Assembly (NCBI GenBank): GCA_021108435.1
Contig: JAIOQY010000030.1
Location: 1 to 58,948, forward strand
From: Candidatus Aegiribacteria sp.
GTDB lineage: Bacteria; Fermentibacterota; Fermentibacteria; Fermentibacterales; JCC-6
Length of the DNA stretch: 58,948 bases
Reading direction: 5' to 3'
The position numbers were made by a program, and so were the translations under genes. The notes below the pieces were generated by a model. That model searched no databases and was not told the DNA's origin. It saw only the letters and a list, made by a program, of their open reading frames with translations. Numbering within the stretch: position 1 is the stretch's first letter; every line of letters starts with the position of its first letter. Shown here in pieces: positions 1-58,948 of the stretch.

Positions 1-39
1 GTCGAGATCTGCTTCAGTTGCCACGCGAAGTGCAAGCAA
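1..39 (-). CDS. Start of second integron cassette gene, possible GNAT acetyltransferase (partial)
   Basis: Thirteen codons are visible before the window edge, reading LLALRVATEADLD from a TTG start. The LRVAT.ADL.. pattern is how many GNAT N-acetyltransferases begin, but this is too short to be certain. An AGGAGG Shine-Dalgarno (47-52) lies 7 bases upstream of the TTG, and an in-frame TAA directly precedes it, so TTG is the only sensible start. The gene lies just beyond the attC crossover point of the AbiV cassette, in the same orientation, as expected for the next cassette of the array. Confidence 0.45.
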   Translation of the reverse strand, partial: MLALRVATEADLD

Positions 40-73
40 TTAGAGCCTCCTAAAAATGGGTGTGTAATAATCC

Positions 74-153
74 GGCTAACGCTTCAAATCAGCAGGCTGC
101 TGTAAGATTTTCTAGGAAGAAGCGGCAGCTCTGCTGCATTTGGTTGTTATAAC
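74..153 (-). other. attC recombination site of the first integron cassette
   Basis: Read on the minus strand (cassette orientation) the site begins with R'' GTTATAAC (146-153) and ends with R' GTTAGCC (74-80). The plus strand, which is the recombinogenic bottom strand, folds as follows: 77-80 pairs with 146-149; an unpaired central spacer follows (81-84 and 143-145); 85-89 pairs with 138-142; 90-95 pairs with 131-136; 96-100 pairs with 125-129. Bases C137 and T130 are left extrahelical on the 3' arm, and the terminal loop is about 20 nt. Two R boxes, L boxes, extrahelical bases on the L'' arm and a variable terminal structure are the defining architecture of attC. The predicted crossover is between 79 and 80. 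Confidence 0.88.
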
Positions 154-850
154 TTCAATCTAATCCCAAGAATTGTTCTATGGGCAATTTACCTTCCTCG
201 TATAGACCTTCCTGGGTCATAGCCTTAAACCATTCGTGTAAGGCATTTTTCATAGATTCCATTGATCCTTTCCAAACTGGCCGAATATGCTTTATCCATA
301 GCTCTATTTCCTTAGTAGTATGCACTCTTTTACCTAACATTAGTTTAGCAATACTCAGAATTTCTTTCGCTGTATCGTGATCAATAACTTCTGAAGGTTG
401 GGACCAATGAGCCTTGCCTAAGCAATCAGTGTAAAAAGCGATTTGCTTAAGATGATCCAGCAGAGCTTGATGTTCTGATTCATCATTGAACATTCCTCTA
501 AACTCTTCAAGCTTTCTAGCACCTTTCGCAACGAAATCAGGAAATGTCCAAGAAGCATTTTTCTTAGTATGCGAGCGATAAGCCTTCCAGGCTTCCTTAA
601 CTTCGTTCCCATCCCTTGCTAATGCAAGCTGGCGCAAAATACTTACCTTCCCGGATTCCTCGATTGATAGAATTGCTAATGAGAGAGCGGAAGGGTAACT
701 GCCAGACTTCAGTAGAATATCAGCATCATCTAGTAATCTTTGGGCGTTGGCTCTAGCAGCATTCATTCCTTCTGCTATCTGATGGGGTTTCAAGGTGTTT
801 TTCCATTGATCCAAGCCTTTTGCCACCGTATCTCCATTCACGAGTTATAA
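80..850 (-). mobile_element. Integron gene cassette 1 (AbiV cassette)
   Basis: The cassette runs from the attI crossover (minus-strand G|TTATAAC, between 851 and 850) to the attC crossover (between 80 and 79), about 771 bp. Its first bases TTATAAC match its own R'' box, so the excised circle would rebuild the perfect palindrome GTTATAAC. It contains one gene that almost fills it: the stop codon lies one base from R''. The compactness, single gene and orientation away from the integrase are standard for integron cassettes. Confidence 0.85.
155..841 (-). CDS. abiV: AbiV-family abortive infection protein
   Basis: A 228-residue protein without signal peptide or membrane segment. Residues about 28-75 match the AbiV/HEPN-like pattern: helical N..RA...L..DA..LL..G.Y..AL.LA, then SIEESGKVSIL. 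The EE.GK core is the family hallmark. In Lactococcus, AbiV blocks phage protein synthesis after binding a phage early protein; here the trigger is unknown and defence is inferred from family. The start is a GTG at 839-841, nine bases inside the cassette, with no clear Shine-Dalgarno; a second in-frame GTG at codon 6 is possible. It is the cassette nearest attI, so it should be the most strongly expressed from the cassette promoter at 920-948. Confidence 0.8.
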   Translation of the reverse strand: MNGDTVAKGLDQWKNTLKPHQIAEGMNAARANAQRLLDDADILLKSGSYPSALSLAILSIEESGKVSILRQLALARDGNEVKEAWKAYRSHTKKNASWTFPDFVAKGARKLEEFRGMFNDESEHQALLDHLKQIAFYTDCLGKAHWSQPSEVIDHDTAKEILSIAKLMLGKRVHTTKEIELWIKHIRPVWKGSMESMKNALHEWFKAMTQEGLYEEGKLPIEQFLGLD

Positions 851-919
851 CAATTATTAGCTATATAAACTTTCCAGTCAGGATTGTTTGATAGTTATTC
901 TGACTCAATTTAGTTTATT

Positions 920-948
920 AGTATCATTAAGATATGTACTACCGTCAA
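920..948 (-). promoter_or_regulatory. Predicted cassette promoter Pc
   Basis: On the minus strand TTGACG (943-948) and GATACT (920-925) are separated by exactly 17 bases, a good sigma-70 arrangement with 5/6 and 4/6 consensus matches. It points out of the integrase region into the AbiV cassette and would give a leader of about 70 nt. Identified by eye only. Confidence 0.6.
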
Positions 949-963
949 GATTTATGTTGGGGG

Positions 964-992
964 TTGTTGAAAAGCGAATTAGCATGTAATAT
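964..992 (+). promoter_or_regulatory. Predicted integrase promoter
   Basis: TTGTTG (964-969) and TAATAT (987-992) are spaced by 17 bases upstream of the integrase gene. A 10-bp palindrome TGTATATACA (1010-1019) lies between the expected transcription start and the Shine-Dalgarno and is a candidate operator. It lacks the outer CTG/CAG of a classical proteobacterial LexA box, so SOS control cannot be claimed. Confidence 0.5.
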
Positions 993-1031
993 TCAATTAG
1001 AAATTAGAGTGTATATACAAGGAGAAATGAT

Positions 1032-2276
1032 ATGAGTGTAGTTGATGAATATAGTGATTACCTCCGTTCAAACAGGTTGGTCACCGGGAACAGGGTCCAG
1101 TACTATTCTGGTTGGGTGAAAGCCTATAGGACAATGAAACGTCGGTATATGGAACCGTCTGACGAGAAAGCGAAACTGAGGTTTATTGAGCAATTGCGGA
1201 AGGACGGACGGGAAGATTGGCAGATAGAGCAGGCAGAGGATGCTGTCAGGATATATCTTGAGTTTAGAAAAAGAAGTGCCAGTTCTGACAATACTGTCAT
1301 TATACCAGATGATATTCTCGAGAGGGTTCGGGAAGGTCTGAGGTTGAAGCACTATGCATATCGTACTGAGAAAAGCTATGTGCAATGGGTAGAGAGATAT
1401 CTTAAGTATCTCGCAGGTATTGATGCTGATGCCAGCAGCTCGGAGAGGGTCAGAAATTACCTGACATATCTTGCTATTGATAGGAAAGTAAGTGCATCTA
1501 CGCAGAACCAGGCATTCAGTGCTCTTCTTTTCATGCACAGAGATGTTCTGGGAATGGAACTGGAAGGTCTCAGAGATACTGTCAGGGCTAAGCGTGGACG
1601 AAAGTTGCCTGTTGTTCTTTCTCCTGCGGAGGTGATGAAGGTTCTGGAAAATTCATCAGGTGTTTCTCTGCTTGCACTTCAATTACTCTACGGTGGCGGG
1701 CTGAGATTGATGGAGGTAGTTCGACTTCGCGTGAAGGATATCGATTTCGACAACAACCTGATACTCGTCCGGGACGGTAAGGGAGGAAATGACCGTACAA
1801 CACTGCTTGCTGAAGCCGTGAAACCTGATTTGATTTTGCACCTGGGGCATGTTAGAGGAATTCATGAGGATGATCTTGCTTCCGGAGCCGGGGATGTATG
1901 GATGCCGGATGCTCTTTCTCGCAAATACCCATCAGCAGGGAAAGAATGGGGCTGGCAATATGTGTTTCCATCGAGAGGGCTTTCACCCGATCCGCGTTCA
2001 GGCACAGTTAGAAGACATCATCTGAGCCCTGGAAGTATTCAGAGGGCAATGAAGAAAGCTGTCATGGCTGCCGGGCTGGTGAAGCATGCCAGTGTTCATA
2101 CACTTCGACACAGTTTCGCTACTCATCTTCTCATGGATGGAGTGGACCTTCGAGAGATACAGGAATACCTTGGTCATAAGAGCATCGAAACCACAATGAT
2201 CTATACGCATGTGATCCGGAATCTTCGGAATCCTGCAGTGAGTCCATTGGACAGACTGGAGATAATTCATGAATAA
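1032..2276 (+). CDS. intI: Integron integrase (tyrosine recombinase IntI)
   Basis: A 414-residue tyrosine recombinase. The catalytic set is visible: R225 in GGGLRLMEV, H356 and R359 in HTLRH, H382 in LGHKS, and nucleophile Y391 in MIYTH. Residues about 288-314 (DVWMPDALSRKYPSAGKEWG, then the WQYVFPS motif) form the extra patch found only in integron integrases, which grips the extrahelical bases of attC. The core-binding domain starts near residue 95 (DILERVREGLR.KHYAYRTE). About 90 residues precede it, making the protein longer than the usual 320-350. AAGGAG at 1018-1023 supports the ATG. It reads away from the cassettes, and its last 8 bases overlap the start of tex. Confidence 0.93.
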   Translation: MSVVDEYSDYLRSNRLVTGNRVQYYSGWVKAYRTMKRRYMEPSDEKAKLRFIEQLRKDGREDWQIEQAEDAVRIYLEFRKRSASSDNTVIIPDDILERVREGLRLKHYAYRTEKSYVQWVERYLKYLAGIDADASSSERVRNYLTYLAIDRKVSASTQNQAFSALLFMHRDVLGMELEGLRDTVRAKRGRKLPVVLSPAEVMKVLENSSGVSLLALQLLYGGGLRLMEVVRLRVKDIDFDNNLILVRDGKGGNDRTTLLAEAVKPDLILHLGHVRGIHEDDLASGAGDVWMPDALSRKYPSAGKEWGWQYVFPSRGLSPDPRSGTVRRHHLSPGSIQRAMKKAVMAAGLVKHASVHTLRHSFATHLLMDGVDLREIQEYLGHKSIETTMIYTHVIRNLRNPAVSPLDRLEIIHE

Positions 2277-4407
2277 CGTTTACCTGGGGAGGATATCTTC
2301 TGAATTTGGTTTGAACAGTAACAGGGTTGCTGCGGCTGTTTCATTGCTTCAGGAGGGAGCAACAGTGCCGTTCATGGCAAGGTATCGCAAGGAAGCAACC
2401 GGAAGTATGGATGAGGTTACGATAGCGGCTATCCGAGACCGGCTTGAACAGCTTCTGAAACTGGATAATAGAAGAGAGGCAATTCTCCGCTCCCTTAAAG
2501 AAAGGGAATTGCTTACGGATGAACTGAAGAAAGAACTTGATGATGCTGAAACACTCACAACGCTCGAAGATATTTATCTGCCTTTCCGTCCCAAAAGGCG
2601 TACACGGGCAACCAGAGCCCGTGAAAAGGGCCTGGAACCTCTCGCGGAAAGGATACTGCTTCAGAGAGGCGAGAATCCTTCCGAATACGGAATGGATTTC
2701 ATTGATCCGGAAAAGGGTGTTGAAACCGTGGATGATGCTCTTGCAGGCGCACAGGATATTATCGCGGAAAAACTTACAGAGATTCCCCGGACGAGAGAAT
2801 CCATGCGTCGATATTACTGGGGAAAGGGAGTTTTTAAAAGCCGCGTCAGATCAGGGCAGGAGGAAGAAGGATCCAAGTTCAGAGATTATTTCGAGTGGGA
2901 GGAGTCTGTCGGGAAATGTCCTTCGCATAGAGTACTGGCTATGCTCAGAGGGGAGAAGCTGAATGTACTTTCCCTGAAAATTACTGTACCGGAAGAAAGA
3001 GCAGTTGAAATCGTTGCATCGAACTGGATAGAAAATCCCAGGTCAGAAGAGGGTTTGCTGATTCAGGAGGCTGTTCTGGACGGATATCGCAGGCTTCTTG
3101 CGAAAGCGATGGAAACTGAAACAAGACTCAGGAGCAAAGAGTCAGCTGACGATGAAGCAATTGCTGTGTTCTCGGAGAATCTCAGAAAGCTCCTGCTGGC
3201 AGCACCGCTTGGATCTAAAGCTGTTATTGCGATTGATCCAGGGTTCCGGACCGGCTGTAAGGTCGTCTGTCTGGATAGACAGGGAGTTCTTCAGTGTAAT
3301 ACCACTATTTTTCCATTCATGTCAGAGGAAAAGAAAAAACAGGCAGGCAGCACTGTTCTTCAGCTGATTAAGCAATACGGTGTTTCATTCATTGCAGTTG
3401 GAAATGGCACTGCGGGCAGAGAGACCGAAGCGTTTCTTGCGGGGTTGGATTTTCCCGGTGGAGTCTCTGTTGTCTCGGTGAACGAAAGCGGAGCTTCGAT
3501 ATATTCCGCTTCCAAGGTTGCCAGAGAAGAATTCCCTGATCATGACATCACAGTAAGGGGTGCTGTTTCGATTGGCAGGCGTCTTCAGGATCCTCTTGCA
3601 GAACTGGTGAAAATAGATCCCAAATCGATAGGAGTCGGGCAGTATCAGCACGATGTGGACAGTCGCAAACTGCATAAAGCCCTTGATGATACTGTCACGA
3701 GTTGTGTGAACAATGTTGGTGTTGATGTAAATACCGCTAGTCGGCAGCTCCTTTCCTATGTATCGGGGCTTTCGTCCTCAGTAGCGGGTAATCTGGTTAA
3801 GTGGAGAAATGAAAACGGTCCCTTTTCATCCCGAAAGCAGCTGATGAAAGTTCCACGGCTTGGTGAAGCAGCTTATCAGCAGTCAGCTGGTTTCCTGAGG
3901 ATTAGTGGTGGAAAGAATCCTCTTGATGCAAGCGCGGTTCATCCGGAAAGTTATTCGATCGTGCTTAGAATGGCAGATTCCCTTGAAGCAGGAGTGAGCG
4001 AACTGATTGAGTCTGAAGAACTGCGTCACTCAATCAGACTTGAAGATTTTATCACAGATGATGCAGGGTTGCCTACACTTCATGACATCATGGAAGAGCT
4101 TGAAAAACCCGGCAGAGATCCCCGCGAAGCTTTTCAGTTTTTTAAATTCGCCGATGTTCATGCTATGAAGGACATTTCGAAAGATATGATCCTTCCCGGG
4201 ATTGTGACCAATGTTACGAATTTCGGTGCTTTTGTTGATGTGGGTATTCATCAGGATGGACTTGTACACATCAGCCAGCTGGCTGACAGGTATATCAGGA
4301 ATCCCTCGGAAGTTGTTTCTGTGGGGGACAGAGTTACGGTTAAAGTGCTGGATGTGGATGAAAAGAGAAAACGGATATCCCTCTCACTGCGTGGAGTTAA
4401 GGACTGA
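2269..4407 (+). CDS. tex: Tex-family S1 RNA-binding protein
   Basis: A 712-residue Tex protein, a conserved RNA/nucleic-acid-binding factor linked to transcription. The Tex N-terminal helical region begins at once (ISSEFGLNSNRVAAAVSLL and then VPFMARYRKEATGSMDE). It is followed by the YqgF/RNase H-like fold (VIAIDPGFRTGCKVVCLD, about residues 322-340), helix-hairpin-helix motifs (VDVNTASRQLLSYVSGLSSS), and a C-terminal S1 domain (PGIVTNVTNFGAFVDVGIHQ). It is slightly shorter than the usual 720-780. The ATG at 2269 overlaps the integrase stop, so its translation may be coupled to intI. The 3' end overlaps the convergent cytidine deaminase by 11 bases. Confidence 0.93.
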   Translation: MNNVYLGRISSEFGLNSNRVAAAVSLLQEGATVPFMARYRKEATGSMDEVTIAAIRDRLEQLLKLDNRREAILRSLKERELLTDELKKELDDAETLTTLEDIYLPFRPKRRTRATRAREKGLEPLAERILLQRGENPSEYGMDFIDPEKGVETVDDALAGAQDIIAEKLTEIPRTRESMRRYYWGKGVFKSRVRSGQEEEGSKFRDYFEWEESVGKCPSHRVLAMLRGEKLNVLSLKITVPEERAVEIVASNWIENPRSEEGLLIQEAVLDGYRRLLAKAMETETRLRSKESADDEAIAVFSENLRKLLLAAPLGSKAVIAIDPGFRTGCKVVCLDRQGVLQCNTTIFPFMSEEKKKQAGSTVLQLIKQYGVSFIAVGNGTAGRETEAFLAGLDFPGGVSVVSVNESGASIYSASKVAREEFPDHDITVRGAVSIGRRLQDPLAELVKIDPKSIGVGQYQHDVDSRKLHKALDDTVTSCVNNVGVDVNTASRQLLSYVSGLSSSVAGNLVKWRNENGPFSSRKQLMKVPRLGEAAYQQSAGFLRISGGKNPLDASAVHPESYSIVLRMADSLEAGVSELIESEELRHSIRLEDFITDDAGLPTLHDIMEELEKPGRDPREAFQFFKFADVHAMKDISKDMILPGIVTNVTNFGAFVDVGIHQDGLVHISQLADRYIRNPSEVVSVGDRVTVKVLDVDEKRKRISLSLRGVKD

Positions 4408-4786
4408 GTTCGAAGCGGTGGGGGAGAAGCTGGGCAAGAGTGAAGGTTTTCGTTTCTTCCGGTCCAACTACTGTAATCGGGAGATCCTCCCGGCAGAATT
4501 CCGCCAGTACCTGCCTGCATGCACCGCAGGGAATAGGGCAGCCATCGGGTGAGTAGACTAGGATTCTTCTGAAATCTCTGATTCCTTCTGAAACAGCTTT
4601 GAACAAAGCGCTCCGTTCAGCGCAGATGGTCAACCCGAACGAAGCGTTTTCGACATTAACTCCGAAATGGAGTTTACCGCCTGTGTCCTCAATAACCGCT
4701 GCAACATGAAATTCCGAATAGGGACAATAGCAGGAGCTGATCAGTTCTTCAGCAATCTCCTGAAGCCTGACCAGATCATTCTCCAT
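4397..4786 (-). CDS. cdd: Cytidine deaminase
   Basis: A 129-residue homotetrameric-type cytidine deaminase that hydrolyses cytidine and deoxycytidine to uridine forms in pyrimidine salvage. The zinc and catalytic motifs are complete: CAE at C55-E57 and PCGAC with C87 and C90. FGVNVENASFG (41-51) is the substrate-binding stretch. Its ATG shares one base with the TGA of the upstream cyclic-nucleotide-binding gene (TGATG), so the two are probably co-translated. Confidence 0.93.
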   Translation of the reverse strand: MENDLVRLQEIAEELISSCYCPYSEFHVAAVIEDTGGKLHFGVNVENASFGLTICAERSALFKAVSEGIRDFRRILVYSPDGCPIPCGACRQVLAEFCREDLPITVVGPEETKTFTLAQLLPHRFELSP

Positions 4787-5268
4787 CAGAATGTTCGTTC
4801 GATGAACGGCAGCGATCTCAGTTTGTCATTTGCGTTTCTTAATCTGAGTGAAAGAACTTCGGAGAAAGCACGCACCACTTTCAATCCTATCCTGGGATTG
4901 TCTGTGAGAATATTAGAAATGTCGGAATGAGGTATTCTGGCTAATTCGATCTTGGTGTGAGAATAAACCGAAGCACTTCTGCTTCGGTGATCGAGAAGAA
5001 CCATTTCGCCAAAGAAATCACCGGTGCTCAGGATTCCAAGAATCTGCTCAATGCCTTCATAGGTTCTTTTTGTAATACGTACTTTACCTGACAGTAAAAG
5101 GAATAGATGCTCACCAGGATCGTCTTCGCGGATTACTATGTTGTTGGCGTTCCACTCAGCGTATTCTGCCTTATCGATGAATAGTTCAAGTTCAGCAGGT
5201 TCCAGGTTGCGAAATAAGTACGCTGTTTTGAATATGCCCCTGTGCTCTTCAGTGAAGTTGCTGACCAT
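4786..5268 (-). CDS. Cyclic nucleotide-binding domain protein
   Basis: A 160-residue protein made almost entirely of one Crp/PKA-type cyclic nucleotide-binding beta-roll: LFRNLEPAELELFIDKAE, then GEHLFLLLSGKVRI, GDFFGEMVLLDHRSRSASV (phosphate-binding cassette) and a trailing helix. There is no helix-turn-helix, kinase or transporter domain, so it is not a Crp-type regulator by itself. It may act as a stand-alone sensor or partner subunit. The ligand cannot be told from sequence. It is paired with cdd by a 1-base overlap. Confidence 0.8.
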   Translation of the reverse strand: MVSNFTEEHRGIFKTAYLFRNLEPAELELFIDKAEYAEWNANNIVIREDDPGEHLFLLLSGKVRITKRTYEGIEQILGILSTGDFFGEMVLLDHRSRSASVYSHTKIELARIPHSDISNILTDNPRIGLKVVRAFSEVLSLRLRNANDKLRSLPFIERTF

Positions 5269-5300
5269 GACTGTTTCCCCTCCCTTTCTCAGAATTCAGA

Positions 5301-6902
5301 TCAAAACTTGTTTTTTTCTGGCAGCCTGTCCAGATCAACAAAAATGGTCTTTTCTCTCTTATAGATCACCTGTCCCGGTTTTCCTTTTCTTATACGACTG
5401 ACATACTGTACCCTCGTATAATCGACAGGCACTACACCCGAAGATACTCCACTCCCCCTTGCTGCCGCCACTGCCGCTTCAAGTATGACCTCTGCCGAAG
5501 GGTTGTCCACCTTTCCATCAAGCTTGAGAACAACATGCGCTCCTGGAATCCCCCTGGCGTGAAACCAGTAATCTCCCCTCTTGCCGATCATGAAAGTAAC
5601 CTCATCGTTATCTTTTGCGTTCCGCCCCGCGAAACATCTCCAGCCGCCGGTCAGTATGAATGGTGTATGCTCCCTGGGTCTGCTGGCTTTCTTTCTGTTT
5701 TTCTTCTGATAGTCTCCCAGGAGAGTGTTCAATTCGCCAATCGAAAGCGACGGTGCTTCGGCGAGGGAAGCATCCAGTGTAATTATCTCCTTTGTTATCA
5801 CGATTTCATGTTCATTCAGATTATTTACCTCGATGTCTGCATTGGAGGCTTTTCTGAAGTAACGCTGGGCGTTCTCTACGAGGGATTTCGATAGTTTGAG
5901 CGGAATATCGTGTTCAACTCCATTCCAATCCGTTAGCAATATTCTCTTTAATCCCCTTCTTGAGTTGTTCTTTTCTGATAGAAGCAGATTTCCCCAGATT
6001 CTGAACGTATCAGGAGAAACAAGTGTTTCCAGCGCATTCATGATGTTCGATAGCCTTTTTTGCAGTTTTGTCCGTCTTCTGTGCAGAATTGATGTCCATA
6101 GATCAATCCTGTCATCCTTCAGACTGATTGTCCTGCTTGTCAGCTCTCCGGACAGGGGATTCTCAATTGGTTCTCCTTCTCCAAGCTGAATTGGAAGTGG
6201 TCCCTCAGGACCTGACCAGGGACTGAAATCCTCATTCAGAAGAGCCTGCTCCAGTATTTTTACTGATTCGAAAACAGAAAGTCCGGTATCCGAGGCATGT
6301 CTGATCAGTGCTCTTGCTGTTACAGGGCCGACGCCTTCCAGCGATTTGTATATCGTTTCAGCTGTTACTCCGTCTGCTGACAGTTCATTTCTGAGAATAC
6401 TTGAATCGCACCACGATCCGGGTTGAAGTCCGGAGCCGGGAGGAGGTTTGTAAACCTGTCCTGGAGCTACTGTCCTGTATCTGCATTTACTGGATGATAT
6501 TCTTCTGTGGCAGGCAAGAATTCTGTTATCAGACATCCGCATGAGAATAACATTGGCATTTCGTCCCGTTGCCTCAAAAATGAGCTTTACATCCTTTGAT
6601 CCATAGAGAAGACCGCTTGCGAAAAGGATACACAGCATTCGATCTGATCCCTGTTGAGAAATTTCCTTTACTTCACCTCCTTCAAGGTGATGGCTCCATA
6701 CGGGGGAAACGGGTTCTGTCATTTCTCTGTGCGCGGTCCACCATAGTCCTGGCGAATCCGGTCTTGCTGTCAGTACGAGCATGTTATCGCCAAATACAAG
6801 GCCATATCCGTTCGGTATGGGAACACCTATTTTGCTGCAGCGACTGCCCAGTATATGATTCCTTAAATAAGGTATCTGCGCACTGAGAAAAACACCGTCC
6901 AA
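5301..6902 (-). CDS. rqcH: RqcH/NFACT-family ribosome quality-control protein
   Basis: A 533-residue NFACT protein (often annotated fibronectin-binding A). The N-terminal NFACT-N region (IPYLRNHILGSRCSKIG...GDNMLVL) is followed by a helix-hairpin-helix stretch (YKSLEGVGPVTARALIRHA), a coiled-coil middle, and a C-terminal NFACT-R domain with NDEVTFMIGKRGDYWFHARG and IPGAHVVLKLDG. In bacteria RqcH binds obstructed 50S subunits and recruits tRNA-Ala for C-terminal tailing. The start is TTG at 6900-6902 behind an AGGAAG Shine-Dalgarno; an upstream ATG is out of frame. It is divergent from yicC. Confidence 0.88.
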   Translation of the reverse strand: MDGVFLSAQIPYLRNHILGSRCSKIGVPIPNGYGLVFGDNMLVLTARPDSPGLWWTAHREMTEPVSPVWSHHLEGGEVKEISQQGSDRMLCILFASGLLYGSKDVKLIFEATGRNANVILMRMSDNRILACHRRISSSKCRYRTVAPGQVYKPPPGSGLQPGSWCDSSILRNELSADGVTAETIYKSLEGVGPVTARALIRHASDTGLSVFESVKILEQALLNEDFSPWSGPEGPLPIQLGEGEPIENPLSGELTSRTISLKDDRIDLWTSILHRRRTKLQKRLSNIMNALETLVSPDTFRIWGNLLLSEKNNSRRGLKRILLTDWNGVEHDIPLKLSKSLVENAQRYFRKASNADIEVNNLNEHEIVITKEIITLDASLAEAPSLSIGELNTLLGDYQKKNRKKASRPREHTPFILTGGWRCFAGRNAKDNDEVTFMIGKRGDYWFHARGIPGAHVVLKLDGKVDNPSAEVILEAAVAAARGSGVSSGVVPVDYTRVQYVSRIRKGKPGQVIYKREKTIFVDLDRLPEKNKF

Positions 6903-6925
6903 TGTGACTTCCTTTCATTGCGGAA

Positions 6926-6953
6926 TTGGTGAAAACTCAGGATAATGTATAAT
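6926..6953 (+). promoter_or_regulatory. Predicted promoter for the yicC operon
   Basis: TTGGTG (6926-6931) and a perfect TATAAT (6948-6953) are 16 bases apart in the divergent region between rqcH and yicC. It would start transcription about 40 bases before the yicC ATG and could serve the long co-directional run that follows. Found by eye. Confidence 0.5.
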
Positions 6954-6999
6954 ATACTTCTTGTCGTGATGGGCAGCGTTTAGTCTGGAAGGACACTTA

Positions 7000-7881
7000 A
7001 TGGAATCGATGACCGGTTTTGGATCTGCTACAGTTCGAAAAAATGATTTCTCAGTCACTGTTGAAGCAAAGTCCGTGAATCATAAGGCTATGAGCCCGAC
7101 AATACGACTGCCGGACGTACTCTGGAATCAGGAACCTGTTGCCTGGAAGGCTACCGCTAAGTTGTTCGAGAGAGGCAGAATAAAGATTAACGTAAGGATT
7201 GATATCGAGGGAGAAGACGCTGCTTTACCCTCTGTCAACCTTGATGCTGTAAGGAAATACATTAAAGCAGCAAAGATTTTATCAGCGGATTTCGACTGTA
7301 CGGATGAAGTGTCTGCAGGAGCGCTTTTCGGACTTCCCGGAGTAGCATCGATGACTGATTCATCCGGACTTGACAGCGGAGAGCTTTTCAGTGCTTTCAG
7401 TGAGTGTTTGGAGAAAGCGCTTAAAGCTTTGAAGGAAAGCCGTCTGCGGGAGGGAAATGCTCTTACGCCTGTTTTCAGGGATGGTTTCAGAGAAATCAGA
7501 TCACTTGCAGATCCCATACTTCAGGAACAGAAGAAAAATGTTCAGGAGAGATTTATCAAACTCAAGGAGAGAATTTCCATTCTTCTTGATGATGTCAGAC
7601 TGGATGAAAATCGCCTGATGCAGGAACTGGCTGTTCTTGCTGACAGGTCAGATGTCAGTGAGGAAGTTCAGAGGCTTCAGTGCCATCTGGATCATGCAGG
7701 GGAGATCCTGAATTCCGAAGAATCCTCTACCGGTCGCAGACTGGGATTTCTGATTCAGGAAATGCACAGGGAGATTAACACGATGGGATCCAAGGTCGAT
7801 GATGCAGATATGTCCCTTTCGATAATCGAGATGAAAAATATCCTCTCGTCGCTGAAAGAACAGGTTTTGAATATTGAATAA
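7000..7881 (+). CDS. yicC: YicC/YloC-family endoribonuclease
   Basis: A 293-residue YicC-family protein. The diagnostic N-terminus MESMTGFGSATV and the V.AKSVNHK stretch are present, as is the C-terminal block GRRLGFLIQEMHREINTMGSK. YicC proteins are endoribonucleases in E. coli; the physiological substrate here is unknown. The Shine-Dalgarno GGAAGGA lies 7 bases before the ATG. It overlaps the following gmk-coaB gene by 8 bases, and the yicC-gmk order is widely conserved. Confidence 0.9.
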   Translation: MESMTGFGSATVRKNDFSVTVEAKSVNHKAMSPTIRLPDVLWNQEPVAWKATAKLFERGRIKINVRIDIEGEDAALPSVNLDAVRKYIKAAKILSADFDCTDEVSAGALFGLPGVASMTDSSGLDSGELFSAFSECLEKALKALKESRLREGNALTPVFRDGFREIRSLADPILQEQKKNVQERFIKLKERISILLDDVRLDENRLMQELAVLADRSDVSEEVQRLQCHLDHAGEILNSEESSTGRRLGFLIQEMHREINTMGSKVDDADMSLSIIEMKNILSSLKEQVLNIE

Positions 7882-9172
7882 GTCCCGAGGTATCCTTGTA
7901 GTACTGGCCGGACCTTCCGGTGCCGGAAAGACAACACTTGCACATCATCTGGTTAATACTTTCAGGTCAGCGATGTTTTCTGTTTCAACGACTACAAGAT
8001 CTTTGAGGGGATCTGAGGAAGATGGATCGGACTATTTCTTCGTCAGCAGGGAGGAGTTCGAGAAGAGAATTGAAAAAGGGTTCTTTCTTGAATGGGCTGA
8101 AGTTCACGGGCACCTTTATGGAACATCGGAGGAGTGGGTTTCGGGGCAGATCGCTGAAGGACGGAGTGTAATCCTGGATATAGATGTGCAGGGAGCTCTT
8201 CAGGTAAAAGATGCCTTTCCGGAGTCAGTTCTGATTTTCATTCTTCCTGCATCTCCGGAAGTGTTGAGCGACAGGCTTATCAACAGAAGTACTGATGATT
8301 CTGAAATTATTCTTGAACGTATGAAGGCAGCAGCTTGGGAAACAGGCTGGATCGGTGCTTTCGATTACTTCGTTCGGAATGACAGGCTTGAGGACTCAGT
8401 CAAACAGGTGGAGAACATACTTCAGGGAGAAGGAAACAGACTTGTGAATATGCCTTTTCCCGATGAAGCCAGGGTTTTCGAATCGGATAGTTTCATTGGT
8501 CGTGAATACTGGAAAAACAGAAGAATCATCATTACATCCGGCCCTACAAGAGAACCGCTGGATGATGTCAGATTCATTTCAAACAGATCCAGCGGACTCA
8601 TGGGATCAAGTATGGCGGAAGCATTCAGAGATGCCGGATCTGACGTGCTTTTTGTAACAGGGTCAACCTGTAATATGAATCCTCCGGGTGTAAGTACAGT
8701 TAATATCACAACTGCTTCAGATATGCTTGCTGTTCTCAGCAATGAAGTTGGGAAAGCTGATCTGCTGGTTATGGCTGCTGCTGTGTCAGATTTTAAACCA
8801 GCATCGTATATGCATGGCAAGATGGAACGGGCAGGGGAGTGTGAGTTGCAGCTTAAAGCTACACCTGATATTCTTTCGACCCTGAATAAGACTGTTGAAT
8901 GCATGTGTCCTGTCCTTGCTTTTGCCCTGGAATTCGGAGAGGATTTTGAGGAGAAGGCTCTGAAGAAGATGAAGCGCAAAGGAGCACGCGCCGTGTTCAT
9001 AAACAGGGGAGATATCAGCGGAATTGGTATGGAAGCGACAGGTAATGAAGGAATGATCATTTTCGAGGATGGTTCCTCTTTCATGATTCATAGATGCTCA
9101 AAACGATATGCTGCTGAACTTGTGATTGCCGCGATGGGCAGATATTTTATGAAAAGGACCGGCGGAGAATGA
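7874..9172 (+). CDS. Fused guanylate kinase / phosphopantothenate-cysteine ligase (Gmk-CoaB)
   Basis: One uninterrupted 432-residue frame. Residues about 5-187 are a full guanylate kinase: P-loop GPSGAGKT (13-20), STTTRSLRGSEEDGSDYFF, LEWAEVHGHLYGT and ILDIDVQGA. It phosphorylates GMP. Residues about 216-425 are CoaB, the ligase joining 4'-phosphopantothenate and cysteine: RIIITSGPTREPLDDVRF, NRSSGLMG, AAAVSDFKP and LKATPDIL. The CoaC decarboxylase half normally fused to CoaB is absent, as is rpoZ, which usually sits between gmk and coaBC. The start is TTG at 7874 inside yicC; no ATG lies nearer the conserved N-terminus. The 28-residue linker shows no recognised fold. Its stop overlaps the UDG start (ATGA). 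Confidence 0.9.
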   Translation: MNKSRGILVVLAGPSGAGKTTLAHHLVNTFRSAMFSVSTTTRSLRGSEEDGSDYFFVSREEFEKRIEKGFFLEWAEVHGHLYGTSEEWVSGQIAEGRSVILDIDVQGALQVKDAFPESVLIFILPASPEVLSDRLINRSTDDSEIILERMKAAAWETGWIGAFDYFVRNDRLEDSVKQVENILQGEGNRLVNMPFPDEARVFESDSFIGREYWKNRRIIITSGPTREPLDDVRFISNRSSGLMGSSMAEAFRDAGSDVLFVTGSTCNMNPPGVSTVNITTASDMLAVLSNEVGKADLLVMAAAVSDFKPASYMHGKMERAGECELQLKATPDILSTLNKTVECMCPVLAFALEFGEDFEEKALKKMKRKGARAVFINRGDISGIGMEATGNEGMIIFEDGSSFMIHRCSKRYAAELVIAAMGRYFMKRTGGE

Positions 9173-9918
9173 GCTGCACCGATAAAAGCAAGACCGGAAA
9201 AGCCGGAAAGTCTGACCCGTTCTGGAATTCTGTTGCGAGTTTTGATCTTGATGAGATATTTGTACTGCCAGGGTGGATCAGTAAACTTCGCGGAGAGCGG
9301 AATACTTCTGATAGAGATATCATCTCTGTAAGTATAGATTCCGAATTGGAGGCTCTTAAGACAAGAGTTGGCGATTGTTCGGGTTGTCGCTTAAGTGCCG
9401 AGCGGAACTCAATTGTATTCGGAGGCGGTAATCCTGCTGCCGGGATAGTAATCATTGGTGAGGGCCCGGGTGCGAATGAAGACAAGCTGGGAAAACCTTT
9501 TGTGGGAAGAGCAGGAAAACTTCTTGACAGGATTCTGGCGGCGATTGACCTTGATAGAACCTCTGTATTCATTACGAATATCGTGAAATGCAGACCGCCG
9601 GGTAACAGAACACCATCGAAGGATGAAGTGGCCGCCTGTCTGTGGATACTTGAGGAACAGATTAAGATCATGAACCCTGGTGTTATTCTAACTCTGGGGG
9701 CTCCAGCAAGCAGAACCATCATTGGAAGCACAGATGGAATTGGTAAGCTCCGGGGTTCAATTCACAGATATGGAGAGATACCGGTTATTCCCACATACCA
9801 TCCGGCTGCTCTATTGCGAACAGATGCGCTCAGGAGACCGGTGTGGGAGGATATGAAGATGTTAAAACAGCTTTTACTGGAACTTGGACTTCCTCGAACT
9901 GAAAAGGATCAGGCATGA
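9169..9918 (+). CDS. Type-4 (iron-sulfur) uracil-DNA glycosylase
   Basis: A 249-residue family-4 UDG that removes uracil from DNA. The four cluster cysteines are C70, C73, C141 and C157. Motif A is GEGPGANED (98-106), followed by GKPFVGRAGKLLD; the C-terminal motif is HPAALLR. About 55 residues precede the catalytic domain without recognisable features. It overlaps gmk-coaB and dnaB by ATGA on both sides, placing it firmly in the operon. Confidence 0.9.
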   Translation: MSCTDKSKTGKAGKSDPFWNSVASFDLDEIFVLPGWISKLRGERNTSDRDIISVSIDSELEALKTRVGDCSGCRLSAERNSIVFGGGNPAAGIVIIGEGPGANEDKLGKPFVGRAGKLLDRILAAIDLDRTSVFITNIVKCRPPGNRTPSKDEVAACLWILEEQIKIMNPGVILTLGAPASRTIIGSTDGIGKLRGSIHRYGEIPVIPTYHPAALLRTDALRRPVWEDMKMLKQLLLELGLPRTEKDQA

Positions 9919-11270
9919 CAGATCAGCAGGGGCAGCGTCCCCCACATAGCCCTGACGCTGAGAAAAGCGTACTTGGAGCCATGCTTCTTGATCAGGAACT
10001 AGCCGTTGAGGCTCTGGATGCCTTGAATACGCAGGATTTTTTCGACAGAAAGCATCGAAGAATTTTCCAGGCCTGCCGTGATCTTGACGCAAGGAACAGT
10101 GTAACTGACATGGTTACGGTAAGTGAAGAACTTTCGCGGAAAAAAATGCTGGAGGAAGCTGGAGGTATTGAATATCTTGCATCCCTTACTGATGATATTC
10201 CTCTTCTCTCAAACGTGCTTCAGTATATCAGGATTATCAAGGACAAAGCAATGCTGCGTCAGCTGCTCAAGGTCAGCAGAGAGAATATTCAGGAAGTGCT
10301 TGAAGGCACCGCGGAAGTGAAGGATGTGCTTGATAGCGCAGCCAGTAAAATTATGGCGATTACCGAATCGTGCACAATGGGGGAATTCAAACCAATTTCG
10401 CAGCTGGTGTCCAGAGGGATTGAGGATCTTGAGGAACTGCGGAATACAAAAGGGTTTGTTACAGGACTGTCCACCGGTTTTAACGAGCTTGACAGAATGA
10501 CAACAGGATTCCATCCGGGGGAACTCATAATCCTGGCTGCCCGACCCGGAATCGGGAAAACCAGTATGGCTCTCAATATGGCAACTCACATCGCACGGGA
10601 GACAGATAGAGCTGTCGCCATATTCAGCCTGGAAATGTCCGACACCATGCTGACACAGAGAATGCTCTGCGCAGACGCTCATATTGGAACCAAACCGATC
10701 ATTGAAGGAACACTTGCGCAGGAACACTGGTATGAACTTCAGGCAGCCGCTGACAGGCTTCAGCGGATGAAGATATTTATCGATGATTCTGCCAGTATTG
10801 GCTCAATGGACATCCGAGCGAAAGTTAGAAGTCTCAAAAGACGGGAAGATCTGTGCATGGTCTTCGTGGATTATCTCCAGCTCATGCGTGGAGAAGGAGA
10901 GAACCGGCAGCAGGAGATTGCAAGAATATCCGGTGATCTCAAAGCTCTGTCCAAGGAGATGGAGTTACCTGTGATGGCCCTTTCTCAGCTCAGCAGGATG
11001 GCAACAAAGCGCTCTGGTTCTCCAAGACTCAGCGATCTTAGGGAAAGCGGAGCGATAGAGCAGGATGCCGACCTGGTTATGTTCCTGCATCAGCCTGATA
11101 TACACATCGAACAGGACGAGGAATATGAAGCTGAGGTTGACTATCTACGAAGAGAAACAATATTGAAGATAGGAAAACAGAGAAACGGTCCTCTCGGAAT
11201 TGTAAATCTGATATTCAGGGCTGACATAACTCGTTTCTTTCCGGTGGATTCAGAAGGATTCGAGAAGTAG
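9915..11270 (+). CDS. dnaB: Replicative DNA helicase DnaB
   Basis: A 451-residue hexameric replicative helicase. The N-terminal helical domain (PHSPDAEKSVLGAMLLD, about 10-105) precedes the RecA-like motor with linker motif GLSTGFNELDRMTTGFHPGE, Walker A ARPGIGKTS (209-217), FSLEMS, Walker B VFVDYLQLM and SDLRESGAIEQDAD. No intein is present. It overlaps the UDG gene by 4 bases and is followed 9 bases later by radA. Confidence 0.95.
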   Translation: MTDQQGQRPPHSPDAEKSVLGAMLLDQELAVEALDALNTQDFFDRKHRRIFQACRDLDARNSVTDMVTVSEELSRKKMLEEAGGIEYLASLTDDIPLLSNVLQYIRIIKDKAMLRQLLKVSRENIQEVLEGTAEVKDVLDSAASKIMAITESCTMGEFKPISQLVSRGIEDLEELRNTKGFVTGLSTGFNELDRMTTGFHPGELIILAARPGIGKTSMALNMATHIARETDRAVAIFSLEMSDTMLTQRMLCADAHIGTKPIIEGTLAQEHWYELQAAADRLQRMKIFIDDSASIGSMDIRAKVRSLKRREDLCMVFVDYLQLMRGEGENRQQEIARISGDLKALSKEMELPVMALSQLSRMATKRSGSPRLSDLRESGAIEQDADLVMFLHQPDIHIEQDEEYEAEVDYLRRETILKIGKQRNGPLGIVNLIFRADITRFFPVDSEGFEK

Positions 11271-11279
11271 GGAGAAGGA

Positions 11280-12653
11280 TTGGCCAAGAAGAAGACCCAA
11301 TTCATCTGTAACGAATGCGGCGGCAGTTCTCCTGCATGGTCTGGAAGATGTCCGCATTGCGATTCATGGAACACAATGGTTGAGGAAGTGGTTGTCAAAT
11401 CTGAAAGGAAATATGTCAATCAGCAGAACATCTGCCCAGTACCATTAACAGAGATACCGGAGATATCAGGAGAAAGACTGCAATCCGGAATTGAAGAGCT
11501 TGACAGGGTTCTTGGGGGTGGAGTACTCAAAAGTTCGGTTAACCTCATTGGGGGAGAACCGGGGATAGGAAAGAGTACTCTGATGATTCAACTCTCAGCA
11601 AAACTGGCTGAAGCGGGAGAGGAAGTCCTGTATTCAACAGGCGAGGAATCTGCGGAACAAATTGCCGGAAGAGCAAGAAGAACCGGATCCATGAATGAGA
11701 AAGTCACCATTCTTCCGGCGACTGATCTCGATCTTGTACTGGGGAATCTGGTTAATTCCGGAAGCTCAGTGCTTATTGTCGATTCAATTCAGACACTTTA
11801 TTCGCCAGATCTTTCCAGTGCCCCAGGGTCTGTTTCCCAGGTCAGACACTGTACTTCAGAGATTATCAGAACGTGTAAGTCACGGGGAATAACCGCATTC
11901 ATTGTGGGGCATATAACCAAGGCAGGTTCTCTGGCCGGGCCAAAAGTTCTTGAGCATCTGGTGGATGCGGTAATTTACTTTGAGGGAGAGGGCGATCGTT
12001 TGTACCGTCTTCTCAGAGCCGCGAAAAACAGATTCGGCTCAACAAATGAACTAGGTATTTTTGAAATGACGGCTGATGGGCTGATAAGTGTCAGTGAAGC
12101 CTCCGCTTACTTTCTTAGAAGGGATGATGCCAGAAGAACTGGGACTGTTGTTACCGCGATCATAGAAGGTACGAGACCGTTCCTTGTGGAAGTTCAGGCT
12201 CTGACAAGTACTACAAGATACGGGTATCCGCAGAGGAGCGTAAACGGTATGGATTCCCGCAGACTTCCAATGCTTCTTGCGGTTCTTGAGAAAAGATGCG
12301 GGATGGATCTCGGTAATCAGGATGTCTATGTAAATGTTGCCGGAGGAGCAAGTCTTGCGGATCCGGGAGCTGATCTTGGTGTCTGTCTGGCTGTTGCTTC
12401 CAGCAGACTTGATAAACCGGTAAGAAAAGGTATCACCGTAAGCAGTGAAATAGGGCTTGGTGGTGAACTCAGACCGGTAATCCATTTCGATTTGAGATTG
12501 AGGGAAACTCTCAATCTGGGATTCAAAACGCTGGCAGGAGCCTCTGACAACACCAAGAATGCCGGTAATGGAGCTGAAGGCTATCTTAATTTATTTGATT
12601 CAATAGAGAGCCTTCTCTCAGATAGTTCAGAAGAAGGAGGAAATTGGTTATGA
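11280..12653 (+). CDS. radA: DNA repair protein RadA
   Basis: A 457-residue RadA, a RecA-like motor that promotes branch migration during recombination. It has a four-cysteine zinc finger (C10, C13, C24, C27), Walker A GGEPGIGKST, the RadA-specific KNRFGSTNELGIFEM motif, and a C-terminal Lon-protease-like domain. The start is TTG at 11280, close behind GGAGAAGG. Its TGA overlaps the next ATG. Confidence 0.94.
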   Translation: MAKKKTQFICNECGGSSPAWSGRCPHCDSWNTMVEEVVVKSERKYVNQQNICPVPLTEIPEISGERLQSGIEELDRVLGGGVLKSSVNLIGGEPGIGKSTLMIQLSAKLAEAGEEVLYSTGEESAEQIAGRARRTGSMNEKVTILPATDLDLVLGNLVNSGSSVLIVDSIQTLYSPDLSSAPGSVSQVRHCTSEIIRTCKSRGITAFIVGHITKAGSLAGPKVLEHLVDAVIYFEGEGDRLYRLLRAAKNRFGSTNELGIFEMTADGLISVSEASAYFLRRDDARRTGTVVTAIIEGTRPFLVEVQALTSTTRYGYPQRSVNGMDSRRLPMLLAVLEKRCGMDLGNQDVYVNVAGGASLADPGADLGVCLAVASSRLDKPVRKGITVSSEIGLGGELRPVIHFDLRLRETLNLGFKTLAGASDNTKNAGNGAEGYLNLFDSIESLLSDSSEEGGNWL

Positions 12654-13663
12654 AGATTTCGGGCTGGGAAGTACGTGTACTTTTCATTCTTGTTCTCGGC
12701 CTGCTGGGGACATTCGCATTTGATGGATTTTCACCATCCCCATGGTTCGGACTTGCAGGGATCGGAATTGGGCTGATAGCTGTTCTACTGCAGATGGCCT
12801 TCGTCAGACTTCCAGCTGATGAGATAATCTATACAACAGTTGGAGCAGTTATAGGGCTGGTTTCAGGAATTCTTGTTATCGTAGCCTTGCGTATGGGTAA
12901 TCTTATTATGGCAGAATCCGGTGTCACACCACTTGTAATGATACCCTTTGTTTTCGCTTACGTTTTTGGGCATGTAGCGCTCACAAAGGGAAAGAGACTT
13001 GATCTTCTTACCGCGGAAGAAAAGAGTGAGACAGTCAATACTCCTGTTCTTGTTGATATGTCCGCTGTTATTGATGGAAGGGTGGCTGATCTGGTGCTTG
13101 CAGGTCTTGTAAGAGGTCCTTTTATTCTGCCCGATTCAATTCGAAGGAACCTTGAGGAGATGTCCGATTCTGACGATATCATCGAGCGAGGCAGGGGAAG
13201 ACGTGGGGCCGAAACCCTCGAACGTCTTGAAGAAACAGCTGGAAATTCCGGTGGTCTTGAATACAGAGATTTCGGTAAACCTGAGAAAGAAAGGTTCCGT
13301 ATACTCGACTTGCTTCGAAAAGAAGGATTGTCTCTTCTCAGCAGTGATAAGGATATTCTTGATATCGCGATTAAGGAGGGTAATCACGTAATCAATCTTG
13401 AGGAGGTTGGTCCCGCCTCAAGACCTGTTACTCTTCCAGGAGAGATCCTTTCATTGAAAATGATTCGTAAAGGGAGGAATCCCAAACAGGCTGTGGGATT
13501 CATGGATGATGGAACCATGATTGTAGTTGAAGGTGCTGAAGACAAGATAGGCGATACGATTGAGGTTCAGGCTCATACTACTTTCAGGTCTTCCGGCGGA
13601 ACAATGGTCTTCGCCAGGATTCAGCAGAACGATAGAGATAGCAATCAGGAGCCAATGAAGTAA
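12650..13663 (+). CDS. YacL-like PIN/TRAM domain membrane protein
   Basis: About 337 residues. Four hydrophobic segments occupy roughly residues 8-110 (ending VTPLVMIPFVFAYVFGHVAL). A PIN-type nuclease domain begins at VLVDMSAVIDGRVADL and includes conserved acidic residues and LLSSDKDILDIA. A TRAM domain ends the protein (GFMDDGTMIVVEGAEDKIGD). This is the arrangement of Bacillus YacL. The ATG at 12650 is preferred because GGAGG (12636-12640) is 9 bases upstream; an in-frame TTG at 12644 is too close. It overlaps radA by 4 bases. Confidence 0.88.
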   Translation: MKISGWEVRVLFILVLGLLGTFAFDGFSPSPWFGLAGIGIGLIAVLLQMAFVRLPADEIIYTTVGAVIGLVSGILVIVALRMGNLIMAESGVTPLVMIPFVFAYVFGHVALTKGKRLDLLTAEEKSETVNTPVLVDMSAVIDGRVADLVLAGLVRGPFILPDSIRRNLEEMSDSDDIIERGRGRRGAETLERLEETAGNSGGLEYRDFGKPEKERFRILDLLRKEGLSLLSSDKDILDIAIKEGNHVINLEEVGPASRPVTLPGEILSLKMIRKGRNPKQAVGFMDDGTMIVVEGAEDKIGDTIEVQAHTTFRSSGGTMVFARIQQNDRDSNQEPMK

Positions 13664-13688
13664 AGCAATACACAGAAAACCGGGGAGC

Positions 13689-14669
13689 ATGCAAAGAAAA
13701 ACCTGGGGAACCGTAATTGTTGCTGCAGGGACAGGGTCAAGATTTGCCTCCGATATACCCAAGCAGTTTCTTAAACTTCGAGGTAAACCTCTGATTGACT
13801 GGTCAATAGATACGTTTTCCAGTATAGCGTCGATCAGTGAAATCGTAGTTGTATTACCTCAGGATGAAGATCTGTGGAAACCATTCTGGAAACCTTCAGA
13901 AAAAATAAGGATTGTGCCTGGCAGCATACGCAGGCAGGATTCTGTTCAGGAGGGTTTGAGGGCACTGGATTCTCATATGTGGGTTCTGGTTCATGATGCC
14001 GCGCGTCCTCTTGTATCCGCAGGGGTTATTCAGCGGGTCATGAAGGGAACAGAGGAGACCGGAGCAGCAGTGCCAGTGGTATCAGTCAGAGATACAGTTA
14101 AGAGAATATCTTCTGAAAGCTTTGTCAGCGGAACTGTTCCAAGAGACGATCTGAAAATGAGCCAGACACCTCAGGGATTCAGACTGGATATACTTGAAGA
14201 AGTTCTTTCCTCTGCAACAGACGTTACAGACGAGTGTTCTGCGATGGAACAGGCCGGTCACGAGATTCTTGCAGTTAATGGAGATATTAGGAACATGAAG
14301 CTTACCGATCCATCTGATTTCGCGATTGTTGAGTCGCTTATATCTGAAAAGACAGAATCACGTAACGGAATCGGACTCGATTTCCATCCCTTTGTCAAAG
14401 GCAGACCTCTCCTTGTCGGAGGATGCAGAATTGATGGAAACATGGGACTTTCAGGACATTCCGATGGTGATGCCGTGTTACATGCCATTGCCGATGCGCT
14501 CCTCTCCGCCTCCAGGCTTGGAGATATCGGTATTCTTTTCCCGTCGGAAGATGAGAAATGGAAAAACGCGGACAGCGCGGAACTTCATTTCAAGAGACGG
14601 ATGGATTATCAGACAGATCGATGTTACCGTTATTTCCGATTTGCCCAGAATCGCTCCTGTCCGAGATAA
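13689..14669 (+). CDS. ispDF: IspD (with frameshifted IspF half): bifunctional IspDF, interrupted
   Basis: The first ~220 residues are IspD, CDP-ME synthase of the MEP isoprenoid pathway: IVAAGTGSRFASDIPKQF and VHDAARPLVS. From about residue 224 the frame continues as IspF (MEcPP synthase): GIGLDFHPF with the metal-binding D and H, GGCRIDGNMGLSGHSDGDAV and LGDIGILFPSEDEKWKNADSAEL. After ADSAEL (near 14586) the frame leaves the family and ends in unrelated residues. The rest of IspF lies one base ahead in the +1 frame (next entry). IspDF fusions are known in other bacteria; the break is not normal. Confidence 0.88.
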   Translation: MQRKTWGTVIVAAGTGSRFASDIPKQFLKLRGKPLIDWSIDTFSSIASISEIVVVLPQDEDLWKPFWKPSEKIRIVPGSIRRQDSVQEGLRALDSHMWVLVHDAARPLVSAGVIQRVMKGTEETGAAVPVVSVRDTVKRISSESFVSGTVPRDDLKMSQTPQGFRLDILEEVLSSATDVTDECSAMEQAGHEILAVNGDIRNMKLTDPSDFAIVESLISEKTESRNGIGLDFHPFVKGRPLLVGGCRIDGNMGLSGHSDGDAVLHAIADALLSASRLGDIGILFPSEDEKWKNADSAELHFKRRMDYQTDRCYRYFRFAQNRSCPR

Positions 14670-14847
14670 AATAATCAGCAGGATTGCAGGAATACTGAAT
14701 GTCAGTCCGGAAACAATCTGGGTGAAAGGCACAACAACAAACACTCTCGGAGATATTGGTAAAGGTAAGGGGCTGGGCTGCATGGTCATGGCAATTGTCA
14801 CCCGCTCCATTCCCGAAGCAGCATCTGAAAGTCCGGGAAATCAGTGA
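14590..14847 (+). pseudogene. ispF: IspF C-terminal part in a shifted frame
   Basis: In this frame the family sequence resumes with DGWIIRQIDVTVISDLPRI and then APVRDKIISRIAGIL...VKGTTTNTLGDIGKGKGLG, the second half of IspF including the substrate-binding TTT segment. Between SAEL in the first frame and GWIIRQI here only 13 bases remain, where E. coli IspF has about 11 residues. The frame change needs a loss of 2 (mod 3) bases, so a loss of about 14-20 bases fits both length and frame. Either the gene is mutated or the assembly dropped bases. Confidence 0.75.
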
Positions 14848-15458
14848 TAGAGTATATTCTTGAATATCTGGCGAACAACCCACCCGGAATCTGGGCCGGA
14901 CCACTGCTTGGAATAATCGCCTTTATTGAGACTTTATTTCCACCGCTTCCTGGAGATGTTCTATTCGTTGTCCTGGCAGGCTGGGCAATGATCGGTGGTC
15001 TTTCTCTCATTCTCGCAATTTCATTCGGGGTAGCCGGGTGTTTTTTCGCAAGTTGCATTCTGTTCTTCATCGGGCATGCACCCGGCAGGAAATTCGTGGA
15101 TGGATGGCTTTCCAGGAAGGTTAATCCCATACGTGTGGAGAAAGCAAAATTACTGATCAGGAAACACGGACCAGTTATTCTTGCAGGAAGCCGATTCATT
15201 CCCGGGGTAAGATCCCTGCTCGTTCTAATGGCGGGAACGAGCGGTATGCGATTTACCGTGGCAGCTCTGCCTGTAGCGATAAGCGCAATTGCGTGGTATG
15301 TCATTCTTTCGATTGCCGGTTCAATACTCGGTAATAATCTGGAAGCTGTTGAAGGATTCATGAGACAGTTTGAAGTGTGGATATGGGGTCTTCTTGGTAT
15401 CGTATTTATCGTTTTCATGTTGTTGAGAAGATTTTGCAGGAAAGGACAACAGGAATGA
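14844..15458 (+). CDS. DedA-family (SNARE-associated) membrane protein
   Basis: A 204-residue inner-membrane protein with the DedA signatures PLLGIIAFIETLFPPLPGD near the N-terminus and SRFIPGVRSLLVLMAGTSGM in the middle, plus hydrophobic helices at the C-terminus. DedA proteins are implicated in recycling of the lipid carrier undecaprenyl phosphate or of phospholipids; the substrate here is unknown. The GTG start overlaps the ispF stop (GTGA), and its stop overlaps the glgA ATG. Confidence 0.85.
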   Translation: MIEYILEYLANNPPGIWAGPLLGIIAFIETLFPPLPGDVLFVVLAGWAMIGGLSLILAISFGVAGCFFASCILFFIGHAPGRKFVDGWLSRKVNPIRVEKAKLLIRKHGPVILAGSRFIPGVRSLLVLMAGTSGMRFTVAALPVAISAIAWYVILSIAGSILGNNLEAVEGFMRQFEVWIWGLLGIVFIVFMLLRRFCRKGQQE

Positions 15459-16879
15459 AGATTCTATTTGCCGCTGCGGAAGCGTATCCATTCGCAAGTA
15501 CAGGAGGGCTTTCAGGTGTAACAGGATCTCTCCCCGTTGCACTGGAACGCGCTGGTCATGATGTAAGTCTGATAATGCCCTTCTATCGTGATATCAGGAA
15601 TCTGGATAACTATGAGTGGGATAAAACGCAGTTCTCCACTTCAGCTGGAGAGAAATTCGGTCTTGCGAGAACCGTGTTTCCCAGAAGTAATGTTCCAGTA
15701 TATCTTGTAAGCAAGGATGAGTATTTCGACAGGCCAGGTATTTACTGTACCAGTGATGGAGAAGCCTATTCAGATAGTGTGTCCAGATACGGTTTTTTCT
15801 GCAGAGCAGTTGTTTCCTTTCAGGAAAACCTTGAAAAAACTCCGGACATACTGCATTGCCATGACTGGCAGACTGGTCTGGTGCCGGCTTACGTTCGGAA
15901 TTTTCGCAAACCTGCTGTTGTATTCACGGTTCATAACATGCATTACCAGGGGAACTTTTCCCCAGAGGAATTCTCTACTACATTCCTGCCATGGTCTCTC
16001 TATACAGTAGATGGATTGGAATATTTTGGAACTTTCAGTTTCCTCAAATCGGGAATTGTTTTTTCCGATTATATAACTACAGTCAGCAGTTCGTATGCAA
16101 AGGAAATCCAGACACCGCCATTCGGTGAAAACATGGATGGATTATTCCGCAGACGCTCGAACAGTCTGACAGGGATACTGAATGGAATCGATTACGAAGT
16201 CTGGGATCCGTCCAATGATTCCTCCATTGCAGCGAATTACAGCGCGCGATCCATTGGTCCGAGAAAAATTTGCAGGAACGAGCTTATCAAAAGGCATAAT
16301 CTGAAATACAATCCTGATGGAATGATCATCGGAATTGTGTCCAGGTTCACCGGGCAAAAGGGGCTGGACCTGCTTTTTCCAATCGTCGGTAAACTTATCA
16401 GGGAAGGTTTGAATTTCGTCATTCTTGGGACCGGGGAAAAGCAATACATGGAGAAATTCAAAAAACTCTCAAAAAAGAATCCCGGCAAAGTTTCTGTTAC
16501 TCTGGATTATAATGAAGAGATGGCTCGCTCGATATTCGCGGGATGTGATCTTTTCGTCATGCCAAGCAGATTTGAACCTTGCGGGCTTGCGCAGATGATG
16601 GCCATGCGGTATGGAGCCGTACCTCTTGTCAGAAAGACCGGCGGACTTGCCGACACAGTAATCGATGAGAAAGACAACGGTTTCGGCTTTGTTTTTGATG
16701 ATGCTGATCCTGACGAACTGTTAAGAGCTGTCCTCCGAGCAAAGGGGCTGTTTGAGAACAGGCGCAAGTGGACATGGCTGAAGAAAAAATGCATGAAGCA
16801 GGATAATTCCTGGAACAACAGGGCTGAACCGTACAAACAGATATACAAAAAGGCAATTGATGTAAGGAGGGAAAGATAA
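15455..16879 (+). CDS. glgA: Glycogen synthase
   Basis: A 474-residue GT5 glycogen/starch synthase that extends alpha-1,4-glucan from ADP-glucose. It starts MKILFAAAEAYPFASTGGLS, with the KTGGL-type donor loop present as STGGLS. Later motifs are HCHDWQTGLVPAYV, TVHNMHYQGNF, GILNGIDYEVWDP, GIVSRFTGQKGLDL and the GT-B donor motif MPSRFEPCGLAQMMAMRYG. The ATG at 15455 sits in an ATGA overlap with dedA; a longer in-frame extension to 15377 runs inside dedA and is rejected. It implies glycogen storage, although no other glg gene is in this window. Confidence 0.93.
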   Translation: MKILFAAAEAYPFASTGGLSGVTGSLPVALERAGHDVSLIMPFYRDIRNLDNYEWDKTQFSTSAGEKFGLARTVFPRSNVPVYLVSKDEYFDRPGIYCTSDGEAYSDSVSRYGFFCRAVVSFQENLEKTPDILHCHDWQTGLVPAYVRNFRKPAVVFTVHNMHYQGNFSPEEFSTTFLPWSLYTVDGLEYFGTFSFLKSGIVFSDYITTVSSSYAKEIQTPPFGENMDGLFRRRSNSLTGILNGIDYEVWDPSNDSSIAANYSARSIGPRKICRNELIKRHNLKYNPDGMIIGIVSRFTGQKGLDLLFPIVGKLIREGLNFVILGTGEKQYMEKFKKLSKKNPGKVSVTLDYNEEMARSIFAGCDLFVMPSRFEPCGLAQMMAMRYGAVPLVRKTGGLADTVIDEKDNGFGFVFDDADPDELLRAVLRAKGLFENRRKWTWLKKKCMKQDNSWNNRAEPYKQIYKKAIDVRRER

Positions 16880-17625
16880 AAGCTCCTGAGCATACTGTTA
16901 AATCTCTTCTTTCCGTATTCACTCAATTCTGGCGGACTGACAGCGCTTATTTACTTCTGAAGAATACCAGGACTGCCGGGATTGCAATGATTGCTTCTGT
17001 AATAATAATTTCTGCATCCGGGTACGTTCCAACACTGCTCATCAACTGGGACGAGGTGCAGGAAGAATGGACTGATGAGAGGAAACCTGAGCTGATAGGA
17101 CAGGAATACTCTCCAGCACAGGCAGACAGTGTTATTTCGGGTGAGCTTTATGAAATACGGGGAATGATGGAAAGTCTCCCGCTTGCACGGCTTATTGAAA
17201 GAGGATTGATAGCTGTCATCGGTGCCCTGGCAGCGTTTGGAATAGTGTTCGCGATAGAGTCCAGGAAGGTTGGTAGAATTGGGGATTTTATAACATCTGC
17301 GATGCTGTCTCAGGCGGCATACATGCTTACCGGTGTACTGCTGGTTGTTATTGTCGTATTGTTTTCAATCCCTCCAACTATAAGGCTGAACCTTGCAGTG
17401 TTTATTCCGGTTGATACTCTTTCTCCAACAAGGATTCACGTTTTTCTGTACACATTTCTGAGCAATATTGACATCCCTTCAATTGCCGCGCTTCTTCTTT
17501 GGGGAAGGGGACTTTCAGCTATTCTAGGACGGAGGCGTTCATGGGGAATCCGGCTTTGCTTTTCTGTATATATAATTGGAGTTATGCTAATTTCTCTTCC
17601 GGTGATGTTCGCACCGGCAGCTTAA
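16876..17625 (+). CDS. Yip1-like integral membrane protein, apparent ATA start
   Basis: About 249 residues with roughly five hydrophobic segments, beginning with GIAMIASVIIISASGYVP. The N-terminal SLLSVFTQFWR stretch and overall layout resemble Yip1-domain proteins; function unknown. No ATG, GTG or TTG lies in frame between the upstream stop (16858-16860) and Met-38 at 16987. An AAGGAGGG Shine-Dalgarno (16864-16871) stands 4-5 bases from ATA at 16876, which overlaps the glgA stop as ATAA, mirroring the ATGA joints of neighbouring genes. Conventional calling would start at 16987 and lose 37 residues. Confidence 0.65.
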   Translation: MKAPEHTVKSLLSVFTQFWRTDSAYLLLKNTRTAGIAMIASVIIISASGYVPTLLINWDEVQEEWTDERKPELIGQEYSPAQADSVISGELYEIRGMMESLPLARLIERGLIAVIGALAAFGIVFAIESRKVGRIGDFITSAMLSQAAYMLTGVLLVVIVVLFSIPPTIRLNLAVFIPVDTLSPTRIHVFLYTFLSNIDIPSIAALLLWGRGLSAILGRRRSWGIRLCFSVYIIGVMLISLPVMFAPAA

Positions 17626-17646
17626 AAGGAAAGGAGTGTTGAGCAA

Positions 17647-18942
17647 ATGAGAAAAGTCTCAATATTTCTGCTCTTAATGGTCTCAGTGCTGTTCGGACAG
17701 GATGATTCGCTTGTTTTGGACCTTTCCGGCTGGGTTCAGCTTGCTTTTGAGAATTCTCCTGATCTGGACAGGTCATCAGCGGATCTATTTTCTGCGGATG
17801 CAGCAGTATCCTCCTCAAAATCATTTCTTTGGCCCTCACTCACATTCAATTCTTCGGCAGGGCATTCATGGAGTTCAACACCTGATATGGCCGGAGGCTA
17901 TACTGATATGGACAACTCCTCCTGGTCATTATCAGCCGGTCTCTCCCAGGAGATTCTGGCGAGCGGAGGCAGCAGCTGGCTTCGACTGTCCGGAAGCAGG
18001 CATGCCAGAGAAGCGTCCAGATTTGATCTTGACCAGGCCAGACTGGATCTGACCATGGATGTGATAGAAGCTTATTATGGTGTGATAGAATCCATCGGGC
18101 TCTGCGCTACAGCTGAGAAAGCTCTTGATAGAACCAATGAACAGATGCGAAGGATTCAGTCTCTGTATGATCTTGGAGCCGCAACGAATCTTGAATTAAT
18201 ACAGACTGAGGTTCAACAGAGCCGTGACAGTCTTACACTGCTTCAGAGAAAGCAGGCAGTGGCGAATGCCTATGCCCTTCTGCATCAGACAGTAGGACTC
18301 GTAGGTTCTAACACCTCGGTCAATACAGCTGCGGTTCTTCGACCGATATCAGTTAGATCAGCAATCAACATTGATATTAATCTGTCCAGGAACATTTCGC
18401 TTGCAGCTGCAAGAGAAAGACTTATTGAAGTAGAGCTTTCACATGAGGCGTACAAGCGGTCATACTGGCCATCGCTGAACGCAAGCGGAAACTGGAGCTG
18501 GAATAATGATGAACTCGATTTTGACGACTTCACCGACAGAGACAGCTGGAGTGTTTCTCTGACACTGAGCTGGACTTTGTTTGATGGTTTCAGCAGAGAA
18601 AGCAGAATTCAGTCATCCAGAGCTTCCGTTCTAAGGCAGCAGGCATCATTTGAATTACTTGACAATTCGCTCAGAACTGCTGTATTGACTCGGCAGAACG
18701 ATTTGATCAGTTCTATTGAAACCTGGCAGTTGTCTCTGGAACTTCTGAATCAGGCAGAAGAACAACTCCGGCTTTCGATGATGAGTTATGACCTGGGCAG
18801 TCTTTCCCTTCTGGATCTGCTTGATGCTCAGTCAGGAGTATCTGATGCTGAAGCTACTGTTGAATCGGCAATAGCGACAAGTCTTATCGCTGAAGCCAGG
18901 CTTTTCGTTCTTCTTGGACAGGCACCAAGAACAGGAGAATAA
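17647..18942 (+). CDS. TolC-family outer-membrane efflux protein
   Basis: A 431-residue protein with a Sec signal (MRKVSIFLLLMVSVLFGQ) and the internally duplicated TolC/OEP architecture. The first repeat has QARLDLTMDVIEAYYGVIES and SLYDLGAATNLELIQTEVQ; the second has LSWTLFDGFSRESR and MSYDLGSLSLLDLLDAQ. It would form a trimeric exit duct in the outer membrane. No inner-membrane pump or adaptor gene is adjacent, so its partner is elsewhere. A Shine-Dalgarno (AAAGGAG) precedes the ATG by 10 bases. Confidence 0.88.
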   Translation: MRKVSIFLLLMVSVLFGQDDSLVLDLSGWVQLAFENSPDLDRSSADLFSADAAVSSSKSFLWPSLTFNSSAGHSWSSTPDMAGGYTDMDNSSWSLSAGLSQEILASGGSSWLRLSGSRHAREASRFDLDQARLDLTMDVIEAYYGVIESIGLCATAEKALDRTNEQMRRIQSLYDLGAATNLELIQTEVQQSRDSLTLLQRKQAVANAYALLHQTVGLVGSNTSVNTAAVLRPISVRSAINIDINLSRNISLAAARERLIEVELSHEAYKRSYWPSLNASGNWSWNNDELDFDDFTDRDSWSVSLTLSWTLFDGFSRESRIQSSRASVLRQQASFELLDNSLRTAVLTRQNDLISSIETWQLSLELLNQAEEQLRLSMMSYDLGSLSLLDLLDAQSGVSDAEATVESAIATSLIAEARLFVLLGQAPRTGE

Positions 18943-19012
18943 AATAAACGGAATCAAATACGGGGTTTACGTAGTTCTTAATAAGGGTATCAACTGAAGA
19001 GAGGGGCTCAAG

Positions 19013-22000
19013 ATAACGAAAAGTTTGATTCCGATGCTTGTTCTTGTTCTGGCAGGCTGCCTGTCTGCGGGTAACAAATGGCAATTACACGGCGTAAATT
19101 TTTCGTATACACGCTCCGGTACATTTGAAAGAGTCACGATGTTTCCGGTAGTCTGGGATATTCGGAGCACAGGACATGTATACCGCGAATATCTTGATGC
19201 GTACAGTCTTCCACACGGAGAAGATCCCGTTCTTTCCCTCCTCGCGGAGGCTCAGCAGAGTGGTTTCAATACCGCAATTATCAGATCCGAACTATGGTAT
19301 CAGGAGGTTCCTGAACCATACGGGACCGGTAACGGTCTTTTTGCCGAGACTGCAAACGCCATTCGAGAAACGGGTATGAACGTCATCGTTGGAGGCTTCT
19401 GGACAAATTTCTGGAAGACCGAACATAATGATGCTGTTGTGGATTATCTCTATGAATATGTTCACCAGACTGCGCTGATGTACGATGGTGATGTAATCGG
19501 AGTATTTGGGTTTGATGAACCTGCAGTGAAATATCTTGAAAATCCTGATGATGAATATCGATGGCTGGGAATGGTTATTGATTATTCCACTGAGTGCAGA
19601 GAACGAATTGGTCTTCCTTTTACATCTTTCATTTCAAAACACGGTGATAACTATTCTGGTACCTGGGTGCCCTACAGCGATACAACAAGTGTTCTGAACA
19701 GGTTTTCAAGATTTCTGGATATGGTTACTCTCAACATGTATCCGGTTAAGAATAACGATCGCAGGACCAGGACTATTGAGATGAACACCGACAGCATACT
19801 ATTTTGTGGCGCAACGAATCTCCTCCCTTCACCGTCGCCCTATTATGAGGTATTCTGTGATCAGGACGAGTTCTACACTGTGAACAGTGCTGGCGGAAGA
19901 TCCAGCTTTTGCGTCTATGAATTTACCTGGAGAAATGATTTTGAGTATCTTGAAATAGAACTTTCACGGGAAATCAATCTTCCTTTTGTACCAACTGATG
20001 TAGCTTCCAGCGATTTCAGAGCATCCGATACAGGTATAAGGGCTGGAGGAAATCATAATGTCAACGGCGCTGTAGTGCTGTGGGACAGCCTTTCTTCACC
20101 AGGTGGAGCAGTAATGGCTGTCTATTTTGACGGAACTGATCTTGTGCTCTCTCCATTGCCTGATTTTCAGGGATCTGAGACTGCAAAGCCACTGGCTTAC
20201 TGTATTGGTGAAACAGGCTATCGTGGGAGTGGAGGAGTATTTGACGGTGTAATCGGTAGAAGTAACACCGCAATTCTGGGAGTTTATGTTGATGATAACA
20301 ATGAAATTATCATCAATGTTTTCTCCAGAGGAGGTGAGTGGGGGAAATTCCAGCTGGATACCCGTAACCCTCTTCAAATACCCGAATTTACTCCCGATGA
20401 GGTTGTATGGGGAAGATTCTGGGGAGAATCGGAAATTGAAAACTGGCTGAACAATAATGACTGTGGATTCGTACTGCTCAGGGAGAACGGACAATACATC
20501 ACCGTCAGGCCATCAAACGATGAAGAGAGCTGGATACTCATTCCTGAAAGCGGGGCATACTATGAGAACCTGTTCGGATCGAATTATGAACCGGTTTCCA
20601 TATTCATCACCCGTGAGGACGCGAGTGAACCGCAGTGGTCTTCCGGAATAGACTTCATATCAGCGGTCTTTGAAGACAGATTTGTACGATCGCGAAGCAT
20701 AGAAGGCACAGCATCGCTCGATTCCCTGACAGATCTGGTGATTCAAGGTGATTATACGGATATCATTGCTGCATCAGCTTACCACCCGGATAAACGATAC
20801 GGAGATGTACTGCTCTGCATTACCGATGCTGGAATCCTGGAATCAAGCCATTCTATCCAGAGCTCTGTGCAAGCGGAACTTATTGAGTTGAAGGAAGTGC
20901 GTTATGCATCAGGTCAGGAGATCTATTCCGGAGCCAGGGTACTTAATACAAGAAGACCGATTCGAGCTGGTATTCTGCTTGATTCTTCCGGTATCTGTTT
21001 TATAGGCTCCGAACTGTACTGGGATTATTACGATGATGTGAGATTCGATGTTTTCTCGATATGTTTTGAGACTGCTATGGATAATGGTGTGAGATCAACA
21101 GATATCGACAACTGCGTTTTTGCGAATATTCAGTCTTATGGCAGGCATGCTTTTGGACTCCCAAGCTACTGCGCCCCACAGGATACTATGCTGTATATGG
21201 TTACACTTCCCCTGATAAAAGGGTGTAGAGGGCTGGTTTTTTACGCAATGGATTTAGCTCTGAAATCCGGAAATCTCAAAAGCGATGGTTCTCTGAGATA
21301 TCCGAATCTGCTGCAGAACTGGGGCCCAAGCAGGGATCATGGGAACATTGATCTGGTCGGAAGAATTCATGAATCAGTCGCTATTCTGACCGGTAATCAG
21401 CCGGGTGGGGGACCGAATTATCTTGAAGCTCTTATAAATGAACAATACGTAGCTCTTTCTGACGAGATAGCGGTGAATTGCGAACTTGAAGCAGAGGGGT
21501 ACGTGCCTCAACCGCAGAACAGCACTCTGAACTTCCTGGTGCTTGAGAAAAGCGATAATGGAAGAATTCTGCTTCTTGCATCCAATGATTCGCACTATCC
21601 GGTTTCCGCAGGTCAGGCTATCTGTCTGCCTGGTCGATTCGCGGAAGACTATTTAATTCATACAAACGGGGGTTTTTCTCCAATATCTGAAACTGCAAGA
21701 CGCCTGGGATCCGTATCTTCAAGAACATTCAGTAATAACCGGAGCGATATCGGGCTTGTTCTTGACATGAGTGGCATGCCCCCTGTATCTGTATCTCTTC
21801 TGGAACTTGAGCCGACTTTTGAGGGTGGGTACCCAGGGGGAAGTACATTTCTGGAGGTTCAATTCTCGGGTGGAGGTTCAGTGAATCTCAGATTTAAAGT
21901 GACTGGAACTGATCGGAGTATGTTGTCTTTGTACGATCTTGCCGGCAGAAGAATAGAGACAATCTGGGCCGGTGGCAGTTTTCCAGATGTAATGGAAATT

Positions 22001-22096
22001 ACTCTGAACCCCGCCCAAAGACCTTCCGGACTTTACTTCGCAGTTCTGGAATCACAACATCACTTCATATCCAGAAAAGTCATGATGTTTCCATAG
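19013..22096 (+). CDS. Large secreted lipoprotein, TIM-barrel-like, with C-terminal sorting domain; apparent ATA start
   Basis: About 1027 residues. The N-terminus reads (M)TKSLIPMLVLVLAGC, a lipoprotein signal with lipobox LAGC. Residues about 35-250 resemble a glycoside-hydrolase-like (beta/alpha)8 fold (GFNTAIIRSELWY, MNVIVGGFW, VIGVFGFDEPA), but I cannot assign a GH family. The last ~70 residues form a T9SS type-A-like sorting domain (MLSLYDLAGRRIE and PSGLYFAVL). The only start correctly placed behind the Shine-Dalgarno GAGGGG (19001-19006) is ATA at 19013. TTG at 19025 would be 18 bases away and would drop the charged signal n-region. Confidence 0.7.
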   Translation: MTKSLIPMLVLVLAGCLSAGNKWQLHGVNFSYTRSGTFERVTMFPVVWDIRSTGHVYREYLDAYSLPHGEDPVLSLLAEAQQSGFNTAIIRSELWYQEVPEPYGTGNGLFAETANAIRETGMNVIVGGFWTNFWKTEHNDAVVDYLYEYVHQTALMYDGDVIGVFGFDEPAVKYLENPDDEYRWLGMVIDYSTECRERIGLPFTSFISKHGDNYSGTWVPYSDTTSVLNRFSRFLDMVTLNMYPVKNNDRRTRTIEMNTDSILFCGATNLLPSPSPYYEVFCDQDEFYTVNSAGGRSSFCVYEFTWRNDFEYLEIELSREINLPFVPTDVASSDFRASDTGIRAGGNHNVNGAVVLWDSLSSPGGAVMAVYFDGTDLVLSPLPDFQGSETAKPLAYCIGETGYRGSGGVFDGVIGRSNTAILGVYVDDNNEIIINVFSRGGEWGKFQLDTRNPLQIPEFTPDEVVWGRFWGESEIENWLNNNDCGFVLLRENGQYITVRPSNDEESWILIPESGAYYENLFGSNYEPVSIFITREDASEPQWSSGIDFISAVFEDRFVRSRSIEGTASLDSLTDLVIQGDYTDIIAASAYHPDKRYGDVLLCITDAGILESSHSIQSSVQAELIELKEVRYASGQEIYSGARVLNTRRPIRAGILLDSSGICFIGSELYWDYYDDVRFDVFSICFETAMDNGVRSTDIDNCVFANIQSYGRHAFGLPSYCAPQDTMLYMVTLPLIKGCRGLVFYAMDLALKSGNLKSDGSLRYPNLLQNWGPSRDHGNIDLVGRIHESVAILTGNQPGGGPNYLEALINEQYVALSDEIAVNCELEAEGYVPQPQNSTLNFLVLEKSDNGRILLLASNDSHYPVSAGQAICLPGRFAEDYLIHTNGGFSPISETARRLGSVSSRTFSNNRSDIGLVLDMSGMPPVSVSLLELEPTFEGGYPGGSTFLEVQFSGGGSVNLRFKVTGTDRSMLSLYDLAGRRIETIWAGGSFPDVMEITLNPAQRPSGLYFAVLESQHHFISRKVMMFP

Positions 22097-22180
22097 AATA
22101 TTCAGGGCTTGCTTTTGGCTCTGATTATTATGATAAAAGAAATTCCGAAAGCTATCTATCAATTTCGCTAGGAGGAATGA

Positions 22181-23110
22181 ATGGGCAGACTTGCATTTCT
22201 ATTTCCAGGTCAGGCTTCACAGAGCGTTGGTATGGATTCCTATCTGAGGGAATATCCCGATGCTGTTGATTTTCTGAACAGAATCAATGAAATGACTGGT
22301 GTTCTAGGTTTAAGTGACATCATATCTAACGGTCCTTCTGAAATTCTGACTCGAACCGATAATGTTCAGCCTGCTATTACAATGATCAGTATCTCCATCA
22401 TGAATGTACTGGTGGCTGCGGGAGTCAAACCTGAGGGAACCGCTGGTCACAGCCTTGGGGAGTATTCGGCTCTTGTGACAGCAGGAGTCCTTCTCCCCGG
22501 AATTGCTGCGAAACTCACCCGTATCAGAGGCGAGCTTATGCAGCAGTGTGCCAACAGGCACCCCGGAGGAATGCTCGCTCTCATCGGCATCGAACTGGAT
22601 GTTGCCAGGAAATGTGTTGAGGAAGCATCCTCGATTGGACCTGTCGGAATTGCGAATGTGAATGCCGACGGGCAGGTTGTCATTTCCGGCGCGAATGATG
22701 CGCTGGAAAAAGCTGGAAAACTGTGCAAGGCAGCCGGGGCCCGTCGAGTAATACCCTTGAAAGTATCGGGAGCATGGCACTCACCATTAATGAAGGATGC
22801 CGCTAAAGGGCTTGAATGCGCTCTGGATGATGCCGGATTCTACGAACCTGAAATCCCGGTTGTAGCAAATGTAACCGCTGCTCTTATAAAGAGCGGGGAC
22901 GAGGCCAAACAGCTGCTCAAGGAGCAGGTTACTTCACCGGTTCTCTGGGCTGATTCCATAAAGAAGATGCAGAGCAATGGTTTCGATACTTTCATTGAGG
23001 TCGGTCCGGGGCAGGTTCTCCAGGGACTTCTCAAACGAGTAGAAGGTGTAACTATATATGGCACTCACGATAAAGAAGCTCTGGACAAGACTCTATCTGA
23101 GTTTACATGA
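22181..23110 (+). CDS. fabD: Malonyl-CoA:ACP transacylase
   Basis: A 309-residue FabD, which loads malonyl groups onto acyl carrier protein for fatty acid synthesis. It starts LAFLFPGQASQSVGM, has the nucleophile elbow GHSLGEYSAL, the Q/R region KLTRIRGELMQ and the catalytic histidine in SGAWHSPLM. The Shine-Dalgarno AGGAGG is 3-4 bases from the ATG. It is isolated from other fab genes here. Confidence 0.94.
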   Translation: MGRLAFLFPGQASQSVGMDSYLREYPDAVDFLNRINEMTGVLGLSDIISNGPSEILTRTDNVQPAITMISISIMNVLVAAGVKPEGTAGHSLGEYSALVTAGVLLPGIAAKLTRIRGELMQQCANRHPGGMLALIGIELDVARKCVEEASSIGPVGIANVNADGQVVISGANDALEKAGKLCKAAGARRVIPLKVSGAWHSPLMKDAAKGLECALDDAGFYEPEIPVVANVTAALIKSGDEAKQLLKEQVTSPVLWADSIKKMQSNGFDTFIEVGPGQVLQGLLKRVEGVTIYGTHDKEALDKTLSEFT

Positions 23111-23169
23111 ATTCAACTGACTTATTGATCTTTCGCTGACTGTTGCGGGATGACTGCGAAAGAATCAGT

Positions 23170-24489
23170 TCAAATCATATTCTGTAACTGCTTTACCAAT
23201 TTATTATGCGCTTCGAAGGCAAGATGAGGTACTTCCCTTATTGGAACCCATTTCACTGCTGAAGCATCATCACCCGGTTTTGCCGTACCTTTCCAACCAA
23301 TTACTTCGAATGCGACAAGCAGAATTCCACCGTAAGCTGTAATATCTGTTTCCAGCCCGAAAAGGCGGCTGTCCGTCAGTTCAAGACTGGTTTCTTCCAT
23401 CAGTTCCCGCAATCCGCATTCAAGAGGAGTCTCACCGGTTTCAAGAAATCCGCCGGGGAGAGACAGCATATCCTTCTTTGGTGGTACAGCTCTCTTTACC
23501 AGCAGAATGCGATCTTCATCGTGGACAATCAGAGCGACTGCGGGTAATGGGTTCCTGTAATGAATGTATCCGCAGAATCCGCAATGTAGATGCCCATTTT
23601 CTCCAGGTGACTGCTGAAGGGGAGAGCCGCACTCTCCGCAGAAAGCTGGAGGAAGGTAGAAGGAATTTCCATCCGTTTTTGAAGGCAGCGGACCAGCCTC
23701 AGGAAAATGCCCCGGAATATTACCGCTCCTTCGCCTGAAGTTTCTGGCAATCACCCGTCTGACAAACAATCTTGCTTCATGAACGGCATCTTCAATGGGA
23801 AATCCCAAAGCCAGTAGAGCCGCGCATGAAGTTGCCAGAGTACAACCGGTTCCGTGAATGTTATCCGGCGTAATCCTGCTTCCTCTGAACCAGATATTTT
23901 TCTTACCGCTGATAAGAACATCTTCAGGTTCTCCCTTGATGTGTCCCCCTTTAACCAGAACTGCTTTTGCTCCCATCCGGAGGAGTGTTTCCCCGGCTTT
24001 CTCCATGTCCTGCTTGTTTCTGATCGTGATGCCTGTAAGGATTTCTGCTTCATCAAGATTTGGTGTGCATAGAGTTGATAACGGTATAAGCCTGTATTTC
24101 AGTGCCTCAAGAAGCCTGCTGTCCGCAAGAGAGTATCCACCGCCTGCTGTCAGAACGGGATCGAGTATGTAAGTAACATTCCGCAGATCGCTGTTGAGAG
24201 TTTCTGATAGGACTGAGGCATTCTCCGCAGTTCCGAACATTCCTGATTTAACTGCGCTGACGGGTCCATCAGTACATATTGCTCTTATCTGGGCTGCTAC
24301 TGTATCTGAAGGAATTGCTTCCCAGGAAAGAACGTTTCCACTGTTCTGGACTGTCAAGGCTGTTACAACCGGGCATCCGTGGATACCCATTACAGCAGCT
24401 GTCTTCAGATCTGCTCCTAATCCGGCACCACCGCTTGGATCGGTTCCTCCGGCAAGAAGCAGTACAGGGCGAATATCTTCAGATTTCAT
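23170..24489 (-). CDS. ThiD kinase fused to zinc-ribbon Nudix hydrolase
   Basis: A 439-residue two-domain protein. Residues about 8-258 are ThiD, the HMP/HMP-phosphate kinase of thiamine synthesis: LLLAGGTDPSGGAGLGADLK, LDPVLTAGGG and HGTGCTLATSCAALLA. A linker leads to a four-cysteine zinc ribbon (FCGECGS...HCGFCGYIHYRNP) and a Nudix domain with box GGFLETGETPLECGLRELME, then ET. The Nudix substrate is unknown; a link to thiamine-precursor clean-up is only inference. The start at 24489 is preferred over 24513 because GGAGG lies 6 bases before it. No TPP riboswitch is seen upstream. Confidence 0.87.
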   Translation of the reverse strand: MKSEDIRPVLLLAGGTDPSGGAGLGADLKTAAVMGIHGCPVVTALTVQNSGNVLSWEAIPSDTVAAQIRAICTDGPVSAVKSGMFGTAENASVLSETLNSDLRNVTYILDPVLTAGGGYSLADSRLLEALKYRLIPLSTLCTPNLDEAEILTGITIRNKQDMEKAGETLLRMGAKAVLVKGGHIKGEPEDVLISGKKNIWFRGSRITPDNIHGTGCTLATSCAALLALGFPIEDAVHEARLFVRRVIARNFRRRSGNIPGHFPEAGPLPSKTDGNSFYLPPAFCGECGSPLQQSPGENGHLHCGFCGYIHYRNPLPAVALIVHDEDRILLVKRAVPPKKDMLSLPGGFLETGETPLECGLRELMEETSLELTDSRLFGLETDITAYGGILLVAFEVIGWKGTAKPGDDASAVKWVPIREVPHLAFEAHNKLVKQLQNMI

Positions 24490-24680
24490 TATATCCTCCA
24501 CTCTAGCCCGCAAGATGTAATGGAATTATGCTTACGGTTATAAGTAGAACTATACATGCTGACATGCATATTTCCGAGTGCTCCTATTCACCATCCTATC
24601 GTAGGGTGGAGTAGTTGGATTAATTGCCGGTTGCACAGATTACTGTTTATCGGTAATGCGTAAGAAGGTGGTAACGAACA
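24490..24680. other. Divergent intergenic region between thiD-Nudix and tamA-like gene
   Basis: No ORF is supported in these 191 bases. An 8-bp hairpin with a 3-base loop (24591-24609, CCATCCTA and TAGGGTGG, one G-T pair) lies in the middle but is not followed by a T-run. Promoters for both flanking genes should lie here; I could not pick convincing boxes. Confidence 0.4.
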
Positions 24681-26486
24681 GTGCATCTGAACATGAGAAC
24701 CGCACTTGGCGGGATACTGCTGTTTCTCTTACCCTCAACTTTACAGGCCTCCTTTGTTGAGCCTGAAGTAGATTCCATCACTGTCTCAGGAGATATTCCT
24801 GTATCTCAGAGCAAACTTCTTCACGGAACAGGACTTAAGCCAGGATCTTCTCTTTTAAGCATTACTCCAATTGAAGTGCAGAGCGGCATAGTCTCGAATC
24901 TTACGGCTCTCGGATACCTTTCACCAGCCGTTGACGTACAATGGCCCCTCTGGAATGATGAAACGGCAATAGTAAGAGTATCAGTAGATACAGGAATGAG
25001 AAGCCTGCTATCCGGTCTTGTCTTTAAAGGCATTACAATCTTCTCCGCTGATTCTCTCGCAAATCTGTATCCCGGAGGCACAGGTGAACCGGTAACGCCT
25101 TCTGACACTCTTGCTTTCCGGAATGCCGTACTGAAAAGCTACAATGAAAGAGGTTATATAAATGCATTATTACATATCAACATGCTGAGCCTTAGTGAAA
25201 TCGAGGGTCGGACCGGAGCAAACACGGGTTACAGAGCAATTGAATGTGTAGTTGATGAAAATAGCCAGGTTTTTCTTGGGAGTATAACCGTGACGGGGCT
25301 GGAGACAGTCCGTGAAAAGGTAATAACCAGAGAATTGATGATATCACCCGGTGATTCTCTTAACATGGAATTATTGCGCCAGTCTATAAGTATGATTTAT
25401 CAGCTTGGCCTGTTTCAGGATGTTCGCTTTTCCTATAATGATTGTCCGGATGACAGCAGTATTGTAGATCTTGTTGTTTCAGTGACTGAAAGCAGGTATC
25501 ACAGAATCGATCTTGGTACGGGTTATGTATCTCCGTCAGCCGTATTTGGCAGTATCAAATGGCTTCATCCCAACATCATGGGGAATAATCAGAGGCTTAC
25601 AATCGGTATTCATTACATGGAGTATTTTGGATCTAAAGAGGGGCGTAAGATTGAACCTGAAATTACATATGAGGAACCCTGGTTTCTTTCGACAAGATGG
25701 AGATGGCAGCTGAAGCTTGGATATCTTAATCTGTCCATACCCGGTCTTTATCAGAGGAGTTACTCGATCACTTCCTCATTTGCGAGGACAATTACAAATC
25801 ACCTGAAATTCACTGCCGGATACAGCCTTGAGTACGAGACATACAGTGACAGCGCGGCAGAGGAGGGTACAACGGAAGCAGTATGGTATACAACTTCCAG
25901 TATTACATCATCGCTGATTCATGATACTCGATCTCCTCTTTTCAATCCCATAAGAGGACACTGGATGATGGTGATGGGTAAACTGTCGGGAAGTTTTCTC
26001 GGCGGCGCTGATTACTACAGGTTCTGTAATGAAGCCAGAAAGTTTATCCCGTTCGGTGATGATTTTGTGTTTGCCATGCGTATGAGATACGGAGTAGCGT
26101 TTCCTTACGGTGATGATATTTCGGTTCCACCGGATGAAAGGTTCTTTATGGGCGGAGGAACAACAGTTCGCGGTTATCCGTTCAATTCGCTTGGTCCTAA
26201 AGATAGTGACGATAATCCCATAGGCGGACGGGTAGAAATTCTGAGCAATTTCGAAGTTAGAGCGAGAATTATTGGCGACTTTGGTTTAGTTCTGTTCACA
26301 GATATTGGCGGTCTCTGGAATTCCCTGGATAATATCAATCTTGAATCAATAGGTTTTGGAGTCGGATTCGGGCTTCGATACAATACTATTTTCGGCCCGA
26401 TAAGGATTGACTATGGTTTTGCTCCTACATGGAGCAACTCTATAAAAAGAGGAAAATTTTACTTTGGTCTCGGTCATGCTTTCTAG
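24681..26486 (+). CDS. TamA/BamA-type outer-membrane protein (Omp85 superfamily)
   Basis: A 601-residue Omp85-family protein with a signal peptide (MRTALGGILLFLLPSTLQA). POTRA-like repeats follow (about 35-265; FLGSITVTGLETVREKVITR and then GLFQDVRFSYN). A C-terminal 16-strand surface-antigen barrel carries the conserved FFMGGGTTVRGYPFNSLGP lid-lock motif and a terminal F. The next gene is TamB-like, so TamA is the better name than BamA. The GTG at 24681 has an AAGGTGG site 9 bases upstream; ATG 24693 is an alternative giving a cleaner signal peptide. Confidence 0.88.
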   Translation: MHLNMRTALGGILLFLLPSTLQASFVEPEVDSITVSGDIPVSQSKLLHGTGLKPGSSLLSITPIEVQSGIVSNLTALGYLSPAVDVQWPLWNDETAIVRVSVDTGMRSLLSGLVFKGITIFSADSLANLYPGGTGEPVTPSDTLAFRNAVLKSYNERGYINALLHINMLSLSEIEGRTGANTGYRAIECVVDENSQVFLGSITVTGLETVREKVITRELMISPGDSLNMELLRQSISMIYQLGLFQDVRFSYNDCPDDSSIVDLVVSVTESRYHRIDLGTGYVSPSAVFGSIKWLHPNIMGNNQRLTIGIHYMEYFGSKEGRKIEPEITYEEPWFLSTRWRWQLKLGYLNLSIPGLYQRSYSITSSFARTITNHLKFTAGYSLEYETYSDSAAEEGTTEAVWYTTSSITSSLIHDTRSPLFNPIRGHWMMVMGKLSGSFLGGADYYRFCNEARKFIPFGDDFVFAMRMRYGVAFPYGDDISVPPDERFFMGGGTTVRGYPFNSLGPKDSDDNPIGGRVEILSNFEVRARIIGDFGLVLFTDIGGLWNSLDNINLESIGFGVGFGLRYNTIFGPIRIDYGFAPTWSNSIKRGKFYFGLGHAF

Positions 26487-26511
26487 GACAGATTCCAGGG
26501 GTTCCGGTAGG

Positions 26512-29500
26512 ATGAAAAGAACCGCTCTGTGGATTCGGTCAACTCTTCTTGGGCTGACATTTTTCATTGTATCATTCTACCTGCTTCTTTCAACAGGATT
26601 TTTTGCTGAGACGCTCGGAAAAGTTACAGGCCTGCTTGTGTCGGATGAAGTTACACAAATCAGTTTCAGGGGTCTGTATACTGATATCTTCTGGAAGACA
26701 TCGGTCGATTCTGTAATTGTAACTGATAATCACGGTTTTTCGATGATTATCTGCGGTACTGACATACAGGGAAGTCTGCTGGACTTCGCTGCAAGCAGGC
26801 ATGTCGATTATATCCTGGTTGAGAGACTGGAGATCAGCCTTCCGCCTGAAACAGGGGAAGTTGATTCGATTCCGGATTCACTGAGTACGATTCTTGCCAG
26901 CATTGATATGGGAATCGTTACAAGTGTGGATCGATTCATTCTGGAGTACGGAATAATCACTGATCCATATGGTGTCGTTCTTGATTCCATGTATCTTGAT
27001 GCTGTTATCAAAAGGGAATCAGGCGTTTCAGTAGATGTGAGCGCATCGCGAATAGAACTTCCAGGCTTCGGGCAGATCATCGGGGAAGGCATACTCACAC
27101 TTATTGATGGTGATGTAATTACTGAAGGATTCACCGGGATTGCTTCTCCCGGTTCACTGTTGATTACCGGAACACTGATCGGTATTGAAGAAATGCTGAA
27201 TGTTGATATTTCCGGCATAGTGACAACGAAATACCTTGATATTCCTGTTGAGCTGTCCGTTTCAACTGAAGGATCGATTTCCGGTCGGCTTTCAGATTTG
27301 CAGGCAAAGCTTGCGTTCAGTAATGGTAAAGCATTCCTATTCGGCAGAGAAGCCAGTTTTACTGTGGATACACTCACAGCTGATTTGCAGAACCTTGTTG
27401 TGACTGGTCTTCATCTTGCTGCTGATAACTCATCATTTGATCTTGATGGAGATTATGATATCACCTCCTCGGTATGGAATGCATCAATTGATATGTCAAT
27501 GATCAATACTGATATATCGGAATATTTTACTACCCTTCCTGAAACAAGAATTACCGGTTCGATTTCCGCATCCTGTTCCGGAGACGAGTCTCTTTCCCTC
27601 AATGGCTCGGCAATCATCGATCTTTCCGCTTCAAGCGTCGATATTCTGGATGTTTCCACACTATACCTTGATGCTGTTCTTATTGAAAACAATGTTGATT
27701 TCCATGGATCAGTCAGTGGCACGGGTAGCGAATCAATGACATTTGCGGGCCGGAGTATCCTTGATTCGGATTGGGAGCCTGTATCGTGGTCAGCTGAGAT
27801 TGAGGCCTCTCTAGGATCTCTCCTGTTTCTTGAAAAATATGGAGTTAAAGGACTCCCGGATGTTTCAGGAGCGAATCTGGACTTGAACGGGAGCGGAACA
27901 AGATTCGGTATGGACCTTGAAGGTGAAATAGATGTTTATGAGTTTTCCATGAGTGATATTGAAGCTGACAAGGCTTCGTTTGAGGGAACAGTGAATCTGT
28001 CCAGGGGAAACCTGACAGGAGGTTGTTCTATTGAAGTAGATAGTCTTCACCTCCTTTCAGACGTTTTTCATGTGACTGCCGATGTTTCCGTTAATGGGGA
28101 TGACATCGCCGTTGATAGTTTGATATTCACCGCTTCAAACAGCCGGATCTACACAGGAGAAATTGCTGTGAATGCAGGGGATACTACCAGATTCGAATTG
28201 GGGAATCTGAGAGCTGCTCATTCAAAACTTAGAGTAGTAACTGATGGAGGTCTCTCAGGATTCGCGGAAAACGGTACTTTCGTATTGGATACCCTGTGGA
28301 TTAGCCAGCCTATCGGTGAATTCCGGATGTCGGGAATGATGGATGAAGAAAAAACATCATTCGAGGCGGTAGTCGAGAACTTTGACTTTTCGACATTCAG
28401 CACTTTCTCCGGCCTGCCTGCGAGCATGTCCGGAGTAGGGAACTTTAATATCTCCTATTCACAGGATGCAAATTATATGCAGGGCTCCTTTACAGGCAAA
28501 ATATCAGATCCTGAGTACGGCCAGTTCTCAATGGACAGTGTAACTGTTGAAATGTCAGCGGATGAAGGCAATATTTCAGTTGATGGTATCTATGCCTGGC
28601 ATGACGGAGTGAGATCGGGCTTTCAGCTCAGCGCAAGCAATGTCTGGAGAGGTACTGATTTTCATCTGCTTGCAGAGAAAATAGATTGGCTGGAGCTTGA
28701 GGTGAATGATATCGGTGACTGGTTTTTCTATATTCTTCCACTGCCGATAAACACCATGGGCGCGAGTTTTTCAGCCAGAGCTGAGTATACCAGGGCAGAT
28801 GATGGAGATCATTCCCTTGAGTTTCAGGCGTCTGCAAGAATCAGACGGTTGTATATTACAATTCTTGGAGTTGAGCTACCCAACGTAAATCTCTACTTGA
28901 ATTATCCGGATTCTACTGAGATAGGATATAATACCCGTCTGACACTTGGAGCCGGAAGCCAGAGTTCAGGTGATTTTTCTTCATCCTGGCTTGCTGATAT
29001 CAGAAGTATCTATCCCTTTGAACTTGGTGATTACAGTATTTACGCACAACTGTCTGAAATGGAGATTCCTCTGCCGGGAATTGGCGCAATTGTCGCTTCA
29101 GGTGGAGTGTCCATGGATAAGGATGAATCAACTGCCAGGCCTGTTCTTGCGGGGAAATTCACTATTCTTGAAGGCGCGATCGGCATACCTCAGCCAGTAT
29201 CAGCTTCATCATCCGGAGGTTCGGGTGAGCTCCCGTTTGATCTGGAAATCGACGTATCCAGTACTGGAAAACTCTGGTTCCGAACGAGTTTTGCTGATAT
29301 TGAAATGTCCGCGAAGATGAGAATATTTACGCTTGAGCGTAAACCAACAGTAAACGGGTATATCGATGCTGTCAGGGGAAAAATAACAGTACTGCAGAGA
29401 GATTTCGAGATAACGGAGGGAAGAGTACAGCTCATCCAGGGGATTCCTCCAACTGTCCATCTCAATGTTACAGCGGAAACGAATATACGCAGCATCATGA

Positions 29501-29991
29501 GTCATGATGAATATCACATAACTATTCTGATTACAGGAGATATGGACAATCCTGAAATCACTCTGACCGGAGAAGGGCCGGGCGGTCAGATCGCCCAGGA
29601 AGATATTCTGACACTCCTTGCAGCCGGATTGACCTATGGTGAGATGCAGCAGCTCAATTCCAACGCACTGAGGTCCGAAGTCGAGACCGTAGCGCAGACA
29701 CTGCTGGGGAGCCTTCTTGCCAGGAATATCAGAGATGAGATCGGACTGGATACTTTTGAGATATCCCCGGAACTCCTGTCTGATACAACAAGCCTGGTGC
29801 TGAATGTTGGTAAATATGTATTTCCCGATCTCTACTTTTCATACAAAGGGGACGTGTTTTCTGCAAATCCGGGATTATTCAGCGCGCAGTACCTCTTCAC
29901 CTCGGAACTGTACGTCGAGGGTTCAACAAGATCTACAATCCATGGTGATATGGAACCCACACTGGAGATACACTACACAATCCGCTATTAG
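26512..29991 (+). CDS. TamB-like translocation/assembly protein (DUF490)
   Basis: About 1159 residues. One N-terminal transmembrane segment (LLGLTFFIVSFYLLLSTGFF) anchors a long repetitive beta-rich region typical of AsmA/TamB bridge proteins. The C-terminal TamB domain is clear: GYIDAVRGKITVLQRDFEIT, then GRVQLIQGIPPTVHLNV, ITLTGEGPGGQIAQEDILTL and an aromatic terminus. With the preceding Omp85 protein it would form an envelope-spanning machine for barrel insertion or lipid transport. The ATG at 26512 is chosen; a GTG-initiated extension to 26464 would overlap tamA by 23 bases. Confidence 0.88.
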   Translation: MKRTALWIRSTLLGLTFFIVSFYLLLSTGFFAETLGKVTGLLVSDEVTQISFRGLYTDIFWKTSVDSVIVTDNHGFSMIICGTDIQGSLLDFAASRHVDYILVERLEISLPPETGEVDSIPDSLSTILASIDMGIVTSVDRFILEYGIITDPYGVVLDSMYLDAVIKRESGVSVDVSASRIELPGFGQIIGEGILTLIDGDVITEGFTGIASPGSLLITGTLIGIEEMLNVDISGIVTTKYLDIPVELSVSTEGSISGRLSDLQAKLAFSNGKAFLFGREASFTVDTLTADLQNLVVTGLHLAADNSSFDLDGDYDITSSVWNASIDMSMINTDISEYFTTLPETRITGSISASCSGDESLSLNGSAIIDLSASSVDILDVSTLYLDAVLIENNVDFHGSVSGTGSESMTFAGRSILDSDWEPVSWSAEIEASLGSLLFLEKYGVKGLPDVSGANLDLNGSGTRFGMDLEGEIDVYEFSMSDIEADKASFEGTVNLSRGNLTGGCSIEVDSLHLLSDVFHVTADVSVNGDDIAVDSLIFTASNSRIYTGEIAVNAGDTTRFELGNLRAAHSKLRVVTDGGLSGFAENGTFVLDTLWISQPIGEFRMSGMMDEEKTSFEAVVENFDFSTFSTFSGLPASMSGVGNFNISYSQDANYMQGSFTGKISDPEYGQFSMDSVTVEMSADEGNISVDGIYAWHDGVRSGFQLSASNVWRGTDFHLLAEKIDWLELEVNDIGDWFFYILPLPINTMGASFSARAEYTRADDGDHSLEFQASARIRRLYITILGVELPNVNLYLNYPDSTEIGYNTRLTLGAGSQSSGDFSSSWLADIRSIYPFELGDYSIYAQLSEMEIPLPGIGAIVASGGVSMDKDESTARPVLAGKFTILEGAIGIPQPVSASSSGGSGELPFDLEIDVSSTGKLWFRTSFADIEMSAKMRIFTLERKPTVNGYIDAVRGKITVLQRDFEITEGRVQLIQGIPPTVHLNVTAETNIRSIMSHDEYHITILITGDMDNPEITLTGEGPGGQIAQEDILTLLAAGLTYGEMQQLNSNALRSEVETVAQTLLGSLLARNIRDEIGLDTFEISPELLSDTTSLVLNVGKYVFPDLYFSYKGDVFSANPGLFSAQYLFTSELYVEGSTRSTIHGDMEPTLEIHYTIRY

Positions 29992-30040
29992 ATCAGAGAT
30001 GATCTGATAATAATATGAAACATCGATGTGATTCGGTCTA

Positions 30041-30607
30041 TCAGTACTCTGAGATCCACTCATCCTTCAGAATACCGTACATTGCCATATCTTCGAACTT
30101 GTCCCATTTTTTGTAATGCTGTCTCATGATACTTTCAGATTTCATTCCAAGTTTTTCCATTACTCTTCCGGAAGCAGGATTCCTTGTCATGAAGGTTGCG
30201 AATATCCTGTTGAGTCTCAGAACGGTGAATCCATACTCCATAACAGCATGAGCTGCTTCAGTGCAGTATCCGTTTCCCCAGTATGGTTTTCCGATCCAGT
30301 ATCCAAGTTCGGCTCTCGAATGGCTGCGCTGCACTGTGAGACTAACGGCTCCAAGGAGTTTTCCGTCTTTTCGGCAGGTGATGGCAAAAGTAAGGCTGGT
30401 ATTCTCATCAAAACCCGCCATATGCGTAGATATCCACTTCTCAGCCATCCCTTCCTCGTAAGGATGTGGGATATTAAGTGTAGTATCCGCTATATCCCTT
30501 TCACCTGCAAGCTTGCGGACATCCTCCGAGTCTGAGAGTGTGAATGGACGGAGGGCAAGCCTTCGAGTCTTTAATACAGGATGTCCTGTCGGCTTATTCG
30601 CATTCAT
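30041..30607 (-). CDS. RimJ/RimL-type GNAT acetyltransferase
   Basis: A 188-residue GNAT fold protein: TRRLALRPFTLSDSEDVRKL at the N-terminus, AELGYWIGKPYWGNGYCTEA with the acetyl-CoA-binding loop, and the C-terminal FATFMTRNPASGRVMEKLGM, then KSE. This pattern fits acetylation of an amino group on a ribosomal protein or small molecule; the substrate is unknown. The ATG overlaps the methyltransferase stop (ATGA), so the two form an operon. Confidence 0.88.
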   Translation of the reverse strand: MNANKPTGHPVLKTRRLALRPFTLSDSEDVRKLAGERDIADTTLNIPHPYEEGMAEKWISTHMAGFDENTSLTFAITCRKDGKLLGAVSLTVQRSHSRAELGYWIGKPYWGNGYCTEAAHAVMEYGFTVLRLNRIFATFMTRNPASGRVMEKLGMKSESIMRQHYKKWDKFEDMAMYGILKDEWISEY

Positions 30608-31350
30608 GCTGACTTACTCCCGAGGATGACAAGAGTCGTAGCGCCGTGAAATCCTGTACTGTGAAGGCGCTCGCGGAGTTCATCTCCCCGTATCTTCAGA
30701 TTTTCGAAATTGTCCAGTCCTGAAGCTTTCTTCACATACATATCGATTGCACCGTCGATATACTCGACTGCTTCAGGATCCAGAGGGTCTTTGTCGAGGA
30801 AGGCATAATCCTGAGAGATCATGTTCTCAAGCCCCAGACTCGGAATTGCGCAGATGTCAAGTATTTCGTCCTTTCGGAATGTACCGTTGTGCGAAACCCC
30901 GAGAGCCGTATCAATCTCAGCCCACCACTCATGCATGAGAACATGAGTCATCTGGGCATCAGTTTGACCGTCACGAAACATCTCACTGACGAGGAAATAT
31001 CCTCCCGGACGGAGAACCCTCAGCATCTCTGCGAGAGTATCCTCGAGTTTGCTCATATGGTGGAGCGAATTGGAGATGCAGACCATATCAAAAGCCTCCG
31101 GTTTGAACGCCATCATCGCAGAATTCATGCAGGCAGGTGAAACATCAGCGATCTTATCAAGGTGTTCTTTTGCCCGGGTCAGCATTGTTCTGTCAACGTC
31201 GATTGCCGTTATCGCGCCGCAGCCTTTAATATTCGTTCTAAGAAAACTTGCATAGTTCCCCGCGCCTGTTGCCACATCAAGCGTCCGGCTGATGCGTATA
31301 CCATCAAGTGTTGTTTCCAGCCTGCTCTTCTCCACTATGATTACTCTCAC
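30604..31350 (-). CDS. SAM-dependent methyltransferase (class I)
   Basis: A 248-residue Rossmann-type methyltransferase with motif I LDVATGAGNYASFL, motif II ITAIDVD and the post-motif LHHMSKLEDTLAEMLRVLRP followed by GGYFLVSEM. The ubiE-like pattern suggests a small-molecule or quinone-type acceptor, not specified by sequence. The GTG at 31350 lacks a Shine-Dalgarno; GTG at 31335 (sixth codon) is a reasonable alternative start. Confidence 0.82.
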   Translation of the reverse strand: MRVIIVEKSRLETTLDGIRISRTLDVATGAGNYASFLRTNIKGCGAITAIDVDRTMLTRAKEHLDKIADVSPACMNSAMMAFKPEAFDMVCISNSLHHMSKLEDTLAEMLRVLRPGGYFLVSEMFRDGQTDAQMTHVLMHEWWAEIDTALGVSHNGTFRKDEILDICAIPSLGLENMISQDYAFLDKDPLDPEAVEYIDGAIDMYVKKASGLDNFENLKIRGDELRERLHSTGFHGATTLVILGSKSA

Positions 31351-31374
31351 TGCTTTAATTAAGCAGTTTAACTG

Positions 31375-32148
31375 CTATTGTATTCTGTGAACCACCCAGA
31401 CATTGGGTTCAATATACATACCTGTTCCCAAATCGGTGTTGATCTCGACAGGAACAAGAGCGCCTTCAACAACATACCTGCCGCTTCCGGGGAATTCCAT
31501 CCCTGTCCAGTCTTCCCAGTTCTTCACTGAACCGGGAATTGTCATTGATGCTTCGCAGACACCTGCGATCTTTCCCCCGCCTCGTACATGTACACGGAGC
31601 CAGGGGTCAAAAGGCAATCCTTCGGCATTCTTCCACTTGATATAATCTTCCATCGGTATGAGAGAGTAATCATGTTTCAATGAGGGGCGTACCGGTGCAA
31701 GGAGTGTTCCAAGATTGTTCTTTCTTCCTGTCTCCTTCATGATCTCAACCATGCAGCCGCTCAGCTTTTTGCCTCTGTATTCATGTGATACCGCTATTGA
31801 AAGCGCGCTGACTGCATTTGGCTGCACTTCTTCTAATTTATTCCTGAACCCCGTTATGACAGTCCAGTCCCATCCCTCATTCGGAAGGCTCTCCTGCTCT
31901 TCATCCCAGAGCAGAGGAATGCAGTTACCCGCAGCAGCCATTTTGCCGGATTTCTTATCAAAAAGGGCGAACTGGTATTCCGGGAATTCGGAATAGAGCC
32001 TGGCCCAGTGGCTATTGGCCACTGTGTCATGAAGCATGAATTCCGGCCAGACACCTGTTACTTCAGCATCAACGGCTTCGAGAAGTCCATCCCTGTCCCT
32101 TGCGGTTACAAGATCAAAACCCTTCGGAATGATAGTATCAATGTTTGT
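31375..32148 (-). CDS. GNAT-like acyltransferase
   Basis: About 257 residues. The core VSALSIAVSHEYRGKKLSGC, then MVEIMK, matches the GNAT acetyl-CoA-binding segment. The flanking sequence (WPEFMLHDTVANSHWARLY, WDWTVITG) belongs to a less-studied GNAT subgroup. The preferred start is TTG at 32148, which has GGGAGG 4-5 bases upstream; an in-frame ATG at 32181 has no ribosome-binding site. Function is unknown beyond probable acyl transfer. Confidence 0.72.
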   Translation of the reverse strand, partial: TNIDTIIPKGFDLVTARDRDGLLEAVDAEVTGVWPEFMLHDTVANSHWARLYSEFPEYQFALFDKKSGKMAAAGNCIPLLWDEEQESLPNEGWDWTVITGFRNKLEEVQPNAVSALSIAVSHEYRGKKLSGCMVEIMKETGRKNNLGTLLAPVRPSLKHDYSLIPMEDYIKWKNAEGLPFDPWLRVHVRGGGKIAGVCEASMTIPGSVKNWEDWTGMEFPGSGRYVVEGALVPVEINTDLGTGMYIEPNVWVVHRIQ

Positions 32149-32227
32149 CAATTTTCCTCCCAAAAACAGGATATGATCCATGACCGATATGATAGTAGAG
32201 ATACATCCAGTTTATAAGCAGCACGAA

Positions 32228-32608
32228 TTATGTGTTACGGTAAATTTTCTTCTCAGGTATTACTCCCCTGATTCCACCCCTTGGATCATCAACATCGCGT
32301 TCGAATCTCGGTATAAGATGAATATGGACATGAGGTATCGTTTGACCTGCTGCCGTTCCTTCGTTCACACCTATATTGTATCCGTCAGCGGCAAGACTCT
32401 GCTCAAGCTGACCTTTTCTGATAGTAAGAGCTTTTGCTATCGAAGTCAGTTCTTCAACAGTAGCATCGAAGATACTGGCGAAGTGTCTGAAAGGTATGAT
32501 CAGAGTGTGCGAAGGAGAGACCGGATACAAATCCCTTATCACATAGACATTCTCATCTCTCCACAGTATCCTGTCATCGTCCGGATTACAGAAGGGACAA
32601 TCTTTCAT
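32228..32608 (-). CDS. HIT-family hydrolase
   Basis: A 126-residue histidine-triad protein. It starts with a paired-cysteine element (CPFCNPDDDRILW) and carries IIPFRHFASI and the triad HVHIHLIPR, the nucleophile motif that cleaves phosphoramidate or nucleotide-polyphosphate bonds. GGAGG lies 7 bases before the ATG. It probably shares the minus-strand transcript with the two genes downstream of it. Confidence 0.9.
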   Translation of the reverse strand: MKDCPFCNPDDDRILWRDENVYVIRDLYPVSPSHTLIIPFRHFASIFDATVEELTSIAKALTIRKGQLEQSLAADGYNIGVNEGTAAGQTIPHVHIHLIPRFERDVDDPRGGIRGVIPEKKIYRNT

Positions 32609-32776
32609 TTTTTACCTCCAGAATAATCATGTCTGTTTCTTCTGCTGACATAATGCACGATGTTCAGTCAGAAGGCAACAGTGGAGTCCTCTCAAGTGGT
32701 GTGCGAACTATGCGGTCAGGATCGCTGATCCGGAAGAAGGAACGTCATGCACCTGCAGCCTTTGTGATTCAGAATA

Positions 32777-33736
32777 TCAGTGTGTCTTCACCCATCTGAA
32801 GATCGGAAATTGTTTTTTGAAGCCTATTTTCTCATAGTACTTAAGTCCAGCGTCCATGTGGGCGATCAGAGCTCCAAGGTCTTTCAATCTGCGCAAACCT
32901 TCCATCACAACCTCCCGGCCCATACCCAGCTGGATGGCACCCACCGGCTCCAGTGTACCCATCCTGTTGAAGGAATCGAACCACGCGATAGTGCATGCGA
33001 CCCACTTGCCGTCCGGTCTTTCTACAACGATATCAAGCTCCTTGCGGTAATCCGGAGCCTTTTGCAGCTCCTGGTAAGAGTAGAGGATTGGCCAGTCATC
33101 GGGATCAGGATGATTGAAGGATAGTCCACCTACCTCCCTGAGTTTTTCCAGATCGTTGTTCTCTTCTCTTGATACGAACCTGTAGCCATCCGGCAGATCC
33201 GGTTCGGGAATATTCTTCAGATCAAAGAGCATGTAATTTATGCAGGATTTCTCGTCCCTGATAAATCCCCGCTTCTTTGCCGCTTCCTGTAGAGATTTGT
33301 CCGGCTCACCCACGAATATCCGGGTTGTACCTTTGCCGACAAATGTCTGTTCCGCGTAGGCAAGCATTTCCGGCAGAAGGTGTTCGTAATCAGGATGTCG
33401 CTGCAGGAACGCCTGACCGAATGCGGGATGCCAGGGCGCGAATTCGTCAGGGCATACAACGCCTGCAATCTCGCCTGATTCGTTCTCCCAGATTCCAATT
33501 GAATTCTCCCAGAACCTGATTGCCTCCCTGCTGCTCTTACCACTGGTATCCGGGGGCCTTTTAGCTTCGGTTCCCAATCCACAGGCACCTATCATTGGCG
33601 CGCAGAGATATCTGGCGTAGTTCCACCGAACCGTAGCCCAGTTAACAGGATGCCCAAACGCCTTGTAATTGGCAGTCAGAAAATCCCTGACCCTCAGGAA
33701 ATCGCGAGACCTGTATTCACATAACTTTGTTCCCAT
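32777..33736 (-). CDS. GNAT-type N-acetyltransferase
   Basis: A 319-residue protein with a GNAT-like segment (SIGIWENESGEIAGVVCPDE, FVGEPDKSLQEAAKKRGFIR) and a second partly similar half ending GMGREVVMEGLRRLKDLGA, then YYEKIGFK. A duplicated GNAT fold is therefore plausible. The substrate is unknown. The 168-base gap to the HIT gene (32609-32776) holds no ORF and presumably the HIT promoter. Upstream it is divergent from the beta-propeller lipoprotein. Confidence 0.7.
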   Translation of the reverse strand: MGTKLCEYRSRDFLRVRDFLTANYKAFGHPVNWATVRWNYARYLCAPMIGACGLGTEAKRPPDTSGKSSREAIRFWENSIGIWENESGEIAGVVCPDEFAPWHPAFGQAFLQRHPDYEHLLPEMLAYAEQTFVGKGTTRIFVGEPDKSLQEAAKKRGFIRDEKSCINYMLFDLKNIPEPDLPDGYRFVSREENNDLEKLREVGGLSFNHPDPDDWPILYSYQELQKAPDYRKELDIVVERPDGKWVACTIAWFDSFNRMGTLEPVGAIQLGMGREVVMEGLRRLKDLGALIAHMDAGLKYYEKIGFKKQFPIFRWVKTH

Positions 33737-33870
33737 ACCTGATTATGCCTCATTCATTGAAGTGGTTGAACCTGAACATAATAAATTTCAACTTGTCAAT
33801 CATAACGGCTGATGCAATAATTTCTTCTGAGTATTATATCTGAATGATCATAAATCCGGAAGAAGATGAA

Positions 33871-34992
33871 ATGAAATACAGAGAATCCTTATTTTTGCTT
33901 GCCGGTGTATATTTTTTATCCTCAGCAGGTTGCGGATCGGGTGATGAGATCGGTTCAACCGGAGTAGCGCGAAGAGGAGAGGATACGCTGGTATCTCCTG
34001 CCGACAGCGTACTTTCTGTATCGGATACGATCTCGGCTGATCTGATGAATGATTTCGGTATTGTTACCATCGATGATATTGATGCCACTGACAGAGGTTT
34101 GATAGCGCTTCTCGATGGAGTAAGCGCAACAGTCACCGTCATTACAGAGAAGGGTGAGCTTATTGCCCTGACCGGAAGCTCCGGCAGCGGTCCAGGTGAA
34201 TTCCAGTGGCCTCAGGCGATATCCATCTCCAGCAACGGCTCAGTCGCAGTTTCGGATATGATAGCAGGAATTGTGAGGATACTTGAGCCCGATCTTGATT
34301 CGTATGTTGATCTGCAGGGGTTCACAATGGCAAATCCAGGGGTCATGTATCTGATGAGTAATGGCGGCTTTGTTGGAATGAGAGTGATCTTTCGCTCAGA
34401 TGAAGGGAATACTCTAATAGGCCACCAGACTGCCCGCTGGTCTGAAAGTGCGTCAGAACCCGTAGTGATTTACAGGGAGGATTTGGATTTATTCACTCCT
34501 AATGATTTTGGCCGGTCAATAATCACTCCCTACCCTGTGGCCTGCAATTCAGATGGCATTGTCTTTTTAGCAGATGTGTCCAGCGAAGAGTACATCCTGC
34601 ATTCCTATAAGACTGACGGAACCCTCCTGTGGTCTCTTGAACGTCCGTTCCAGCGAACGGAAAAAACAGAACTTGAAATACTCACTGAAGAAGATATGGT
34701 GTTAAGACGTATGCAGCAGAGCGCTCATCAGGCTGACTACACCGCAGATCCTTATCATAACGCGGTTTCCTCACTGGCTATTGGCCCGCGTGGAAGACTC
34801 TGGGTGGAACGATCAGGAGCAGAAAACGCGTTTTTTGATGTCTATGACCCCGAGACGGGTCAGCTTCTCTTTACTGCATCAGCGGAAGTGGAACTGGACC
34901 TTGCAAGGTTGGAAGTAACCAGAGGAGGAATCCTGGGAGTTACGACAGGTGAGATTCCCTCTCTTGTAAACCTGGGGGTTACAGCTCCTTGA
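33871..34992 (+). CDS. 6-bladed beta-propeller (NHL-like) lipoprotein
   Basis: About 373 residues. The N-terminus MKYRESLFLLAGVYFLSSAG followed by C is a lipoprotein signal. Repeated short beta units follow (GELIALTGSSGSGPGEFQWP, AISISSNGSVAVSDMIAGIV), the GxGPGEF..P motif being typical of 6-bladed NHL-type propellers of the FCB group. It is probably anchored in the outer or inner membrane and binds a ligand; no enzymatic residues are identifiable. The start at 33871 is preferred over the ORF start at 33844 because of the signal peptide and GGAAG upstream. Confidence 0.72.
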   Translation: MKYRESLFLLAGVYFLSSAGCGSGDEIGSTGVARRGEDTLVSPADSVLSVSDTISADLMNDFGIVTIDDIDATDRGLIALLDGVSATVTVITEKGELIALTGSSGSGPGEFQWPQAISISSNGSVAVSDMIAGIVRILEPDLDSYVDLQGFTMANPGVMYLMSNGGFVGMRVIFRSDEGNTLIGHQTARWSESASEPVVIYREDLDLFTPNDFGRSIITPYPVACNSDGIVFLADVSSEEYILHSYKTDGTLLWSLERPFQRTEKTELEILTEEDMVLRRMQQSAHQADYTADPYHNAVSSLAIGPRGRLWVERSGAENAFFDVYDPETGQLLFTASAEVELDLARLEVTRGGILGVTTGEIPSLVNLGVTAP

Positions 34993-35062
34993 CCGCCTGC
35001 AGCAACGTGGAGATTTCGGGCTTTCATGCGAGCAGGCCTGTATAAAAAAGGGGGAGGTTTAT

Positions 35063-35599
35063 ATGAATAAGAGAATGAGCCACCGGTTCATGGCGATAAA
35101 TATACTGCTTCTGGGAGTTTTCTCCGCCTCAGTATCAGCGCAGGATTCAGGTGAAATCGGTCCTGTCATAGGTACATTCGACTCCCGCTGTGTTGCGGTG
35201 GCCTATTACCGATCCGAGGAGTTTCTTGCGAAGGTGGTCGAGCTCAAGGCGGAGTACGAAGCAGCTCTGCAATCCGGTAATACGGAGCGTGCTGACGAGC
35301 TGGGGATATTGGGACCCGAGCAGCAGCAGCTCGCGCATGAGCAGGTATTCAGCACAGGGGATATCGACGAGATCATCTGGATGATATGGAGTGAACTTCC
35401 CGCCGTTGCCGAGGAGACCGGTGTCGACGTCATTGTGAGTACATGGGACATTATCTACAGAGACGAAATGATGCATTTCGTGGACGTTACCGATCAGATG
35501 GTCATGTTCTTTAATCCCTCGGAAGAGACCCTCGGCATCATCGAGAGTATGAAAGGGGTGCCGGCTATTCCCCAGCAGTTCCTGCAGGACAACAACTGA
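35063..35599 (+). CDS. Small secreted protein of unknown function
   Basis: A 178-residue protein with a Sec signal (INILLLGVFSASVSAQ) and a mature part containing IGTFDSRCVAVAYYRSEEF and an acidic helical region (ELKAEYEAALQSGNTERADE). The layout, signal plus mixed helix, faintly recalls OmpH/Skp-like periplasmic proteins, but I do not recognise a family. A strong GGGGGAGG site lies 5 bases before the ATG. It sits between the propeller lipoprotein and the DNA glycosylase, all on the plus strand. Confidence 0.6.
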   Translation: MNKRMSHRFMAINILLLGVFSASVSAQDSGEIGPVIGTFDSRCVAVAYYRSEEFLAKVVELKAEYEAALQSGNTERADELGILGPEQQQLAHEQVFSTGDIDEIIWMIWSELPAVAEETGVDVIVSTWDIIYRDEMMHFVDVTDQMVMFFNPSEETLGIIESMKGVPAIPQQFLQDNN

Positions 35600-35623
35600 G
35601 GGGTGAGTGCAGCAGGAGGCACG

Positions 35624-36223
35624 GTGATCGAATATATTTTACCGCCTGAAGAATTCTTTCTCAAAGATGCGGTAACGCTTGCCCCGGCTCTCCTCGGGTG
35701 TTTATTAAGAAGAGATACTCCGGATGGATTAATCACCGGTATAATCGTTGAAACAGAAAGCTATACGGAGGATGATCCCGCAAGCCATGCTTTTGGCGGC
35801 AGAACAGATCGCAACTGGCCGATGTTCGAGCAAGGGGGCATGGCTTACGTGTATCTGATTTACGGAATTCACAACTGTTTCAATGTGACCTCAGGGATGG
35901 AGAGCAGCGGTGAAGCAGTGCTGGTCAGAGCCCTTCAACCTGTTGAAGGAATCGGACTTATGAGGAGGAACCGAATGGTCAGTGGAATGACTGATCTTTG
36001 CAGTGGACCCGGGAAACTCTGTCAGGCTCTATCCATCGACAGGAATCTTTCTGGTGTTTCTCTGATGAATGGTGATATCCAGATCCGGATACCGCGTTCT
36101 ACGGTGGAACTCAATATAGCGATAACGAAGCGTATAGGTATTACAAAGGCAGCAGAACTTCCAAGGCGCTTTCTGATCATGAATTCGAAATGGGCATCCG
36201 GAAGGATTGATCAGTCAGTCTGA
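35624..36223 (+). CDS. Alkyladenine (3-methyladenine) DNA glycosylase, AAG family
   Basis: About 199 residues of the AAG/MPG fold that excises alkylated purines: LAPALLGCLLRRDTPDG, GIIVETESYTEDDPASHAFG with the catalytic glutamate, MAYVYLIYGIHNCFNVTSGM, and the later SGPGKLCQALSID. Of the in-frame GTG codons, 35624 has AGGAGG (35614-35619) just upstream, while 35603 has none at workable spacing. The 3' end overlaps the convergent membrane-protein gene by 13 bases. Confidence 0.9.
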   Translation: MIEYILPPEEFFLKDAVTLAPALLGCLLRRDTPDGLITGIIVETESYTEDDPASHAFGGRTDRNWPMFEQGGMAYVYLIYGIHNCFNVTSGMESSGEAVLVRALQPVEGIGLMRRNRMVSGMTDLCSGPGKLCQALSIDRNLSGVSLMNGDIQIRIPRSTVELNIAITKRIGITKAAELPRRFLIMNSKWASGRIDQSV

Positions 36224-36909
36224 ATTTCCGGTATCCTCGAGAGAATTCTGGAAGCGAGCAGCAGCAGTCCTATTCCTTCAAGAACCGCAAAGAAGACGTA
36301 GATGTCACCATGGAAAGCAGCTCCATTTCCTTCAATCCATCTGAGAGTCCAGAGTATGTACCCATGTGGAATAAGCAGCTGAAAAACCGGAGACAGCGTC
36401 CATGCTGCTGAAACTGCCTGTGACATAAATGCCATTAGGAATAGAATTCTTCCGCTGAATGGAAGGTATTCTTCAAGGATAAAAAGAAGAGAAATCGCAG
36501 TCATGGTTGAAAAGGGAATAACGACCCACAGCTGCCATGGGATAGTATCGAGTCTCATTCCCCATAGCGCTGTAAGGATGAGAGAAGGAAGAACACCAGC
36601 CAGGAACGGAAGAGCAATCTCAGGAAGCAGGAGAGAGACCTTTCCCGCTTTTGAAGTGAACAGTAATTCCGCAAGAGCTTTCCTTGCGGGTGATCCCGGC
36701 CACCCGACAAGAAATGCCGCTGGTGCGGCATAAGCAATACAGGAAATCGATAGAGTCAAAGGATCAATCCGTGTCTGACCGGGGAATACCCAGGCCGCAA
36801 CCGGTGCCGCAAGCAGGATCCAGAGAAATGCCTGCCTGTTCACAGCCCATTCGGACATGAGCTGTAGTACTTTAATCCAGGTTCTCAGATGTCCAGATCT
36901 TCCCCGCAA
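36211..36909 (-). CDS. ABC-2-like membrane protein, partner of the degenerate ATPase
   Basis: A 232-residue protein with about six hydrophobic helices, beginning RTWIKVLQLMSEWAVNRQ (a cytoplasmic lead-in typical of ABC-2 permeases) and FLWILLAAPVAAWVF. No specific family is certain. It overlaps the ATPase-like gene by 25 bases. The start used is TTG at 36909 with AGGTGG upstream; ATG at codon 18 is another option. Its substrate is unknown. Confidence 0.6.
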   Translation of the reverse strand: MRGRSGHLRTWIKVLQLMSEWAVNRQAFLWILLAAPVAAWVFPGQTRIDPLTLSISCIAYAAPAAFLVGWPGSPARKALAELLFTSKAGKVSLLLPEIALPFLAGVLPSLILTALWGMRLDTIPWQLWVVIPFSTMTAISLLFILEEYLPFSGRILFLMAFMSQAVSAAWTLSPVFQLLIPHGYILWTLRWIEGNGAAFHGDIYVFFAVLEGIGLLLLASRILSRIPEIQTD

Positions 36910-37829
36910 AAAAGGTCCACCTCTCCAGTGTCTTCATCTTCAGAGAATAGATCCATCAATTCCTCAGAAGAAGGAGATCTGATTTCCAGACCCGCGATCT
37001 GCCTTGAATTTGCTCTGGCAAGGTTGGCCAGATTTGTTACCGCTGCGGACAGGTTAGAGTGATTGAATTGATATCCGCCTTCTACTGCTATAATATTTCT
37101 TGCACCTTTAAGGCTTTCCATTACCGCTCTGGGCAATGCCGGAAAGAAAAGCGCTTTCACACGAATGAGGGAAGAACATGCATCGGCAAGTTCTTGGAAG
37201 CGAATGATATGAGTAACGCTGTTTTTGCTGCACAGAGCGATTCTCTGAGATGATTGTGGTACATATTCCAGTCCGGGAACTGCCGCGATAACTGCACAAT
37301 TACTGTCGCAGAGGTCTTCCAGCAGTGGATGAAGATCAAGCGGGAATGGCCCCTGCAGGATAAGAACTTTTGGAACAGGCAGACATGCTGCTGCGAAACC
37401 GGTGATAAATCTCAGATCAGCTGAAAGGTCCTCTACAGGAGTGTCTTTATATTCAGTAAGAGAACACCAGTTATACAGCTGAGACAGGATTTCCTCTGAA
37501 TCCTTTCTGCTGAAACCGGCCGCCGCCGCAGCAAGTTCAAGGTATTTTGAAACCGTTATACTGCCGGGGCATGAAAAACCTGCAGATACATACGCTGTAA
37601 GACCTCTTGCGCTATGACTCATGACATCCAGGTGCTGCTCACCTATGAGGATCCTGCCTGAAACAGGGCTGCTTCTTCCAGCCAGAATTGCGGCAAGTTT
37701 CGGGGCTACTGTATTTTCATCACCCAGAAGGATCAGCATCGAACCTGCAAGAATGGCAAGCTCCAGAGGATCAGCAGCTTTATTCGAAAGGTACAGCTCC
37801 TCGGTTATGAGCTGTACAGATGAATCCAT
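36885..37829 (-). CDS. Degenerate ABC-transporter ATPase-like protein
   Basis: A 314-residue protein following the ABC ATPase plan without its catalytic motifs. In the Walker A position it has LLGDENTVAPKLAAILAGR (34-52) instead of GxxGxGKS/T. The SGRILIGE strand that usually follows is intact. The signature region reads EDLSADLRF instead of LSGGQ, and Walker B VLILQGPF lacks the acidic pair. It is therefore probably unable to hydrolyse ATP. It is paired with a membrane protein. About 100 extra C-terminal residues end in an acidic tail (SEDEDTGEVDLF). It could be a structural, non-hydrolysing half of a transporter or a regulator. Confidence 0.62.
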   Translation of the reverse strand: MDSSVQLITEELYLSNKAADPLELAILAGSMLILLGDENTVAPKLAAILAGRSSPVSGRILIGEQHLDVMSHSARGLTAYVSAGFSCPGSITVSKYLELAAAAAGFSRKDSEEILSQLYNWCSLTEYKDTPVEDLSADLRFITGFAAACLPVPKVLILQGPFPLDLHPLLEDLCDSNCAVIAAVPGLEYVPQSSQRIALCSKNSVTHIIRFQELADACSSLIRVKALFFPALPRAVMESLKGARNIIAVEGGYQFNHSNLSAAVTNLANLARANSRQIAGLEIRSPSSEELMDLFSEDEDTGEVDLFCGEDLDI

Positions 37830-37834
37830 CCTGC

Positions 37835-38833
37835 TTATTCCTTTCTGAAAGCCTTCTTCAGGCTGTCATCAGCCAGTTCAAGTGCTCGTACAACCGCAAG
37901 TCCCTCGGCTCCTGATGATTTAGGGGTACATCCGGTTTCAATGCAGCGAAGAAACTCTTCCATTTCGCTTGCGAGAGGTTCGCTTGTATCGAGTTTGGGT
38001 GAAACAATATCTCCCGTTCTGTAAGAGAGCTGATATTCGCCAAAACTTTCCGGTTCAATTACTTCTACACCTTTGTCATAGATCTTGATTTTTTCAAGCG
38101 GCTCAGTGTCATCGTATACAAGCATCTTCCTGCTTCCGACAATAACAGTTCTACGTAACTTCGAGGGTGAAAGCCAGGAAACCTGGACATTAGCTATCGA
38201 ACCGCTTGGAAACGCAAGATCGATAAAAGCTACATCCGGTATTTCATTTAGAACATATGCATGACCGAATGCGTTTACTTCAATCGGTTCCTCATCCAGC
38301 CAGTAGAAAAGCATTGAGAAGTCGTGAGGAGCCAGATCCCATATAACTGATACATCCTTTTGATGCAGACCCAGATTTACTCTGCTCGAGGTTATGAAAT
38401 GTATGTTTCCGAGATCTCCGCTGTCTATTATCTCCTTGGTTTTGATTACAGGAGGTGAGAACATGAATGTATGTCCAACCATGGTAACCAGTCCGTTTTT
38501 TCGGCCAAGATCAACCAGTTCTTCAGCTTCCTCTATACATGCTGCAAACGGTTTTTCAACAAAAACATGCTTTCCTGCCTGAAGAGCCTGCTTTGCCAGC
38601 GGAAAGTGAGAAGAGACATCGGTGGCAATAACAATAGCATTAAGATCATCATTATCGATCAGATCCTTGTAATTACTCGTGCTCTGAATATCCGGATAGT
38701 GTCCGGCCATCTTGTTCAAACGCGCAGCATTGGAATCACAGATTACAAGACCGCCGTTTCGGCGATTAGCGTAAATATTTCTGAGCAGGTTGGGACCCCA
38801 GTATCCAAGTCCGACTATTCCGGTTTTTACCAT
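37835..38833 (-). CDS. Gfo/Idh/MocA-family sugar oxidoreductase
   Basis: About 332 residues. The Rossmann start GIVGLGYWGPNLLRNI, EKPFA at the end of the nucleotide domain (KHVFVEKPFAACIEEAEELV) and a C-terminal substrate domain (VIWDLAPHDFSMLFYWL) define the family. The closest known relatives oxidise UDP-N-acetyl sugars, but no such cluster is present here. The start at 38833 is chosen because AAGGAA precedes it; an ATG at 38854 is farther upstream. Confidence 0.85.
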   Translation of the reverse strand: MVKTGIVGLGYWGPNLLRNIYANRRNGGLVICDSNAARLNKMAGHYPDIQSTSNYKDLIDNDDLNAIVIATDVSSHFPLAKQALQAGKHVFVEKPFAACIEEAEELVDLGRKNGLVTMVGHTFMFSPPVIKTKEIIDSGDLGNIHFITSSRVNLGLHQKDVSVIWDLAPHDFSMLFYWLDEEPIEVNAFGHAYVLNEIPDVAFIDLAFPSGSIANVQVSWLSPSKLRRTVIVGSRKMLVYDDTEPLEKIKIYDKGVEVIEPESFGEYQLSYRTGDIVSPKLDTSEPLASEMEEFLRCIETGCTPKSSGAEGLAVVRALELADDSLKKAFRKE

Positions 38834-38935
38834 AATATTTCCTTCCGTTTTCATGAATATTCATTTAACATTTGATTTCGTGGAAACTACCACCTTTTGT
38901 CGTAACGGTAAAGCACCGCGGCGGGGCCGCGTGGC

Positions 38936-39063
38936 GGGGCCGGGCCTAACATTTAAACATTTTCTAATTTTCTGCCGCTCATACTTGTACTTCTAATCGT
39001 GTTCCAAATTCGAATGTAATAATAATTACTCTATGGAAATGTTTAAATGTTAGGCCCGGCCCC
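38936..39063. repeat. 128-bp element with 27-bp perfect inverted terminal repeats
   Basis: The left arm 38936-38962 and right arm 39037-39063 are exact reverse complements (27/27), with outer GC-rich ends and AT-rich inner parts. The 74-base centre is AT-rich and codes for nothing. Just outside the left arm is a tandem 13-base GC-rich repeat whose shared part GCGGGGCCG occurs at 38921-38929 and 38934-38942. The right arm is followed directly by six T residues (39064-39069). It could be a miniature inverted-repeat element, or a large hairpin acting on clpB expression. Base composition is unlike the neighbouring genes. Confidence 0.75.
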
Positions 39064-39067
39064 TTTT

Positions 39068-39082
39068 TTGTATGTTATACAA
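39068..39082 (+). promoter_or_regulatory. Palindromic operator-like site before clpB
   Basis: TTGTAT-GTT-ATACAA is a perfect 6+6 palindrome with a 3-base spacer. It ends at the first base of the clpB Shine-Dalgarno (AAAGGAGG, 39081-39088). A repressor or RNA hairpin here would control clpB translation or transcription. It does not match the CIRCE element. Confidence 0.4.
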
Positions 39083-39094
39083 AGGAGGTAGCTG

Positions 39095-41707
39095 ATGGAT
39101 TTTGAAAAATTAACGATTAAATCAAAGGAAGCGATCCAGGAAGCAGGTAACCTTGCCATTGAAGCCGGAAATCCCGAGATTGCCCCGGTTCATCTGGCAT
39201 TCGTGCTTCTTGATGATTCAAAGAATGTTATTACCGGTGTACTCGATAGTCTGGAGATTGACCGGAACAGGATAATAAATGAAATCGCCGGGATTCTCGG
39301 ATCACTGCCGAAGACTCAGGGCGGATCTGAGCCTCGCATGTCAAGATCGATGATCAAGGTGCTGGGCGCTGCCGAGAAAACAGCGTTGAAAATGAAGGAC
39401 GACTATATAGCCAGAGAGCATCTGTTCCTCGGTCTGTTAAAAGAAGGGGGCAGGATAACTGATGTGTTTGAATCCTTTGGTATCTCTGAAAAAGATTTTC
39501 TTTCAGCCCTTGCTGCGGTAAGAGGGTCTTCCAGAATTGATACCGAAACCTCCGAAGACAACTATAAATCACTTGAGAAATACACAAGAGACCTTACTGG
39601 AATGGCCCGACAGGAGAAACTGGATCCTGTAATCGGAAGAGATGATGAGATCCGAAGAGTAATGCAGGTTCTTGGCAGGAGACGAAAGAACAATCCGGTT
39701 CTCATTGGTGAACCAGGTGTCGGAAAAACCGCGATAGTTGAAGGGCTTGCTTCCCGCATCGCTGAAGGTGATGTACCGGAGACATTAACGGATAAACGAG
39801 TACTGTCACTGGATATGGGCGCGTTGATAGCCGGGGCGAAATTTCGCGGGGAATTCGAGGAAAGGCTGAAATCAGTACTGAAAGAGATAGCTGCATCAGA
39901 AGGCAGGGTAATTCTATTTATTGATGAAATGCATACTCTGGTCGGAGCCGGGGCAGCAGAGGGGGCGGTTGATGCGGCCAATATGCTTAAACCGGTACTT
40001 GCAAGAGGGGAATTGCATTGCATAGGCGCGACAACTCTGGATGAGTACAGAAAGCATATTGAAAAGGATGCTGCACTTGAAAGAAGATTTCAGCCGGTCA
40101 TGGTCAAACCACCTTCTGTTGAGGACACAATCAGTATTCTCAGAGGATTGAGGGAAAGATATGAGAGCCATCATGGAATTATCATTCAGGATGCTGCCCT
40201 TATAGCTGCGGCTACTCTTTCTGATCGTTACATAACTGATAGATTCCTCCCGGATAAAGCGATTGATCTTGTTGACGAGGCTTCGAGCAGACTCCGAATT
40301 GAAATCGACAGTATGCCCGAGGAGATTGATGAAATCAGGCGGAAAATCATTCAGCTGGAGATAGAGCGGGAAGGTTTGCGAAGAGAGGATGATTCAAGTT
40401 GTCTTGCAGAACTTGAGGTTATTGAAAAGGAGCTTGCTGAACTGGGGGAGGAGAGAACCGCCCTTGAATTACGCTGGAAAAATGAGAAAGATCTCATTGA
40501 CAGAATTAGGGATCTCGCAAGGGAAGCAGAGGATCTTCGAGGAGAATCAAAGATCGCAGAGCGGGAGGGTGATCTTGAAAAGGTGGCCGAAATAAGATAC
40601 GGCAAGCTCCATGAGATTGAAGAGAAAACAATGGATCTCAGGCAGAAGCTGGAAGATATTCAGGAATGCGGATCCATGCTTTCCGAAGAGATCACAGCTG
40701 ATAACATCGCAGAGGTTGTGTCCAGATGGACAGGTATTCCTGTTACCCGGCTGATGGAAAGTGAAAAGCAGCGCCTTCTCACACTTGAAGACGAGCTTCA
40801 TCGAAGAGTTGTCGGGCAGGATGAAGCCGTCTCTGCCGTAGCCGAGGCAGTCAGGAGAGCGAGAGCGAATGTACAGGATCCGAATAGACCTCTGGGAAGT
40901 TTTATTTTCATGGGGCCGACCGGAGTGGGTAAGACCGAACTTGCTCGATCGCTGGCAGATTTCCTGTTTGACGATGAGAACTCACTGATCAGGATCGATA
41001 TGAGTGAGTTCATGGAGAAGCACTCTGTCTCCCGCATGATAGGAGCGCCTCCCGGATATGTGGGATATGATGAGGGAGGATACCTGACAGAGGCAGTCAG
41101 AAGAAATCCGTATTCCGTCGTTCTTTTTGATGAGATCGAGAAAGCGCATCAGGATGTCTTCAACATTTTCCTGCAGATTCTGGATGAAGGCAGGCTCACT
41201 GACGGGCAGGGTAGAACTGTAGATTTCCGCAACTGCGTTATAATCATGACAAGTAATCTGGGCAGTGACTGGATAGCTGAAACAGCTGGAAAACTATCGC
41301 AGAAGGAATTGACAGAAAGAGCAAAACGGGAACTTGGCACCAGATTCAGACCTGAATTCCTTAACAGAATAGACGATATAATAGTATTCCGCCCGCTTGG
41401 GCGGGATGAGATCAGAAAGATCGTGGAAATCCAGCTTTTGAGATTGAACAGGATTCTCAAAGAACAGAATATCGCTCTTCTTTCATCCGAATCCGCAGTA
41501 GATCTTCTAGCCAGGATAGGATACGATCCGGCATTCGGGGCCAGACCTCTTAAACGCTTGTTGCAGAAGCATGTACAGAACGAGCTGGCAACAGCCATTA
41601 TCGAAGGAAGCATTCACCCCGGTCAGGAAGTCCTTCTCGATACGGATGAAAATGATTTTATACTTGAACCCGTTTCATCAGAAGAGGATAGTTCTGAAAC
41701 GGAGTAA
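39095..41707 (+). CDS. clpB: ATP-dependent chaperone ClpB
   Basis: An 870-residue disaggregase. It has an N-terminal Clp-N double repeat (5-145), first AAA+ domain with Walker A GEPGVGKT (205-212), a coiled-coil middle domain with alternating charged residues (about 405-530), second AAA+ domain with GPTGVGKT and arginine-finger region, and the D2-small domain ending [20 protein letters not shown]. There is no ClpP-binding IGF/L loop evident, in keeping with ClpB rather than ClpC. AAAGGAGG precedes the ATG. Regulation may involve the palindrome and inverted repeat upstream. Confidence 0.93.
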
Positions 41708-41710
41708 CAG

Positions 41711-42511
41711 GTGATCCCGACCCTTGTTGTACTGGTTGGATATCTGGCTGCGGATATTTTTCTTTCAGGATACGCAGCTGCCATTCTCGTTATATCTCTC
41801 GGTCTGGGGGAATTCCTTTTTCTGCTGATTTTCCGCGGGACAAAGCACCCCTCCCTTATCCTGGAGGGAGCTGTGCTTGCAGGCGCGGGTCTGTTCGGAG
41901 AGGTGCTGGCTGCAAAAGGTTACAATGGATCGGGATATATTCTCCTGGAGATTATATTTGCAGGTGTACTTCTTATTTCAACCGCCAGAGGTAAACCATG
42001 GCTTGCATCTCAGATAAAAAGGTTCGCCGGGTTTTCAGCAGGTAAAGAATTTTCAAGGGATATGTCTGTAGGGATGGGCTTTCTATTTCTGACTCACAGC
42101 ATCCTATTGACGATTATCATGTTTCTGAAGGGCAGTGTACATGTATTTCCAGCTGCACTTTCTTTCATTATGCTATATATTGTTACAGTATATATACTTA
42201 GAAAAAGACAAAAAAGGTTTCGAATTCTTACATCACCGCAGCTTCAAAAGGTTGGTGAAGGAGAGTATTACCTTGAAATTGCCGGGGATCGGCTTGCCGG
42301 TCTTTCAATGTACATCGGGGTTGTAACAGATATCTCCGCCGTCGATATAACAGAGGATTGTCAGATACATCAATTCCTGGAATCACTTGAGGAATGTTTG
42401 AAAGCGAGTGGATGCAGAGCAGTCCGGTTTACCATGTGGGATGCTGATACACTTCCTCTTGAATTGTCAGGTTACAGAGAAGTTCCAGCCGGCTGGAACA
42501 AGATCCTGTAA
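41711..42511 (+). CDS. Predicted membrane protein with soluble C-terminal domain, unknown function
   Basis: A 266-residue protein. About six hydrophobic segments fill residues 1-165 (start MIPTLVVLVGYLAADIFLSG). The topology recalls septation-protein-A-like families, but I do not recognise a domain. The C-terminal ~95 residues are soluble (KVGEGEYYLEIAGDRLAGLS...LELSGYREVPAGWNKIL) and have a GNAT-like ending, which is only suggestive. The GTG start is 3 bases after clpB and has GGAG inside the clpB end, so translation is probably coupled. Confidence 0.55.
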   Translation: MIPTLVVLVGYLAADIFLSGYAAAILVISLGLGEFLFLLIFRGTKHPSLILEGAVLAGAGLFGEVLAAKGYNGSGYILLEIIFAGVLLISTARGKPWLASQIKRFAGFSAGKEFSRDMSVGMGFLFLTHSILLTIIMFLKGSVHVFPAALSFIMLYIVTVYILRKRQKRFRILTSPQLQKVGEGEYYLEIAGDRLAGLSMYIGVVTDISAVDITEDCQIHQFLESLEECLKASGCRAVRFTMWDADTLPLELSGYREVPAGWNKIL

Positions 42512-42585
42512 CAAATCTGTATTCTGCTTTCATAGCGATCTGTCTTTCATTTCGATATATTTTACCTGCATTTGAAAGGTGTTTT

Positions 42586-44190
42586 ATGAAACGAATTCTT
42601 TCTGTTCTTATTTCTGCAGTCGGAGTAATCATCGTTCTTATTTCATGCGGGGACGCTGCCGGACCCGTTCAGATAAACAAACCGACACCATCAATACTCA
42701 TAGTGGAAATACAGGAAGGTAATTTACTGACAGTACAGGAATCGACTGAGAGAGTGCGTGAACCGGATAGGCATTTTTCGATTGATTACAGTGCCGGCAA
42801 GAATGGATATTCGGCACACGCTGTCTGGACTCAGTGTCCTGATGATGATTTTGCATGGTACGAAATATATAGATCGGATTCTCCGGAAATAGCATCTGAT
42901 CCCGGAAGTGCCGATACCAGTGTTGTATTCACTTCTGTATCTGAAACATCCTGGATCGATGACAGTGTGCAGGAGGGTTCAACTCTTTACTACGTTCTCC
43001 GAACAGTAAATACCCATGATCTGGACTCCTGGAGCAACGAGGAATCGTTGAGCATTCCCTCCAGCGATACTCCTACACCCTCAACCCTGAGCGCAACCTA
43101 CACCGGTGATATGTCATGGGCACAGGTAACACTTGAATGGACAGTCTGCCCCGATTCGGACTTCTATTCCTACGTTCTTTACAGATCATCCATCCCCGGA
43201 ATTGAAAATGATCCATCTTCAGCTGAGGTTGTGGGTGTTATAGAGGAAATCGGAGATGTGATTTTCGAGGACAACGATGTCATCGGATCTGAAACTTACT
43301 ATTACGCGGTGGAGACATGGAACGAAGGTCAACTGAGTTCCTGGAGCAACGAGTTCAGTATTACAACTCCCTATATCACACCTCTCCTGACCGTGTTTTT
43401 CATTGATCCAAGTCATGGTTCCTATTCAGGCGACGCTATTCTTCTTCGAACTCCGGACAATTTTAACTATCTGATCGACGGTGGACAGGGTATGACCGGA
43501 ACCTGGAGCTGTGGAGAACAGAAGGTACTTCCTCTGCTTGACAGCCTCGGTGTTAACAGCCTTGACGGAATGGTGGGAACACATCCGCACTCCGATCATA
43601 TCGGTGGCCTTGTCGCTGTACTCGAAGCAATACCGGTTGGAACTGTATGGGATTCAGGCTGGCCATACTCCGCTTCATGGATTTATGAAGATTACCTTGA
43701 TGCCATTATCGATAATGGAGCTGACTATGTAATTCCCAGAAGGGGAGATATCCTTCAATGGGGAGAGGAAATAACAGTTGAATGTCTTCATCCTGTAGAT
43801 CCGCTGAACTCAGGGAACATGAACAATGCTTCTGTCACGCTCAGAGTAACTTACGGCAGCGTATCCTTTCTTTTCACCGGAGATCTCGAAACGTCCGGAG
43901 GGGAGAATGTTATTCTCGATGCTGTTGATCAGGGAATAATAGATAATATTTCAGCACAGATTCTGAAAGTCGGGCATCACGGTTCGAGTACTTCAACATC
44001 ATGGACCTGGCTTTCGGAAGTTAATCCAGTGCATGCAGCTATCGAAGTTGGAAGCGGTAATCCATACGGACACCCTACCGACGAGGTGATTAACAGACTT
44101 GAGAATTACGGTGCTGAAATTCTGAGAACCGATATCCATGGGGATTTCATCATTTCGACTGATGGATCGGAGATATTCACCTATCCATAA
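42586..44190 (+). CDS. Lipoprotein with two fibronectin III-like domains and ComEC-like metallo-beta-lactamase
   Basis: A 534-residue protein with lipobox LISC (signal MKRILSVLISAVGVIIVLIS). Two related FnIII-like repeats follow, each with a WTxCPDxDF.WY.IYRS-type segment (about 60-155 and 165-260). The C-terminal ~265 residues are a metallo-beta-lactamase like the extracellular domain of ComEC: FFIDPSHGSYSGDAIL, THPHSDHIGG metal ligands, FTGDLE, LKVGHHGS and GHPT. It lacks the ComEC membrane channel. It may be a cell-surface nuclease or phosphodiesterase; the substrate is not determined. Confidence 0.82.
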   Translation: MKRILSVLISAVGVIIVLISCGDAAGPVQINKPTPSILIVEIQEGNLLTVQESTERVREPDRHFSIDYSAGKNGYSAHAVWTQCPDDDFAWYEIYRSDSPEIASDPGSADTSVVFTSVSETSWIDDSVQEGSTLYYVLRTVNTHDLDSWSNEESLSIPSSDTPTPSTLSATYTGDMSWAQVTLEWTVCPDSDFYSYVLYRSSIPGIENDPSSAEVVGVIEEIGDVIFEDNDVIGSETYYYAVETWNEGQLSSWSNEFSITTPYITPLLTVFFIDPSHGSYSGDAILLRTPDNFNYLIDGGQGMTGTWSCGEQKVLPLLDSLGVNSLDGMVGTHPHSDHIGGLVAVLEAIPVGTVWDSGWPYSASWIYEDYLDAIIDNGADYVIPRRGDILQWGEEITVECLHPVDPLNSGNMNNASVTLRVTYGSVSFLFTGDLETSGGENVILDAVDQGIIDNISAQILKVGHHGSSTSTSWTWLSEVNPVHAAIEVGSGNPYGHPTDEVINRLENYGAEILRTDIHGDFIISTDGSEIFTYP

Positions 44191-44305
44191 ACAGATTCTA
44201 AAGCTTTCCTTAATTTATGTTGACTTGAAGTTATTATTGAACAATCTTTACACGCTATGTCCAACAGACACTATAGCATTTCAACAAGGACCAGGAGGTT
44301 AACAA

Positions 44306-44554
44306 TTGAGTGAAAGCAGGAAATACCCATTCCCGTTAATTGACTCGGACATATGTAAGGGATGTAAGCTCTGCATTGCAGCTTGCCCGACAAATGTACT
44401 TGTCATTTCGGAGAAATTGAACTCCAAGGGTTTTCATTTCTCGGAGTATATCGGTGAAGGTTGCGTAGGGTGCGGCAACTGTTTCTATACGTGCCCTGAA
44501 CCAAGCGCGGTTACCGTTTACTTGAAGGATTATGTACCAGAGGAGGTGATCTGA
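44306..44554 (+). CDS. 2-oxoacid:ferredoxin oxidoreductase, 4Fe-4S (delta) subunit
   Basis: An 82-residue two-cluster ferredoxin with [12 protein letters not shown] and [12 protein letters not shown], the electron-transfer subunit of VOR/KOR-type enzymes. TTG start with AGGAGG 7 bases upstream. It is immediately followed by the alpha subunit with no gap, giving the order delta-alpha-beta/gamma. Confidence 0.93.
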
Positions 44555-45607
44555 ATGCCTCGCATGTTGATGAAAGGAAACTACGCTGCGGTTTATGGTG
44601 CTATTCTTTCAGGGTGTGAAGCCTATTACGGTTATCCAATAACACCGGCCAGCGAGATCGCGGAGTCTGCGTCCGCTCTGTTCCCGAAGTTTGGCAGGAC
44701 TTTCCTCCAGGCTGAAAGTGAAGTAGCTGCAATAAATATGGTTTACGGAGCCTCAGGCTGCGGACAAAGGGTCATGACCGGCAGTTCCGGTCCCGGTATC
44801 AGTCTGAAGCAGGAGGGGATTTCCTACTGCGCCGGTTCAGCGCTTCCATGCGTAATCGTTGATATAATGCGCGGTGGACCTGGTCTTGGGAATATCGGTC
44901 CGGAGCAAAGTGACTATAATCAGGTTGTAAAAGGCGGTGGACACGGCAATTACCGTAATATCGTTCTGGCTCCCAATTCCGCCCAGGAAATGTGTGACCT
45001 GACGATGCTGGCTTTTGAGCTTGCGGATAAATATAGAAATCCCGTATTTGTACTTACTGATGGAGTTATCGGTCAGATGATGGAAGCTGTTGATCTTCCG
45101 GAGCCTGTTTCCGAGTTTCCCGATAAGAGTGATTGGGCTGTAAAAGGAACTGCTGAATCCAGACATCTGATTAATTCCATATATCTTGATCATGATGATC
45201 TTGAAAGATGGAACAGAGAACTCGAGAAGAAGTACGAAACCGTCCAGAAGAATGAAGTTCTGGTAGAGGAATATATGATGGATGACGCCGAAATCGTGAC
45301 AATCGGTTACGGCAGCTCAAGCCGTGTACTTCGATCAGCTGTTGACACAGCAAGAGAGAATGGCATCAAGCTCGGACTTTTCAGACCCATAACACTTTTC
45401 CCATTCCCGGTAGATGAGATCGCTCAGCTTCCGGACAAGGGAATCAAGGGCATTCTTACAGTCGAGATGTCAACTGGCCAGCTTGTTGATGACGTGAATC
45501 TGGCACTGAAAGGAAAGATGATTTCCGACCTGTACAGCAGGCTCGGTGGAAATGTTCCTTCTGCAATGGAGATCCTCGCGAAGATCTCCGAGCTTTACGG
45601 GGTGTGA
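44555..45607 (+). CDS. vorB: 2-oxoacid:ferredoxin oxidoreductase alpha subunit (VorB type)
   Basis: A 350-residue alpha subunit: [50 protein letters not shown], then [18 protein letters not shown] and [20 protein letters not shown], then MMEAV. The match is closest to VorB, the alpha subunit of 2-oxoisovalerate:ferredoxin oxidoreductase, though KorA-type substrates cannot be excluded. The complex oxidatively decarboxylates 2-oxoacids to acyl-CoA with ferredoxin reduction, typical of anaerobes fermenting amino acids. Confidence 0.88.
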
Positions 45608-45609
45608 CA

Positions 45610-47052
45610 ATGGAAAAAAAGACAGTACACAGAAAACCAAAGGGATTCATTGATGTATACAAGCACAAACCCGGAGCGGAAAAGGACAGAACGCATTATT
45701 GCCCCGGATGCGGTCACGGTATACTGCACAAGCTTATAGCAGAAGCTCTTGAGGATTTTGATCTGGTCGAAAAAACAATAGTCATCAGTCCGGTCGGCTG
45801 TAGTGTATTCGCCTATTACTACTTTCACACAGGCAACCTGCAGGTTGCTCACGGAAGAGCTCCCGCAGTTGCTTCAGCGGTTTCACGAGCCAATCCCGAT
45901 TCAGTAGTTATCAGTTACCAGGGTGATGGTGATCTTGCGGCCATCGGAGGCAATAATATCAATCAGGCTGCTAACAGAGGTGAGAACATGGCTGTCTTCT
46001 TTGTCAACAATGCCATCTACGGTATGACAGGCGGACAGATGGCTCCTACAACTCTGGAAGGACAGAAAACAACCACAACCCCATACGGTCGCAATGTAAA
46101 GACCGACGGGTATCCCATTCAGGTATGTGAGTTGATAAACACATTTACCGCTCCTGTTTATATTGCACGAACATCTCTTCAGGATATGGTGAATATCAGA
46201 AAAACCAGAACTGCTGTTCGCAAGGCGATAATGAACGCGAAGGACAAGAAGGGATTCTCCCTTGTTGAAGTTCTCAGTATGTGTCCGAGCGGCTGGAAGA
46301 AGGACTCATTGCAGAGTCAGCAGTGGATCAAGGAGCGTATGGTCCCCAGATTTCCACTCGGAGTTTTAAGAGATATATCCGAGGAAGCGGAAACAATCGA
46401 ACGTCCGGTGCCGGTAATGGATCCCGAGGAAGTGAAGAAGATATTCGGCTACGGCGACTTCAAAGCCAGCACTATTAAGAAGAACACTGAAGCGAATCTT
46501 GAGAAGATATCCCTTCGCGTAAGCGGTTTTGGTGGACAGGGAATTATGTCCACAGGAATCGTTCTTGCGAATGTCGGGATGGAATATGGCTATAATGTCA
46601 GCTGGCTTCCGTCTTACGGTCCGGAAATGCGTGGCGGAACCGCGAACTGTTCTGTAAAGATACAGGAAGACACCATTGGTGCATCCGAGGTCACGGAACC
46701 CAATATGATTATCGCCATGAATCAGCCAAGCCTGGAGAAATTCGAGAAGATCATGGTTCCTGGTGGAGCACTCATGTACAACAGCACACTTATTGATATC
46801 GAACCTGCCCGCAATGATGTTGATATCTATAAGGTACCCATTACCGGAATGGCTGATGAACTGGGAGATACAAGGGTGCAGAGCATGGTCAGTGTCGGAG
46901 CATTTGCAGCGATTACGGGGTTATTTGATCCTGAGGAGATCATTTCACTTATACCCTCGCTGTTCGCTGGAAAGCCCGACGAAGTTTTGAAGATGAATAA
47001 GGAAGCTGTTCTGCGAGGGTACAACTACGTTACTGAGAACTTCTCCGTATGA
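45610..47052 (+). CDS. 2-oxoacid:ferredoxin oxidoreductase, fused beta and gamma subunits
   Basis: About 480 residues in one frame. Residues about 20-280 are the TPP-binding beta subunit (CPGCGHGILHKLIAEALEDF, GDGDLAAIGGNNINQAANRG, NNAIYGMTGGQMAPTT). From about 300 onward comes the gamma domain: LRVSGFGGQGIMSTGIVLAN, SYGPEMRGGTANCSVKIQ. In most VOR/KOR enzymes beta and gamma are separate chains, or gamma is fused to alpha. The ATG at 45610 is preferred; GTG at 45604 overlaps the alpha stop. Confidence 0.9.
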   Translation: MEKKTVHRKPKGFIDVYKHKPGAEKDRTHYCPGCGHGILHKLIAEALEDFDLVEKTIVISPVGCSVFAYYYFHTGNLQVAHGRAPAVASAVSRANPDSVVISYQGDGDLAAIGGNNINQAANRGENMAVFFVNNAIYGMTGGQMAPTTLEGQKTTTTPYGRNVKTDGYPIQVCELINTFTAPVYIARTSLQDMVNIRKTRTAVRKAIMNAKDKKGFSLVEVLSMCPSGWKKDSLQSQQWIKERMVPRFPLGVLRDISEEAETIERPVPVMDPEEVKKIFGYGDFKASTIKKNTEANLEKISLRVSGFGGQGIMSTGIVLANVGMEYGYNVSWLPSYGPEMRGGTANCSVKIQEDTIGASEVTEPNMIIAMNQPSLEKFEKIMVPGGALMYNSTLIDIEPARNDVDIYKVPITGMADELGDTRVQSMVSVGAFAAITGLFDPEEIISLIPSLFAGKPDEVLKMNKEAVLRGYNYVTENFSV

Positions 47053-47060
47053 TTAAATAT

Positions 47061-47089
47061 GCTGCCGGCGGTTTTTTACTGCCGGCAGC
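47061..47089. repeat. 9-bp inverted repeat after the VOR operon
   Basis: GCTGCCGGC (47061-47069) and GCCGGCAGC (47081-47089) pair perfectly around an 11-base loop containing TTTTTT. The T-run is in the loop, not after the stem, so this is not a classical intrinsic terminator, although it may end the VOR transcript or protect it. Confidence 0.45.
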
Positions 47090-47131
47090 TCATCTCCATT
47101 CAGCCTCTCTTGCGGAAATCAGGGGATTGCA

Positions 47132-48223
47132 ATAAAAAGAATTTTCAATTTGCCGCTGGTATTCCTGTTGCTGTTCCCCGGAATGGTTTTCGCATTCGGA
47201 TATGTCGATGCTCATGGGAATGGCAGTCCGGTTTCCGGATTTAACGCTGTATCTCTTGGTCTTGGGGGAGCAAGAGCAATTGGTTTTGGTGACGCTCTTT
47301 CGGTTCTGACAAATCCGGCTGAAATCTACAGGATTCCCGGAACTTCGTTCACGATGTCTATTGGTCCTGCTGTACAGATGGAAACAGTTGAAAACAGTGC
47401 CGGAATAAGCAGGAATAACTGGATTACTCTTGGAAATCTCAGCGCTGCGATGAAGTTCCAACCATATTCCAGACTTGCATTTGGCGCGGGAATTGCCAGA
47501 ATAACCGATTCTTCCTTTGATGGTATGTACCATGTACGTGAAGACTTTCCCGGCCCGTATTACGGTGACATCCTGAAGACCATGGAACTCACAGTTAAAG
47601 GTGGTCTGTATGAATCAGCCGCCGGATTCTCGTGGAGACCTGTAACCTGGATGAACATAGGAATTTCCGGCGGGTTTCGTTTTGGTCAGGTTAGTTATGA
47701 CTCTACATATATGGACAGAAAACATCCGGAAAACGATACTCTCATATGCTGGGACTGGGATGAAAGCTCCTTTTGCTGGCATGCAGGACTAATATTTCCG
47801 CTCGGTTTAACCAGACTGGGTGTTTCCTGGGCTTCTCCGAGTGAGCATTACTATGGAAGAATAGCTGCAGGGGCAATCATGTATACGGGTGAGATGAAGC
47901 AGGGAGCTTTTGGCGCGGAGATTGAGATTATTGATCCTGGTGATATAAATGAACTGAAAACTAGAATTCTTGGTCAGTTTCATCCAGAAGGTTCTCTCAC
48001 GTTCAGGGGAGCGTTCACATTCAGTAACAGAGGAGATGAAATTGAACGGCAGGGGATTGGTATTGCTCTGGGAGCTGGAATAGCATTTGGCAAGCTTACT
48101 CTGAACGCAGCTTTCTCCTGGTCATCTGATAACATAGATGCAATCGCATTCGGCTATGCTGAACCCGAAGTTATCAAGCTCTCCTCGTCAATACTGTCTG
48201 CGGGACTGAACTGGAATCTTTAA
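47132..48223 (+). CDS. Outer-membrane beta-barrel protein (paralogue 1), apparent ATA start
   Basis: About 363 residues. The N-terminus (M)KRIFNLPLVFLLLFPGMVFA is a clean Sec signal only if translation begins at ATA 47132, which has AGGGGA (47121-47126) 5 bases upstream. No ATG, GTG or TTG lies in frame upstream; the first TTG (47150) would remove the charged n-region. The mature part has alternating hydrophobic strands, an early LTNPAEIYRIPG element and a C-terminal strand (LSSSILSAGLNWNL), as in PorV/FadL-like barrels. It is related to the protein at 48805-49932. Confidence 0.68.
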   Translation: MKRIFNLPLVFLLLFPGMVFAFGYVDAHGNGSPVSGFNAVSLGLGGARAIGFGDALSVLTNPAEIYRIPGTSFTMSIGPAVQMETVENSAGISRNNWITLGNLSAAMKFQPYSRLAFGAGIARITDSSFDGMYHVREDFPGPYYGDILKTMELTVKGGLYESAAGFSWRPVTWMNIGISGGFRFGQVSYDSTYMDRKHPENDTLICWDWDESSFCWHAGLIFPLGLTRLGVSWASPSEHYYGRIAAGAIMYTGEMKQGAFGAEIEIIDPGDINELKTRILGQFHPEGSLTFRGAFTFSNRGDEIERQGIGIALGAGIAFGKLTLNAAFSWSSDNIDAIAFGYAEPEVIKLSSSILSAGLNWNL

Positions 48224-48225
48224 AT

Positions 48226-48669
48226 TTACAACCAGGGTCTGACAGACAGTCTGTAATCCAATATCTCATCAGGAGAGAAAAACAGCTCTATTTCTCTACG
48301 GGCAGATTCTATTGAATCGGATGCGTGGATCATGTTATGACCAGGTGAGGTTGCATAATCTCCTCTTATTGTTCCAGGAGCTGCATCAGCGGGATTTGTT
48401 GCTCCAACCATTGATCTGACAATGGTTACAGCAGCAAGAGATTCAAGTGCGATTATCACCGAGGGACCACTTGTAATAAATGAAATCAGACCTTCATAGA
48501 ACGGTTCTTCCAGGTGTTCCCTGTAATGGTAAGCAGCAGTTTCCGGTGAGATCCTGCAGAGTTTCATCGCAGTGATCTTCAAGCCTCTTCGTTCAAATCG
48601 CGAGATCAGATCGCCAACGAGTTCTCTCTGCACGGCGTTCGGTTTCAGAATAACAAGGGTCTGTTCCAT
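48226..48669 (-). CDS. ndk: Nucleoside diphosphate kinase
   Basis: A 147-residue Ndk that equalises nucleoside triphosphate pools. It has TLVILKPNAVQRELVG, the substrate loop VGATNPADAAPGTIRGDYA and the phospho-histidine H115 in NMIHASDS. The usual residue after the histidine is glycine (HGSD); here it is alanine. The gene is convergent with the upstream barrel protein and divergent from its paralogue. Confidence 0.94.
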   Translation of the reverse strand: MEQTLVILKPNAVQRELVGDLISRFERRGLKITAMKLCRISPETAAYHYREHLEEPFYEGLISFITSGPSVIIALESLAAVTIVRSMVGATNPADAAPGTIRGDYATSPGHNMIHASDSIESARREIELFFSPDEILDYRLSVRPWL

Positions 48670-48804
48670 ATAAATCCTTTCAGTTAATCTGGAAAATATA
48701 TATATACCCGCGCCCGGTGCAACATTGATTCTCTGTCTATGCGGTAGTATCTTCCATTTGATTTCAATTCAATAAATATCCCTTATACGTGAAAGGATGG
48801 TTCA

Positions 48805-49932
48805 ATGAAACTGAATTTATCCCCTTTATCTGTTTGTACAGGTGCCAGTTCGATAATCAGCTTGATTCTGTTGCAGCTGTTCATAGTACTTTGCCTCACA
48901 GGGAGCAGTGCGGGGTATGGATATCATGATGCTCTGAATACGGGCAACAGCATAGATGTTATCAGCATTAAATCAGCAGCCCTGGTTGGCATCAGGGTCT
49001 TTGGTTCAGAAGGACCAGCAGCTCTGTTCATAAATCCGGCGTCTCTTCATAATATCAACCGATTAGAAGGATCGGTTTCGATATCTTCAGTTGCCTGGAC
49101 AGAGGAAATTATTGACAGTACCAGTGTAATACAGCGGTCTGATAAGGGTCTTGGTTCGCTATCCGGAGCAATCGCGTTTCGTGCAGGATCGGATATTGTC
49201 CTTTCAGGTGGTCTTGCAAAAGTATCTGATCATCAGTATACAGGCACACACTATTTGCCCGATGATCCTTCTCATCCTGGTATTGACATAATTGAAATTC
49301 TTAACTCTTCAGGTGGTCTCTGGGAAGCTCTTGGTGGTTTGTCATGGAGTCTGAAAGACAACTTTACCGTAGGCCTGTCAACCGGAATGAGATTCGGTGA
49401 AGTCGAATACTGTTACACATATGATCGACAGTATATCCCCGGAATAGACTCAGTTTCCAATTGGAGCTGGGAAACCAGTGATCTCTGTTGCCATGCCGGG
49501 ATTCTTCTTGGTGATGATGAATTTGGAATTGGTGCATCTTTCACATCCGGTTCGGATCATTACCTGTCTCGCATTTCCATCGCGGGAAGAGCGAGAGCTG
49601 AACATATAAACAACATCAGAATGGGTTTTGAGGGCGAAGTAATCAGTATTTTTGAAGATAATTATTTCAATGGCAAGCTGTCTCTGGAAACTCCTGTCCG
49701 GAACGACGTTAACCTGTTAGCCGGAGTTGGTTTCTACGAGGGCGAGAATATGAACCGCGTGGGAACCGCATTTTCTATTGGCGGGAATTATACTTATAAC
49801 AAGATTATTTTTGAATGCGCTCTGTTTCACAGTGGAAGATCCCGAAAAAGTACATCCTTCCCGAATGAGTATTCTGATTACGTTGATGATTCCTGGACAC
49901 AATTCTGTTTCGGCATGACTTATATACTTTAA
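48805..49932 (+). CDS. Outer-membrane beta-barrel protein (paralogue 2)
   Basis: A 375-residue protein with a long signal (hydrophobic SSIISLILLQLFIVLCLTGS). It shares with paralogue 1 the FINPASLHNI element (versus LTNPAEIYRI), a WSW..S..CCHAGILLG strand (versus WDWDESSFCWHAGLIF) and the general length. Both are probably barrels of the outer membrane; the ligand is unknown. It is followed after 18 bases by the sensor gene. AAAGGATGG precedes the ATG. Confidence 0.7.
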   Translation: MKLNLSPLSVCTGASSIISLILLQLFIVLCLTGSSAGYGYHDALNTGNSIDVISIKSAALVGIRVFGSEGPAALFINPASLHNINRLEGSVSISSVAWTEEIIDSTSVIQRSDKGLGSLSGAIAFRAGSDIVLSGGLAKVSDHQYTGTHYLPDDPSHPGIDIIEILNSSGGLWEALGGLSWSLKDNFTVGLSTGMRFGEVEYCYTYDRQYIPGIDSVSNWSWETSDLCCHAGILLGDDEFGIGASFTSGSDHYLSRISIAGRARAEHINNIRMGFEGEVISIFEDNYFNGKLSLETPVRNDVNLLAGVGFYEGENMNRVGTAFSIGGNYTYNKIIFECALFHSGRSRKSTSFPNEYSDYVDDSWTQFCFGMTYIL

Positions 49933-49950
49933 AGCGTGGTTGCAGGAAGA

Positions 49951-52900
49951 ATGAATAAAGTATCCAAATCCTCCCTGCCTTCCGGCGGGTGGGTAAGAAT
50001 TGCCTGGATACCGGATTCAGGAATTGTACTTGTGTCCGGAGATAGTGCCGGAATACTGGGAGTTTCTGCAAGGAGACTGATAAATGCCCCGGATCCTCTA
50101 AATCTGTTACCTGCGGAATTATCAGGTATTCTTTCCAGCGGGTTACCTGAAGTGCCTGTTCAGATATCAACTTCATCATTCACGGGAACTGTATGTACTG
50201 AAAATGACCATGCTGAAATACTTCTGTTCGATACACCGGATCTTCAGGATGGCGGCAATATCATGCTTGATGAACTTGGAGCCGGCGTTGTAGTTACTGA
50301 CAGAACCGGGATTGTTGTTCTCTGGAACAAAGCTATGACAAGCATTTTCAGAATTCCAAAACAGCATGTTATGGGAAAGCAGCTTCAGGATGTGCTGACC
50401 TCTCCGATTCTCTACTCATGGGATAACGTTATTAAGATGGTTCTTGATGGAAAGCAGATCAGAGTTGAATGTCATCTTGACGGTCAGAGGAGAGTTGACT
50501 GCACTTTCTCCCCTGGAGGACCAGGGGTTATAGGAACCTGTTTTGAGACAACCGAGAGTTTTCAGGCAGAAAACCGTTTGAGAACAAGCAGAAAGATGAA
50601 TCAGGCTTACTTTCATTCAGTGAGTACTGGATTGGTTCTGTTTGACAAGGATTATCGGATACTTGTAGCTAACCGTGCATTTGGCCGGATGTTCGGTCTT
50701 GTTGAAAATCTTCTGGGTATTCATTTGAATGAAATCCTTCCGAGGGAGAGTTTTGCCATTGTCGAGGATCAGACCAGAACTCTCTTCAGTGGTTCTGGTA
50801 ATAAAGAGAACGAAATGGCCAGGATAGTCAGATTCGTTCTTCCAGATGAAACCAGACGGGTCATTTCACAGAATATCAAACCTATTGTGGAGGAATCCGG
50901 AGCTGTATTCTATGCTGTCGGGATTTTTGAGGATGTATCCGAGAAATCAATTCTTTTTAATAAGTACAATGCTTACCAGAACAAGATCAAGGAGATAAAC
51001 ACGCTTGCATCGATATTTTTCTCCGATCAATCTGACAATCTGGACAGGATAACTGAAGTACTGCGTGATTGTTTTTCCGCAAAAGCTGTTGCAGTCTATA
51101 TTTCAGATCCACTGGGTGATATTGAGCTTGCGGGAAAAACCGCAAAATGGCCTGAGAATGCTCCTGAGTCTTTTTCCGACCTTCGTCTTGCCTCATTTAT
51201 GATTGAATCGCATTCCAAGTATCAGCTCAACGGAGACGAGATCGGAGTCCTTAATTCCTGGTTTGGAAATTGTCTCATATTCCCAATAGAATCGGATGAG
51301 AAGAACTACGGCTACGTTATTGCAGCTGATGTTGATAATACAGCTGGATCAGAGGTTTTCTCACTTGCGGAAACATCCACACATATGCTTGCACTTCTAT
51401 TGAGTTCTGTTGATAAAACAGCGGAAATTGAACATCTGGATCTTCTGCTGATCAGACAGAGTAAACTTGCCGGCAGCATTATCACCGCCCTTGATATCCC
51501 GGTTGCCGTTTTTAGAGTCGACTGGTCTGTCATTCTCTGGAATGATTCGATGGAAGCACTTACTGGAGTGTCTTTTGATCTTGCTACAAGTCGAACTGAA
51601 TTAGCTGCGAGTGTTCTGTTTGATGATATAGGAGGAATAACCGCGATACAAAGGATTACCAGAAATGGATCGTCCGAGTATCCTGAATCGTGGGAAGTTG
51701 CAAATCAGAATGGAATCAAAACGAGGTGTGCATGGCGCCTTTCAAGGGCTGAATCAGTGGAAGGCGGAAAGCTTGAACCTATTGTGATTGTCTCCGGAAT
51801 CAAATCTGATGAAATCTACAGTATACAGGCAGCAAAGAATGCCGCTGACATGTATACGGCCCTTAGCAGAGGAACATCTGCACTGCTTTCCGCCTCAGAC
51901 AGAACGAAGGTTGTTGAAGCTGCGGCAACTGCTTTTCTTGAGATATCCGGTGCATCCAGAATTACTCTGAGCATTCGAGGAATTAATCCCATCACAAGAA
52001 CTTCATACGATCCCAAATCTGATGAAATAGCACCTCGTCAATGGAAACTGGCAATTGAAACCGATACAGACTCAATAGGAGAGTGTGTGTTTCATGGAGG
52101 CAAAGAGTACTCCGCTCTGAATGATTTTGCCAGGAATGTTGCCAGGACATGCGGTGAACTTGAAAAAACAGCTGTCGGACGGCGTTTTGCTTTCCTTGCG
52201 GAAAAGGCAGCTGGAAAATTCCTTATTACGAACAGCAGTGGTAGAATTCTGCTCTCGACCTGGATTCAGGTTACAGATGGTATTATCTCAAACAGATCAA
52301 TATATGATGTATTCTCAGGCTCAGACTGGGTATATCTTGATTCAATGATGCTGGGTATACTCAGGATTGGCAGATTGAATATGCTTCTGAAAACTGAGAG
52401 GGGAGAAGAGCTGCAGGTTGCTGCTGTAGCTCTTAATGGACTTGATGCAGAACCGATTATTATCTGGTGGCCTGTATATGAGCCATCATATATTTCTCAG
52501 CTCGAATATCTTGACAAAAGTGAAAATGCTGCTTGCGCGCTTCTTGATGTGCTTGATGATCTTTCTACATCCATTGGCAGGGGTTTCATCCGGATAAAGG
52601 AAGTTATGAATCCCGACCATCCTGTTGCCGCTGTTCTAAATACCGCCAAATATGCTTTTGAGGGGTTGACCAAGGATTACGTGTACCTTCGGCTGCTCCA
52701 GACCGTCTGGAATTACGTACCTGAACAGATAGATCCTGAATTGTTCCTGGATAAAATCAAATCAGCCTTTCTGGAGAACGGACTGCTGCCTCCGAACATT
52801 TCCATATCGGGTGAACTGTATGACATCTGCGGTAATATTGATATCCTTAAGAAAGTGACAACACAGCTGTGCTATGTTGTCTGCCCGAGCAGTAATCCGG

Positions 52901-53187
52901 TTTTCAATGTATCACTTGTCAACAGGAAAGAAATCAGGGAACCGGTTGATCTCAATAAAGGAACGGAACAATTTGTAAGGATAAACATGCGATGTTCGGA
53001 TGGAAGAGTGCTTTCAGGAATATCGGATGATTTCTCTGACATCAGCACACCATTTGATTTCAGCAGCGGATTGAATCCGGCTTCTGAGGTATCTCTTCTT
53101 TCTCTGATACTCAGACTCTCAGGAGGAGCTCTCAAGCCTGATGATGGTTTTTCATCACTTACGATTCTGCTGCCCTGCTGGAAATAA
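49951..53187 (+). CDS. Multi-PAS/GAF sensor protein with degenerate histidine-kinase end
   Basis: About 1078 residues, no transmembrane segment evident. PAS-like domains occur near residues 90-190 (GVVVTDRTGIVVLWNKAMTS), 210-320 (STGLVLFDKDYRILVANRAF), 510-610 (IPVAVFRVDWSVILWNDSME) and 750-840 (KFLITNSSGRILLS). GAF-like regions lie between them. The C-terminal ~200 residues keep the outline of a histidine kinase (LLSLILRLSGGALKPDDGFS, then SLTILLP). I find no phospho-acceptor H-box and no N or G1 box, so autophosphorylation is unlikely. The ATG at 49951 follows AGGAAG; a GTG at 49936 has no site. Confidence 0.68.
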   Translation: MNKVSKSSLPSGGWVRIAWIPDSGIVLVSGDSAGILGVSARRLINAPDPLNLLPAELSGILSSGLPEVPVQISTSSFTGTVCTENDHAEILLFDTPDLQDGGNIMLDELGAGVVVTDRTGIVVLWNKAMTSIFRIPKQHVMGKQLQDVLTSPILYSWDNVIKMVLDGKQIRVECHLDGQRRVDCTFSPGGPGVIGTCFETTESFQAENRLRTSRKMNQAYFHSVSTGLVLFDKDYRILVANRAFGRMFGLVENLLGIHLNEILPRESFAIVEDQTRTLFSGSGNKENEMARIVRFVLPDETRRVISQNIKPIVEESGAVFYAVGIFEDVSEKSILFNKYNAYQNKIKEINTLASIFFSDQSDNLDRITEVLRDCFSAKAVAVYISDPLGDIELAGKTAKWPENAPESFSDLRLASFMIESHSKYQLNGDEIGVLNSWFGNCLIFPIESDEKNYGYVIAADVDNTAGSEVFSLAETSTHMLALLLSSVDKTAEIEHLDLLLIRQSKLAGSIITALDIPVAVFRVDWSVILWNDSMEALTGVSFDLATSRTELAASVLFDDIGGITAIQRITRNGSSEYPESWEVANQNGIKTRCAWRLSRAESVEGGKLEPIVIVSGIKSDEIYSIQAAKNAADMYTALSRGTSALLSASDRTKVVEAAATAFLEISGASRITLSIRGINPITRTSYDPKSDEIAPRQWKLAIETDTDSIGECVFHGGKEYSALNDFARNVARTCGELEKTAVGRRFAFLAEKAAGKFLITNSSGRILLSTWIQVTDGIISNRSIYDVFSGSDWVYLDSMMLGILRIGRLNMLLKTERGEELQVAAVALNGLDAEPIIIWWPVYEPSYISQLEYLDKSENAACALLDVLDDLSTSIGRGFIRIKEVMNPDHPVAAVLNTAKYAFEGLTKDYVYLRLLQTVWNYVPEQIDPELFLDKIKSAFLENGLLPPNISISGELYDICGNIDILKKVTTQLCYVVCPSSNPVFNVSLVNRKEIREPVDLNKGTEQFVRINMRCSDGRVLSGISDDFSDISTPFDFSSGLNPASEVSLLSLILRLSGGALKPDDGFSSLTILLPCWK

Positions 53188-53295
53188 TATTCAACTAAGG
53201 TATACTTTACTGTAGAAGTGTTTATCTTCATACTAGCCTTTCGAAAAAAGCAACCTGGTATAAGACATACGTACTAGATTAATGGAGGACTGACC

Positions 53296-55755
53296 TTGGA
53301 TCCCTACGATTTCAGAGAACTTGAGGAGAAGTGGAAACCTTTCTGGGAGAAGAAGAATCTCTACAGAACCGGAACTGATCCCGATAAAAAGCCATTTTAC
53401 TGCCTCGACTACTTCCCGTATCCGTCCGGTGCGGGGCTGTCTGTAGGCCACTGCAAAAACTACATTCCTACAGACGTTATCTGCCGCAAGAAACGCATGG
53501 ACGGATTCAATGTCCTCCATCCGATGGGATGGGACGCTTTCGGACAACCTGCTGAGGAGTACGCTATAAAAACCGGTACTCATCCCGCTGAAGTGACCAG
53601 GATAAACTCCGGCACTTACAGAAGGCAGTTTGACCTGATTGAAGCGAGTTACGACTGGGATCGCGAGATCAACTCCAGTGATCCTGGTTACTACAGGTGG
53701 ACCCAGTACTTTTTCAACTTGCTCTTCGACAGGGGGCTCGCGTATGAGGCGGAAAGCGACCAGATGTGGTGTCCGAACTGCAGGATAGTCCTCTCAAACG
53801 AAGAAGCTGCCGGTGGTATCTGCTGGCGCTGTGATGGAGAAGTTACCAGGAAGAAGCTGAAGCAATGGTTCTTCAGGATCACAGAGTACGCTGACAGACT
53901 TCTGGAAGACCTTGATGATCTCGACTGGCCTGAGGGCATCAAGGCCATGCAGAGAAACTGGATCGGCAGATCAGAAGGTGCTTCAGTCATCTTTTCGGTT
54001 CGTAATCCGGTATCGGAAGAAATCACGGAACTTCCGGTATACACAACCAGGCTGGACACCATTTTCGGTGCTACTTTCTGCGTTCTTGCGCCTGAGCATC
54101 CTGATGTGGAAAAGATGACAACTCCTGAAAAACATGATGAGGTTATGGCTTATGTCAGTAAAGGTTTGTCAAGAAACGATGTCGAGAGAAAAGCGGACGC
54201 GGAAAAGGAGAAAACCGGAGTCTTTACAGGCTGCTTCGCGATAAATCCGTACAACGGAATGGAAATACCGCTCTATGTTTCAGACTATGTGCTTGCCGGA
54301 TACGGAACCGCGGCAATCATGGCCGTACCCGCGCACGATGAAAGGGATCACGCGTTTGCCACAAAATTCGGTATACCGATAATTGAAGTTATAGCACCTG
54401 ATGGCATACCTCAGGGGGTTGAGGATGAGGCTACAGTTGCTGACGGTCAGCTTCTTAACAGCGGAGAGTTTTCAGGAATTGATTCCGACGAAGCAAGAAT
54501 CAGCATGGCGGCACACGCGGTCTCCAAAGGTTTCGGGAAAACTGAGGTTCGCTACAGGATAAGAGACTGGCTTGTATCGAGACAGCGATACTGGGGAGCC
54601 CCCATTCCGATTATCCACTGTGATAATTGCGGATCTGTGCCGGACAGGGATCTCCCTGTAGAACTTCCGGAAATGGAAAACTTCGAACCGGATGACACCG
54701 GCAGATCACCTCTTGCCCGGATTGAGGATTGGTTGAACACTATCTGTCCCATTTGCGGAAGCCCTGCCAAAAGAGACACGGATACAATGGCCGGATTCGT
54801 CTGCTCCTCATGGTACTTCCTCAGGTTTGCCTCTCCTTTTGAAACAGAAAGACCTTTTGATCCTGAAGCCGTGAAGTACTGGCTGCCTGTAGATCTTTAT
54901 GTAGGTGGAGCGGAACACGCTGTCATGCACCTGATCTACGCCAGATTCTGGACCAAGGTTATGTATGACGAAGGCATGCTTGATTTCACAGAACCTTTCT
55001 CGATCCTTAAGAATCAGGGAATGATACTGGGAGCGGATGGACAGAAGATGTCCAAATCCAAGGGCAATATCATTACACCTGATGAAATGGTTGAAAAATT
55101 CGGGGCTGACGCTTTGAGACTCTATATCCTTTTCATGGGACCTTTCGAAGCAGAACTCGATTGGAGCGAAGACGGCATCGCGGGTACTTACAGATTCCTG
55201 AAGCGGGTCTGGTCTGTAGTCCATGAAACGGTACATCCGGAGGAAATGCCAGCTGATGATGATTTTGCCGCTGAACTCCGTTACCAGCTTGCTAAAGCGC
55301 TGAGGAAGGTTTCAGAGGATATTGACAGTTTCAATTTCAATACAGGTGTCGCAGCCCTGATGGAATTCGTGAACTTCTTATCCGCCAACAGAGAAAAGGC
55401 TGGAGCAGCAGCAGATCTCTGGCGGAAAGCCATCCGTGAACTCATTGTAGTCATGTCTCCGATGACACCGTTCATATGCGAAGAACTCTGGCATAGAATG
55501 GAGTTTAAGGGAGAGACTGTTATTACTCAGAAATGGCCCGCATGGAACGAAGATGATCTGATACTCGACACCGTCGAGATGGTCGTTCAGGTGAAGGGAA
55601 GGATACGTGCCAGGATCATTCTCCCCGCCGATGCCTCAAAGGAAGAGATAGAAAATAAAGCGCTTTCCGAAGAGAAGATCATGGCGATTCTGGGCGGCTC
55701 CGAACCAAGAAGGGTAATAGTCGTTCCCGGCAAGCTCATAAACATCATCCCATAA
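53296..55755 (+). CDS. leuS: Leucyl-tRNA synthetase
   Basis: An 819-residue class I synthetase: HIGH-type motif PYPSGAGLSVGHCKNY, WDAFGQPAEEYA, zinc element MWCPNCRIVLSNEEAAGGIC, editing domain (TTRLDTIFGATFCVLAPEHP), SSWYFLRFASP and KMSKSKGN. TTG start with GGAGG 7 bases upstream. The 108 bases before it (53188-53295) contain no T-box and no ORF; a possible TTTACT-17-CATACT promoter lies within. Confidence 0.95.
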   Translation: MDPYDFRELEEKWKPFWEKKNLYRTGTDPDKKPFYCLDYFPYPSGAGLSVGHCKNYIPTDVICRKKRMDGFNVLHPMGWDAFGQPAEEYAIKTGTHPAEVTRINSGTYRRQFDLIEASYDWDREINSSDPGYYRWTQYFFNLLFDRGLAYEAESDQMWCPNCRIVLSNEEAAGGICWRCDGEVTRKKLKQWFFRITEYADRLLEDLDDLDWPEGIKAMQRNWIGRSEGASVIFSVRNPVSEEITELPVYTTRLDTIFGATFCVLAPEHPDVEKMTTPEKHDEVMAYVSKGLSRNDVERKADAEKEKTGVFTGCFAINPYNGMEIPLYVSDYVLAGYGTAAIMAVPAHDERDHAFATKFGIPIIEVIAPDGIPQGVEDEATVADGQLLNSGEFSGIDSDEARISMAAHAVSKGFGKTEVRYRIRDWLVSRQRYWGAPIPIIHCDNCGSVPDRDLPVELPEMENFEPDDTGRSPLARIEDWLNTICPICGSPAKRDTDTMAGFVCSSWYFLRFASPFETERPFDPEAVKYWLPVDLYVGGAEHAVMHLIYARFWTKVMYDEGMLDFTEPFSILKNQGMILGADGQKMSKSKGNIITPDEMVEKFGADALRLYILFMGPFEAELDWSEDGIAGTYRFLKRVWSVVHETVHPEEMPADDDFAAELRYQLAKALRKVSEDIDSFNFNTGVAALMEFVNFLSANREKAGAAADLWRKAIRELIVVMSPMTPFICEELWHRMEFKGETVITQKWPAWNEDDLILDTVEMVVQVKGRIRARIILPADASKEEIENKALSEEKIMAILGGSEPRRVIVVPGKLINIIP

Positions 55756-55940
55756 TTTGGGGTCGTACTTCACTTGCGGCACTTGCATAAATCATATTCC
55801 GGTGTATTCCGGGGACAGTGCACCTATTTCACCCCTGGTTTGCTTTCCTTTCTCCCGGAAAGAGAATACGTGGAACGCTGCATTTCTCCGCGGGTATATG
55901 AAGATGTTAAATGGTTATCAAACCGGAAGGAGCATTGTTC
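55756..55940. other. Non-coding stretch with short direct repeats, possible REP-like relic
   Basis: No convincing gene is present between leuS and the next ORF. The region holds CACTTGC twice (around 55771-55786), ATTCCGG twice 10 bases apart, and a GGGGACAGTGCACC core. Such GGGGTC/GGGGAC segments followed by AT-rich DNA recall REP sequences near IS200-like (RAYT) transposases. There is no transposase here, so this is only a possible fossil. Confidence 0.3.
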
Positions 55941-56594
55941 ATGCAGTATTTCATGTTTTCGCTTATCACATTAATTATGTTTTCCTCCCACGGAGGAAAC
56001 AGGGGTTTCGATTCTTCCGATCAGCTTGAACCTTTCATCGATTCTGAGGGTATGTCCTTCTCGGAGTTCAGAGTACTTGCGGAGGAGACATCACTTCTTG
56101 AGCCTGATGAGTTTGACGATGCGATGAGTAATTATCAGGAGTATGTATCAAGACGTTATCGTCACCAATACAGCTGGGTGCGAAGGATCTTCGCATGGGA
56201 GGATGAAATCCAGGATATCAGGGGCTTCACATATATGCTCACCAGGCTGGAGCTCTCAAGAATACAGATAATGTATCTGAATGAGCTTACCTCATATATT
56301 GAATATGAAATTGAGGATCTGAGAGATTATCACGATATTGGTGGAATCAGACGTGAGTTCTTCGAGGAATTCGTGGATGATTTTTATATGCCTGTCTCCA
56401 TCTACTTCATCTGGGAGGACAGAGGCTGGTACGAAAGCGACATACATGATCTCATCGCGTATGCTGTTGGTGAAATCCATGACATGCTCACTGATTCACA
56501 GCTTGAAACGGCAAGAGAGATTGTTGACCGCATGCCCTGGAGTGAATCTCCCGGAGCGAGCTGGCCTGTTAATTATGATGATCTCATGTGGTAG
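55941..56594 (+). CDS. Hypothetical helical secreted protein
   Basis: About 217 residues with a short hydrophobic N-terminus (MQYFMFSLITLIMFSSHG) that could be a signal peptide, followed by an acidic, strongly helical body rich in aromatic residues (YRHQYSWVRRIFAWEDEIQD, YEIEDLRDYHDIGG). I do not recognise a family. AAGGAG (55927-55932) is 8 bases before the ATG at 55941. Its last 20 bases overlap ywbE. Confidence 0.6.
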   Translation: MQYFMFSLITLIMFSSHGGNRGFDSSDQLEPFIDSEGMSFSEFRVLAEETSLLEPDEFDDAMSNYQEYVSRRYRHQYSWVRRIFAWEDEIQDIRGFTYMLTRLELSRIQIMYLNELTSYIEYEIEDLRDYHDIGGIRREFFEEFVDDFYMPVSIYFIWEDRGWYESDIHDLIAYAVGEIHDMLTDSQLETAREIVDRMPWSESPGASWPVNYDDLMW

Positions 56595-56751
56595 GAAGGT
56601 TCTGGTCGTTCTGAAGAAGGACCAGAGATCAGGAAAACTGACAGAAGGTATTGTAAAGGAAATCCTAACGAAGTCTCCCAAACATCCCCACGGGATCAAA
56701 GTTCGTCTTGAAGACGGCAGGATCGGAAGAGTTAAAGAGATAATTGAGTAG
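56575..56751 (+). CDS. ywbE: YwbE-family small protein
   Basis: A 58-residue protein whose core VLVVLKKDQRSGKLTEGIVK and then LTKSPKHPHGIKVRLEDGRI is nearly the full YwbE consensus; the family function is unknown. A KOW/SH3-like fold is plausible. It begins at ATG 56575 inside the preceding gene. An ATG at 56578 is the only other option. It is short and easily missed because the open frame extends far upstream in a false frame. Confidence 0.85.
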   Translation: MMISCGRKVLVVLKKDQRSGKLTEGIVKEILTKSPKHPHGIKVRLEDGRIGRVKEIIE

Positions 56752-56817
56752 AATCCAACACAGCGAACAGTTGAAATCTGTTCAGCATCTGGTCATCGTC
56801 AGATGGAGGATATTTGG

Positions 56818-57231
56818 ATGGAAATGGAAATCGTATTTTCAGGCGGCAAGAGGGTAAACGCCATATACGAAGGATTTACGATCATGACTGATCAATCCGT
56901 TCGCGGAGGAGGAGATGGTTCAGCACCTGAGCCGTTTGATCTCTTTCTTGCATCCATGGGAACATGCGCCGGAATCTACGTACTGTCATTCTGTCAGCAT
57001 CACGATCTTCCAGCTGAGGGAATTAAGCTGATTCAGATTTCAGATCGCAACCCTGAAACCGGTAAGATTGACAGAGTAAATATTGATATCAGGCTTCCTG
57101 CTGATTTTCCTCAAAAGTATAAGAAAGCTCTGATTCGCTCAGCTGAGCAGTGTTCAGTGAAGAAACACATTTCAGCAGGGCTCCCTGAATTTACCGTGAC
57201 TTCAACCCGGATTAATCAATATGCAGGATAA
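56818..57231 (+). CDS. OsmC-family protein
   Basis: About 137 residues with the OsmC/Ohr fold pattern: VFSGGKRVNAIYEGF, GGGDGSAPEPFDLFLASMGT, then CAGIYVLSFCQ, and SVKKHISAG near the C-terminus. One cysteine follows the SMGT motif (C-A-G-I) as in peroxidatic OsmC proteins, and another lies in FCQHH; thiol peroxidase activity is possible but not certain. The ATG at 56818 with GGAGG 8 bases upstream is preferred over 56803. It overlaps the next gene by 11 bases. Confidence 0.85.
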   Translation: MEMEIVFSGGKRVNAIYEGFTIMTDQSVRGGGDGSAPEPFDLFLASMGTCAGIYVLSFCQHHDLPAEGIKLIQISDRNPETGKIDRVNIDIRLPADFPQKYKKALIRSAEQCSVKKHISAGLPEFTVTSTRINQYAG

Positions 57232-58027
57232 CTTCGTATATCTGCACGACAGAGAGGAAATAGAAAAATTTCTCAGAAAGGATATTTTCCTTAATATCTA
57301 CGGGATCGGGGATCTCGATGATTTCTTCTGGCCTTACACCTGCTGGTTCGGGCATATATCCGGCGGCGAGATCGATGCGGTTGTCCTGCTTTATACAGGG
57401 ATGGAGCTCCCGACACTGATCGCTCTTTCTGAAGATACCGATACAATGAGAAAATTGCTGGAGTCGGTTGCTCACGTTCTTCCGGAAACATTCTATGGTC
57501 ATTTCAGCCCCGGTCTTGAATCCGTATTCGAATTAACTCATTCAACTACATCGCATGGAAAATATATCAGAATGGCGCTCCTTGATGACGAAATTGTATC
57601 AGGTACAGATTGCGGGGAAACAACCCGCCTGGACAGCGGTGATCTTGATGAAATTCTTGAATTCTACAGAATGAGCTACCCCGGTCACTGGTTTGACCCC
57701 AGAATGCTAAAAACGGGACAGTACTTCGGTATAAGAAGAGATAAGATACTTGTCAGTGCCGGTGGTATACATGTTTTTTCTCCTGAGTATGGAGTGGGTA
57801 CCCTTGGCAACATAGCGACCCTTCCAGATTTCAGGGGAAGAGGTTTTGGTAAAACCGTCACCGCCAGAGTTTGCCAGTCCCTTCTGAAGGATGTTGAACA
57901 TATCGGTCTGAACGTTAGATCGGATAACATCGCTGCTGTTTCCTGCTACGAGAAACTCGGATTCCGTGAAGTCGCATTGTACGGTGAATTCATGATTACA
58001 AAAAAAGGCGCTGACGAAGATGAATAA
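57221..58027 (+). CDS. GNAT-type N-acetyltransferase, duplicated fold
   Basis: A 268-residue protein. The N-terminal half (REEIEKFLRKDIFLNIYGIG, DLDDFFWPYTCWFGH) resembles a degenerate GNAT domain. The C-terminal half is a complete one: GTLGNIATLPDFRGRGFGKT with the acetyl-CoA loop, then LNVRSDNIAAVSCYEKLGFR. This is the two-domain form of GNAT enzymes. The substrate is unknown. It overlaps the OsmC stop and the following MBL gene. Confidence 0.85.
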   Translation: MQDNFVYLHDREEIEKFLRKDIFLNIYGIGDLDDFFWPYTCWFGHISGGEIDAVVLLYTGMELPTLIALSEDTDTMRKLLESVAHVLPETFYGHFSPGLESVFELTHSTTSHGKYIRMALLDDEIVSGTDCGETTRLDSGDLDEILEFYRMSYPGHWFDPRMLKTGQYFGIRRDKILVSAGGIHVFSPEYGVGTLGNIATLPDFRGRGFGKTVTARVCQSLLKDVEHIGLNVRSDNIAAVSCYEKLGFREVALYGEFMITKKGADEDE

Positions 58028-58685
58028 TCGCATAATACCGATTGTTCTGGGGATAACACGGTGTTATCTGATCCGTGGTGATAACCTGATATTGATTGAC
58101 GGTGGAATGCCGAACAAAGCCGGAGCTTTCAGAAAAACGCTCAGTAAGCTCTCCATTGATCCCCGGGAGATAAAATTGATAGTGATCACTCACGGACATT
58201 GGGATCATATTGGATCTGTCAGGGACATTAAAGATTTGACCGGTGCCCGGACAGCGATACATGAACTGGACAGAGAATGCCTTGAAAAGGGTAAGGAAAG
58301 AAGGGCTCCGGGTGTAACCCGATGGGGCAGATTCATGACGAAAATGATTGGATCATTCAGCGGCAGTATAAAAATTCCTCTGACCGATGTGGATATAACA
58401 CTTGGCAGTGAATTTCCGCTTGCTCAGTTCGGCATTAACGGAAGCATTATCCATACTCCGGGTCATACACTGGGTTCTGTCAGTGTTCTGCTTGAGACAG
58501 GGGAAGCGTTCGTCGGAGACCTTGCTATGAATATGTTCCCTCTGACCGTCAGACCTGGTCTACCCATATTCGCGGAGGATATCCAGAAAGTGAAGGAGAG
58601 CTGGAAGATGCTTCTTAAAAGGGGAGCGAAAACAATATATCCTGCCCACGGAAAACCATTCCCGATCAATGTGATGGTCAGATGA
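58020..58685 (+). CDS. Metallo-beta-lactamase-fold hydrolase
   Basis: A 221-residue MBL protein with the two-metal motif THGHWDHIGS, later HTPGHTLGSVSVLLE and GDLAMN, and the terminal YPAHGKPF. This is the glyoxalase II-like subgroup; the substrate is unknown. It overlaps the GNAT gene by 8 bases and is the last gene of the plus-strand run, ahead of the terminator at 58777. Confidence 0.88.
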   Translation: MNNRIIPIVLGITRCYLIRGDNLILIDGGMPNKAGAFRKTLSKLSIDPREIKLIVITHGHWDHIGSVRDIKDLTGARTAIHELDRECLEKGKERRAPGVTRWGRFMTKMIGSFSGSIKIPLTDVDITLGSEFPLAQFGINGSIIHTPGHTLGSVSVLLETGEAFVGDLAMNMFPLTVRPGLPIFAEDIQKVKESWKMLLKRGAKTIYPAHGKPFPINVMVR

Positions 58686-58776
58686 TATTCAGCTGGATCA
58701 GTAAGAAGTTATCCCGGGCTTGAGAGAAATTCCTGCAGATTGATATGTCTGATTCCATTCCGATCCATGCAAAAGA

Positions 58777-58803
58777 AAAAGGGCGGGAAAAACCCGCCCT
58801 TTT
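58777..58803. terminator. Bidirectional intrinsic terminator
   Basis: AAAAGGGCGGG (58777-58787), loop AAAAA and CCCGCCCTTTT (58793-58803) form an 11-bp stem flanked by A-rich and T-rich runs. It sits between convergent genes (MBL hydrolase and the partial secreted-protein gene) and can work in both directions. Confidence 0.9.
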
Positions 58804-58823
58804 CTCTCTGCTTTCCGCAGAAT

Positions 58824-58948
58824 CTATCTGGTGACAACCAGGCTGGTCACACCTGTCCAGTCAGCTGTTGAAATCCTTACATGGTATACACCGGAAGGAA
58901 TGACGCTGCCGTTCGTGTCTCTGAGGTTCCAGACAAGGCTGTGCTGTC
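58824..58948 (-). CDS. C-terminal end of a secreted protein with FlgD/T9SS-like domain (partial)
   Basis: Read on the minus strand, 40 codons and a TAG stop give HSLVWNLRDTNGSVIPSGVY and then HVRISTADW...TSLVVTR. The W(N/D)xRDxNG..(I/V)PSGVY.VRI pattern is the FlgD-like/T9SS C-terminal domain common on secreted proteins of FCB-group bacteria. The rest of the protein lies beyond the right edge. The gene converges on the terminator at 58777-58803. Confidence 0.75.
   Translation of the reverse strand, partial: QHSLVWNLRDTNGSVIPSGVYHVRISTADWTGVTSLVVTR

Follow-up and report, generated by a model that had tools for sequence, protein, structure and literature searches.

A folded attC site and an integrase with an extra N-terminal domain in a chromosomal integron of Candidatus Aegiribacteria

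The stretch of DNA analysed here, called the window in the following, comprises 58,948 nt and is the whole of contig C30 of a 2.92-Mb draft genome of the uncultured bacterium Candidatus Aegiribacteria (96% complete). Its segment 74–153 is almost certainly an attC site, which ends the first cassette of a sedentary chromosomal integron and whose + strand would fold and then be cut and recombined by the integrase IntI. What the sequence shows for this reading is the structure, the boundaries, the complementarity in the circular form, the catalytic residues of the integrase and the turnover of the first cassette at a fixed site. The integron as such is of an ordinary, known kind, located in a little-studied phylum, and its unusual part is the integrase. 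With this finding, chromosomal integrons that look active and have a phage-defence-like gene in first position are located in the Fermentibacteraceae, and nearly all genomes of this family that we examined carry such attC sites. In the literature searched, we did not find Fermentibacterota named together with integrons.

The site belongs to the - strand, so that the + strand is the predicted recombinogenic bottom strand; folding, the scan and the covariance model described below as well as the circular form point to this assignment. On the + strand, 77–80 (TAAC) pair with 146–149 (GTTA) to form the 4 bp R stem, followed by an unpaired spacer in which 81–84 (GCTT) face 143–145 (GTT). The L stem consists of an outer block of 5 bp (85–89, CAAAT, with 138–142, ATTTG), the bulge C137, a middle block of 6 bp (90–95, CAGCAG, with 131–136, CTGCTG), the bulge T130 and an inner block of 5 bp (96–100, GCTGC, with 125–129, GCAGC). 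Hence the L' arm, supported by folding and alignment, spans 85–100, and the L'' arm, supported by folding and related sites, spans 125–142 and includes both extrahelical bases. The R' box lies at 74–80 (GGCTAAC on the + strand, GTTAGCC on the - strand) and the R'' box at 146–152 (TTATAAC on the - strand). R'' ends with AAC and R' begins with GTT, and the G^TT junction is confirmed by related genomes. The cut is predicted between A79 and C80 on the + strand (G80^T79 on the - strand), which makes 74–79 a part of the next cassette. The initial annotation had described exactly these 4+5+6+5 paired bases with an unpaired spacer and had placed both single-base bulges correctly. Its terminal loop of 20 nt has to be corrected to a variable terminal structure of 24 nt (101–124) between the 5-bp arms; here the minimum free energy fold contains three weak pairs (101–103 with 122–124) and a small inner hairpin.

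Folding with DNA parameters, which had been proposed as a check, gave -17.0 kcal/mol for the + strand (z -3.58), a value equalled by none of 200 shuffled sequences, and -12.9 kcal/mol for the complementary strand (z -2.70). When the cassette's own start was rejoined to the site as in the circular form, these values became -20.3 (z -5.86) and -15.5 (z -4.44), respectively. Thus, the bottom strand folds better than the top strand in the linear and in the circular form. We also scanned both strands of the 59-kb window with a strict pattern of the architecture (AAC-spacer-stem-bulge-6 bp-stem...GTT). A single site was found, 74–153 with 16 bp. Shuffled versions of the window (n=60) yielded 0.3 weaker matches each, and in none of the 60 was there a comparable one of at least 15 bp.

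An additional test, independent of the pairing within the hairpin, is provided by the R boxes. As the end and the start of a cassette are joined in the circle, R'' should agree with the first bases of the cassette to which it belongs and not with those of the neighbouring one. Indeed, this cassette begins with GTTATAA, to which R'' TTATAAC is complementary at four of the four variable bases; to the neighbour's GTTAGCC it is so at one of four. The same holds for 17 neighbouring cassette pairs in the contigs examined, with a mean R'' match of 3.4 to the own start versus 1.2 to the neighbour's; twelve of the 17 are perfect. Three of the five imperfect pairs are among those with the longest distances, where an intervening site may have been missed.

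Cassette 1 is complete, lies on the - strand at 80–850 (771 bp) and is filled for the most part by an abiV gene. Its boundaries follow from the attC cut on one side and, on the other side, from a break at attI common to two related Candidatus Aegiribacteria genomes. To the left, the sequence indicates the start of cassette 2 (1–79, - strand), whose 13 codons resemble, by eye alone, the beginning of a GNAT acetyltransferase. It is cut by the contig end at window base 1, and the array past cassette 1 lies outside direct view. To the right, the intergenic region between cassette and intI (851–1031, - strand) contains attI, with the joining point at G851^T850, up to which it is conserved in three genomes. 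A possible Pc promoter within it (TTGACG-N17-GATACT, 920–948, - strand) is a weak candidate, because consensus matches occur about as often as expected by chance. In the two relatives its first hexamer reads TTGACA, so that TTGACR-N17-GATACT is conserved. The gene order is cassette array, attI and divergent intI, with tex directly after intI; the arrangement of array, attI and intI is canonical.

The two relatives are 94.7% and 90.2% identical to the window rightward from 846/847, through intI into tex, and gave no match to the window left of this position. In an alignment of the three genomes, agreement is almost complete as far as TAATAATTG^TTA and is lost beyond it. Since the match ends at the predicted insertion point in these relatives, there are three different first cassettes at one single site, G851^T850. 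That three such close relatives differ in their first cassette implies activity since their divergence, and the order intI-tex, kept in all three, indicates a fixed chromosomal location. Relatives carry cassette arrays beside intI, as read contig by contig. In one of them (L082:1-2200), genes for an unrelated tyrosine recombinase and for what resembles an IS91-type transposase lie on the integron's array side.

The gene of cassette 1 (155–841, - strand) belongs to the AbiV (HEPN) family according to PF18728 (156 bits, cut-off 27.1), TIGR04498 (148.3 bits, cut-off 27) and PADLOC (AbiV). Its start may be a GTG at 826, after GGAG. From this family membership, its product appears phage-defence-like and may have a role in defence. 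No AbiV homologue was found among 41 related genomes at an E-value of 1e-10; consequently, movement of the cassette cannot be traced through AbiV.

The intI gene (1032–2276, + strand) encodes 414 amino acids, of which residues 95–409 constitute an integron integrase (TIGR02249, 402.5 bits, cut-off 265). It starts about 880 bp from the attC site, a distance which spans one cassette plus attI, so that, on the scale of an integron, the earlier description of the site as lying next to an intI gene is correct. Its reading frame is intact, its product is 93% identical to the integrases of the two relatives, and the catalytic residues R225, K250, H356, R359, H382 and Y391 are conserved in 24 of 24 aligned integrases. 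These observations are relevant for the alternative that 74–153 is a dead site, left over from a former integron in which the integrase or the site itself no longer works. Second and third integrase copies within the family are indeed often broken by in-frame stops, and one copy in the same genome was cut short by an apparent inserted element. However, the intI of the window with its complete set of catalytic residues, the intact R boxes and the different first cassettes in the three relatives speak against such decay, and we consider it unlikely.

A second integron integrase of the same genome (L018:176-1378, at the edge of contig C178) is 46% identical to the one described here. The frame of a third intI (L019:2586-2867, contig C215) ends at roughly codon 93, and what should follow has apparently been replaced by the inserted element; upstream of this intI are attC sites and a GNAT-like gene. 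Several other copies found in the family (G011:C72, G015:C116, G018:C35 and others) contain in-frame stops or are fragments. These broken copies suggest repeated gain and decay of intI in this family.

In 0.4 Mb of contigs examined we found 29 attC sites versus 0.33 in shuffled sequences. Fourteen of the 29 were aligned, and standard pairs occupied 95% of the structure cells. Double changes were seen at 12 of the 15 L-stem pairs, while the columns of the two extrahelical bases stay unpaired; these covariation figures are inflated, as the sites were partly chosen by a scan that requires pairing. A covariance model built from the related sites, with 74–153 within its training set, detected 18 attC sites in the genome, 17 of them on other contigs. 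Thus, instead of cassettes with unrelated ends, which the initial annotation had named as the observation that would speak against an attC site, 17 further sites fit one model, and the geometry agrees across two attC subfamilies. Within the family, 35 of 36 genomes gave matches to the model, with at most 45 in one genome; among the outgroup genomes, two of 18 did. A more general R-box pattern applied over the genome is useless as a sole detector, since it gave fewer matches than the reversed control. At the first extrahelical position the commonest base is a top-strand G, equivalent to C on the bottom strand, which is present in 15 of the 29 sites; six have the C (bottom G) that is typical of Vibrio and of class 1 sites. 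Arrays free of an integrase also occur (L024 and L026, contigs C138 and C9), with small genes between the attC sites which include, by eye, toxin-antitoxin-like pairs.

According to another explanation, the hairpin is an intrinsic terminator, serving abiV or the gene on its left, and resembles attC only incidentally. A consensus scan did give two terminator-like stems inside 74–153 on the + strand, but this is close to the 1.0 expected by chance and this strand is opposite to that of abiV. Furthermore, R boxes, spacer and two bulges recur at fixed places in the 17 other loci of the genome, and R'' agrees with its own cassette start. We regard this explanation as very improbable, and as the sole one it is ruled out by the cassette break common to the relatives. 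A REP- or MITE-like repeat spread by a transposase, suggested by a conserved stem in numerous copies per genome, is the least credible possibility and was rejected, because the copies lie between unrelated genes, mostly spaced by ~0.6–1.5 kb and sharing one orientation beside intI, because their arms vary in sequence with pairing kept, and because R'' tracks the start of its own cassette, which is unexpected of a repeat.

The preferred reading thus is an attC site used by the adjoining integrase, and the analysis supports that the + strand is the bottom strand recognised by integron integrases, as originally proposed. For strand use, cutting and promoter activity we infer the following course. 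The + strand, when single-stranded, would fold, and R'/R'' and L'/L'' would form two integrase-binding boxes, with the spacer and the two extrahelical bases (C137 and T130) orienting the site. IntI might then cut the + strand between A79 and C80. Recombination with attI (G851^T850) or with another attC would insert or excise a circular abiV cassette of 771 bp, and insertion at attI would put abiV first in line for transcription from a putative promoter in attI.

The integrase itself deserves attention, as its residues 1–85 (window 1032–1286) lie outside TIGR02249 and matched no Pfam family. The predicted structure of this part consists of four helices (pLDDT 93.9) whose lengths resemble those of a normal core-binding domain. 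In a profile comparison with the core-binding domain of the same IntI, a P of 4.6e-5 and a probability of 68.6 were obtained. The best plausible fold matches were core-binding domains of tyrosine recombinases (TM 0.63–0.71), with E-values that were not significant. On these models, a duplicated core-binding domain is probably the best reading of the extra domain. It contains the motif DWQIRQA (DWQIEQA in the window), present in the loci L018, L074, L076–L080 and L083–L086, and in the second integrase of the genome it occupies L018:176-400. The domain was found in integrases of Fermentibacterota and in loci labelled Acidobacteria, Nitrospirae, Phycisphaerae, Elusimicrobia, Desulfobacteraceae, Kiritimatiellales and Victivallis; three IntIs of other phyla and two within the family lack it. 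Searches of viral contigs gave no relative of this N-terminal domain, searches of the PDB sequences found nothing, and no description of an N-terminal extension of IntI was found in the literature searched. We lean, if only slightly, towards the view that the IntIs of Fermentibacterota and of some members of several other phyla represent an undescribed architecture with two tandem core-binding domains, which would give a further contact to DNA or protein on attC or attI. If this is true, such a contact would act when the folded attC or attI is held, and the role of the extra domain in handling folded single-stranded DNA is the point of interest.

In attCaadA7, as in 74–153, the bulges are spaced by 6 bp, and the distances from the R box to the bulges are 8 and 9 nt. 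The attC sites attCaadA7 and VCR (class 1 and Vibrio cholerae), for which bottom-strand definitions and the binding of IntI to the folded bottom strand have been described, have the order R''-L''-L'-R' as found in 74–153 (PMC2727003). They also share with it an unpaired central spacer, two extrahelical L'' bases on the bottom strand and a variable apex. The arm sequence, in contrast, is unlike theirs, and the first extrahelical base of the bottom strand is a C instead of their usual G; in VCR, a change of this G to C had only a 2.7-fold cost (PMC2727003). Residues 95–409 of IntI can be aligned with VchIntIA (PDB 2a3v) over the full length (41% identity), and the catalytic residues and the integron-specific insert are common to both, whereas VchIntIA lacks the N-terminal four-helix domain (about 85 residues). 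That integron cassettes can carry defence genes has been described before (Darracq 2025, Getz 2025, Kieffer 2025, cited in PMC12444791). The integron of the window differs from those sedentary chromosomal integrons with anti-phage cassettes in its host phylum, Fermentibacterota, and its defence function is a predicted one. In other features it is like them: a defence-like gene in the cassette, with toxin-antitoxin-like genes by eye in other arrays, and an intI at a fixed locus, an attI and changing cassettes.
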